In this document: piece by piece, positions 1 through 33,198 of the stretch
Layout of the letters: every line of letters begins with the position of its first letter
How positions within the stretch are numbered: position 1 is the stretch's first letter
Assembly: GCA_016214745.1 (NCBI GenBank)
Contig: JACRNW010000013.1
Coordinates: 1 to 33,198 of the forward strand
Origin: Candidatus Falkowiibacteriota bacterium
GTDB lineage: Bacteria > Patescibacteriota > Patescibacteriia > XYB2-FULL-38-15
Direction of reading: 5' to 3'
DNA length: 33,198 nucleotides
Translations under genes and position numbers: made by a program
The notes under the pieces: model-generated
The model's input: the letters and a program-made list of their open reading frames with translations, nothing else
Database searches by the model: none
What the model was told of the DNA's origin: nothing

Positions 1-3
1 AAA

Positions 4-21
4 CCGCGAAGGGCTTCGCGG
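4..21 (-). terminator. Intrinsic terminator of the minus-strand gene pair
   Basis: CCGCGAAG and CTTCGCGG form an 8-bp stem just beyond the stop codon of the 33-395 gene. Read on the minus strand it is followed by T residues that run off the window edge, so the T tract cannot be measured. Confidence 0.6.
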
Positions 22-32
22 TCTGGCGTGCA

Positions 33-395
33 CTAGTTCTCCTCCTCGTCGGTCGGTCTTCGCAGAAGCCAGTACGAGAAAAGTCCGAAAGTCAAGATTG
101 TCGGCGGAATGATCAGGATGTAGAAAGCGAGGATGGCCAAGATGGCGAATGGCAAAGCAATCCAGTGCGGAAGTTTTTCGAAGTTGTTTGTCGGCACCAA
201 GTAGAGAATGATGAAGAGCGCCACGACGAGAGCCAGGATGCCCGTAACGGTGGAAACGATTCCGCCGATTTCCACGGCTTCGGGAAACCCGAGCATCCAA
301 AGTGCGAGCGCGGTCGCCGAGCCGTAGAGCGCGGCGAGCGCAAGCGCGGCGAGCAGAGTGAGCGCGTTCGTTTTCCAATCAGACGAGTGGCGCAT
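33..395 (-). CDS. Small integral membrane protein (120 aa), unknown function
   Basis: I do not recognise the family. The protein has three likely hydrophobic segments: a first near residues 10-35, a second rich in Val/Leu/Ile after the IVSTVTG stretch, and a third near the C-terminus, ending in a charged tail of Arg, Asp and Glu. The ATG at 395 was chosen because the minus strand carries GGAGGAGGTGG a few bases before it. A longer reading frame exists but would extend into the upstream gene. The start lies 17 bases inside the end of the 379-720 gene, so the two are probably translationally coupled. This strong Shine-Dalgarno site is unlike most genes in the window. Confidence 0.65.
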   Translation of the reverse strand: MRHSSDWKTNALTLLAALALAALYGSATALALWMLGFPEAVEIGGIVSTVTGILALVVALFIILYLVPTNNFEKLPHWIALPFAILAILAFYILIIPPTILTFGLFSYWLLRRPTDEEEN

Positions 396-720
396 GTTCC
401 ACCTCCTCCAGCTTCGTCCCTCGCGGGTGAAAGTACCCTCGTCCGCCGTCGGCAAGAGAAAAAGTGAAAGTCTCGCCTACGGTTTTTTGGATCGAGAGAT
501 TCTTGCTGTAGGGAACCTCAGTGTCGGGCAGATGTTTCCATGAGCCCTGCGATAATTTGCCCTCAAAACGCCGGGCGTGGTTGGAAAGGAAAAGGACAAC
601 GCTGTCGCCTCGTACCTCCGTTTTGGCGACGATTCCGCGATAAGCGAAACCGCTTTTTTCGTGAGCCCGGAAAACCCGGCCCACGAGATCACCTCTCGCC
701 GCGAGTTCTCCGAGTGTCAT
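379..720 (-). CDS. Hypothetical soluble protein (113 aa)
   Basis: No family recognised. The start at 720 is set by AAAGGAGG eight bases upstream on the minus strand; an upstream in-frame ATG at 819 would add 33 residues but has no ribosome binding site. The sequence has no signal peptide or membrane segment. A small beta-rich fold is likely, with the motif FAYRGIVAKTEV followed by a VVLFLS strand and several aromatic residues near the C-terminus (GRGYFHP). It is the first gene of a two-gene minus-strand unit, divergent from the sigma factor at 892. The GC-rich codons and good Shine-Dalgarno site set the pair apart from its neighbours. Confidence 0.6.
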   Translation of the reverse strand: MTLGELAARGDLVGRVFRAHEKSGFAYRGIVAKTEVRGDSVVLFLSNHARRFEGKLSQGSWKHLPDTEVPYSKNLSIQKTVGETFTFSLADGGRGYFHPRGTKLEEVEHAPLV

Positions 721-755
721 TGGTTCCTCCTTTGCCAAAAGGCCCTCGATCAATA

Positions 756-785
756 TATTTAAATCTAAATTTTTAAAAAAGTCAA
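756..785 (-). promoter_or_regulatory. Possible sigma70 promoter for the minus-strand pair
   Basis: On the minus strand TTGACT (785-780) is followed after 17-18 bases by TTAAAT/TAAATA (762-756). The -35 is good and the -10 is weak. It lies 36 bases before the start codon at 720. Confidence 0.35.
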
Positions 786-891
786 AAGATCGCGCCCGCC
801 GCCCCGCTTTATGATACAATGAAAGAACTGTTACTTTTTAAATTTTAAAACGTAGATAAGGATAGAAGCTTCTTTTTAATTCCGGAATTTT

Positions 892-1458
892 ATGGATTTA
901 GTCCAAGAAAAACAAATTGTGAAGGCCTGCCAAGCCGGAAACTTTGAGGGCATAGGCCTCCTTTACGAAGCGTATGTTAAAAAAATATACAGCTTTGTCT
1001 ATTACAAAACCTATCACAAGGAAACGGCCGAAGACATCGTGTCAGATGTTTTTATGAAAGCCTTGGAAAATATCGGCTCTTACAAATCCGGCCGCGGGAG
1101 TTTTTCCGCCTGGCTTTATGGCATCGCCCGCCACTCTGTGGTTGATCATTTTCGCGCCGCCCGGCCGAGCATTAATATTGAAGATGTTTGGGATCTCTCC
1201 GATGATCAAAATTTAGAAATTGATTTGGACACGCGGCAAAAACTTTTGGCAGTCAAAAAATATCTGGCGAAATTCAAGCCGGCGCACCGCGAGATTATTA
1301 TGATGCGCCTTTGGGGAGAAATGTCTTATCGGGAAATTTCCGAAATTGCCGGACTTTCCGAGGCAAATTGTAAAATGATTTTTTCCCGGGAGATGGGAAA
1401 GCTCAGGGCGGAAATGGGAGCGGCCACGTTTTTACTTTTTATGTTTTTAAATCTTTAA
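892..1458 (+). CDS. ECF-type RNA polymerase sigma factor (188 aa)
   Basis: This is a group 4 (ECF) sigma factor that would direct RNA polymerase to a specific promoter set. Region 2 spans about residues 15-85, with the typical stretch TAEDIVSDVFMKAL and then FSAWLYGIARHSVVDHFR. Region 4 spans about 120-172, with the helix-turn-helix MSYREISEIAGLSEANCK. The length is usual for the family. The last 12 residues (AATFLLFMFLNL) are very hydrophobic, which is odd for a soluble sigma factor. No Shine-Dalgarno site is visible. The next gene encodes a one-pass membrane protein with a helical cytoplasmic N-terminus, the expected layout for a sigma/anti-sigma pair. The two are separated by an inverted-repeat element. 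Confidence 0.9.
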   Translation: MDLVQEKQIVKACQAGNFEGIGLLYEAYVKKIYSFVYYKTYHKETAEDIVSDVFMKALENIGSYKSGRGSFSAWLYGIARHSVVDHFRAARPSINIEDVWDLSDDQNLEIDLDTRQKLLAVKKYLAKFKPAHREIIMMRLWGEMSYREISEIAGLSEANCKMIFSREMGKLRAEMGAATFLLFMFLNL

Positions 1459-1473
1459 TCTAATAAACATATG

Positions 1474-1598
1474 CCCCGTTAGAAGTTCTTGACGAAAAAT
1501 TTTCTTCAGAATTTTTCTATTGATAGGAACGGGGTCTATTAAAGAAGAAGTTTGCCACTCGGATTAAATTTTCCGAGAAAAACAAACTTCTAACGGGG
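1474..1598. mobile_element. Inverted-repeat element, copy 1 (125 bp, no ORF), flanked by TATG
   Basis: The left end CCCCGTTAGAAGTT and right end AACTTCTAACGGGG are perfect 14-bp inverted repeats. They are flanked by the direct repeat TATG (1470-1473 and 1599-1602), read here as a 4-bp target-site duplication. The right TATG contains the start codon of the anti-sigma gene. The interior has nested hairpins: GAAAAATT/AATTTTTC, GAAGTTTG/CAAACTTC and CTCGGA/TCCGAG. There is no coding capacity. It matches the ends of the GIY-YIG element at 14785-15065, so it looks like a non-autonomous relative. An internal AACGGGG (1528-1534) could compete for pairing with the left CCCCGTT. Confidence 0.7.
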
Positions 1599-1599
1599 T

Positions 1600-3222
1600 A
1601 TGGAAAAAATAATTCAAGAAATTTTGGACGAATTATTTATCATTGATCCAGGTTTGAAAAAATATCAGAAAGAACTGGAGGCCGCTATGGCTAAAATGAT
1701 TGCCAATAAACCCGAAGAAAAATTCAACGAGAGTTTTAAGGAAGAGTTAAAAATGAAATTGCTCGCACGGGCCGAGGAATTGGAAAAGGCAGGAAGGGCT
1801 CGGCCGTCGCTTTGGAGAAGTTTAAAATTTTGGCGGGGGATGGCCTTCGCCGCTGCCACAATCGTTTTGGCCGTAATTTTAGTCGTGCCGGCAGTACAAA
1901 ACGGCTGGATTGGCATGCCGGAATTTGGAGCAGGAAATCCTTTGGCAAATTTTTCCGGAGGAATTAAAGTTCAAGAAGCGGGCGTTCGGGCTTTTGGCGA
2001 TCTTGGAGCAACAAGTGCGCCGTTGACCGAAGAAGATCTCGCGCGCGCCACTTCGTCTTATCTTCCGGAAGAAAATGCCGCTCCGGCTGCGCCGCTCGGC
2101 TCCACACCGCAAACAATGTCCTCAACTTCTCGCGATGCGGCTTTGGGTCGCGAAGTTTTGGGACTGGGCGGAGGCGGGGGAACGAATGCGTCCGCGCCGG
2201 ATATAAAAATGATGCCGCCGCAATACGCGACAAAATATAGTTATGTTTACGTCGGCGAAGATTTTTCTTTGCCCGAAGTAAGTGAGGTCGCGGTGTTGAA
2301 GCGTGTCAAAAATTATGGCAGTGAAAAATTAAATTCAATTTTAGACAAAATCAGCTTTGGACTTTTTGACGCCAGCAAATTGAGTAATGTTAAAGTCCAA
2401 ACCCTCTCGCTCGTCGAAGACCGGGACGGGGGGTATATTGTTGATTTCAATCCTTATGAAGGAATAGTTTCAATATATGAAAATTGGCAAAGAATTACGC
2501 CGATAAATTATGAAGCCTTGCCGCGCCTCAGCCAATCGGATGTGCCGTCTGACGAAAAATTAATTGAGACGGCAAATGGATTTCTCTCTCGCTACGGAAT
2601 TGACCGGGGAAATTATGGCACGCCAAAAATAAGCCAAAGTTGGAAATTGGGCTATGCCGGAGTCCGGGCCGAAGACATTTGGATTCCAGACACCATGACA
2701 GTTTTGTATCCCTTACTTGTAAATGGAAAAGAAGTTTGGGAGCAGGGCGGCTACAGTCAGGCCGGATTTTCCGTGAATGTTAATATCAGAACCATGAAAG
2801 TCACGAGCCTTTATGGACTGCAAACGCAAAATTATCAAAGTTCAAATTACGCCATGGAAACCAATAAAGAACGGGTGATGAAGTTTGCTTTGCAAGGCGA
2901 TCTTTGGTCGCAGGGAGATTTTCCGGTTGAAAGTTTTCAGGTGAAAGAAGCAGAAGTGAAACTCGGCACGCCGGAAATTCAGTATATGAGATATTGGAAA
3001 TATGACGGCAATCAGAGCATTGAGCTTCTTGTTCCGGCCTTGGTGTTTCCGGTTTTGGAAACAACTCCGGCCGACGGGTCGTTCTACAAATCCGCGGTGG
3101 TGATCCCTCTCGCGAAAGAAATTTTGGATGCCGCCGAGGCGAACAACACGGTTACTCCGCCCACGATTTTGAAAAGCGAACCGACGATAGAACCGGCGCC
3201 GGCGGTAAGGGAGACGCAATAA
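1600..3222 (+). CDS. Membrane-anchored anti-sigma-like protein (540 aa)
   Basis: Residues 1-75 form a charged, helical cytoplasmic part. A membrane segment follows at 81-100 (GMAFAAATIVLAVILVVPAV), and the remaining roughly 440 residues are predicted extracytoplasmic. This topology, and its position directly after an ECF sigma gene, suggest that it holds the sigma factor at the membrane and senses an extracellular signal. I see no zinc-binding HxxxCxxC motif of ZAS-type anti-sigma factors, so the assignment rests on context. Residues about 150-210 are low complexity (Ala/Pro/Gly). The C-terminal part is Tyr/Trp rich with no domain I can name and ends in a Pro/Thr/Glu-rich tail. The ATG lies exactly in the right-hand TATG flank of the inverted-repeat element. 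Confidence 0.75.
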   Translation: MEKIIQEILDELFIIDPGLKKYQKELEAAMAKMIANKPEEKFNESFKEELKMKLLARAEELEKAGRARPSLWRSLKFWRGMAFAAATIVLAVILVVPAVQNGWIGMPEFGAGNPLANFSGGIKVQEAGVRAFGDLGATSAPLTEEDLARATSSYLPEENAAPAAPLGSTPQTMSSTSRDAALGREVLGLGGGGGTNASAPDIKMMPPQYATKYSYVYVGEDFSLPEVSEVAVLKRVKNYGSEKLNSILDKISFGLFDASKLSNVKVQTLSLVEDRDGGYIVDFNPYEGIVSIYENWQRITPINYEALPRLSQSDVPSDEKLIETANGFLSRYGIDRGNYGTPKISQSWKLGYAGVRAEDIWIPDTMTVLYPLLVNGKEVWEQGGYSQAGFSVNVNIRTMKVTSLYGLQTQNYQSSNYAMETNKERVMKFALQGDLWSQGDFPVESFQVKEAEVKLGTPEIQYMRYWKYDGNQSIELLVPALVFPVLETTPADGSFYKSAVVIPLAKEILDAAEANNTVTPPTILKSEPTIEPAPAVRETQ

Positions 3223-3236
3223 AAGAAGTTTAGAAT

Positions 3237-3266
3237 AAAAAACCCGCTGATGAAGCGGGTTTTTTG
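3237..3266 (+). terminator. Intrinsic terminator after the sigma/anti-sigma unit
   Basis: AACCCGCT (3241-3248) pairs with AGCGGGTT (3254-3261) across a 5-base loop. A-rich sequence precedes the stem and TTTTTTG follows it. It lies 15 bases after the stop codon at 3222. Confidence 0.85.
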
Positions 3267-3268
3267 TT

Positions 3269-3298
3269 TTGACTTTCAGGCGATTTTGGGGGGATAAT
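3269..3298 (+). promoter_or_regulatory. Orphan promoter-like sequence in the lexA leader region
   Basis: TTGACT (3269-3274), an 18-base spacer and GATAAT (3293-3298) resemble a sigma70 promoter. No gene follows until 3664. It could drive a small RNA or a long lexA leader. A TTGTTGC/GCAACAA hairpin lies at about 3348-3368. Confidence 0.4.
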
Positions 3299-3411
3299 TG
3301 AGGAAAGATAAATTAGTTTTTTTGTTTACGAAGCGAGAAAAATCAGTTGTTGCGAAATTTGCAACAAGTTGCCACCGGCAGGAAGATCGGAGGATAAATT
3401 TGTATATTTAA

Positions 3412-3465
3412 ACTTAGTTTATATGTTCCGACCGAATATAAACTAAGTATCAAGATAGTTTATAT
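3412..3465. promoter_or_regulatory. Triple AGTTTATAT repeat with 13-bp inverted arms upstream of lexA
   Basis: ACTTAGTTTATAT (3412-3424) and ATATAAACTAAGT (3436-3448) are perfect inverted repeats separated by 11 bases. A third half-site AGTTTATAT occurs at 3457-3465. The left arm also forms part of a smaller palindrome, TAAACTTAGTTTA. The arrangement suggests a multi-site operator for a dimeric regulator, plausibly LexA itself, or an RNA hairpin. It lies about 200 bases before the lexA start. The rest of 3299-3663 contains no ORF I can support. Confidence 0.5.
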
Positions 3466-3570
3466 TCAAATGTGCAAAAAATGTACGTTGCAAAGGTGAA
3501 TGTCGGGAAAATCCAACTATTCGGAAATTCCGGATAACCGCAACTGGCGGAGGGGCGAGCGCTTCAGTTA

Positions 3571-3585
3571 GTTCCATTTTGGAAC
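3571..3585. promoter_or_regulatory. Palindrome GTTCCATTTTGGAAC, possible operator
   Basis: This perfect 6-bp inverted repeat with a 3-base centre lies about 40 bases upstream of the lexA -35 box. It differs from the Bacillus CGAAC-N4-GTTCG operator, so assigning it to LexA is only a guess. Confidence 0.35.
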
Positions 3586-3607
3586 ATACAACCTCTGTCT
3601 GGTATAG

Positions 3608-3655
3608 TTATCCACAGATAAACTCTTGTGTCCAGAATAAATAGTCGGGTATAAT
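3608..3655 (+). promoter_or_regulatory. lexA promoter with consensus DnaA box
   Basis: A perfect DnaA box TTATCCACA (3608-3616) is followed by TTGTGT (3626-3631), an 18-base spacer and a perfect TATAAT (3650-3655). Transcription would start about 3661-3663, at or just before the ATG at 3664, so the mRNA is probably leaderless or nearly so. Confidence 0.65.
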
Positions 3656-3663
3656 ATAGATGT

Positions 3664-4311
3664 ATGGAAAACACAATAACCAAAAGACAAAGAGAACTTC
3701 TAGAAATTATTTATCAGTATATTAAAGATACCGGTTACCCGCCGACATTTGAAGAAATGAGAGAAAGACTGAACGTTTCCTCCAATCAATCAGTAGTTGA
3801 TCTGTTGGAGAAATTAAATTCCGGTTGTTTTATCCAAAAAAAAGAAGCTGGCGCCAGGAATATTGCGATCCTTCCATTGGGATATTCAGCACTCGGTCAG
3901 CCAGTGCTCGTCGCTTTCCGCGGCGTCACAAGTGCTGGCGCACCAATCGAAGCGATAGAAATCGCCGGCAATTGGCAAGCAATGCCCTCGCTTGTAGATA
4001 AAATTGAAAAACTTCAAGATGAAGTTTTTTTGTTAAAAATTTCTGGCGATTCAATGATTAACGCCGGCATTGACGACGGCGACGTAGTACTCGTAAAAAG
4101 CCAAAAAGAATTTGTTTCAGGTGAGGTTGTCTTAGCCCAGATAGGAAGCGATTCGACCGTGAAACGTTTTATGTCTGAAGACAAGCCGCCGTACGTTTAT
4201 TTAAAACCGGAAAATCCAAAATATAAAAACATTTTATTTTCAGACGATGCAGAATTAAAAGGCAAGGTTATTTCCGTTTTAAAAAATGGATATTGGAAAT
4301 CAATCAAATAA
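3664..4311 (+). CDS. lexA: LexA-family SOS repressor, self-cleaving (215 aa)
   Basis: The N-terminal winged-helix DNA-binding domain (residues 1-65) has the LexA signature TKRQRELLEIIYQYI and GYPPTFEEMRERL. The C-terminal S24 peptidase domain has the cleavage site Ala91-Gly92 (VTSAGAPIEA), nucleophile Ser130 in GDSM and general base Lys167 (STVKRF). All the residues needed for RecA-stimulated self-cleavage are present and the length is typical. It has its own promoter and lies only 6 bases upstream of a restriction-modification gene, so it probably regulates that gene as well as itself. Whether it is the cell's general SOS regulator or a local controller of the island cannot be decided here. 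Confidence 0.93.
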   Translation: MENTITKRQRELLEIIYQYIKDTGYPPTFEEMRERLNVSSNQSVVDLLEKLNSGCFIQKKEAGARNIAILPLGYSALGQPVLVAFRGVTSAGAPIEAIEIAGNWQAMPSLVDKIEKLQDEVFLLKISGDSMINAGIDDGDVVLVKSQKEFVSGEVVLAQIGSDSTVKRFMSEDKPPYVYLKPENPKYKNILFSDDAELKGKVISVLKNGYWKSIK

Positions 4312-4317
4312 AAATTT

Positions 4318-6273
4318 ATGCCAACAAAAAAAGTTAACAAAGTTAAAGAAGTATTAGACAAAATTTTTCGCGATACTGATGCAGCCTACGGTCTGAAAGA
4401 GTTTGAAAATATAAATTTTGATGACGCCCTGGATATCACCGAGGAGGAGAAAGGAAAATTTTATATTAAGGATATAAAGTCCGGCAATTTAAGAGTTGTT
4501 TTTGACGAAGAAAAACAAAAGGGCAGACCCGAGGAAATTATCCGCCAGCTTTGGGTTTATAAACTTAATAAACAATATCAGTATCCACTTGATCGGTTGG
4601 ATATTGAAAAGAGCATCCATTTCGGCCGCGAGATTCATGCCAAGGCCGCGGATATTATTATTTATAAAAAAGACAAAATCACGCCGTACATAATTGTTGA
4701 GGTAAAAAGTCCGACCGAGAAAAAAGGCATTGATCAATTAAAAAGCTATCTCTCGGCCGAGGGTGCGGAAATCGGATTTTGGTCTAATGGGAAAAATCAT
4801 ATTATTCTTTATCGTCCTTATCCAAAGGAATTTGATGACACGCTGCCGGATTTGCCTATGGCGAGCCAAACAATTGATGATCTGCTGGAAGCAAAAAAGA
4901 CACTGCTTGATTACACAACCACCAAAGCCGATTTAAAACAAATCGTTGAATCAATGGAAGAGTTAGTTTTGGCGAACGCGGGCATCGATGTCTTCGTGGA
5001 AGTTTTTAAATTGATTTATGCCAAACTCTACGACGAAAACGAAGCTCGGATCAACCGATCTGACCAAGAAATTTACTTTAGAAAATATAAAGATCCAGCC
5101 AAAACTTACGCAGTTATCAACGATCTTTTTAAAAACGCCATGAAAAAATGGCCGGGTACTTTTTACGAACAAGAAAATATCAATCTTTCGCCAGAGCACC
5201 TTTCAATTGTTGTTGGCGAACTGGAAAAGGCGCGGCTCTTCGGTTCTGATTTATCAATTATTGATGAAGCGTTTGAACATTTGATTCCGGAAGTCGCCAA
5301 AGGAAAGAAAGGGCAATATTTTACGCCGCGGCATGTTATTGCCATGGCTGTAAAAATGTTAAATCCTCAAAAAAATGAAAATGTTATTGATCCGGCCGCC
5401 GGTTCCGGAGGATTTTTAATCAGTGCGATGTATTGGATAAGAGATAAATATTTGAACGGTAAAAATGAGGCAATGCAGGAATACGCGAAAGAGCATGTTT
5501 GGGGTTTGGATTTTGCCGAGGAAATTTCAAAAGTTTCTCGCGCCTTGATGCTCATCGCCGGAGATGGGCGGTCGCATATGTTTAAACTTAATACTCTTGA
5601 TCCGCGCGAATGGCAAGGTGAAGATTCCTTGCTTTTGGACGCGAGGGCAAAATTAAAAACCAAACTTTTAGATCTTGGCAATTCGGCCGACAACGCGGAC
5701 AATCAAAAAACTTTTCATTATTTTAATTTTGATGTGCTTCTCACCAATCCGCCTTTTGCCGGGGAAATAAAAGATTCGGGAATTTTGCGGCAATATTTTT
5801 TTGGAAAAAAGAAAGGAAAGTTGGTAAATAATATTGAGCGGCACATTTTGTTTATTGAGCGAACGCTGGACATGTTGCGACCCGGCGGCCGTATGGCGAT
5901 TGTTTTGCCGCAAGGAGTTTTGAATAATACAAATATGGAATACGTGCGCCAATATCTTTTTGATAAGGCGCGGATTTTGGCGGTCGTCGGTTTGCACGGC
6001 AACACTTTCAAGCCGCACACCGGAACGAAAACGAGCGTCTTATTTTTGCAAAAGTTTGACAAAGATGAAAAGTCGCCGAAAGATTACCCAATCTTTATGG
6101 CGGTTTCCAAAAAAGCGGGCAAAGATAATTCCGGAGATTATATTTATAAAAAAGACGCCGCGGGCGGTTTTGTCCACGACGCCAAGGGGCGAAAAGTTTT
6201 AGATCACGATCTCGACGAAATTGCCGAGGCGTTTATAAAATTTGCGAAAGAACAGAAGTTTAAGTTTACGTAA
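4318..6273 (+). CDS. Nuclease-methyltransferase fusion of a BcgI-like/type I-like R-M system (651 aa)
   Basis: Residues about 60-170 match the HsdR N-terminal nuclease fold: Asp112 in AKAADIII and Glu128-Val-Lys130 in YIIVEVKSPT give a D-x15-ExK PD-(D/E)XK site. Residues about 215-330 are helical, like the N-terminus of HsdM. Residues 330-620 form an N6-adenine methyltransferase with AdoMet motif DPAAGSGG (358-365) and catalytic NPPF (477-480). A nuclease and a methylase in one chain with a separate specificity subunit (9015-10367) resembles BcgI, a type IIB enzyme whose A subunit is of similar size. No helicase-type HsdR is present in the window. The gene follows lexA by 6 bases and precedes the NYN gene by 4, so all three are probably co-transcribed. 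Confidence 0.87.
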   Translation: MPTKKVNKVKEVLDKIFRDTDAAYGLKEFENINFDDALDITEEEKGKFYIKDIKSGNLRVVFDEEKQKGRPEEIIRQLWVYKLNKQYQYPLDRLDIEKSIHFGREIHAKAADIIIYKKDKITPYIIVEVKSPTEKKGIDQLKSYLSAEGAEIGFWSNGKNHIILYRPYPKEFDDTLPDLPMASQTIDDLLEAKKTLLDYTTTKADLKQIVESMEELVLANAGIDVFVEVFKLIYAKLYDENEARINRSDQEIYFRKYKDPAKTYAVINDLFKNAMKKWPGTFYEQENINLSPEHLSIVVGELEKARLFGSDLSIIDEAFEHLIPEVAKGKKGQYFTPRHVIAMAVKMLNPQKNENVIDPAAGSGGFLISAMYWIRDKYLNGKNEAMQEYAKEHVWGLDFAEEISKVSRALMLIAGDGRSHMFKLNTLDPREWQGEDSLLLDARAKLKTKLLDLGNSADNADNQKTFHYFNFDVLLTNPPFAGEIKDSGILRQYFFGKKKGKLVNNIERHILFIERTLDMLRPGGRMAIVLPQGVLNNTNMEYVRQYLFDKARILAVVGLHGNTFKPHTGTKTSVLFLQKFDKDEKSPKDYPIFMAVSKKAGKDNSGDYIYKKDAAGGFVHDAKGRKVLDHDLDEIAEAFIKFAKEQKFKFT

Positions 6274-6277
6274 AAAT

Positions 6278-6856
6278 ATGTTTGGCCAAACAGTAAAAGA
6301 AATCAGAAACACTATTTACGTTTTTATTGATGCCTCAAATCTTTGGGAAGCACAGAAGTCAAAAGGCAGATTTTTTGACTACGCAAAATTAAGAGCATTT
6401 ATTAAAGAAAAATTTGGAGGGTCGTTAATAGAGGTTTTTTACTACACCGCTTATCCGGCTGACGGAACGCGAGATTATAGTATAGATGGTAAACATAAAT
6501 TTTTTACTTTTCTAAAAAAGGGGTTGGGTTTTATTGTAAGGAAAAAGGAATTGAAACGGATTCCCGTAATTACTGAGGCCGGACAGTCCATAGAAGAAAA
6601 AGGAAATATGGATGTAGAGATGACAATTGACGCAATGTACCATTTTAAAAAATACGACACGGCAGTTTTCTTTACTGGTGACTCTGATTTTTTGGCGTTG
6701 GTCACCCACTTAAGAAACGGTGGTAAAAAGGTATATATTTTTTCCTCAAAAAATAATATATCTGAAGAATTACGGACCGGGGGAGATGGTTACTTTGATG
6801 TGCTTCTTTTGAGGGAAGATGTATGGGGGAGAGAATTAAAACATAGACCAAAATAA
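6278..6856 (+). CDS. NYN/LabA-like PIN-fold RNase (192 aa)
   Basis: The protein matches the NYN (DUF88/LabA) family of metal-dependent RNases. Acidic residues of the active site are visible in VFIDASNLW near the N-terminus, in GNMDVEMTIDAM in the middle and in FFTGDSDFLALV later, followed by the strand KKVYIFSS. The start at 6278 was chosen because it follows the upstream stop by 4 bases and the NYN fold begins directly after it; an earlier in-frame start would sit inside the methylase gene. Its place between the methylase and specificity genes suggests an accessory anti-phage RNase. A hairpin follows the stop. Confidence 0.85.
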   Translation: MFGQTVKEIRNTIYVFIDASNLWEAQKSKGRFFDYAKLRAFIKEKFGGSLIEVFYYTAYPADGTRDYSIDGKHKFFTFLKKGLGFIVRKKELKRIPVITEAGQSIEEKGNMDVEMTIDAMYHFKKYDTAVFFTGDSDFLALVTHLRNGGKKVYIFSSKNNISEELRTGGDGYFDVLLLREDVWGRELKHRPK

Positions 6857-6858
6857 AA

Positions 6859-6882
6859 GCAACCCTCCGCGAGGAGGGTTGC
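6859..6882. terminator. Perfect 10-bp hairpin after the NYN gene
   Basis: GCAACCCTCC and GGAGGGTTGC pair around a GCGA tetraloop. The + strand continues with CCCTTGG rather than a T run, so it may be a weak terminator or an mRNA-stabilising hairpin. AAAATAAAA before the stem would give a partial T tract on the minus strand. Confidence 0.6.
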
Positions 6883-6898
6883 CCTTGGATGTAATACC

Positions 6899-6993
6899 CT
6901 TTCAGTCTATGGTAAACTGAAAGACATTATCAGTATATGGTCGCTTGTATAAAAAGTCAAGGGCGGGTTATCCACACAAAAGATCAGGTAAAA
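6899..6993 (+). promoter_or_regulatory. Regulatory region: inverted repeat, DnaA box and -10-like sequence
   Basis: CTTTCAGT (6899-6906) and ACTGAAAG (6916-6923) form a perfect 8-bp inverted repeat. A second perfect DnaA box TTATCCACA is at 6968-6976. TAAAAT at 6988-6993 may be the -10 box, giving a transcript that starts just before the ATG at 7014. Confidence 0.45.
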
Positions 6994-7013
6994 TTTATTT
7001 TAGTAAGTCATTT

Positions 7014-7817
7014 ATGGAAAAAAAGAAAACCGTCAATGAGTTGATTAAAGAGAGCGGTATAATAACTCATTATAAAACTGTAAATAAACTAAAAACTCTG
7101 GGGTGGGAAGTGTTTGTTAGCCCATATTATTTTGATGTCATTTCCGACACAGTAAAAGAGATAGATATAATTGCAGAGAAACCTTTTTACTCAGTCTCCG
7201 ATGCGGCTTATAGTTCTAAAGTACAAATTAACGTGCAGCTTTTTTTAGAGTGTAAATATATAAAAAATGAGATAGGCCTTTGGTTTGATAATATAAATAG
7301 AGATAATGTTGTTTCTAAATTAGAGAAAATAACAAATTTACCCCTTGTATATGGATCGAGAAGTCAGGGTTTTTCGCCTGACAAATTCCATTATTTCAGA
7401 TATAACAAAACTGTTAAACTTTTTACTCCCGATACTAATAAAGAAGACATAATTTATAAAGCAATAACCCAATGCCTCAATGCTCAAACATATCATCAAG
7501 ACAAGGGTCGAACTTTACATTTTCATTTTAGCGGGCGTGACGGAACAATTAATAACATTATTAGGTATCCGATGATTGTTTGCGATAAATTTGATAAATT
7601 GCAAGAGATAGAGTTGTCTAACGGCGGTGATATTTATAAAACGAAGCCGATCGAAAATATCTTTGCGCTAGAAACTAATTATTCGGCCGAGAATACGGGT
7701 TTTGAATATTCTTTGATTGATGTAGTCGATTTTAACTATCTTGAAAAATTTTTAGATGAGTTAGGGCAAGAGGCGAAAGATCTGGTTGGCGCATACGTGT
7801 TTAAAGGGCGCAGATGA
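7014..7817 (+). CDS. Putative PD-(D/E)XK nuclease (267 aa)
   Basis: I do not recognise a named family. The N-terminal third has a restriction-endonuclease-like pattern: helical start (VNELIKESG), TLGWEVFVSPYYF, then Asp51 in KEIDIIAEK and Glu79-Cys-Lys81 in LFLECKYIK, which fits a D-xn-ExK site. The rest contains many aromatic residues and no motif I can name. The ATG at 7014 is preferred because the promoter-like region and DnaA box lie just upstream; the frame is open to 6945 but would include them. The stop overlaps the next start as ATGA, so it is coupled to the PIN gene. Its position inside an R-M operon supports a DNA-cleaving role. Confidence 0.6.
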   Translation: MEKKKTVNELIKESGIITHYKTVNKLKTLGWEVFVSPYYFDVISDTVKEIDIIAEKPFYSVSDAAYSSKVQINVQLFLECKYIKNEIGLWFDNINRDNVVSKLEKITNLPLVYGSRSQGFSPDKFHYFRYNKTVKLFTPDTNKEDIIYKAITQCLNAQTYHQDKGRTLHFHFSGRDGTINNIIRYPMIVCDKFDKLQEIELSNGGDIYKTKPIENIFALETNYSAENTGFEYSLIDVVDFNYLEKFLDELGQEAKDLVGAYVFKGRR

Positions 7818-8377
7818 TTTGTTTTATGTATAAAATTACTCTCGATACTAATTGTTTAATTGATATTGAAGAAAGACGTACTGGTTACGAGAATATTTTA
7901 GAAATTTATAATCTTCATAGAAACAAAAAAATACAAATTGCCGTGGTTGCATCGTCGGCAGTTGATAAAAAAATTAGTAAGCGGCCGATTACTAATTTCA
8001 TGGAGTTCCGCGTTTGGTTAAAAAATATAGGGTTTGAGGACATCGAGTTCTTGTGTCCTATTTGTTACACAAATATTAGTTTTATGGATTATTCTGTACT
8101 TTCTGGGCCAGAATTGGAAAAACTAGATCATGAAATTCATGCCGTACTTTTTCCAAAATTGCCCTTCGAGGGCCCAAGCCCTGAAATACGTGCCAAATGG
8201 GTAAATGCAAAAAATGATGTACTTATAATGTGGGCGCACATTTGGAATAAAAGAGATTTTTTTATCACAAGGGATGGGAATTTTTTAAAAAATAGCAAAA
8301 GGGAACCATTGGAGGAGTTGGGCGCAAAATGTATTTTAACGCCAGAGCAGTTTTTAGAAAGAATAGGAAATTTATGA
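7814..8377 (+). CDS. PIN-domain nuclease (187 aa)
   Basis: A PIN-like fold is indicated by the N-terminal strand and first acidic residue in KITLDTNCLIDIEE, and by the later motif KNDVLIMWAHIWNKRDFFITRDGNFL, which carries the other conserved acids. The PIN fold starts at once if the internal ATG at 7826 is used; the ATG at 7814 overlaps the upstream stop as ATGA and is equally plausible. There is no antitoxin-like partner directly upstream, so this is not an obvious VapBC module. The stop in turn overlaps, again as ATGA, the start of a vestigial hsdS reading frame. That shows the gene was once coupled directly to hsdS. Confidence 0.72.
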   Translation: MICFMYKITLDTNCLIDIEERRTGYENILEIYNLHRNKKIQIAVVASSAVDKKISKRPITNFMEFRVWLKNIGFEDIEFLCPICYTNISFMDYSVLSGPELEKLDHEIHAVLFPKLPFEGPSPEIRAKWVNAKNDVLIMWAHIWNKRDFFITRDGNFLKNSKREPLEELGAKCILTPEQFLERIGNL

Positions 8378-8442
8378 TTACTTATTCAATAATCAAAAAA
8401 TCACAACTCGAAGGTGCGCGGCGGCGAGGCATCCGTAATTAG
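8374..8442 (+). pseudogene. Remnant of an hsdS 5' end (22 codons)
   Basis: The ATG at 8374 opens a short frame reading MITYSIIKKSQLEGARR before diverging and stopping at 8440-8442. The intact hsdS at 9015 begins MVHLIIQKSQLEGARRLDAE. The two share a 19-base identical stretch ending in GAAGGTGCGCGGCGG. The remnant keeps the ATGA overlap with the PIN gene, so it marks where hsdS originally began before the HEPN-like gene was inserted or hsdS was rearranged. Confidence 0.8.
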
Positions 8443-8459
8443 TGTCGTCTAAATTTTAT

Positions 8460-9011
8460 ATGGAAGATAAACAAAAAATAAAAACTTGCGTAATGGGCGA
8501 CTTAGAATTGTGGAATTTCTTGTATAAAAAATTATTGAAAATTAAAAAATTTGTCTTTGCTTATGATAAGGTGATAACCAACATTGAGCTTAATAAGTAT
8601 CGTTACGACGAGGCTTTTCAATTAATTTTGGACAGTTTTTCTAGAACTATGGCTGTTGAGTTAGCATTGTTTTTTGATAGGAGAAAGGACGTCTGCTCGT
8701 TATACACTTTTGAAAAATTAGATAGGAAAGAAATTACTAAAATTTGTAATGAGGCTGAATCATTTATTTTGATGAGACATACCGAAGTTGGTCATTTATC
8801 TAAATATATAAACCACGGAAATGATTTTGTTTTTTATACAAAAACGGGTATTTTAAAAATAAAAGAAATACTTGATAGTTTAGATGTTCTCTTACAAAAC
8901 GTAAACAAAATTTATAATTTTAATAAATATTATAATGGTGAAACGTTTGAGGAAATAGAAAAATCGTTTGAATATTTGTTCAATGATCTACTGGGTATGA
9001 AGGTTAAATAA
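8460..9011 (+). CDS. HEPN/AbiU2-like protein inserted at the hsdS start (183 aa)
   Basis: The protein is almost entirely helical and lysine rich. It contains RHTEVGH (Arg106 to His112), which fits the R-x4-6-H active site of HEPN ribonucleases, and its overall pattern resembles AbiU2-type abortive-infection proteins. The family call is an inference from these features. The ATG at 8460 is preferred; a GTG at 8442 would add six residues and overlaps the stop of the hsdS remnant. It lies 3 bases before the intact hsdS. Placement between a truncated and a complete hsdS start suggests it arrived as a cassette. It is AT-rich compared with the fusion gene upstream. Confidence 0.55.
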   Translation: MEDKQKIKTCVMGDLELWNFLYKKLLKIKKFVFAYDKVITNIELNKYRYDEAFQLILDSFSRTMAVELALFFDRRKDVCSLYTFEKLDRKEITKICNEAESFILMRHTEVGHLSKYINHGNDFVFYTKTGILKIKEILDSLDVLLQNVNKIYNFNKYYNGETFEEIEKSFEYLFNDLLGMKVK

Positions 9012-9014
9012 AGT

Positions 9015-10367
9015 ATGGTCCACTTAATTATCCAAAAATCTCAACTCGAAGGTGCGCGGCGGCTGGATGCGGAATATTATCAGCCGGAGTATTTGGATTG
9101 GTTGGGGCATTTAGAAAAATTTGAGCCGAAAGAATTAAAATTGCTTACTGAAAAAATTGACGTTGGTTTTGTGTCCTCCATGAAAAATGAATTTAGAGAC
9201 GAGGGTGTTCCCTTATTGAGAACTCAAAACGTTAAAGAATTTTATATAGACCTCGATGCCGATATAGTTTATATTGATGAGGAATTTCATAAAAAATTAA
9301 AGAAGTCTCAAATTTTTCCAGGGCTTGTTTTGCTTGCAAGAAGTGGCACTATTGGTGATGCGTGCATGGTGCCAGAAGACTTCCCCACAGCTAATTCCGC
9401 CGACATTATTTTAATAAAAACAAAAAAGGAGTTAATTCCAGAATATCTAACTGCATTTCTAAATTCTAGGTATGGGAGATTTCAGATTGATCGCGCTTCA
9501 AGTGGCGGTCTACAGGGGCACATGAATTTATTTAGTTTAGAGAAACTTTTAGTGCCACTCGTAAAATATAATCTTCAGGAAGAAATAAAAAAAATAGTAC
9601 AAAATGGTTTGGCAGGATTTAATGATTCTAAATCCTTCTACTCCCAAGCCGAGAATTTGCTTTTGGAAGAGTTGGGGTTGAAAAATTTTGAGCAAGACGG
9701 CGGCGGATTATTTAATGTGGTAAATTTATCCGACGTGAAAACCGCCAAACGTTGCGATGCGGAATATTTTCAGCCGAAATGTGGTAGGTTAATTTCAAAA
9801 ATTAGAAAACAAAATACAAAATTATTAAGTGATGTTATAGAAAATGTGCCAGCGAAATTTAATGCGGCCGCACAACCGGATAAAAATTTTAAATACGTAG
9901 AGCTCGCCGATATTAACGCGTCGGTCGGCACAATCGACGGATTTTCCGAGATAGCGGGTAAAGAAGCTCCGAGCCGCGCAAAAAGAGTTTTAAAACCTGG
10001 CGATGTTATTGTTTCAAGCGTTGAGGGTTCTCTGGGAAAAGTAGCGCTCGTTGATAAAGAACAAGAAGGATATTTGGCGTCAACGGGTTTTTTCCAATTT
10101 AGAAGTAAGGAAATTTTGCCGGAGGTTTTACTGGTTTTAGCAAGAAGTTTAATTTTCCAAATGCAGTTAGAAAAAATGTGTGCAGGGACAATTTTGACCG
10201 CCGTGCCAAAAGAAGCAGTGAATAATGTCGTCGTGCCAATTCTGCCCAAACCCACCCAACAAAAAATCGCCGATCTCGTCCGTGCTTCGCATTCGGCGCG
10301 CAAAAAGGCAAAAGGATTGTTGGAAGAAGCAAAGAAAAAAGTTGAGGAGATGATTGATAAAAAATAA
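9015..10367 (+). CDS. hsdS: DNA specificity subunit HsdS (450 aa)
   Basis: This is a type I-style specificity subunit that recognises a bipartite DNA target through two target-recognition domains. The first half (about 1-215) begins with the conserved RLDAEYYQPEYL and contains VGFVSSMKNEFRDEGVPLLRTQNV. The second half (about 235-450) begins with the matching KRCDAEYFQPKCG and contains the TGFFQFRS stretch. Each half ends in a helical conserved region, the last being QQKIADLVRASHSARKKAKGLLEEAKKKVEEM. The size is normal. It would partner the nuclease-methylase at 4318-6273 although five short genes lie between them. Confidence 0.92.
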   Translation: MVHLIIQKSQLEGARRLDAEYYQPEYLDWLGHLEKFEPKELKLLTEKIDVGFVSSMKNEFRDEGVPLLRTQNVKEFYIDLDADIVYIDEEFHKKLKKSQIFPGLVLLARSGTIGDACMVPEDFPTANSADIILIKTKKELIPEYLTAFLNSRYGRFQIDRASSGGLQGHMNLFSLEKLLVPLVKYNLQEEIKKIVQNGLAGFNDSKSFYSQAENLLLEELGLKNFEQDGGGLFNVVNLSDVKTAKRCDAEYFQPKCGRLISKIRKQNTKLLSDVIENVPAKFNAAAQPDKNFKYVELADINASVGTIDGFSEIAGKEAPSRAKRVLKPGDVIVSSVEGSLGKVALVDKEQEGYLASTGFFQFRSKEILPEVLLVLARSLIFQMQLEKMCAGTILTAVPKEAVNNVVVPILPKPTQQKIADLVRASHSARKKAKGLLEEAKKKVEEMIDKK

Positions 10368-10382
10368 ATAATTTTTTATATT

Positions 10383-11315
10383 ATGATTGGAAAACTTAAA
10401 AAAGTTCCCCTAAGAGAAATTTGGCGCGATGAAGCTAGGGATTTTACCGCTTGGCTTTCTGAAAATATTGATACTCTTAATGAAGCTTTAGAAATAAATT
10501 TTTCTATAATTGAAAAAGAAAAAGCTGTCGGTGATTTTTCCCTTGATTTAATCGCCGAAGATGCAGATGGACAGATTACTATCATTGAAAACCAGCTTGA
10601 AAAAACAGACCATGACCATTTGGGTAAGGTTATCACATATTTATCTAATTTAGATGCTAAAACCGCTATTTGGATAACAAGTAAACCGCGAGATGAGCAT
10701 ATTAAGGCGATAAACTGGTTAAATGAATATACTCCGGATGATATTTCATTTTTTTTAATTAAAGTTGAGGCCGTTCGCATTGGGGATTCGGCGCCCGCGC
10801 CGTTATTTTCAATTGTTGCCGAGCCGACTGAAATATCAAAAGAAGTCGGTAAGGAAAAGAAAGAATATGCGGAGAGACATCATCTACGAAAAGAGTTTTG
10901 GACTAGTTTATTAGAAAAAGCAAAATTAAAAACTAAACTGCATTCAAATGTTTCACCATGCATTTATCATTGGATAGGCGCGGGTGCAGGTAAAAGTGGC
11001 GTTAGTTATAATTATGTTGTGACTAACGACTATGTTTCGAGCGAAGTATATTTAGATCGAGGCAAGGATCACCCGACATTAAATAAAGAAAGATTTGATG
11101 AGCTATATAAACATAGAGCAGAAATTGAAAAAATATTTGGCGGCCAGTTATCCTGGGAACGCTTAGATAAAAAAAGAGCTTCGCGTGTCGTCCTTAGGTA
11201 TAAGGGGTTTGGTTTAAAAAATAAAGAGACATGGAACGAAGCACAGGAAAAAATGATTGATTCAATGGTTAGAATAGAAAAGGCGTTTAAACCATATATT
11301 GAAAAATTAAAATAA
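10383..11315 (+). CDS. DUF4268-domain protein with nuclease-like N-terminus (310 aa)
   Basis: The N-terminal 150 residues resemble the PD-(D/E)XK-like region found in DUF4268 proteins, with VGDFSLDLIAEDADGQITIIENQ followed by TDHDHLGKVITYL. The C-terminal 150 residues match DUF4268: HHLRKEFWTSLL, then SGVSYNYVVTNDYVSSEVYLDRG, then IEKIFGGQLSWERLDKKRASRV. Such proteins often sit beside R-M genes and are thought to act on DNA; no reaction is established for this one. The site has ENQ rather than ExK, so catalytic activity is uncertain. It follows hsdS by 15 bases and probably ends the R-M operon. Confidence 0.78.
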   Translation: MIGKLKKVPLREIWRDEARDFTAWLSENIDTLNEALEINFSIIEKEKAVGDFSLDLIAEDADGQITIIENQLEKTDHDHLGKVITYLSNLDAKTAIWITSKPRDEHIKAINWLNEYTPDDISFFLIKVEAVRIGDSAPAPLFSIVAEPTEISKEVGKEKKEYAERHHLRKEFWTSLLEKAKLKTKLHSNVSPCIYHWIGAGAGKSGVSYNYVVTNDYVSSEVYLDRGKDHPTLNKERFDELYKHRAEIEKIFGGQLSWERLDKKRASRVVLRYKGFGLKNKETWNEAQEKMIDSMVRIEKAFKPYIEKLK

Positions 11316-11336
11316 TGAACAGACAGTTTATTAGTT

Positions 11337-12203
11337 ATGAAAAAAATATTTTATTCCACAATTTTTTCCGCTGCGGTTTTGGGTTTGGCCGGTTGCGCGA
11401 GCCGGGATATTAATATTATTCCTCCGCCGGTAAATGTGGCGGCGGAAAATGAGGCGGTAAATGAACCGGCAAAATCCCCCTCGAATCCCCCCTTGGAAAG
11501 TGGGGAGAGCGCGAATACAAACACAAATACAAAAACAGAAACAGAAACAGAACCGAGCGCGGATCTGTTTTTGGTTTCAAGCGTGGTGGACGGCGACACG
11601 GTGAAAGTGAATATTGATGGAACAGTGGAAACTTTGCGCTTGATTGGCATTGATACGCCGGAAACTGTTGACCCGAGAAAACCGGTGCAATGTTTTGGAG
11701 TGGAGGCCTCAAATAAAGCCAAGGAGTTATTAACCGGCGCGAAAGTTCGTTTGGAAGCGGACCCGACTCAGGGAGAAAGTGATGTTTATGGCCGACTTTT
11801 GCGATATGTTTTTCTGGATGACGGCACGAATTTTAATAAATTAATGATTGAACAAGGTTACGCCTTTGAGTATACTTATAATACGCCTTACAAATATCAA
11901 ACGGAATTCAAGCAGGCGGAAACTTACGCCAGAGAAAATAAACTCGGTCTTTGGGCCGACGACACTTGCGCCGGAGTGGCTGATCCAGTTTCCGCGGACA
12001 CAAACACAAATACCAACACGAGTATCGGCGCGCCGGAAGGTTGCGTGATAAAAGGAAATATCAGCACGGAAAAAATTTATCATCTGCCGGGTTGCGGCAG
12101 TTATGATAAGACAGTTATTGATGAATCGGCTGGCGAGCGGTGGTTTTGCACTGAAGAGGAAGCCGTGGCCGCCGGTTGGCGAAAAGCATTAAATTGTCCA
12201 TAA
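11337..12203 (+). CDS. Thermonuclease-family lipoprotein (288 aa)
   Basis: A lipoprotein signal peptide ends at Cys20 (LGLAGC). A Thr/Asn/Glu-rich linker (45-75) leads to a staphylococcal-nuclease domain at 77-210 with VVDGDTVKV, RLIGIDTPE and YGRLLRYVF. The expected catalytic trio Arg101, Glu109 and Arg153 is present. After a second Asn/Thr linker, residues 236-288 form a small Cys-containing module (YHLPGCGSYDKT, then GERWFCTEEEAVAAGWRKA), often found at the end of secreted nucleases. The enzyme probably degrades DNA or RNA outside the cell, which fits nucleotide scavenging by an organism with reduced biosynthesis. It has no obvious functional link to the R-M genes upstream. Confidence 0.9.
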   Translation: MKKIFYSTIFSAAVLGLAGCASRDINIIPPPVNVAAENEAVNEPAKSPSNPPLESGESANTNTNTKTETETEPSADLFLVSSVVDGDTVKVNIDGTVETLRLIGIDTPETVDPRKPVQCFGVEASNKAKELLTGAKVRLEADPTQGESDVYGRLLRYVFLDDGTNFNKLMIEQGYAFEYTYNTPYKYQTEFKQAETYARENKLGLWADDTCAGVADPVSADTNTNTNTSIGAPEGCVIKGNISTEKIYHLPGCGSYDKTVIDESAGERWFCTEEEAVAAGWRKALNCP

Positions 12204-12221
12204 ATAATTTTAAGCGAAAAT

Positions 12222-12266
12222 TTATCCACAGTTATAATTTGACAGCCCCTTTTAGTGTGGTATAAT
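12222..12266 (+). promoter_or_regulatory. Near-consensus promoter with DnaA box for the XRE/ImmA pair
   Basis: TTGACA (12239-12244), a 16-base spacer and TATAAT (12261-12266) form an almost perfect sigma70 promoter. A third consensus DnaA box TTATCCACA lies at 12222-12230, just upstream of the -35. Confidence 0.85.
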
Positions 12267-12277
12267 AATACCACACT
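12254..12277. promoter_or_regulatory. 24-bp palindromic operator over the -10 box
   Basis: AGTGTGGTAT (12254-12263) and ATACCACACT (12268-12277) are perfect 10-bp arms around a 4-base centre. The palindrome covers the whole -10 hexamer, so a bound dimer would block RNA polymerase. The natural candidate is the XRE protein encoded 23 bases downstream, giving negative autoregulation. Confidence 0.85.
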
Positions 12278-12299
12278 TTAAATATCTAACATCAATTTT

Positions 12300-12680
12300 A
12301 TGAAAAATGAAAATTTAAAAAAATTCGGCGAACTTTTGAAATATTTAAGAATGAAAAAAAATTTTAGTCTGCGGGACATTTGCAAAAAAATTAATTATGA
12401 TCCCAGCAATTGGAGTAAAATTGAGCGGGGCCTGATTTCGCCGCCAAGCGATAAAGAGACCCTGTCGCAATGGGCCAAAGTTCTCTTAATTAAAAACGGC
12501 AGCGCAGAATATTATAATTTTATTGATCTCGCCAACATCGCCCAAGGTATTATTCCGGATTATATTATGCAGGAAGCGGATTTGGTAAAAGCTCTGCCGG
12601 CTTTTTTCCGAACGGTCAGAAATGAAAAGCCGACTAAAAAAGAAATTGATGATTTGATTAGTTTAATTAAAAATAATTGA
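12300..12680 (+). CDS. XRE-family HTH repressor (126 aa)
   Basis: Residues 7-70 form a Cro/C1-type helix-turn-helix (FGELLKYLRMKKNFSLRDICKK, with recognition helix around DPSNWSKIERGLISPP). The C-terminal 50 residues are helical and probably mediate dimerisation or contact with the protease encoded next. The gene follows a strong promoter whose -10 box lies within a 24-bp palindrome. It is followed after 6 bases by an ImmA/IrrE-type peptidase, the arrangement known from ICEBs1-like ImmR/ImmA switches and some HigBA/Xre modules. It most likely represses its own operon until cleaved. Confidence 0.88.
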   Translation: MKNENLKKFGELLKYLRMKKNFSLRDICKKINYDPSNWSKIERGLISPPSDKETLSQWAKVLLIKNGSAEYYNFIDLANIAQGIIPDYIMQEADLVKALPAFFRTVRNEKPTKKEIDDLISLIKNN

Positions 12681-12686
12681 GGGGGG

Positions 12687-13271
12687 ATGCAAATACCATT
12701 TTTTAATAATGATGAGTTAAAACGGAAAGCTCAAGAATTCAGGAATAAATATTGGGGTGATGCCGTGCCCGTTGATATTGAGCAAATTATTGAGTTTAAA
12801 TTACGCATTGGCATAATCCCCGTGCCGAATTTATATAAACAATGCAACGCCGACGCGCTCATCTCTTCGGATTGGCAGACAATTTACGTGGACAACGACA
12901 ATTATTTGGATGACAAATGCTACAATCGGCTGCGCTTTTCTTTGGCCCACGAAATTGGTCATTTTGTTTTGCATCAAGAGCTTTATACTTCTTTTGATAT
13001 TAAAAGTATTGAGGATTTTTACGAGGTTATAGAGCAGATCGGTAGGGAGTATGGCATTATTGAGGGCCATGCGAACCGTTTTGCCAATTTTCTTTTAGTA
13101 CCAAGAGATCGATTGGCGGCTGAAAAAGAAAAGATAGAGCGAGAGTATTTGGCAAAATACCCGGAGGTAAGTAAGATTGACAGTGCGACCCTTAATTCCT
13201 ATGTCGCGATACCTTTGGCAAAAATTTTTAACGTGTCAGAGGAGGCGATGGAGTTAAGTTTGAAGGATTAA
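12687..13271 (+). CDS. ImmA/IrrE-family metallopeptidase (194 aa)
   Basis: The zinc site HEIGH (His88, Glu89, His92) occurs in LAHEIGHFVLHQE, and a later acidic ligand lies in IIEGHANRFANFLLVPR (Glu126 region), both typical of the ImmA/IrrE (DUF955) family. Such enzymes cleave a partner XRE repressor in response to stress. The start codon directly follows a purine run, GAGGGGGG, a rare Shine-Dalgarno-like signal in this part of the window, and lies 6 bases after the XRE stop. The pair would act as a regulatory switch or as an antitoxin-protease module. No toxin or phage gene adjoins it. Confidence 0.88.
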   Translation: MQIPFFNNDELKRKAQEFRNKYWGDAVPVDIEQIIEFKLRIGIIPVPNLYKQCNADALISSDWQTIYVDNDNYLDDKCYNRLRFSLAHEIGHFVLHQELYTSFDIKSIEDFYEVIEQIGREYGIIEGHANRFANFLLVPRDRLAAEKEKIEREYLAKYPEVSKIDSATLNSYVAIPLAKIFNVSEEAMELSLKD

Positions 13272-13309
13272 TTTTTCATGGACATATTTTTAAAATTTAA
13301 TTTATTTTT

Positions 13310-13945
13310 ATGAAAAAATCTCTCTTAATTCTCGTTTTAATCCTCCTCGCCCTCGCAATCGCCGGCGGGACATTTTGGTATTTAAAAACGCAAAGCAACA
13401 CAGTTGGGAATAATTTAGCCGGAGTGAATGACAATCGCGCGGCGGGTGGAAATAATTTGAACCAAAATATTTTGCCGAGTGGCGGGAATGTTTTTGCCAA
13501 TGATAATTTTTCTTTAACTTATCCGGTTGGTTGGCGCTCGGTTCCGGCCATGACTGGAGTGTCCGCGATGATTGTCAAAGGAAATGAAAACATTACTGAT
13601 CCCGAAGCGAAGAAAATGAATTTCCAGAGTTATTTGGCCGTTTCTTACGACTCCTCGGAAGGAAAAACAAAAGACGAGGTCGTGGAATATTTGAAAACCG
13701 AATTGCGGTCGGCGATTCCCGAGGCGGTTTTTTCTCAAGAGAAATTTTTAACAATAAACCAGCGCGACGCCTACGCCATGGAAATGACTTTTCGCCAAAG
13801 CGGCATTGATTTTCATGTGCTCATGATTGCCGTCTGGGGAAAGGGAAATGATCTTTGGATTCTTTCGTACAACACTTTGGATAGTTTGTGGCAAGGATAC
13901 ACTTCCGATTTTGAAAAAATGACTCAGTCGTTTATCGTGAAATAA
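13310..13945 (+). CDS. Single-TM secreted protein with PsbP-like domain (211 aa)
   Basis: An N-terminal membrane anchor or signal (residues 4-24, rich in Leu/Ile/Ala) is followed by an Asn/Gly-rich linker (30-65) and a globular domain (68-211) beginning NDNFSLTYPVGWR. That start, with the later strand pattern ending FEKMTQSFIVK, is typical of PsbP-like/DUF1795 lipid- or ligand-binding domains common in secreted CPR proteins. The function is unknown. It is followed after 14 bases by another protein of the same architecture. Confidence 0.6.
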   Translation: MKKSLLILVLILLALAIAGGTFWYLKTQSNTVGNNLAGVNDNRAAGGNNLNQNILPSGGNVFANDNFSLTYPVGWRSVPAMTGVSAMIVKGNENITDPEAKKMNFQSYLAVSYDSSEGKTKDEVVEYLKTELRSAIPEAVFSQEKFLTINQRDAYAMEMTFRQSGIDFHVLMIAVWGKGNDLWILSYNTLDSLWQGYTSDFEKMTQSFIVK

Positions 13946-13959
13946 CATAATCCAAAATT

Positions 13960-14580
13960 ATGAATAAAATTTTAATCGTTCTCGTCGTAGTTTTACTTTT
14001 AGCTGCTGGCGGAATTTTCGTTTGGCAGAATTTTTCCGGCCAAACGAATGCTCCGGCAACAAATGAGCCAGTGGCTTGTACAATGGAAGCCAAAATTTGT
14101 CCGGACGGAAGTTCTGTCGGGCGAACCGGGCCGAAGTGCGAATTTAGTCCGTGTCCCTTGCCGTCCGATTGGAAAACTTCAAACGAAGGCGGAGTAGAAT
14201 TTAAATATCCCGAAACTTTGACGACAAAATATATTGACACTCAAGAATGGCCGCCGAAAGTGACAGTGGCGACGGGAGAATTTACTTGCGCGGAAACTCC
14301 GTTGACGAGCAGTTTGCCGGAGCGAGTGACGCGGCGGACGGTGGACAGCCGAGTTTATTGCATGGAAGAAATAATTGGCGCGGCCGCCGGTTCCACTTAC
14401 ATTGAGTACACTTACACCACCGCGCGAGACGGAAAACTTATCGCTATAAAATTTACTCTGCGCTATCCGCAATGTTTGAATTATGATAATCCAAAACAGA
14501 GCGAGTGCCTGGCGGAGCGGGAAACGTTCGATATGGATGGCGTGGTGGACCGGATTGCGGCGACGGTGGAATTGAAGTAA
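13960..14580 (+). CDS. Single-TM secreted protein with Cys-rich and PsbP-like parts (206 aa)
   Basis: The membrane anchor spans residues 3-24. Residues about 38-68 hold a small Cys motif (ACTMEAKICPDGSSVGRTG followed by CEFSPCP) that resembles a Kazal-like or metal-independent disulfide fold often seen in CPR secreted proteins. The remainder (70-206) starts DWKTSNEGGVEFKYPE, a PsbP-like beginning, and contains Cys residues likely to form disulfides. The role is unknown. The stop codon lies inside the first unit of a heptanucleotide repeat, and a terminator follows. Confidence 0.6.
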   Translation: MNKILIVLVVVLLLAAGGIFVWQNFSGQTNAPATNEPVACTMEAKICPDGSSVGRTGPKCEFSPCPLPSDWKTSNEGGVEFKYPETLTTKYIDTQEWPPKVTVATGEFTCAETPLTSSLPERVTRRTVDSRVYCMEEIIGAAAGSTYIEYTYTTARDGKLIAIKFTLRYPQCLNYDNPKQSECLAERETFDMDGVVDRIAATVELK

Positions 14581-14610
14581 CGAGTAACGAGTAATTGGTA
14601 ATTGGAGATT
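14576..14610 (+). repeat. Five tandem heptanucleotides
   Basis: AGTAACG, AGTAACG, AGTAATT, GGTAATT and GGAGATT follow one another without gaps, with a conserved NGTAANN pattern in the first four. The first unit includes the upstream stop codon. It belongs with the other degenerate 7-mer arrays at 20221, 24121, 28845, 29254, 30348, 30419 and 30839. Confidence 0.7.
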
Positions 14611-14611
14611 T

Positions 14612-14639
14612 AAAAAGCGACCCGACGGTTGCTTTTTTT
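14612..14639 (+). terminator. Intrinsic terminator
   Basis: AAAAAGC-ACC pairs with GGT-GCTTTTT around a short CGAC loop, ending in seven T residues. It closes the 13310-14580 pair. Confidence 0.8.
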
Positions 14640-14679
14640 GTTTAATAAATTTTTTGTGGTAAAATTATGTAACATCACT

Positions 14680-14751
14680 CCCTCGCCCCTTTGGGGAGAG
14701 GGTTGGCCTGCCCGCAACGCCAGCGCTAGCGTGGCAGGCGGGGGTGAGGGG
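14680..14751. repeat. Nested GC-rich palindromic repeat
   Basis: The first hairpin is CCCTCGCCCC-TTT-GGGGAGAGGG (14680-14702, one mismatch). The second has GCCTGCC (14706-14712) and GGCAGGC (14733-14739) around an inner CGCTAGCG palindrome. GGGGGTGAGGGG closes the block. CCCTC...GAGGG repeats of this kind recur in many bacterial genomes. The GC content is far above the surrounding AT-rich sequence. Confidence 0.65.
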
Positions 14752-14784
14752 AAGAATTAATTTTTAAATTCAGAAAAATCTATG

Positions 14785-15065
14785 CCCCGTTAGAAGCCTA
14801 TGTGGTATGTTTATCTTCTTAAAAGCAAGAAAACAGAAAGATGGTACACAGGTTCTACTTGTGATTTGAGAAAAAGAATTTTAAGCCATAATACAAATAA
14901 AAATAAGGCAACTAAATTTGGGGCACCATGGAAACTAATTTATTGTGAAATTTCTTTAAATAAACAAGACGCCCGTGCACGAGAAAGATATCTTAAGTCC
15001 GGTGTGGGAAAACGTTATCTCAATAACCGCTTAAAATTCTTTTTTGCCAAGGGCTTCTAACGGGG
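14785..15065 (+). mobile_element. GIY-YIG inverted-repeat element, copy 2 (281 bp), flanked by TATG
   Basis: Perfect 14-bp terminal inverted repeats CCCCGTTAGAAGCC (14785-14798) and GGCTTCTAACGGGG (15052-15065) enclose one gene, a GIY-YIG nuclease. Its start codon follows the left repeat by one base and its stop codon lies inside the right repeat. TATG occurs directly outside both ends (14781-14784 and 15066-15069), as expected for a 4-bp target-site duplication. Three shorter copies with the same ends lie at 1474, 27529 and 27724. I regard this as the likely autonomous member. Confidence 0.75.
14800..15060 (+). CDS. GIY-YIG single-domain endonuclease (86 aa)
   Basis: The protein is a minimal URI/UPF0213-type GIY-YIG domain. 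The signature appears as Tyr3-Val-Tyr5 and Tyr16-Thr-Gly18 (WYVYLL, WYTGST), with Arg24, His30 and metal-binding Glu62 (ARERYLKSGVGKRYL). The length equals a bare catalytic domain with no DNA-binding extension. The gene fills the space between terminal inverted repeats almost exactly, with the stop codon TAA forming part of the TTCTAACGGGG repeat. This tight fit suggests the nuclease acts on, or is carried by, the flanking repeats, in the way RAYT transposases accompany REP sequences. That role is inference. Confidence 0.92.
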   Translation: MWYVYLLKSKKTERWYTGSTCDLRKRILSHNTNKNKATKFGAPWKLIYCEISLNKQDARARERYLKSGVGKRYLNNRLKFFFAKGF

Positions 15066-15144
15066 TATGTTTAACCTTTTTAAGGGAGGGAAGAAAGGTC
15101 GGCTCTTTAACAATCCCGCCAGAGGCGGGGAAGGAGAAAAGAAG

Positions 15145-15789
15145 ATGAAGAAGGGAATCGTTTTTGTAGCGGTGATCGTTGGCGCGTTGGTTTTGGTCGG
15201 TTGGGGTTGCGGACAAAGATCCGCGGCGCCCGCTGATTCAAACTCGGACACAAACGAGGTGTCCGAGACTTCCTCAGACAACACGCCAGAAGTCACGTCC
15301 GACACGACCGGCGAAGTTCCGGCCGGCTGGACAGAGTACAGGAACGAGCGACTCGGGTTTTCGTTCCAGTATCCGGAAACTTGGAACTTGCGAGTGGTTG
15401 AAAGTTCCCCGTTCGATTGGAGCGGAAACCACTATGAGTTAGACGAGGTGCAATTGAAAGAAGTCGGCCGTGATGACTATATCGGCGCTTACTCTTTTGC
15501 GATCGTCGCTAATCCGTCGCATCTTTCAGCCCGAGAATGGCTGACGGACAACAATCGAGTAGGTGAAGCATTGGAACTCAGCGACGTAGCAGTCAACAGC
15601 ACGTTGGCGGGCGTTAGGATTAGCGAATCGACTCAAGAAATTAGCTCGCCAGACGATAGAGCGTTTCCTGGCACTCTTGCCTTTAGTAACCCGGGGAAAA
15701 ATTACGTTTTTTCCCGGACCTTGGACAGGAGCACAACATCTTCACGGACTATGGGACAACACCAGACGCGTTTGAAAACCAGATACTGA
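15145..15789 (+). CDS. Lipoprotein with PsbP-like domain, frameshifted near the C-terminus
   Basis: A lipoprotein signal ends at the Cys of LVGWGCGQ, followed by a Ser/Asp/Thr linker and a domain beginning YRNERLGFSFQYPETWNLR, a PsbP-like start. The ATG at 15145 has AAGGAG eight bases upstream; the frame is open to an ATG at 15067, next to the GIY-YIG element, which would bury the signal peptide. After about 15705 the translation becomes Ser/Thr/Arg-rich. Adding one T to the six-T run at 15706-15711 restores a natural end containing EHNIFTDYGTTPDAFENQ and TMTFER, stopping at 15812. That is 7 bases before the next start. A one-base deletion, real or a sequencing error, is the simplest explanation. 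Confidence 0.7.
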   Translation: MKKGIVFVAVIVGALVLVGWGCGQRSAAPADSNSDTNEVSETSSDNTPEVTSDTTGEVPAGWTEYRNERLGFSFQYPETWNLRVVESSPFDWSGNHYELDEVQLKEVGRDDYIGAYSFAIVANPSHLSAREWLTDNNRVGEALELSDVAVNSTLAGVRISESTQEISSPDDRAFPGTLAFSNPGKNYVFSRTLDRSTTSSRTMGQHQTRLKTRY

Positions 15790-15819
15790 GCACAATGACT
15801 TTTGAAAGGTAGTGATGAA

Positions 15820-18279
15820 ATGAAAAGAGGACAATTGGGGGTTCTAGTTCTGTGTCTTTGTTTGCCAGAGTGGGTTTTGGCGGACGACCCCTGCGCGCCC
15901 TGTAGCGGAAACTGCGGGGAGTCCATCGGTTCTTTGCTTGGTATCGACGCCTTCTCAAATGGCGCACGAGGCAATTGCACTGGTACGGGACGAGGGTTTT
16001 ACCAGTGTGTGGAGTATGCGAAGAGATTCAACGGAAGAAGCGGCGAACGGTGGGGGAATGCTAATCAGATTTTTAGTCGGGCCGAAAGACTTGACTTGAG
16101 ATCTTTTCAAAATGGCGAAGCGGAAGCGCCACGACGAGGGGATGCCATTACTTTCCAGGGCGGCCGTTATGGTCACATCGCAATCATTTATGAAGTGGGG
16201 AGTAACTTCGTTACGCTCATTGAGCAGAACTGGCACAACATCTCTGGTCGTTTTCGCCGTCTGGACATGACCGTTGAGGGTGGGAGGTACACTGTTGTAA
16301 GCGACAGTAGAAATTACACCGTTGAAGGTTGGTTACGTCCGGCTGCTGACCCCACACTCACCGACGACGATGGCGACGGATTTTCTGAATCTGAAGGCGA
16401 CTGCGACGATGCGAACGCGGATGTTTACCCCGGCGCAGCGGAACTTTGCGATGGTGCTGATGAAGATTGCGATGGCGAAACAGACGAAACTTGGCCAGAA
16501 CTTGATTCAGTATGCACGGTTCGGCTGACACCGTACTGTGATCGTATTGGTACTTGGATTTGTGAGCCGTTCCATCGTGGAACGGTTTGCGGCGCCGACT
16601 ACACAATCTATCCCGAAGCCTGCAACAGCATTGATGACGATTGCGACGGCGAAACAGACGAAGACTGGCGAACGGGGTCATTGGCAGATCTTGGCGAACC
16701 GTGCGAAATGGGTTTTGGCGAATGCCGCGCGAGTGGCATTTGGGAGTGCGAACCCCTGGAACGCGGCACCACTGTCTGCAACGCCGTGCCTGCTTCTGGT
16801 ACGCCCGAGACTTGCGACAACCTGGATAACGACTGCGACACAGAAACCGACGAAGACTGGCCAGAACTTGGCTCGGCCTGCGGGATTTTTCCTTGTGATG
16901 GAACATATGTCTGCTCCCTGGGTGGTTCTGGCTCATACTGCAACAGCAGTCCGGGTATGCCGGAAGTCTGTGACGGCCTGGACAACGACTGCGATGGTGA
17001 AACTGACGAAACCCCGGCGGAACTCGCCTGTGCTGACACGAACGACTGCACAGAAGATGTCTGTCTTTTCGGTCTTTGCCAAAACGTAGCGCGCGACCGC
17101 GACGGCGACACCTACGCGGACGATCTTTGCGGCGGCAGTGACTGCAACGACTTGAACCCCGCGGTTTGGGAGTACGCTTTCGTTGATTCGCGGCTGACAA
17201 ATTCGGTTGGCGATTCCAATATCCCGGCCGTGGCGTGGGCAGGAACCGAGCTTGGCGTTGCTTGGGAAGATTGGCGAGCGGGCATTCCCAACGCGGAGAT
17301 CTACTTTGCCCGGGCAAACACTTCGCTTGTGAGAATTGGCGATGAAGTCAGAGTGACGAATGCCTCATGGGGATCGCGCGAGCCGTCTTTGGTCTGGACA
17401 TCTTTGGAATACGGCGTGGCCTGGTACGACAGCCGACGCGACATGAGCCGTCCCGAAATCTATTTTACTCGTCTTGACGCTGCGGGTTTGGAAATCGGCG
17501 ACGATGTTCAGTTGACAGACCACTTTGCTCTTTCCGGCGCGAGCTACGCTCTGTCGTTTGTCTGGATGGGAAGTGAGTACGGCATCGCCTTTTTGGACAG
17601 TCGAGTCAGTCCCATGGATATCTATTTCATTCGACTCAATTCGAGTGGAACAGCAATTGCTCCCGAAGCGCCGATTATCAGTGATGGCGGAACGGAGAAT
17701 GTTCCAACTCTTGTTTGGACAGGAACCCAATACGGTTTGGCATACACCGTTTCATTCGACGGCTTTCAGCAAATCCTCTTCGCGCGGGCTGATTCCTTTG
17801 GTGCAAGAATTGGCGGCGTCACAACAGTTGCCGCGTTTGATTCGCTGGGGAGATTGTATGCCGAGACAGTTGACCTTGTCTGGCGAGGTTCGGAATTCGC
17901 TTTGCTTTGGACCAAGAACATGGCCAGCGGAGCGAGAGAAGTCTACTTCCGGAGGATAGACGCGGCTGGCGTGCCACTTGCTCCCGAAGTTCTGATTGCG
18001 AGTAGTCCGGACATCATCTACCGTGTCGCCCTCACTTGGAACGGGAGTGAATACGGGGCCACTTGGGAGGAAAGTTCGAGTTTGTTGGCGAACGCCTACT
18101 TTGTTCGTCTGGACGAAGATGGTGCAATACTTGGAACGGAAATTCAAATCGCAAACGCTGCAAGAGTCTGGGAAAAAGTGGTAGTGATCTGGACGAGGCA
18201 TGAATACATCTTTGCCTGGTCCGACAACCGTGACGGCGACTGGGAAATCTATCTTGGCCGCATAGGTTGCGGCTGGTAG
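15820..18279 (+). CDS. Secreted CHAP amidase with MopE metal-binding repeats and beta-propeller (819 aa)
   Basis: A signal peptide (1-21, ending VLADD) is followed by a CHAP domain (about 25-165) with Cys63 in FYQCVEYAKRF, His119 in YGHIAIIYEV and Glu136/Asn138 in EQNWH, the expected peptidoglycan-amidase site. Residues 185-430 carry repeats of the MopE copper-binding type (DGDGFSESEGDCDDANADVY, CDGADEDCDGETDE, CNSIDDDCDGETDE, CDNLDNDCDTETDE, CDGLDNDCDGETDE). Residues 440-819 contain about seven blades like LGVAWEDWR...EIYFAR, a beta-propeller. MopE-repeat/propeller proteins are known to me mainly from Deltaproteobacteria/Myxococcota. Higher GC and a plausible Shine-Dalgarno (AAAGGTAG) suggest transfer. 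The ATG at 15820 is used because it begins the signal peptide. Confidence 0.88.
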   Translation: MKRGQLGVLVLCLCLPEWVLADDPCAPCSGNCGESIGSLLGIDAFSNGARGNCTGTGRGFYQCVEYAKRFNGRSGERWGNANQIFSRAERLDLRSFQNGEAEAPRRGDAITFQGGRYGHIAIIYEVGSNFVTLIEQNWHNISGRFRRLDMTVEGGRYTVVSDSRNYTVEGWLRPAADPTLTDDDGDGFSESEGDCDDANADVYPGAAELCDGADEDCDGETDETWPELDSVCTVRLTPYCDRIGTWICEPFHRGTVCGADYTIYPEACNSIDDDCDGETDEDWRTGSLADLGEPCEMGFGECRASGIWECEPLERGTTVCNAVPASGTPETCDNLDNDCDTETDEDWPELGSACGIFPCDGTYVCSLGGSGSYCNSSPGMPEVCDGLDNDCDGETDETPAELACADTNDCTEDVCLFGLCQNVARDRDGDTYADDLCGGSDCNDLNPAVWEYAFVDSRLTNSVGDSNIPAVAWAGTELGVAWEDWRAGIPNAEIYFARANTSLVRIGDEVRVTNASWGSREPSLVWTSLEYGVAWYDSRRDMSRPEIYFTRLDAAGLEIGDDVQLTDHFALSGASYALSFVWMGSEYGIAFLDSRVSPMDIYFIRLNSSGTAIAPEAPIISDGGTENVPTLVWTGTQYGLAYTVSFDGFQQILFARADSFGARIGGVTTVAAFDSLGRLYAETVDLVWRGSEFALLWTKNMASGAREVYFRRIDAAGVPLAPEVLIASSPDIIYRVALTWNGSEYGATWEESSSLLANAYFVRLDEDGAILGTEIQIANAARVWEKVVVIWTRHEYIFAWSDNRDGDWEIYLGRIGCGW

Positions 18280-18301
18280 GCTGGCAGGAAAGAGCTGAAA
18301 C

Positions 18302-18341
18302 AAAAACCGTTTCTCGTTGAGGGAGGAGAGACGGTTTTTTT
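18302..18341 (+). terminator. Intrinsic terminator
   Basis: AAAAACCGTTTCTC (18302-18315) pairs with GAGAGACGGTTTTT (18326-18339) with one G-T wobble, followed by further T residues. It ends the CHAP/MopE gene. Confidence 0.88.
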
Positions 18342-18353
18342 ATTTATTTTATT

Positions 18354-18382
18354 TTGACTCAATGTCGATTTTTTGAGATAAT
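18354..18382 (+). promoter_or_regulatory. Promoter of the small membrane-protein cluster
   Basis: TTGACT (18354-18359), a 17-base spacer and GATAAT (18377-18382) lie just upstream of the 18411 gene. The leader would be about 20 bases. Confidence 0.7.
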
Positions 18383-18410
18383 TCATTTAAGATAATTTAA
18401 CTTTTTTACT

Positions 18411-18662
18411 ATGAATTACCCAGAAATTCTCCAAATTACCTCAATTGCGCTTGAAGGATTGGTCGCCCTTATCTCGGCTGTGGCGGCGTTTCGCGGACGT
18501 TCGTATATGTACGGTCTGGCGTTTACTTTCGCGATTTATGTTTTTTACGATCTCACAAAACTCTACGGCTGGGGCGTGCCCCAAAACGCGCTTTCTGTAA
18601 TTTTTTTGGTCGCGACTCTTTCAGCTCTCGCCTCGGTCTGGCGGATTTCAAAGAGAAGATAA
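18411..18662 (+). CDS. Small membrane protein (83 aa)
   Basis: No family recognised. There are three short hydrophobic segments (about 8-28, 34-50 and 58-76), with the positively charged WRISKRR tail probably cytoplasmic. It begins a three-gene run of membrane proteins behind its own promoter. No Shine-Dalgarno site is visible. Confidence 0.65.
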   Translation: MNYPEILQITSIALEGLVALISAVAAFRGRSYMYGLAFTFAIYVFYDLTKLYGWGVPQNALSVIFLVATLSALASVWRISKRR

Positions 18663-18692
18663 GTAGAATAAAAAATAATTTTTGATAAATTT

Positions 18693-19304
18693 ATGCCAGA
18701 AAATTTGACGCCGCAGACTAAAAATTATTGGCTCTCGGCCGCGAGAATTTTTCGTTATGTCTTTGGTATTGGGCTCATTCTTTTCGTCTTAGTCGGCGTG
18801 CCGCTTTTGACCAACCAATCACCAGTTTTGATTTTGATGTTTATGTTTACGTTTCCGGTCGCTTTTATTCTTGATCCGATTATTGCCGCCGGAATTTATT
18901 TTATGTTCACTTCAAAATTTCGCTGGCGTTTTGACGTGACAATTCTCATTATTCTTGTTTTATGTTTTTATGGCCTTTACGCCCTAGCACATCAAAATGG
19001 ACAACAGGGGCCGAGCATCAAGGGAGAAGCGGTGCTAAAAGTGACGGTCGTTACGGATAAAAACGAGCCGGTGAAAAATTTGGAAGTTGATGTTGCTGAA
19101 ACGCCCGGACCGCCGGCTGAGGGAGGTTCCGCGAGCACGGACGACCAGGGCATTGCCGCTTTTTCCATTAAGCCGGGTAAGTACGTCGTTTTTTTCAACA
19201 GCGGAAATTTTCCCGCCAATCTGGAATATCCCGAGGATACGCCGACCGTCGAAGTCAGCCGGGACAAATCGGTTGAGCAAAAAATTATTTTGAAAACGAA
19301 ATAA
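18693..19304 (+). CDS. Membrane protein with carboxypeptidase-regulatory-like domain (203 aa)
   Basis: Residues 1-107 contain about three hydrophobic segments. Residues 110-203 form a soluble beta-sandwich of the CarboxypepD_reg/CNA-B type, seen in LKVTVVTDKNEPVKNLEVDV, then STDDQGIAAFSIKPGKYVVFF and a final strand pair. Such domains usually serve as surface spacers or adhesion modules. It follows the 18411 gene by 30 bases and precedes the DUF2127-like gene by 19, so an operon is likely. No substrate or partner can be named. Confidence 0.65.
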   Translation: MPENLTPQTKNYWLSAARIFRYVFGIGLILFVLVGVPLLTNQSPVLILMFMFTFPVAFILDPIIAAGIYFMFTSKFRWRFDVTILIILVLCFYGLYALAHQNGQQGPSIKGEAVLKVTVVTDKNEPVKNLEVDVAETPGPPAEGGSASTDDQGIAAFSIKPGKYVVFFNSGNFPANLEYPEDTPTVEVSRDKSVEQKIILKTK

Positions 19305-19323
19305 TTTTTCCGAATTAAATTTA

Positions 19324-19848
19324 ATGATTCAAAAGTTAAACAAATATTTTAAACGTCCGCTTGGTTTGATTTTGATTGTTTTTTACAAAGGCGTTTTAGG
19401 ATTTGTGGAAATTACTCTGGGCGCACTTGCCTTGATTTTCAGTTCCGTGATTCGCCACGCGGCGGGGAGCGATTTTATCCGTGGTTTAATCGCCCGGGAA
19501 CTCGCCGAAGATCCGCAGGGAATTTTTATAAACTGGCTCGCGGCGCATGATCCGAGCGGCATTTTACAAAAATCAATTTCCTTGGGGCTGGGTCTTGTCA
19601 TTTTGGGCATGATTGATGTGGCCATTGCCGTCGCCGTCTGGTTTCGCTCCTGGATCGTCCGGGACATCGGCATTATTTTCTTTTCCGGCGTGGCGATTTA
19701 CGGCATTGCTTCGCTCGCGATTGATTTTTCTTTTTTCAAATTTTTGGCCGTCATTTTAAACATTTCCATTCTTTTTTATTTCTGGCAGATGTTGCCGAAA
19801 CATTTGGGACCGAGAGGAAAGAAAATAATAATGAGTCCGCCCTCTTGA
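19324..19848 (+). CDS. DUF2127-like integral membrane protein (174 aa)
   Basis: The protein has about four membrane segments. The start RPLGLILIVFYKGVLGFVEITLGALALI, the middle ARELAEDPQGIFINWL and the spacing of the segments resemble the DUF2127 family. The function of that family is not established. It is the last gene of the membrane cluster. The next promoter (TATAAT at 19875) follows 26 bases after its stop. Confidence 0.65.
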   Translation: MIQKLNKYFKRPLGLILIVFYKGVLGFVEITLGALALIFSSVIRHAAGSDFIRGLIARELAEDPQGIFINWLAAHDPSGILQKSISLGLGLVILGMIDVAIAVAVWFRSWIVRDIGIIFFSGVAIYGIASLAIDFSFFKFLAVILNISILFYFWQMLPKHLGPRGKKIIMSPPS

Positions 19849-19871
19849 CGATTTTTATTTTGTCTTTTTTG

Positions 19872-19880
19872 TGGTATAAT
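19872..19880 (+). promoter_or_regulatory. Extended -10 promoter of the oxygen-defence cluster
   Basis: TGG-TATAAT (TATAAT at 19875-19880) is an extended -10 box. TTGACG at about 19855 is too far upstream for normal spacing, so no clear -35 is seen. The start codon is at 19910, giving a leader of about 23 bases. Confidence 0.6.
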
Positions 19881-19909
19881 GGGGAAATAATTATTAATTG
19901 TGTAAAAAT

Positions 19910-20218
19910 ATGGAAGTTCAAAAAATGAAAGATTTTATGAATCCGACTGAACTTGAAAAAAAACACACGCCGGTCATTGAGCGAGTGGGAACAAGCGGCG
20001 AAGTGATGGTTCGCGTCGGGCTCGTGCCACATCCGATGGAAGAGGCGCATCATATTATGTGGATTGAACTTTACCGCAACAAGGAACTCGTGGAACAAAA
20101 AAATCTTGAAGTGGGAAAACCAGCCGAGGCGATTTTTGAAATTCCGGATTTGAAACCAGAAGATATTTTGATGGCCCGCGAGGAATGCAATATTCACGGA
20201 CTTTGGGAGAGCGTTTGA
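19910..20218 (+). CDS. Superoxide reductase, neelaredoxin type (102 aa)
   Basis: The enzyme reduces superoxide to hydrogen peroxide at a mononuclear iron site bound by four His and one Cys. Ligand motifs are present in order: LEKKHTPVIE, HPMEEAHHIMWIEL and ECNIHGLW. The N-terminal desulforedoxin domain of desulfoferrodoxins is absent, so this is a class II SOR. A separate desulforedoxin gene lies at 22093. The ATG at 19910 was chosen over an upstream TTG because it follows the promoter closely and matches the family start. It heads a cluster with rubredoxin-like and rubrerythrin proteins that would supply electrons and remove the peroxide. Confidence 0.93.
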   Translation: MEVQKMKDFMNPTELEKKHTPVIERVGTSGEVMVRVGLVPHPMEEAHHIMWIELYRNKELVEQKNLEVGKPAEAIFEIPDLKPEDILMAREECNIHGLWESV

Positions 20219-20220
20219 GC

Positions 20221-20297
20221 GGTTCATGGTTTATAGTTAATAGTTCATAGACTTTTGTAATCTATGAACCGTGAACCAATAACTATTAACTCAATAG
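20221..20297. repeat. Inverted pair of heptanucleotide arrays
   Basis: The left arm reads GGTTCAT, GGTTTAT, AGTTAAT, AGTTCAT. The right arm, reverse complemented, reads AGTTAAT, AGTTATT, GGTTCAC, GGTTCAT. The innermost copies pair perfectly (GTTCATAG/CTATGAAC) around ACTTTTGTAAT, so the region can form a long hairpin between the SOR gene and the next gene. Confidence 0.75.
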
Positions 20298-20298
20298 T

Positions 20299-20532
20299 AT
20301 GGATTTTTTAACCACAGTACCGCTTCTTTGGGGCAGGCCGGCGAATATTTGGTTGGGCATTATTTTGGGCGTGCTTTTAATTTTTCAAATTTATCTTGGC
20401 ATTATGATGGTCCGAGGCAGAATGAATCTTTTGAAACTTCATAAAATCAACGCCGCGTTTTTATTTATCATTGCTCTCATCCATGCCTACTGGGGTTTGG
20501 GAATTTGGTTTTTTAATTTTCAAATTAAATAA
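20299..20532 (+). CDS. Small membrane protein with conserved His residues (77 aa)
   Basis: Two main hydrophobic segments (about 17-38 and 49-72) contain or flank two His residues (LLKLHKIN and LIHAYWGLG). This could allow heme or metal binding, as in small b-type cytochromes. That is only a suggestion from position within a redox cluster. I do not recognise the family. Confidence 0.55.
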   Translation: MDFLTTVPLLWGRPANIWLGIILGVLLIFQIYLGIMMVRGRMNLLKLHKINAAFLFIIALIHAYWGLGIWFFNFQIK

Positions 20533-20554
20533 CTAAATTAGTAATTTTAAATTT

Positions 20555-20998
20555 ATGAAAAAAATTTATTTCATCATTTTTGCCCTTTTAGCGGTGGCGC
20601 TCTTGGGTGCGGGTTGTCTGCCGTCATACGGGACGCCGGAAACGAACGCGCCGCAAACCGGCACGCCGGTCATTAATTCCAACACGGAATATTTTCCGCC
20701 GACGAATATGAATGTCTCAACTCCGGCTCCCGTGAACACCAACCAGCCGGTGCCGACGACGGTTACAGTGGACATCAGAAATTTTGTTTTTGATCCGGCT
20801 AATCTTACCGTCAACGCCGGGACGACCGTGAAATGGGAAAATTACGATTCGGTTGGCCACAAAATTGCGGGAACTGGTTTTGACAGCAACCAATTAAATC
20901 AGGGCGATTCGTATTCTTTCACTTTTAATCAAGCCGGAACTTACGATTATCACTGCGCTATTCATCCGTCCATGACCGGCACGATTACGGTGCAATAA
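20555..20998 (+). CDS. Cupredoxin (plastocyanin-like) lipoprotein (147 aa)
   Basis: The lipobox LLGAGC anchors the protein to the membrane. A Pro/Thr/Asn linker leads to a blue-copper domain (about 70-147). Type 1 copper ligands are visible: His in SVGHKIAG, then Cys, His and Met in YHCAIHPSMTG. It could carry electrons at the cell surface or bind copper. Its place 4 bases before the rubredoxin-flavoprotein gene and within the oxygen-defence cluster supports a redox role. Confidence 0.9.
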   Translation: MKKIYFIIFALLAVALLGAGCLPSYGTPETNAPQTGTPVINSNTEYFPPTNMNVSTPAPVNTNQPVPTTVTVDIRNFVFDPANLTVNAGTTVKWENYDSVGHKIAGTGFDSNQLNQGDSYSFTFNQAGTYDYHCAIHPSMTGTITVQ

Positions 20999-21002
20999 TT
21001 TT

Positions 21003-21794
21003 ATGGCTCAAAAAATGTGGGTTTGCAACAACTGCGGTTTTATTCATTCCGGTGATCAACCGCCGAAAAATTGTCCGCGATGCGGTTCGGAAGCCGGGGA
21101 ATTTAATTTGATGCCGGTTAAGCCGTCATCCGAGCGCGCCAAAGCTTTGAAGCCGACGGATTATTTGATTATCAACGGTTCAAAACATCGCGCGCACAAT
21201 ACGCGCCTTTTCACGGATATGGTCGCGGAAGTTTTTAAGGAGCAAAAAAAATCGTATCAGGTGATTAATTTGTCCGAATATCGGGTTGATCTTTGTTGGC
21301 ATTGTTATTCCATGTTTCAAAATCTCTGCCATGACCCCTGCCAAAATCAGGATGATGACATGAAATATTTTTATTCTTTGCTTAAAAAATGCAAGGGATT
21401 TATCATTGTCTCGCCGATTAATTGGAACAATATGTCAGCCCTCCTGAAACATTTTCTTGACCGCCTGACGGCGATTCAGAATATGTTTTTGGTAAACGGG
21501 ACGACGCCAATGCTTGGAAAAACTTGCGGCATAATCATTAACGGCCATGAAGACGGCGCGTATAAAACGGCTTTTGATATTTTGATGTATCTAGAAAATA
21601 TGGGTTGCGTCTTGGCGCCGTATGGCATCACCTATACGACGCACGGAGCGCAGTACAAGACCGAAGAAGACAAGCCGTATTTTAAGGCGGATAAAAAAAC
21701 GCGCGAATTTGTCCGGGCTGTGGCCAACAACGTGATTAAATTTTCCGAAATGAAATTTAATTACAAAAAAAATATAATTCCGGCCTGCGAATAA
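21003..21794 (+). CDS. Rubredoxin-like domain fused to an FMN reductase/flavodoxin-like protein (263 aa)
   Basis: Residues 1-40 form an iron-binding rubredoxin-like knuckle (WVCNNCGFIHSG, then NCPRCGSEAGEF) as at the end of rubrerythrins. Residues 50-250 form an NADPH-dependent FMN reductase-like flavodoxin fold, with LIINGSKHRAHNTRLF at the phosphate-binding loop and VSPINWNNMSALLKHFLDRL. Cys residues in LCWHCYSMFQNLCHDPCQ are typical of iron-sulfur flavoprotein relatives. The fusion likely passes electrons from reduced flavin or NAD(P)H to the SOR and rubrerythrin encoded in the same cluster. Confidence 0.85.
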   Translation: MAQKMWVCNNCGFIHSGDQPPKNCPRCGSEAGEFNLMPVKPSSERAKALKPTDYLIINGSKHRAHNTRLFTDMVAEVFKEQKKSYQVINLSEYRVDLCWHCYSMFQNLCHDPCQNQDDDMKYFYSLLKKCKGFIIVSPINWNNMSALLKHFLDRLTAIQNMFLVNGTTPMLGKTCGIIINGHEDGAYKTAFDILMYLENMGCVLAPYGITYTTHGAQYKTEEDKPYFKADKKTREFVRAVANNVIKFSEMKFNYKKNIIPACE

Positions 21795-21812
21795 TAATTA
21801 ATTTTTTAAAAT

Positions 21813-22031
21813 ATGGTTCAGGATAATCAGGAAAATTTTTCCAAGTGCGGCTGCGAACCGTGTCCGAGTTATAACGCGTGCATGCGCGGGGGCAGCCAGA
21901 AACTTTTTTGCGGCAAGGACAAAAGTTCTTGCGAAGTTCCGATGAACGGCTGTATTTGCATGAATTGCTTGGTGCATATGGAAAATAATTTGCAATCCGG
22001 CTACTATTGCAAAAAAGGCAAAGAAGAGTAA
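21813..22031 (+). CDS. Cys-rich DUF2769-like protein (72 aa)
   Basis: Eleven Cys residues occur in motifs such as KCGCEPCPSYNACM, LFCGKDKSSCEV and GCICMNCLVH, the pattern of DUF2769 proteins, which probably bind metal or an iron-sulfur cluster. No biochemical role is established. It lies 18 bases after the rubredoxin-flavoprotein gene. Confidence 0.75.
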   Translation: MVQDNQENFSKCGCEPCPSYNACMRGGSQKLFCGKDKSSCEVPMNGCICMNCLVHMENNLQSGYYCKKGKEE

Positions 22032-22044
22032 AATAGATTTTAAT

Positions 22045-22070
22045 TGAACTCTCCATTTCGGCGGAGTTCA
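22045..22070 (+). other. Intergenic hairpin
   Basis: TGAACTC (22045-22051) and GAGTTCA (22064-22070) form a 7-bp stem before the desulforedoxin gene. A-rich rather than T-rich sequence follows, so it may be an mRNA-processing or attenuating hairpin. Confidence 0.4.
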
Positions 22071-22092
22071 CTAAAAATTAAAGAAACAAACT

Positions 22093-22260
22093 ATGTCAGT
22101 CAAAAACGTCAACGAACATTATCGCTGCAATGTTTGCGGCAACGAAGTCACTGTCAAAGAAGTGGGCGGCGGCACTTTAGTTTGCTGTGAAGAAGAAATG
22201 GAATTAATTGAAGAAGCGGGAAGTGAAGAAGAAGGGGAATCAGAAGAAGAAAAAATTTAA
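22093..22260 (+). CDS. Desulforedoxin-like protein (55 aa)
   Basis: The motif [18 protein letters not shown] followed by [11 protein letters not shown] is the full desulforedoxin Fe(Cys)4 signature (CxxC and CC). The C-terminal 15 residues are almost all Glu, Ser and Gly. In other organisms this domain is fused to the front of superoxide reductase; here it is a separate gene in the same cluster as a SOR lacking it. It probably transfers electrons to the SOR or rubrerythrin. Confidence 0.85.
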
Positions 22261-22280
22261 CGATAGTTTAAATTTTCAAT

Positions 22281-22841
22281 ATGTCCAAGACAGAGGAAAA
22301 TTTGCGCAAAGCATTTGCCGGAGAATCAATGGCCCGCAACAAATATACTTTTTTTGCGGCTAAGGCGCGGGAAGAAGGATTTGAAGGTATTGCCAGAGTT
22401 TTTGAAGAAACGGCGGACAACGAGCGAGCCCACGCCGAACGCGAAATGAGTTTTATGAAGGGCGAAGTGATTACGAGTTTTCTAAACTACAGTGTGCCGG
22501 CGGTCGGCGGCACGGCGGAAAATTTGGAAGCAGCTGCGGCAGGAGAGAAGTGGGAGTGGAATGAAATGTATCCGGGATTTGAAAAAATCGCCCGCGAAGA
22601 AGGAGAAAAAGAAATTGCCGATATGTTCCGGGAAATTGGTGAAGTGGAAGAGAAGCACGAAAAACGATATAGAATTTTAATTGAAAAAGTTAAAGCAAAA
22701 GGAGTTTTCAAAAGTGAGCAGCCGATTCGCTGGAAATGTTTAAACTGTGGTTATGTCCACGAAGGAACTGAACCGCCGGCCAAATGTCCGGCCTGCGGCA
22801 AACCGCGCGCGTACTACGAACCGTGGTGCCAGAATTATTAA
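22281..22841 (+). CDS. Rubrerythrin (186 aa)
   Basis: The ferritin-like four-helix domain (1-145) carries diiron ligands in AGESMARNKY, ETADNERAHAER (ExxH), GFEKIAREEGEKEIAD and GEVEEKHEKRY (ExxH). The C-terminal rubredoxin domain has KCLNCGYVHEG and KCPACGKPRAYYE. It reduces hydrogen peroxide, the product of the superoxide reductase encoded upstream, so together they detoxify superoxide to water. The length is typical. The stop codon lies at the start of a long hairpin. Confidence 0.95.
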   Translation: MSKTEENLRKAFAGESMARNKYTFFAAKAREEGFEGIARVFEETADNERAHAEREMSFMKGEVITSFLNYSVPAVGGTAENLEAAAAGEKWEWNEMYPGFEKIAREEGEKEIADMFREIGEVEEKHEKRYRILIEKVKAKGVFKSEQPIRWKCLNCGYVHEGTEPPAKCPACGKPRAYYEPWCQNY

Positions 22842-22897
22842 ATATTTGTCCGCGAGGACAAGTCAGAGACGCCGTCCGAGCGGCTACAAATATTTAA
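22838..22897 (+). other. Long composite hairpin after rubrerythrin
   Basis: TTAAATATTTGT (22838-22849) and ACAAATATTTAA (22886-22897) form a perfect 12-bp stem. Above it CCGC-GA-GGAC (22850-22859) pairs with GTCC-GA-GCGG (22874-22883), leaving two facing GA steps that could form tandem sheared G-A pairs, and a 14-base loop. A CT bulge separates the two stems. It may act as a terminator or protect the mRNA end, although no T run follows. Confidence 0.6.
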
Positions 22898-22952
22898 CCC
22901 CGCATTAATTTTTCCGTTTTTGTACAGTGAGCGTGGTCTAAAAATTTATAAC

Positions 22953-23017
22953 TCACGTCAACGCGAAGCGCGGGCGCGAATAGCGCATCCCGTTTCGGGC
23001 GCAGCGCTTCGCCGTGA
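22953..23017. repeat. GC-rich palindromic repeat in intergenic region
   Basis: TCACG...CGTGA enclose GCGAAGCGC (22963-22971) and GCGCTTCGC (23004-23012), a perfect 9-bp stem with further small hairpins inside (CCCGTTTCGGG). The GC content contrasts strongly with the flanking AT-rich DNA. The rest of 22898-23157 holds no gene I can support. Confidence 0.55.
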
Positions 23018-23154
23018 AATTGATCAAAAATTAGTGCCGGGGCTACTACCAAAATATTTATCTAAAACAAAAAATCCGCACATTACTCACTTTATCAAAA
23101 TTATGGTATACTTAAGTTAAGTAGCAAATTTCTCTACTCTTTATTTTGAGTTTT

Positions 23155-23163
23155 TGTTATAAT
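23155..23163 (+). promoter_or_regulatory. Extended -10 promoter of a small transcription unit
   Basis: TGT-TATAAT (TATAAT at 23158-23163) matches an extended -10 box; no -35 is seen. The first ATG lies 11 bases downstream, so a leaderless or very short-leader transcript is expected. Confidence 0.5.
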
Positions 23164-23173
23164 TATCAGCGAT

Positions 23174-23266
23174 ATGATCAATAAATTCGCAAAAACCTAC
23201 TCGCCCCGTAACCCACTCGAGGCGTCGGTGTGGGTGAGGCGTCAATATGGGGGGGGGGGAGGGTAA
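23174..23266 (+). CDS. Possible 30-codon peptide ending in a poly-Gly tract
   Basis: The frame starts 11 bases after a TATAAT box and stops at the left edge of a hairpin, so promoter, frame and terminator fit as one unit. The peptide is basic (MINKFAKTYSPRNPLE...) and its last residues are Gly, encoded by an uninterrupted run of 11 G (23249-23259). A slip in that run would change the end of the peptide. Homology is unknown and it may not be translated; the transcript could act as a small RNA. Confidence 0.3.
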   Translation: MINKFAKTYSPRNPLEASVWVRRQYGGGGG

Positions 23267-23283
23267 AATCGCTTCGCGATTTT
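23265..23283 (+). terminator. Hairpin AAAATCGC-TTC-GCGATTTT
   Basis: A perfect 8-bp stem with a 3-base loop is followed by GATTTAAATTTT. It probably terminates the small unit that begins at 23158. Confidence 0.55.
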
Positions 23284-23317
23284 GATTTAAATTTTATAAT
23301 TATTGCAAACACTTGAT

Positions 23318-23342
23318 AAGCGCTATTTTATGGCGCTTTTTG
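23318..23342 (+). terminator. Second terminator-like hairpin
   Basis: AAGCGC (23318-23323) pairs with GCGCTT (23333-23338) over a 9-base loop, followed by TTTTTGTG. Confidence 0.6.
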
Positions 23343-23372
23343 TGTTTTCGAAAAGGTCGAAAATAAAAAATA

Positions 23373-23392
23373 GTTTCTATGTCGATAGAAAC
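23373..23392 (+). promoter_or_regulatory. Hairpin or operator before the WxL-like gene
   Basis: GTTTCTAT-GTCG-ATAGAAAC is a perfect 8-bp inverted repeat with a 4-base loop, 31 bases upstream of the start codon at 23424. It could be an operator or a leader hairpin for the surface locus. Confidence 0.45.
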
Positions 23393-23423
23393 ATAAAAAA
23401 TTAATAAATATAACTGATCAATT

Positions 23424-24125
23424 ATGCACAAAATAATCAGAAAATTGTTAAGAAAATTAAATATCACCATTGCGTTAACGCTCGTGATGGTGATGACCGG
23501 AGGATTGGGCGGTGCGAGTTATGTTTTGGCGTCGGGTACATCCAACTTTACCCAGACGATTAACGCCGGCGCGCTGGCAGTGGATATTGTTGACGGCAGT
23601 TATGTGACGGTTGGGAGTCCTACTATGGCAATGACCGCGGCAACTTTCAGTTTCACTTGCCAAACTAACACCGGTTCATTCGGCACAGCTTCCCAGCAAA
23701 TCTATGTTGCCAATCCGGACGCGGCGGATAACGGCTGGACAGTTAGTTTGGCGGCTCAGGCAACAACTAATATCTGGGATAGCGCGGGCACGGACTTTGA
23801 CTTTAACGACCCGACCGGCTCGGGCTGCACTGACGGCGCGGATGCCGGCGACAGTGTGGGTGGGCAGATGACGGTTGATCCAAGTGGGGCAACGCTTGCG
23901 CAGGGTCAGAGTGCCCATGGAGTAGCAAACATTTCCAAAGGATCTTCGGCTGCCTTTAGCGAGGGCACGACCGACACCATCACCATTCTGACTGGAGCCG
24001 CGGCCTCGGTTGACATCGGCGACTGGACGCTACAGGGAGTGAGTATTAGTCAGAAAATTCCGGCGGAACAGCCGGCGGCAAGCGACTACGATATCAATAT
24101 GGTGCTTTCCATTGTCGCAAGTTAG
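23424..24125 (+). CDS. Secreted WxL-like surface protein, paralogue A (233 aa)
   Basis: A signal peptide (1-36) is followed by a beta-rich secreted domain. The pattern is close to WxL-like modules: AGALAVDIVDGSYVTVGSPTMAM, WTVSLAAQ, GGQMTVDPSGATL and a C-terminal VSISQKIPAEQPAASDYDIN. The same block forms the C-terminal half of the protein at 27793-28845. In Firmicutes, WxL proteins are held on peptidoglycan with the help of a DUF916 membrane protein, and a DUF916-like gene follows here after 50 bases. The WxL tryptophan motifs are not clearly conserved, so the relation is inferred from context and fold pattern. Confidence 0.68.
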   Translation: MHKIIRKLLRKLNITIALTLVMVMTGGLGGASYVLASGTSNFTQTINAGALAVDIVDGSYVTVGSPTMAMTAATFSFTCQTNTGSFGTASQQIYVANPDAADNGWTVSLAAQATTNIWDSAGTDFDFNDPTGSGCTDGADAGDSVGGQMTVDPSGATLAQGQSAHGVANISKGSSAAFSEGTTDTITILTGAAASVDIGDWTLQGVSISQKIPAEQPAASDYDINMVLSIVAS

Positions 24126-24178
24126 AATTTAGAAAATAGAGAAAGTAGAAAATAGAAGTTGTTAGAAGGTAGAATATG
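24121..24178 (+). repeat. TAGAANN heptanucleotide array
   Basis: Units of the form TAGAATT, TAGAAAA, TAGAAGG and TAGAATA, with a few odd-length spacers, run from the stop codon of the WxL-like gene to the ATG of the next. A near-identical array occurs at 28845-28894 after the paralogous gene, sharing one exact stretch of 24 bases. Confidence 0.8.
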
Positions 24179-25342
24179 AAATATTTACGCATTAAAAAAT
24201 TAAAAGTGCGATTTGTTGGCATTAGCGTGATGTTAATGTTCTCGTTCGCGTTGTTTAGTGTATTCGCGCCTTTGGCGCGAGCTATTGAATACGGAGGCTT
24301 TGGTGGCAGGCCGGCGTATCCGAGAGCGGATAACCCCCGCACAGAATCCATCTTTGTTCACACGCTTGAGCCGGGCGATGTTCAGGAAGAAGGCGTGCGC
24401 ATGGTGAACAATTCAGCCGAGCGAAAGACAATGTTGGTTTACGCGGTTGATTCCACTCCGTCCACTGGAGGCGCGTTTGCCTGCGCCCAGAAGTCGGAAA
24501 TTTCTGATGATGTGGGCGCGTGGATAACGCTTGAAAAAGAAGAAGTAACGCTTGAGCCAGGAACGAATGAACTTGTTCCTTTCACGATCCGCGTTCCTCA
24601 AAACGCGAGCGTGGGCGAGCACAATGGCTGTATTGTGATGCAGGAAAAGAAAGAAAAAGCCCAAGATCAGAGCGGCGTCAGTTTGTCTTTTCGCACGGGA
24701 CTTCGGGTTGCCATTACTATTCCGGGAGAACTTACAAGAAAACTTGAACTTGTCGGATTTACCGTAACCAAGGGCAAAGACGGCGGTTTTCTCTTGCATC
24801 CTCAAGTGAAAAATCTTGGCAATGTTTCCATTGACGCGGACGCACAGGTGATAACGCGGTATTTTTTTGGCTTGACCCACACCACGCATGGCGGGCAGTA
24901 TCCGATTCTGCGAGGTGATACATCGGACTGGAATTTTGAACTGAAAAAGCCCTTCTGGGGCGGCTGGTATCGCTCAAGTTTTGTTGTGGAATATGATACC
25001 AATCCAGAAGCTGGCGTAGGAGTAAAAGGCGGCAAGGAATTGACGCGACTTGAGGGGTCGTCTATTTGGTTTTGGAGCTCGCCGACACCGGCGGCTTTAG
25101 CAATAGAGATTATTATTCTCTTGGCTTTAGCATTTGGTGGATTTCTTTTCTGGCTTTCGCAGAAACGCAAAAGGTGGATCAAAGAAAATTGGGTTAGCTA
25201 TGAAATAAAATCCGGCGAGGACATTAAATCTCTGGCCGAGCGATTTGATGTGTCGTGGAAACTTATTGCCAAGACAAATAAATTACAACCGCCCTATGCG
25301 CTTAAAACAGGAGAAAAAATTAAAGTCCCGCCGACAAAATAA
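24176..25342 (+). CDS. DUF916/WxLIP-like membrane protein with C-terminal LysM (388 aa)
   Basis: Signal peptide 1-36 (cleavage after LARA). Residues 50-295 are two Ig-like sandwiches resembling the DUF916 (WxL-interacting) layout: LEPGDVQEEGVRMVNNSAER, GTNELVPFTIRVPQNASVGE, FRTGLRVAITIPGE and LHPQVKNLGNVSIDADAQV. A membrane helix spans 306-327, followed by KRKR. The final 45 residues match LysM (YEIKSGEDIKSLAERFDVSW, LKTGEKIKVP). By the positive-inside rule the LysM should lie in the cytoplasm, which is strange for a peptidoglycan-binding module. It follows the WxL-like gene directly and is the likely membrane partner of that protein. Confidence 0.8.
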   Translation: MKYLRIKKLKVRFVGISVMLMFSFALFSVFAPLARAIEYGGFGGRPAYPRADNPRTESIFVHTLEPGDVQEEGVRMVNNSAERKTMLVYAVDSTPSTGGAFACAQKSEISDDVGAWITLEKEEVTLEPGTNELVPFTIRVPQNASVGEHNGCIVMQEKKEKAQDQSGVSLSFRTGLRVAITIPGELTRKLELVGFTVTKGKDGGFLLHPQVKNLGNVSIDADAQVITRYFFGLTHTTHGGQYPILRGDTSDWNFELKKPFWGGWYRSSFVVEYDTNPEAGVGVKGGKELTRLEGSSIWFWSSPTPAALAIEIIILLALAFGGFLFWLSQKRKRWIKENWVSYEIKSGEDIKSLAERFDVSWKLIAKTNKLQPPYALKTGEKIKVPPTK

Positions 25343-25437
25343 AAACCTATTCGGCACGTTGAGGTTATTAGAGATTGGCGTCGGCTTGTTTTTGCGTTAT
25401 TCAAAAGGTCGAATTGAAATAAATTAGCAACATAGTT

Positions 25438-26790
25438 ATGGACAAAAAAACTCCAAAAATTAATCGCAATATTATTCTTAGCGTCTTTTTGCTTCTGGCC
25501 ATCGCCTTTTCCGTCGTTACCATCGTGTTTGCAACAGCCCCAGACCCCGGGCACAATTTTACGGAAAGCTCTGGCGGTGTCGCACAAGGAGATCTTCTTT
25601 ATGGTTCGGCTGCTGATGTTCTTTCAGCTCTCACAAAAAATACTACCGCTTCCCGCTATCTCTCTAATAGTGGCGCAAGCAGTAATCCCGCCTGGGCGCA
25701 GGTTGATTTGACCAATGGGGTGACCGGCGCGTTGCCAGATGGAAATATATCCTCGGCTGCCACTTGGAATGCGAAAATGACCAACCCCATGACCACATTG
25801 GGAGATATTATTTATGGCGGAGCCAGTGGAGCGGCGACCAGATTAGCCGGATCAGCCGGATTTTTGAAATCAACCGGAGCGGCCGCGCCGGCGTGGAGCG
25901 CGGTTAGTTTGACAGCCGATGTTAGCGGAATTCTGCCTACCGCGAACGGCGGTACGGGTATAGCTTATTTCACCGCCGCCGGTCCAACAGTTGCCAGAAC
26001 ATACACATTTCCTGATGCGAATGCAACAGTACTCACAGGCAATACGGCAGTTACCGTTGCGCAAGGAGGCACCGGTTTAACTTCCATTACTGCGAACAAC
26101 TTGATTTATGGAAATGGGACGGGCAATGCCCTTTTATTAGCGCCCGGCGGTACAACCGGCGCGGTTTTGATGAATACTGCCGCAGGGGCGCCAAGCTGGT
26201 CGCTCTTGAGTGCTTTACCTTCTACCGCGGGCGCTTTGCCTGTTGCAAACGGCGGCACGAGCCTTTCCACACTTACGGCTAACAATGTCATTCTTGGTAA
26301 TGGGGCGAGCGCGCCGACATTCGTTGCCCCAGGAACTTCTGGGAATGTTCTGACTTCTGATGGCTCGACTTGGACAAGCGCCACGCCGACTACAGGGATG
26401 GGTTACGCACTATCTGTTCAGGCTCTCACCTCAAGCCCGACTGACGCGGCAACAGTTTATTTTGGCCAGCTGCCAAAAGCGCCGGTGACGGTCGCAGCTA
26501 CGAGTAAGGTTTATATCCGGAAAGCAGGAACAATTAAAATTGCTCAAATTTATGTTTATTCGGGAACTGCTGGCACAAGTGAGGCATGGTCGCTTTATAT
26601 AAGGAAAAATAACACTACCGACACTTTGATCGCTACAGTTTCGGCCGCAACATCGGAAAGAGTTTTTTCCAACACAGGCCTGAGTATTGCCGTAGCGGCT
26701 GGAGATTATATTGAGATCAAAGGTGTTCAACCAACTTGGGCGACAAATCCAGCAACGACAATTTACGGCGGATATATTTATATAGAGTAA
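25438..26790 (+). CDS. Surface protein with tail-fibre-like repeats (450 aa)
   Basis: An N-terminal signal or anchor (residues 12-32) leads into a repetitive region (35-320) with units such as GDLLYGSAADVLSALTKNT, LPTANGGTG, VAQGGTGLTSITANNLIYGN and LPVANGGTSLSTLTANNVIL. These are typical of phage tail fibres and of beta-helical surface spikes. The C-terminal part (about 325-450) looks like a separate jelly-roll domain, with AGTIKIAQIYVYSGTAGTS and GDYIEIKGVQ. It was probably acquired from a phage and used as an adhesive fibre. It lies in the surface locus, two bases before the frameshifted LamG-like gene. Confidence 0.75.
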   Translation: MDKKTPKINRNIILSVFLLLAIAFSVVTIVFATAPDPGHNFTESSGGVAQGDLLYGSAADVLSALTKNTTASRYLSNSGASSNPAWAQVDLTNGVTGALPDGNISSAATWNAKMTNPMTTLGDIIYGGASGAATRLAGSAGFLKSTGAAAPAWSAVSLTADVSGILPTANGGTGIAYFTAAGPTVARTYTFPDANATVLTGNTAVTVAQGGTGLTSITANNLIYGNGTGNALLLAPGGTTGAVLMNTAAGAPSWSLLSALPSTAGALPVANGGTSLSTLTANNVILGNGASAPTFVAPGTSGNVLTSDGSTWTSATPTTGMGYALSVQALTSSPTDAATVYFGQLPKAPVTVAATSKVYIRKAGTIKIAQIYVYSGTAGTSEAWSLYIRKNNTTDTLIATVSAATSERVFSNTGLSIAVAAGDYIEIKGVQPTWATNPATTIYGGYIYIE

Positions 26791-26792
26791 TT

Positions 26793-27667
26793 ATGAAAAA
26801 ATATTTTTTATTATTTTCATAATAATAACCACAGCTAGCGGCATACATATTGTTTTTGCTCAGGACAGTTTCAGTGTCCTCGATAATTACAGTAATGGAG
26901 AAATCAATAGCCAAGACGGGTGGTCAAATAAATGGAATTCTTTATTAGTACAAGATAAAGTGAAATTTCAAGGAACAAAAGCAATAAAAAATCAGGCAGA
27001 ATTTGGTGGCATAGATTATAAAGAATTGAAAAAAGAATTTTTAGAAAATGGAGTTGTAAGCACAGAAATACAGATAGACGATAATGACTTTTCCGATAAT
27101 CAAGATTTGTTTGGAATTTATAAAGGCATTGGCGAAGAATATGTGGCCCTTTTCAGGTTTGGCAATAATTTTGACAATCGCTCAAATATGCTTTTACTTT
27201 CAAAGGCCAATTCCACCGATGTCGCGGAAATAGGGCAAATAACACAAGGAGAATGGCATAAAATCTCTCTTGGCTGGAGAAAGAGCGATTTTAAGATTCG
27301 GGTTAAAATTGACGATAATAACTGGTCTGAATGGTTTGACAGCCAAACCAGTTGGGATAATGAGCCTTTTGGAATTAGAATTTCTGCGCCTTCGGCCAAT
27401 GACTATGGCGATTTTTATTTTGCCGATATTAAATCAACTGTAGGCGATGACTTTATTCCACCAATTATTGATATTATTGACAGTGGAGCGACGCCACTCG
27501 CGCCACTGCCGGATTCTACGCCAGTTGACCCCGTTAAAAACATAATTTCTAACGGGGTGGATTCAACTTCAACGCCCGAGGCGGATTCGACAAGCTCACC
27601 GCAAGCAACACCCGCGCCGGTTATTCAGCAAACTGAAGACGGATCAACAACGATAATAGCTATATGA
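26793..27667 (+). pseudogene. LamG-like secreted protein with start-proximal frameshift
   Basis: From the ATG at 26793 translation stops after nine codons. Adding one A to the six-A run at 26796-26801 gives a perfect signal peptide (MKKIFFIIFIIITTASG...IVFA) that continues without a break into the long frame ending at 27667. The mature part (QDSFSVLDNYSNGEINSQDGW, then VALFRFGNNF, GEWHKISLGWRKSDFKIRV and DYGDFYFADIK) resembles a concanavalin/LamG sandwich. A Pro/Thr/Ser-rich tail follows. A GTG at 26960 is the first possible start in the present frame but would lack the signal. The shift may be real, phase variable or a sequencing error. Confidence 0.75.
27529..27557. mobile_element. Inverted-repeat element, copy 4 (29 bp), inside a coding region
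   Basis: CCCCGTTA...TAACGGGG with a short centre lies within the disordered tail of the LamG-like protein. The flanks TTGA (27525-27528) and TGGA (27558-27561) match at three of four positions. Element plus duplication is 33 bp. Removing it joins GTT-GAT-TCA (Val-Asp-Ser) in frame. It adds 11 residues (about PVKNIISNGVD) without breaking the frame. Confidence 0.65.
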
Positions 27668-27671
27668 TATA

Positions 27672-27755
27672 ATGGGCAAATTTTCAAATAAAAATTTTTT
27701 GACAATTTTTATTGCCCTGCTTACCCCGTTAGAAATCGCGAACGCTAGTGATTAA
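27672..27755 (+). pseudogene. Detached original signal-peptide start of the second WxL-like gene (27 codons)
   Basis: The frame MGKFSNKNFLTIFIALLTP... reads like the start of a signal peptide but enters the inverted-repeat element and stops. Deleting the element and one 4-bp flank joins IALL directly to ITGIFFVDTTYAG of the downstream gene, giving a complete signal peptide in frame. This is therefore the original gene start, cut off by the insertion. Confidence 0.7.
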
Positions 27756-27840
27756 TATTTTGCGCACTGTTTTCGGTGTAATATATACTTATATGCCATT
27801 CAAAAACCATTTTATTGTTCGCGTTCTATTTCTAACGGGG
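27724..27840. mobile_element. Inverted-repeat element, copy 3 (117 bp), at a gene start
   Basis: Ends CCCCGTTAGAAAT (27724-27736) and ATTTCTAACGGGG (27828-27840) are inverted repeats, with CGCGAAC/GTTCGCG as an offset inner pair. Flanks are CTTA (27720-27723) and TTTA (27841-27844), one mismatch. The element contains a promoter-like TTGCGC-N18-TATACT and the ATG at 27793 that now starts the downstream gene. Confidence 0.7.
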
Positions 27841-28845
27841 TTTATTACAGGGATATTTTTTGTGGACACAACTTATGCCGGCACGCTTTCCTGCACGGTG
27901 CGGACTTCTTCGTGCAACGGCGGTGAAGTTGAGATTTTTGAAATGCAAAACACAACGAATTCCCATGCCGGGCTTCCGGCCGCAAGTTATAACAATCTTG
28001 TCTGCTGTACGGGAGTGACGGGGCTTGGAAATTCCTGCTCCGGCACTTTTGCGACAGCGCTAAAATTGTCCGGCGCCACCAATGCCCATGCCAGACAGAA
28101 TCAACTCGCGGATTACGCCGGCGCCAATAATGCCTGCATTTCTGTTCCGTCGGGCGGCACGGTTTCGGTGGGGTATCAAGCAACGAATTGCACTGGATTT
28201 GACACCACGCTTGCTTCAATGAAGGCCACAACTAACTCGCACGTGGGGAATACAACTGCCTATAGCGAATATAAAATATGTGCAAGCGCGGCGGCGGGTA
28301 CTCTTTCCGTTGACATCGTTGATTCGGGCGGGACTCCGGTTGGCAGTCCGACAATAGCAATGGGGGCGACAGCGCTTTCTTTTACTTATCAAACAGTCAA
28401 TGGCACCTTTGGCGTTTCAACCCAAAAAATAAGAGTGGATAATACAACCGGCAATCCTCAATGGTCATTAAGTTTAGCCGCGACTAGTGGCTCGACTGCT
28501 TTTTGGGCGAGCGCGGGCCCGGATTACGATTTTAATGATCCAACCGCCAATGCGGGCGACGGTGGAGATGCCGATAGTTTGGGCGGCCAGATGACCATTA
28601 ATCCATCGGGCGCGACAATTACGCCTCAGAGCGGATGTAATACCACCGGCCTGACGCTCGGATCTTCAGCCGCGTATTCAGAAGGCGTAACCGATACTAT
28701 CACTCTTCTCTCCGCCGGATCTTCTGCCGGTACCAATTGCTATTGGGATACCACCGGCATTACCGTTTCCCAAACTATACCCGCAGAACAGCCGGTTGCC
28801 AGCGATTATAATATCAATATGACCTTGACGGTAACCGCCAGTTAG
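27793..28845 (+). CDS. Secreted WxL-like surface protein, paralogue B (350 aa)
   Basis: The ATG at 27793 lies inside the inverted-repeat element; the right repeat encodes the residues VLFLTG of the present signal peptide (1-29). Residues 30-165 contain three short related units: TNSHAGLPAASYNNLVCC, TNAHARQNQLADY and TNSHVGNTTAYSEYKIC, each with N-x-H and nearby Cys. Residues 170-350 repeat the whole secreted block of the 23424 gene (LSVDIVDSGGTPVGSPTIAM, GGQMTINPSGATI, VSQTIPAEQPVASDYNIN). It is thus a two-part WxL-like paralogue. An upstream in-frame start at 27748 would give no good signal peptide. Confidence 0.72.
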   Translation: MPFKNHFIVRVLFLTGFITGIFFVDTTYAGTLSCTVRTSSCNGGEVEIFEMQNTTNSHAGLPAASYNNLVCCTGVTGLGNSCSGTFATALKLSGATNAHARQNQLADYAGANNACISVPSGGTVSVGYQATNCTGFDTTLASMKATTNSHVGNTTAYSEYKICASAAAGTLSVDIVDSGGTPVGSPTIAMGATALSFTYQTVNGTFGVSTQKIRVDNTTGNPQWSLSLAATSGSTAFWASAGPDYDFNDPTANAGDGGDADSLGGQMTINPSGATITPQSGCNTTGLTLGSSAAYSEGVTDTITLLSAGSSAGTNCYWDTTGITVSQTIPAEQPVASDYNINMTLTVTAS

Positions 28846-28894
28846 AATTTAGAAAATAGAAAGTAGAAAATAGAAGTTGTTAGAAAGTAGAATT
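28845..28894 (+). repeat. TAGAANN heptanucleotide array, second copy
   Basis: TAGAATT, TAGAAAA, TAGAAAG, TAGAAAA and TAGAAGT follow in phase, then TGT, then TAGAAAG and TAGAATT, ending at the ATG at 28895. It matches the 24121 array in sequence and in position after a WxL-like gene. Confidence 0.8.
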
Positions 28895-29238
28895 ATGAGT
28901 AATACAAAGTCATTTAAAGATTTAATTGTTTGGCAAAAGTCGCGCGATTTGGCGGTAGCGATTTATAAATTAACAGAACAGTTTCCAAAATCAGAACTTT
29001 ACGGATTAACAAACCAGATGCGGCGCGCCGTTATTTCAATTTCATCTAATATCGCCGAAAGCTATCATCGTTTTCATAAAAAAGAAAAACAACGGTTTTT
29101 ATCAATTGCTTTTGGTTCCGGTTCGGAGTTGGAAAGCCAAATAGAAATCGCCAAGGTTTTATTTCCAAATTTAAATTGTCTCGAAGCTGAAAGTTTATTA
29201 ACCGAAGTAATGAAAATTTTGAATAATTTTTTACAAAA

Positions 29239-29242
<4 letters not shown>
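28895..29242 (+). CDS. Four-helix-bundle protein, S23/IVS type (115 aa)
   Basis: The protein matches the family first found in 23S rRNA intervening sequences: FKDLIVWQKSRDLAVAIYKL, FPKSELYGLTNQMRRAVISI, SSNIAESYHR and FGSGSELESQIEIA. The family forms pentameric four-helix bundles of unknown function and is common in CPR and Bacteroidetes. It is unusual among secreted surface proteins because it has no signal peptide. The stop overlaps the next start as ATGA. The start at 28895 follows the heptanucleotide array; a TTG upstream lies within the array. Confidence 0.9.
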
Positions 29243-30330
<1,088 letters not shown>

Positions 30331-30347
30331 CCGCACCTCGCTTGCGC

Positions 30348-30395
30348 TCAGGCGGAATTTCTAATTTCCAATTTTCAATTTCCAAACAAATTCAA
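30348..30395 (+). repeat. ATTTCNA heptanucleotide array before a cohesin gene
   Basis: ATTTCTA, ATTTCCA, ATTTTCA and ATTTCCA follow one another, then AACAAATTCAAATG leads into the ATG at 30396. A close copy lies inside the same gene at 30839-30892. Confidence 0.7.
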
Positions 30396-31280
30396 ATGAT
30401 CAAATTCCCAAAATTAAAAATTTTATTTCTACTTTCTACTTTCTATTTTCTATTTTCTGGGTCTGCTTTTGCGGCAGAAGTTTCCTTTGATACAAAAACC
30501 CAAGAGATAAAAGTAAATCAATTGTTTGAAGTCGGCGTTTTTATCAATTCCGAAGAAGAGGATATTAACGCGATTGAGGGCAGGGTCGTGTTTCCATCCA
30601 ATCTGTTAGAGGTAAAAGAAATTCGCGATGGCAATTCAATAATTAATTTCTGGATTGAACGGCCCAAAGCCAAAAATGGAGAAATTATATTTTCAGGCAT
30701 CACTCCCGGCGGATATAATGGCGGTCAAGGACTAATTTTATCAATCGTATTTTCAGCCAAAAAAGAAGGCAACGGCGCGATTGAATTTGGCGGCGTAAAA
30801 GCGCTGCGAAACGACGGACAAGGAACGGAAACCGATGTAAAAATTTCTAATTTCCAATTTCTAATTTCCAAACAAATCCCAATTTCAGAAATCCCAATGC
30901 CAGAAATTAAAGATAACGAGCCGCCTGAGGAGTTTGCGCCGCAAATCGCGGCCGACCCCGCCATTTTTGAAGGAAAATGGTTTTTAGTTTTCGCTACGCA
31001 AGACAAAGGGTCGGGGATTGACAATTACGAAGTTTGTGAAGGAAAAAGAAAATGCGTTACTGTTGAAAGCCCCTACCTTTTGCAAAATCAAAATTTGGAC
31101 GAAGAAATTATAGTCAAAGCAGTGGACAAAAGCGGCAATGAAAGAGATGCCACGATTCCGGCGCGATTCCCGCGGCCGTGGTATAAGGATTACGCAATTC
31201 TCGCTATACTGATAATAGCGACGATAGCATTAGTGTATCTTATACGAAAAATTTTATGGAAAAGAAAAAACACGAAATAA
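30396..31280 (+). CDS. Membrane-anchored cohesin-domain protein A (294 aa)
   Basis: Signal peptide 1-26 (FLLSTFYFLFSGSAFA) is again encoded by TTTCTA-type heptanucleotides. Residues 27-150 form a cohesin-like sandwich: VSFDTKTQEIKVNQLFEVGV, INAIEGRVVFPSNLLEVKEI, IINFWIERP and GEIIFSGITPGG. A spacer encoded partly by a heptanucleotide array (SNFQFLISKQIPIS) leads to a small Ig-like domain (about 185-255) and a C-terminal membrane helix (260-282) with KRK after it. It would display a cohesin on the cell surface. The ATG at 30396 was chosen because the signal peptide begins there. The end overlaps the next gene by 25 bases. Confidence 0.82.
   Translation: MIKFPKLKILFLLSTFYFLFSGSAFAAEVSFDTKTQEIKVNQLFEVGVFINSEEEDINAIEGRVVFPSNLLEVKEIRDGNSIINFWIERPKAKNGEIIFSGITPGGYNGGQGLILSIVFSAKKEGNGAIEFGGVKALRNDGQGTETDVKISNFQFLISKQIPISEIPMPEIKDNEPPEEFAPQIAADPAIFEGKWFLVFATQDKGSGIDNYEVCEGKRKCVTVESPYLLQNQNLDEEIIVKAVDKSGNERDATIPARFPRPWYKDYAILAILIIATIALVYLIRKILWKRKNTK
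30419..30462 (+). repeat. TTTCTAC/T heptanucleotide array in cohesin A signal peptide
   Basis: TTTCTAC, TTTCTAC, TTTCTAT, TTTCTAT and related units encode Leu-Leu-Ser-Thr-Phe-Tyr-Phe-Leu, the same residues as in the dockerin protein signal. Confidence 0.7.
30839..30892 (+). repeat. ATTTCNA heptanucleotide array inside the cohesin A gene
   Basis: ATTTCTA, ATTTCCA, ATTTCTA and ATTTCCA are followed by AACAAATCCC and further loosely spaced TTTC/ATCCC units. The array is translated as ISNFQFLISKQIP and forms the linker after the cohesin domain. The upstream copy at 30348 begins with the same units. Confidence 0.7.
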
Positions 31281-33025
31281 CACGAATACTCGCGCGAAAG
31301 TTCACGAAAATTTTAGTGTTTTTTGGTTTTGTATTCGTGATTTTTGGTGTTTCAAGCTCAGTGGCAGAAGCCGCTAGCTTGTATTTTTCTCCTTCTTCCG
31401 GCTCGCACGCGGTTGGCACGACTTTTTCGGTAAGCGCGTATGTTTCAAGCGCTGACCAGGCTATGAACGCCGCTTCGGGAGTGATTTCTTTCCCCAAAGA
31501 TAAATTAGAGGTCGTTTCTGTTTCAAAAAGCGGGTCCATTTTTTCTCTTTGGGTGCAAGAGCCATCGTTTTCAAACGGCGCCGGGACTGTAAATCTTGAA
31601 GGCATTGCGCTTAATCCGGGATTCACCGGAGCCAGCGGAAAACTTATTACGGTAAATTTTAGAGTAAAAGCGGCTGGCGTTGCCGCGCTGAACTTTTCTT
31701 CCGGTTCCGCGCTTGCCAATGACGGACAGGGCACTAATATCTTGGCCGGTTTGGGCAAAGCGCAATTCAATTTAGGCGGCGAGACTCCCGTTCCCGAGAC
31801 GCCCGCTCCTTCCGATATTCCCGGTGTTTCGGGTCCGCCCTCCGTACCTAAAGTATCATCTTCCACTCACCCTGATTCCAATAAATGGTATAATAATAAA
31901 AATCCGCGGTTTTCTTGGGCTTTGCCGGCCGGTGTTACTGGAGTTGGTATTTATTTCAGTCAAAGTCCGACTTCCAATCCAGGTCCTGTGTCCGATGGCT
32001 CGTTTACCTCCAAGTCCTATGAAAATGTTGACGATGGAATTTGGTATTTCCATATAAAAATGAAAAATTCCGCCGGCTGGGGAGGGATTTTTCATTTCCG
32101 CCTTCAGATTGATACTGAAAAACCGAGCAGATTTGATATAAGAGAAATTGAACGCAAAGACCCCACCGATCCAAGGGTTAAATTTATCTTTGACTCTCGC
32201 GACGAAATTTCCGGCGTAGATTATTATGAAGTTCAAATTGACGATGGTAGTCCGCAGGTGTGGCAAGACGACGGAAGCGGTGTGTTTGAAGCGCCGGCTT
32301 TGGGTCCGGGAAAGCACACGCTTATTACAAAAGTTTTTGATAAAGCTGGTAATTCTTTGGCAAATTCCGCCGAATTCACTATTGAAGCGCTGAAATCGCC
32401 GACAATTATTGATTATCCCAAAACACTCGCAAGCGGAGAGGTTTTGATAGTCAAAGGAACAGCTTACCCGAACGCCCAAGCGGTGGTTTGGCTTCAAAAA
32501 GAAAAAGATGAACCGCAGAGCCAGATCGTTAAAAGCGACGATGGCGGAAACTTTACTTTTGTGGCCGAAGAAAAATTAAAGGATGGTATTTACAAAATAT
32601 GGGCGGAGGCAGTGGATAGTCGAGGCGCGAAAAGTTTGCCAACTGAAAAAATAATTATTTTAGTGGCGAAGTCGGCGATTTTTCGTATTGGAACTTGGAC
32701 GGTTAGTTTTCTTTCCGTGGTAATTCCGCTCGTCGTACTCATCATCGCGCTTCTTCTTATTCTTTGGTACGGATGGCGCAGATTTTCGTTTTTAAGAAAG
32801 CGACTCAGAAAAGAAGTCCGCGAAGCGGAATCCGCCCTTCACCGAGTGTTTGATACATTGAAAGAAGATATACGAGAACAGGTCAAGCTGCTTGAAAAAA
32901 CGCGTACCAAGCGTCAGCTCACCGAGGAGGAGGATAAAATTGTAAAGCGGCTCAAGAAAGATTTGGACGTTGCAGAAAAACTTGTAAGAAAAGAAATTGA
33001 GGATATTGAGAAGGAAGTAAAATGA
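31256..33025 (+). CDS. Membrane-anchored cohesin-domain protein B with Ig-like domains and coiled coil (589 aa)
   Basis: Signal peptide 1-38 (VFFGFVFVIFGVSSSVAEA). Residues 39-172 form a cohesin-like domain (SLYFSPSSGSHAVGTTFSVS, NAASGVISFPKDKLEVVSVS, SIFSLWVQEPSF, GTVNLEGIALNPGF). Residues about 190-285 form one Ig-like module ending YFHIKMKNSAGWGG, and 290-470 hold two more (VDYYEVQIDDGSPQVW; IVKGTAYPNAQAVVWLQKE). A membrane helix lies near 485-512, and residues 515-589 are a highly charged cytoplasmic coiled coil. It starts inside the preceding gene, so both cohesin genes are coupled. It could tether the dockerin protein and connect it to the cell interior. Confidence 0.83.
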   Translation: MEKKKHEITRILARKFTKILVFFGFVFVIFGVSSSVAEAASLYFSPSSGSHAVGTTFSVSAYVSSADQAMNAASGVISFPKDKLEVVSVSKSGSIFSLWVQEPSFSNGAGTVNLEGIALNPGFTGASGKLITVNFRVKAAGVAALNFSSGSALANDGQGTNILAGLGKAQFNLGGETPVPETPAPSDIPGVSGPPSVPKVSSSTHPDSNKWYNNKNPRFSWALPAGVTGVGIYFSQSPTSNPGPVSDGSFTSKSYENVDDGIWYFHIKMKNSAGWGGIFHFRLQIDTEKPSRFDIREIERKDPTDPRVKFIFDSRDEISGVDYYEVQIDDGSPQVWQDDGSGVFEAPALGPGKHTLITKVFDKAGNSLANSAEFTIEALKSPTIIDYPKTLASGEVLIVKGTAYPNAQAVVWLQKEKDEPQSQIVKSDDGGNFTFVAEEKLKDGIYKIWAEAVDSRGAKSLPTEKIIILVAKSAIFRIGTWTVSFLSVVIPLVVLIIALLLILWYGWRRFSFLRKRLRKEVREAESALHRVFDTLKEDIREQVKLLEKTRTKRQLTEEEDKIVKRLKKDLDVAEKLVRKEIEDIEKEVK

Positions 33026-33198
33026 TGTAATGCGCAATTAGGGGGAGTTTCTTTTGTCGCCCGCACACCCTAAGCAGGCAGTTTCGCTCAAAGTAGGTTC
33101 GGATTTGGTAGAATAAACGCACCAGAATTTGACTTTCGGGAATTTGCCCGACGAGATTGGCCGCGTTTCGCGCGGCTGAATAGGGAAACACTGGCTCG
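33026..33198. other. Intergenic tail with hairpins and a frame open to the edge
   Basis: Hairpins CGGG-AATTTG-CCCG and GCCGCG-TTTCG-CGCGGC lie near the window end. A + strand frame without a start codon is open from about 33076 to the edge (...PEFDFREFARRDWPRFARLN...). I cannot decide between a partial gene and a structured non-coding repeat. Confidence 0.3.

Follow-up and report, generated by a model that had tools for sequence, protein, structure and literature searches.

We examined the gene neighborhood of a fused nuclease-methylase (the RM fusion) in a 33,198-nt stretch of DNA, hereafter the window (contig JACRNW010000013.1, positions 1 to 33,198, from a Candidatus Falkowiibacteriota bacterium). 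A gene for a LexA-type repressor at position 3664 opens a co-directional run that continues through the RM fusion and a group of small genes, referred to here as cargo, to the gene for the specificity subunit HsdS. The features are listed in their order along the window.

3626 to 3655, plus strand: putative promoter, with the -35 element TTGTGT (3626-3631), the palindromic candidate LexA operator CCAGAATAAATAGTCGGG (3632-3649) in the spacer, and the -10 element TATAAT (3650-3655)
3664 to 4311, plus strand: lexA, LexA-type repressor (LexA_DNA_bind 49 bits and Peptidase_S24 83 bits, both over their cut-offs)
4318 to 6273, plus strand: RM fusion (651 aa), with an HsdR-type PD-(D/E)XK nuclease domain (aa 71-180) and an N6-adenine methylase (aa 314-644)
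6278 to 6856, plus strand: cargo 1, NYN-domain protein, likely an RNase (NYN 89 bits, cut-off 24.2)
6945 to 7817, plus strand: cargo 2, 290-aa PD-(D/E)XK-like protein (by motif)
7814 to 8377, plus strand: cargo 3, 187-aa PIN-like protein (acidic motifs; weak match to PADLOC PDC-M11A)
8374 to 8442, plus strand: short ORF, the scar; codons 1-17 (8374-8424) represent a truncated HsdS start
8388 to 8425, plus strand: left copy of a 38-nt direct repeat, inside the scar
8442 to 9011, plus strand: cargo 4, 189-aa weakly HEPN-like protein (AbiU2 at E 0.058, below the cut-off; R-x5-H motif)
9015 to 10367, plus strand: hsdS, specificity subunit with two target-recognition domains (two Methylase_S matches)
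9026 to 9063, plus strand: right copy of the 38-nt direct repeat, at the start of hsdS, 92% identical to the left copy
10383 to 11315, plus strand: DUF4268 protein, PADLOC defence candidate PDC-S11 (110 and 425 bits)

The initial annotation of this DNA, made from the letters and open reading frames, had described a 651-aa nuclease-methylase fusion in a BcgI-like layout with a separate HsdS, and both descriptions hold. The HSDR_N_2 (76 bits, cut-off 25) and N6_Mtase (125 bits, cut-off 20.4) domains of Pfam are found in the fusion, Asp112, Glu128 and Lys130 are in place, and the best PDB match is the type IIB enzyme RM.BsaXI. The D..E-x-K nuclease motif is intact in 20/20 close RM relatives, the window counted in. 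Nuclease and methylase thus share one RM subunit, a separate S subunit carries two recognition domains, and the operon encodes no HsdR of its own, neither as translocase nor as the helicase subunit of a type I RM system. Judged from sequence, the RM fusion and its two-domain HsdS resemble a type IIB (BcgI/BsaXI-like) enzyme without a helicase.

BcgI and BsaXI likewise pair an N-terminal PD-(D/E)XK domain with a gamma-type N6-adenine methylase in one RM fusion, have a separate S, and lack a helicase subunit. According to the accessible part of the BsaXI report, the catalytic residues of that enzyme are D90-E105-K107, which resemble D112-E128-K130 of the window, and the protein is 916 aa long with C-terminal paddle residues that are required for cleavage (PMC11997821). 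The RM fusion of the window, in contrast, has 651 aa, a difference that counts against the main reading given below. The accessible part of that report describes neither an upstream LexA nor cargo between RM and S for these enzymes.

The four genes between the RM fusion and HsdS had been called nuclease-like, and for these the outcome is mixed. Their order and coordinates stand, and the NYN domain is solid (ATG 6278 is a more probable start for its ORF than TTG 6242). The 290-aa protein, whose true start may be the ATG at 7014, matches no family over cut-off in Pfam, PADLOC or NCBIfam. Two distant homologues retain its ExDIIA...LECK motif in slightly altered form. Homologues occur in 4 of 379 genomes, this one counted, and no RM homologue was found in the loci retrieved around the other three. 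The 187-aa protein has no Pfam match at E 0.1 and is PIN-like by its motifs; a relative (24-29% identical) is encoded in 11 plasmid records. For the 189-aa protein the HEPN assignment is weak, and neither it nor the 290-aa protein has relatives among the viral contigs or plasmids searched. Single-sequence fold models of these two were too poor to use (pLDDT 46 and 31, respectively). That the HEPN-like and PD-(D/E)XK-like labels rest on motifs counts against the main reading. A hairpin whose T-run is on the minus strand lies 3' of the NYN gene, which leaves some doubt that all cargo is transcribed together. The DUF4268 gene, which starts 15 bp past hsdS on the same strand, may be part of the operon; it is not at the equivalent place in one close locus, L015.

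Comparison of 20 close loci (RM fusion at least 57% identical, the window counted in) revealed same-strand cargo in the RM-HsdS gap of 18. The two loci without cargo (L068 and L072) count against the main reading. Slot contents are mostly unrelated between loci (NYN, PemK, Schlafen-AlbA, OLD-like, DUF3800, and membrane proteins), with three clearly homologous pairs, and many of the genes belong to nuclease, toxin or Abi-like families. The initial annotation had suggested a survey for recurrent NYN, PIN and HEPN partners and had named their failure to recur in other genomes as a refutation. By blastp among the fetched loci, NYN is found in one other RM-HsdS gap (L037), while the 290-aa, PIN-like and HEPN-like genes are in no other, so this part of the proposal falls. 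The cargo of the window is ruled out as a conserved set, as it is unrepeated among the loci compared. The recurring element is the slot itself, not particular cargo.

Several further regularities were sought in these loci. A tie between cargo and a particular HsdS is unsupported, as the HsdS proteins of the three homologous-cargo pairs are 25-39% identical against an all-pair mean of 38%. Enrichment of membrane proteins in cargo was ruled out (9/24 cargo versus 70/204 other ORFs of the same loci), as was a universal Shine-Dalgarno-like motif at the RM end, present in 7/20 loci. The identities of RM and LexA co-vary (Spearman 0.78, 0/1000 permutations), whereas those of RM and HsdS hardly do so (Spearman 0.24, 26/1000 permutations). 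Across the compared loci, replacement of HsdS and cargo is much more rapid than that of LexA and RM.

A truncated HsdS start is kept between cargo genes in two loci, the window and L069 (0/200 shuffles as high in each), so that the cargo beside HsdS is flanked by direct repeats. The search took in the 18 RM-HsdS gaps long enough to test. The score in L065 is borderline (4/200 shuffles) and was not counted, and the other 15 gaps have no such scar. The scar as a general feature is ruled out (2/18 testable gaps).

The lexA gene, the operator and the HsdS scar were absent from the initial annotation; lexA, which it overlooked, is a conserved part of the locus. A LexA-type repressor is encoded immediately upstream of RM in 18 of the 19 close loci that could be assessed, and the one without it (L034) counts against the main reading. 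The window's protein, the only S24 match in the assembly, combines the LexA HTH and S24 domains with the cleavage site and Ser-Lys dyad, and the Ala-Gly site and dyad are retained in all 18 LexA proteins. In the promoters of these 18 loci a palindrome lies between -35 and -10; for L035 and L036, whose operator scores fall inside the shuffle range, it is recognized by position and symmetry. The palindrome of the window occurs once in the 923-kb assembly, allowing up to three mismatches. Because the cleavage residues are conserved, LexA would be expected to cleave itself upon DNA damage, and SOS induction of the operon may follow.

We read the locus as a LexA-controlled, autoregulated, probably DNA-damage-inducible type IIB-like RM operon with an exchangeable effector slot, and give this reading a probability of about 0.5. 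It is supported by two precedents, here as presented in the accessible parts of the reports. In EcoprrI, prrC, the gene for an RNA-cutting suicide effector, is embedded in the RM operon (PMC3874165), but this system is of type IC with HsdR and has no LexA, and PrrC is absent among the cargo found in the close loci. In the RptR-controlled type I locus, DarTG2 is embedded in a slot proposed as a recombination hotspot (PMC12255303). There, too, a repressor gene comes first and a toxin module sits among RM genes, but RptR is a 79-aa repressor and not LexA, and the slot lies between hsdS and hsdR.

An alternative for the core enzyme takes the fusion for a type I-like methylase or for a MADS (MAD2/MAD5) relative, with restriction dependent on other partners, including an HsdR from elsewhere. 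PADLOC labels the fusion MTase_I (586 bits), and the best NCBIfam models for the two core proteins are the MAD2 methylase (316 bits) and the MAD5 specificity subunit (159 bits). These scores, however, are far under the curated cut-offs of 720 and 400, and a full MADS gene set was not recognized at the locus by PADLOC or NCBIfam. An HsdR is indeed present on contig C19, the only one of SWI2/SNF2 type that a search for this family found in the assembly, but it adjoins an M-S fusion of its own, and the original statement that no helicase HsdR occurs is borne out for the operon. Given also the nuclease motif intact throughout the close relatives, we regard this alternative as quite improbable.

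Two other explanations concern the cargo and its regulator. The unrelated contents, the two empty gaps and the 290-aa homologues located away from RM would suit independent defence or toxin genes that occupy a permissive, well-expressed gap and do not cooperate with the RM enzyme. We consider this unlikely, since cargo keeps to the same gap and strand in 18/20 loci, under one regulator. Similarly, an operator within its own promoter, single in the assembly, is what might be expected if LexA acted as C proteins do in other RM systems, holding back and moderating the enzyme while the system becomes established, with no response to DNA damage. A plain repressor would have no need of the cleavage site and catalytic dyad found in 18/18 proteins, which makes this explanation doubtful.

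In the LexA-controlled operon that we favor, LexA bound to the palindrome would repress its own operon, as the layout suggests. By analogy with BcgI and BsaXI, the enzyme would be an (RM)2S complex of two RM subunits with a single HsdS; it would methylate host sites and make cuts on each side of a bipartite site in unmodified DNA. DNA damage by phage or by restriction itself would activate RecA and lead to LexA self-cleavage, and expression of enzyme and cargo would rise jointly. The cargo, here up to four likely nucleases, could then provide back-up effectors against RNA or DNA if restriction is insufficient. Comparison of the loci points to the conserved HsdS start as the place beside which new cargo settles. 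The layered defence with suicide effectors suggested by the initial annotation is plausible, the suicide activity itself being presumed.

Somewhat more tentatively, the locus may be an SOS-gated, effector-swapping immune platform in which a private LexA couples a helicase-free RM enzyme to the effector in the slot. Recombination between duplicated HsdS starts would bring effector gain or precise loss, often with a new target specificity. A literature search, judged by titles and the openings of abstracts and with partial coverage of subscription papers and bioRxiv, turned up no account of either a LexA-controlled type IIB operon or this RM-HsdS slot. A 2024 preprint by Payne reportedly deals with guilt-by-embedding.

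If this view of the locus is correct, a dedicated repressor links restriction to the DNA-damage response, and one defined slot holds a natural catalogue of effectors in numerous lineages within a single phylum of tiny bacteria. The repeats of the HsdS start would give a clear prediction about the route by which cargo is gained and lost, and the slot would be worth searching for toxins and defence genes not yet described, among them proteins of no known family.

The assembly that holds the window (contig C11; 923 kb, 95% complete) carries the 651-aa nuclease-methylase protein (RM) within a run of same-strand genes:

3664-4311, +, lexA (profile match)
4318-6273, +, RM fusion (HsdR-type N-terminal nuclease domain and N6-adenine methylase domain)
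between the RM fusion and hsdS, +, four cargo ORFs
9015-10367, +, hsdS
10383-11315, +, DUF4268 gene

The initial annotation described a BcgI-like fusion parted from its specificity subunit and lacking a helicase HsdR. Both domains were matched, with Asp112, Glu128 and Lys130 at the expected positions, and the gene order bears out a separate HsdS beyond four ORFs. The best PDB match of the fusion is the type IIB enzyme RM.BsaXI (residues 224-585), and RM with HsdS may cleave in the type IIB manner. A SWI2/SNF2 search of the assembly found a helicase-type HsdR on contig C19 only, and no such subunit is left for the fusion: we assigned the C19 protein to a second system because its own 638-aa M-S fusion directly follows. 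That system (L045, 11471-15906) has an 838-aa HsdR with the SWI2/SNF2 helicase.

Downstream of the operon lie a secreted-looking staphylococcal-nuclease-like protein (11337-12203; PADLOC SNc+LTD) and a stretch (12239-13271) in which a perfect TTGACA-16-TATAAT promoter match precedes an XRE regulator and an ImmA/IrrE-type protease, a pair likened by PADLOC to capH and capP. An 825-aa protein (15802-18279) combines a CHAP domain with repeated MopE-type metal-binding motifs.

The nearest named relative of the locus is in a Candidatus Nealsonbacteria genome (L015; RM 80% identical, with a short nuclease-like ORF just 3' of hsdS by eye), and the others are in genomes of the window's own phylum, presumably Patescibacteria. 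A protein search across the phylum (379 genomes; E at most 1e-40) gave a relative in 14, counting the window's genome, and one in a single class (373 genomes; E at most 1e-80) gave 15, two of which were known already. Searches of two smaller classes yielded no new loci (1/49 and 1/16, neither of them new). We counted 20 loci, including the window and L015, in which RM is at least 57% identical. The count leaves out the six more distant L039-L044 from the 379-genome search and two fused forms from the class search (L076, L077), which were also fetched.

A LexA homologue directly precedes RM on the same strand, at -23 to +18 bp, in 18 of the 19 loci whose upstream side is present (L066 begins within RM). 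At the exception, L034, the place (7208-7769) is taken by an ORF that looks XRE-like by eye and an N-terminal fragment of UPF0758. The Ala-Gly site and the catalytic Ser-Lys pair are kept in all 18 homologues. Each lexA has in front of it a -35 of TTGAC type (TTGTG in the window) and a -10 of TATAAT type, with a palindrome related to CCCGACTAAATAGTCGGG in between. Symmetric at 10 to 18 of 18 positions, this palindrome ends 12-23 bases upstream of lexA in 17/18 loci; at L033, where gene prediction places the lexA start too far upstream, the site was picked out by eye. The variant ACTGAC..GTCAGT at L035 and L036 is identified by position and symmetry, not score. Farther upstream in the window, overlapping inverted repeats surround AGTTTATAT (3403-3467). 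The promoter layout suggests that LexA represses the operon, which may be induced by the SOS response.

LexA-type domains are near-universal in the class searched (351/373 genomes). At least two matches occur in 12 of 13 genomes with a close RM versus about 106 of 358 others (hand count), and in a set of 30 other lexA upstream stretches, about half of them in readable orientation, the boxes looked different by eye and no operator score was above 11/18. For these reasons the LexA of the operon is, in this class, most likely private to it. The window's genome yielded only the operon LexA, the sole S24 match in the assembly; the operator also occurs once.

The slot between RM and hsdS holds one to four same-strand ORFs in 18 of the 20 close loci (24 in total, nine with TM-like segments) and no ORF in L068 (3 bp gap) or L072 (78 bp gap). 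Among the distant loci scored (L039-L042), cargo is absent from L039 and L040 and present in L041 and L042. Cargo includes NYN (window, L037), PemK (L032), an AAA_15 and OLD-TOPRIM-like protein (L033), a Schlafen AlbA_2 protein (L034), DUF3800 (L035, L038, L069), DUF6119 (L036) and AAA_21 (L067). Clear homology links three pairs (L065-L073, L035-L038 and the NYN pair); the other two matches at E <0.01 comprise one of 14 residues and one with an uncounted locus. Of the nuclease partners initially named, NYN recurs, and the window's other cargo is not among these pairs. The HEPN-like and PD-(D/E)XK-like assignments are the weakest, and the cargo proteins may act as effectors. At L115 (4731-7145), ORFs of HEPN-like appearance (by eye) adjoin a homologue of the window's 290-aa PD-(D/E)XK-like cargo protein. 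In the window, a strong hairpin (6855-6886) lies between the NYN gene and the gene for that protein; it has a minus-strand T-run and could limit read-through.

Outside the phylum, among 12 plasmid neighbourhoods viewed by annotation, RM and S genes are adjacent in all eight where they are separate (two are near-identical Trichormus plasmids, and in two the S gene, annotated hypothetical, was assigned by position); none of these eight has an annotated lexA just upstream. The other four have one long RM gene without a separate annotated S gene adjoining; that of L048 also matches HsdS by blastp, and gene length suggests RM-S fusion in the rest. Toxins embedded in RM operons have precedents in PrrC (PMC3874165) and in DarTG2 of EPEC (PMC12255303), as does a repressor ahead of an RM island in RptR (PMC12255303). 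In the literature searched we found no published description of a LexA-controlled type IIB-like operon with an RM-HsdS slot.

Between the PIN-like and HEPN-like genes, the first 17 codons of a 22-codon ORF (8374-8442) repeat the HsdS start. This likeness gives rise to a 38-nt direct repeat (92% identical) flanking the HEPN-like gene; L069 matches it, with a DUF3800 gene between copies of a 69-nt repeat (86% identical), and 0/200 shuffles scored as high for either. Recombination between such copies would be expected to delete the intervening cargo gene while keeping hsdS whole.

RM and LexA identities co-vary (Spearman 0.78 over 18 loci; 0/1000 permutations as high), and those of RM and HsdS scarcely do (0.24; 26/1000). 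In L067/L068, L071/L072 and L036/L074, with RM 92, 92 and 87% identical, HsdS is just 35-40% identical and cargo is different or absent within each pair. Thus, the stable core of these loci consists of LexA and RM, and cargo and HsdS are the parts that change.

Follow-up and report, generated by a model that had tools for sequence, protein, structure and literature searches.

A GIY-YIG gene enclosed by inverted repeats

The window, by which we mean the whole 33,198-nucleotide stretch of DNA analysed here (contig JACRNW010000013.1 of a Candidatus Falkowiibacteriota bacterium), contains a 281-bp element at positions 14785–15065, with perfect 14-bp inverted ends, one gene and a direct TATG/TATG flank, as a preliminary description of this DNA had claimed. 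Ends of this type read CCCCGTTAGAAG. The same description held that the only content is an 86-aa GIY-YIG nuclease, and indeed the element has no other gene, and the stop codon (TAA) of this ORF falls within the right repeat. It also listed three further copies without the nuclease, at 1474, 27529 and 27724, all of which are present. The features are as follows:

14781–14784, no strand: TATG, left copy of the 4-bp target duplication; contains the downstream gene's ancestral start codon and is present once in the empty site of the related genome G001
14785–14798, + strand: left terminal inverted repeat, CCCCGTTAGAAGCC
14800–15060, + strand: GIY-YIG nuclease gene, 86 aa, sole gene of the element
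15052–15065, − strand: right terminal inverted repeat, reading GGCTTCTAACGGGG on the + strand
15066–15069, no strand: TATG, right copy of the target duplication; ORF 15067–15789 starts at its ATG
15067–15789, + strand: host gene, 240 aa, no confident family; its start codon is the insertion point
1474–1598, no strand: 125-bp gene-less (MITE-like) copy, TATG/TATG at 1470–1473 and 1599–1602; at the start codon of ORF 1600–3222
27529–27557, no strand: 29-bp palindromic copy within ORF 26960–27667, flanks TTGA/TGGA (3/4 match)
27724–27840, no strand: 117-bp gene-less copy, flanks CTTA/TTTA (3/4 match)

The 86-aa protein matches the Pfam GIY-YIG family (E 1.7e-15), as do all 27 of its homologues that were tested. 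The catalytic-type residues Y5, G18, R26, H30 and E62 are invariant in the 27 sequences compared, and the protein has the conserved Tyr/Gly, Arg and Glu that mark a GIY-YIG catalytic domain. It consists of the bare domain and a basic C-terminal helix (AlphaFold model, mean pLDDT 89); in structure comparison, the nearest solved folds were UPF0213, SLX1 and I-TevI. A search of positions 14500–15400 against Rfam revealed no RNA family and no intron match.

End-like sites are in excess in the window (8; shuffled sequence gave 1.8 on average and at most 7). The 0.92-Mb genome to which the window belongs contains 30 exact CCCCGTTAGAA ends, 14 forward and 16 reverse, against none for the reversed control, and nearly all of them form convergent pairs 29–281 bp long. 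A GIY-YIG gene is enclosed by two of these pairs, one being the element in the window; at the other, C10:74999 (flanks CATA/CATA), the copy is frame-shifted. Many gene-less copies of 125–140 bp share a (T/C)CCTTGGC motif followed by a AAAAATTTT hairpin, adjoining one end. The GIY-YIG gene has the same motif as its 3′ end (…GCCAAGGGCTTCTAACGGGG), and these gene-less copies therefore look like internal-deletion derivatives of the GIY-YIG element.

Three positions within the ends differ between elements, yet agree between the two ends of one element. Agreement was found in 36/48 comparisons in the genus of the window (26.2 when shuffled, p 0.0008) and in 72/100 outside it (44.7 when shuffled, maximum 63). 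Such covariation fits a requirement for pairing of the two ends.

Two of the window copies have neighbours worth recording. The copy at 27529–27557 adds 33 bp (29+4) and keeps the reading frame of its ORF. An ECF sigma factor gene (892–1458) stops 15 bp ahead of the copy at 1474, which separates it from the 540-aa gene at 1600.

Target duplications

We compared the flanks of element pairs with shuffled controls in which, for the window's genome, right flanks were permuted among elements. The identical copies C8:798 and C17:42678 share flanks through segmental duplication, and one of them was excluded. Perfect 4-bp direct flanks were found in 10 of the 14 pairs, compared with a mean of 2.4 and no more than 9 in 50,000 shuffles; they were TATG/TATG, CATA/CATA, TTGA/TTGA, TCAA/TCAA and TTTA/TTTA. 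Because the flanks match directly, and not as inverted repeats, they are target duplications rather than extensions of the ends. Elsewhere in the class, 49 pairs (gene-less or other) drawn from 18 genomes included 22 with perfect flanks (2.6 shuffled, maximum 10), and in none of these 22 did the match reach a fifth base. GIY-YIG loci with defined ends gave 19/53 (2.2 permuted, maximum 9), so that each of the three separate sets showed duplication far above its controls. Target sequences follow a YNNR-like pattern: TATG/CATA, TAAA/TTTA, TTGA/TCAA, TGAA/TTCA and TGGA/TCCA.

Roughly one in two flank pairs falls short of a perfect duplication, the recurrent TTCA/TAAA and TTCA/CAAG among them. Another type of flank, TTCA..CARG or the complement of this, lacks a direct repeat and occurs also at the GIY-YIG loci L063 and L121; it may involve a different insertion route or an asymmetric end.

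For the main type, we rejected the possibility that the flanks merely belong to a longer palindrome: 22 perfect matches were direct and 1 was inverted. In genome G167 (L164–L170), many 28-bp CCCCGTTAGAAATAAATTTCTAACGGGG palindromes lie in a common GCGGATTAA..TAGACGCGGAT context; as these palindromes share flanks with one another, the repeated unit exceeds the palindrome, and they were not counted as independent insertions.

Empty sites in a related species

G001 is a genome of a different species of the same genus. At the ortholog of the window element it reads GGAAAAATCTATGCTTAACCTTTTTAAGGG, with a single TATG, where the occupied site reads AGAAAAATCTATG, the element and TATGTTTAACCTTTTTAAGGG. 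Clean empty sites were also found in G001 for three MITE-like copies, at C13:72261 (one TATG), C15:21788 (one CATA) and C15:53770, the last with TAGA in the empty site and TACA/TAAA at the occupied one. At four sites, then, G001 restores the ancestral sequence with one copy of the target, which upholds the earlier argument that the duplicated target sites imply real insertion. For C13:78014 no exact empty site was present in G001. The copy at C15:14622 is common to both species at the same ortholog and is thus an older insertion.

Insertion at start codons and tRNA genes

In the genus, each of the eight insertions with a TATG or CATA target lies at the start codon of an ORF; for seven of them the ORF is 60 aa or longer (p 0.002; base rate in the window, 32%). 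Likewise, the TATG GIY-YIG loci lie at a start codon in six of six cases (p 0.0003 against 26%). Elements ending in TCCCG/CGGGA supply the final A, which together with a TGNN duplication rebuilds the ATG of the host gene; host genes rebuilt in this way, as identified by eye from their N-termini, encode PyrG (L050), MurG (L056), TopA (L078) and SMC (L091).

At L050, L051, L055, L056, L061, L068 and L094 the GIY-YIG ORF shares its reading frame with the left copy of the host ATG, and translation of the nuclease could therefore begin at the start site of the host gene. The stop codon of the nuclease, TGA, overlaps the rebuilt host ATG as ATGA in six of these seven loci and in L078. An ATGA overlap is a classic arrangement for translational coupling. 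To judge from the sequence alone, this organization suggests hijacked translation initiation plus translational coupling. The start-codon bias may reflect either targeting or selection.

Seven pairs enclose a complete tRNA gene and each lies inside another tRNA gene (L189, L190, L193, L194, L197, L217 and L219). Two of these nested elements are:

L217, 1501–1606: nested tRNA element, G000 C9:34081
L219, 1501–1602: nested tRNA element, G000 C10:20187

The enclosed genes are those for Leu-CAG, Gly-CCC, Val-TAC, Val-CAC and Ala-CGC, and two end families are represented. The host site is the anticodon or the D loop, mostly of the same isotype as the enclosed tRNA. Most tRNA-enclosing CCCCGTTAGAA pairs are flanked by TTCA..CARG and not by a duplication, one having CATG on the right, and two tRNA-enclosing CCCCCACACCAA pairs have closely similar flanks.

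Association of gene and ends across genomes

Using an alignment of four GIY-YIG proteins of the window's genome as query, we scanned GTDB genomes and found 80 related loci in Patescibacteria, Omnitrophota, Planctomycetota, Verrucomicrobiota, Elusimicrobiota, Acidobacteriota, Bacteroidota and others. An inverted repeat scoring at least 12 brackets the ORF in 51 of 78 testable loci, compared with 2 of 312 control windows from the same contigs. The ends fall into the classes GTTAGAA, GTTAGAG, GTACGAA, GTAGGAAA, GTGAAAT and GTAGTAG. End class tracks protein clade (Mantel r 0.57; permuted maximum 0.43, above all 5000 permutations), and nearest neighbours share an end class in 35/47 cases, against 11.6 when shuffled. 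This congruence shows that gene and ends travel as a unit. As the two are physically linked, it is on its own no proof of recognition and could reflect simple linkage.

A search by ends only, without use of the protein, looked for CCCCGTTAGAA...TTCTAACGGGG pairs 265–295 bp long in 381 genomes of the class. It returned seven elements in 5 of the 381 genomes (control 0). Six of these elements code for a GIY-YIG protein, and the remaining one resembles two gene-less copies side by side. At least one CCCCGTTAGAA was present in 52 of 192 genomes. Seven genomes with a close GIY-YIG relative (E ≤ 1e-22) carry 8–137 ends and the rest mostly none (Mann–Whitney p 8e-9). The expectation that repeat-bearing genomes encode this GIY-YIG clade was thus met in the main, but not one-to-one: 45 of 185 surveyed genomes without a close relative have at least one CCCCGTTAGAA, and we infer that such repeats persist or are served by more distant enzymes. 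In G036, G054 and G167 the close relative has GTTAGAG-type ends, not GTTAGAA.

The genome of the window has at least three end families, each with its own GIY-YIG copy. The second, CCCCCACACCAA, has 21 sites (control 0; L036, L038, L208–L228), including two GIY-YIG genes of its own at tRNA genes with apparent 4-bp duplications CGCG and CCTG, and also comprises 28-bp palindromes with TTTA/TTTA flanks. The third end type, at L035, is CCCCCCACTTATTAAGCCT. A first scan of viral contigs, made with a single protein, gave no match, and phage and plasmid collections yielded no relative of the GIY-YIG protein.

Discussion

We conclude that these elements are a real transposon-like family with a GIY-YIG gene as its only gene: the ends are defined, target sites are duplicated over 4 bp, empty sites exist, insertion has occurred several times, and GIY-YIG is the sole gene in many phyla. 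The family has the marks by which DNA transposons with terminal inverted repeats are recognised, that is, the repeats themselves, a fixed 4-bp YNNR-like duplication (though not at every copy) and orthologous empty sites, four in this case. We consider it probable that the element is a minimal autonomous DNA transposon whose GIY-YIG protein is the transposition nuclease, a role that is inferred, with no biochemical or in vivo evidence. The preliminary description had proposed an autonomous element with MITE-like derivatives; ends, duplications and empty sites support this, whereas transposition driven by GIY-YIG remains an inference and the TTCA..CARG flanks lack the duplication.

The proposed unit is 265–310 bp long and consists solely of a GIY-YIG nuclease gene between short terminal inverted repeats (NCCCGTTAGAR...). 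Paired ends, in fold-back or cruciform form, are probably what the nuclease recognises, and it would cut at their outer edge. SLX1 cuts branched DNA, and the likeness to its fold would suit recognition of a folded-back or cruciform end. The same enzyme would also cut a YNNR-like target with a 4-nt stagger, after which host polymerase and ligase would fill and seal the joints, leaving the duplication of 4 bp. Copies that have the same ends but no gene, from palindromes of 28–29 bp to about 130 bp (125–140 bp for many), would be moved in trans. The cutting of ends and target by GIY-YIG, the fold-back intermediate and the host-mediated joining are all inferred; hydrolysis of DNA is the known activity of GIY-YIG enzymes, which are not known to join it.

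The strongest rival is that the elements are MITEs of an unseen trans-acting transposase, for instance of the DDE type, with GIY-YIG a frequent cargo and not the driver. Terminal repeats with a duplication of fixed length are typical of DDE transposases, whose insertion sequences and MITEs likewise comprise autonomous and gene-less copies; the lack of any joining activity known to us in GIY-YIG enzymes, and the genomes that have repeats but no close GIY-YIG gene, point the same way. However, the elements described here have only an 80–95-aa GIY-YIG gene in an autonomous form of about 280 bp. This is the sole gene found within the ends in many phyla and with several end sequences, including the ends-only set, and the different end families of one genome each have their own copy. 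No pair among those listed is spaced widely enough for a DDE gene, and between the ends, though not in the rest of the genomes, we looked for a DDE transposase gene and found GIY-YIG only. With the search limited in this way, a DDE driver acting in trans is not excluded, but we regard it as unlikely. Least credible of all is the idea of static regulatory or terminator palindromes, or of chance. Palindromes are common in AT-rich intergenic DNA, but the direct flank matches, the zero matches to control patterns and the same element at unrelated genes all speak against it, and the empty sites refute it.

Nor do known nuclease systems account well for the elements. GIY-YIG is a classic homing-endonuclease fold, shared with I-TevI and I-BmoI, the former among our structural matches, and many insertions are at conserved start codons, so that the nuclease might cut an uninterrupted allele and host repair copy the element in. 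Such allelic homing would not be transposition, and we think it improbable: it creates neither target duplications nor dispersed copies at unrelated sites, whereas the same ends occur here at many unrelated genes with differing 4-bp duplications. The protein has no DNA-binding extension and there is no intron or intein, a self-splicing one being expected at one conserved site. According to the main text of a report on GIY-YIG-encoding 'ISs' in CPR rRNA genes, those inserts are not group I or II introns and were placed outside homing because their insertion sites are poorly conserved (PMC11270868). We found no mention there of inverted repeats or target duplications for them; they are probably the same elements as ours, an identity that we presume. 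A Y1 HUH transposase moving palindromes as single strands, as in REP/RAYT or IS200/IS605-like systems, is more doubtful still. In its favour, short palindromes, a location near start codons and tRNA genes, and TTCA..CARG flanks without a duplication are reminiscent of such elements, and the window's genome has two Y1 transposases; yet true, variable 4-bp duplications occur with the same ends, and the gene within them is GIY-YIG. No Y1/HUH transposase was matched in 5 of 13 repeat-bearing genomes (G034, G100, G137, G001 and G296), and a Y1/RAYT driver was rejected because the most repeat-rich of them, the complete genome G034 with 137 ends, has none. RAYT with REP, proposed earlier as the closest analogy, therefore holds only as an analogy, in that a tiny nuclease moves or maintains short (about 28 bp) palindromes in trans. 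Rickettsia palindromic elements are alike in being short palindromes in frame within coding genes, as is the copy at 27529, but differ in sequence and are not known to have a GIY-YIG partner.

DNA transposons are classed by the chemistry of their enzymes (DDE, HUH, tyrosine or serine), and we know of no class with a GIY-YIG-type enzyme as its sole gene. Literature searches on GIY-YIG with transposons or inverted repeats found no description of such elements, and a search with the end sequence returned unrelated matches only. We are evenly divided on the further claim of a new class of DNA transposon, in which an 80–95-aa GIY-YIG nuclease alone excises or copies the element, makes 4-nt staggered cuts in the target and prefers host start codons and tRNA genes, where the insertion restores function, either because the start codon is rebuilt or because a replacement tRNA gene comes with the element. 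If the GIY-YIG-only reading is true, the family would add a transposon class, and its members, at about 280 bp, would rank among the smallest transposons that are autonomous. It would then also account for the abundance of small genes annotated as 'GIY-YIG nuclease family' in Patescibacteria and other uncultured bacteria, and for the GIY-YIG inserts in CPR rRNA genes, which lack an explanation. As the elements insert exactly at start codons and leave them intact, a very compact insertion tool that does little damage might be derived from them.

Two further features of the insertions were noted. TTGA/TCAA duplications often start a TTGACA-like sequence (L005, which is C8:798; L007, which is C9:58113; L182, L187 and L199), possibly a −35 promoter box restored by the duplication. 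In addition, GGGGCGTGCCCC junctions, in which CGTG separates two back-to-back ends, were seen repeatedly in genomes that are unrelated (L070, L089, L100 and L124); they are possibly tandem insertions or a circle-junction form.
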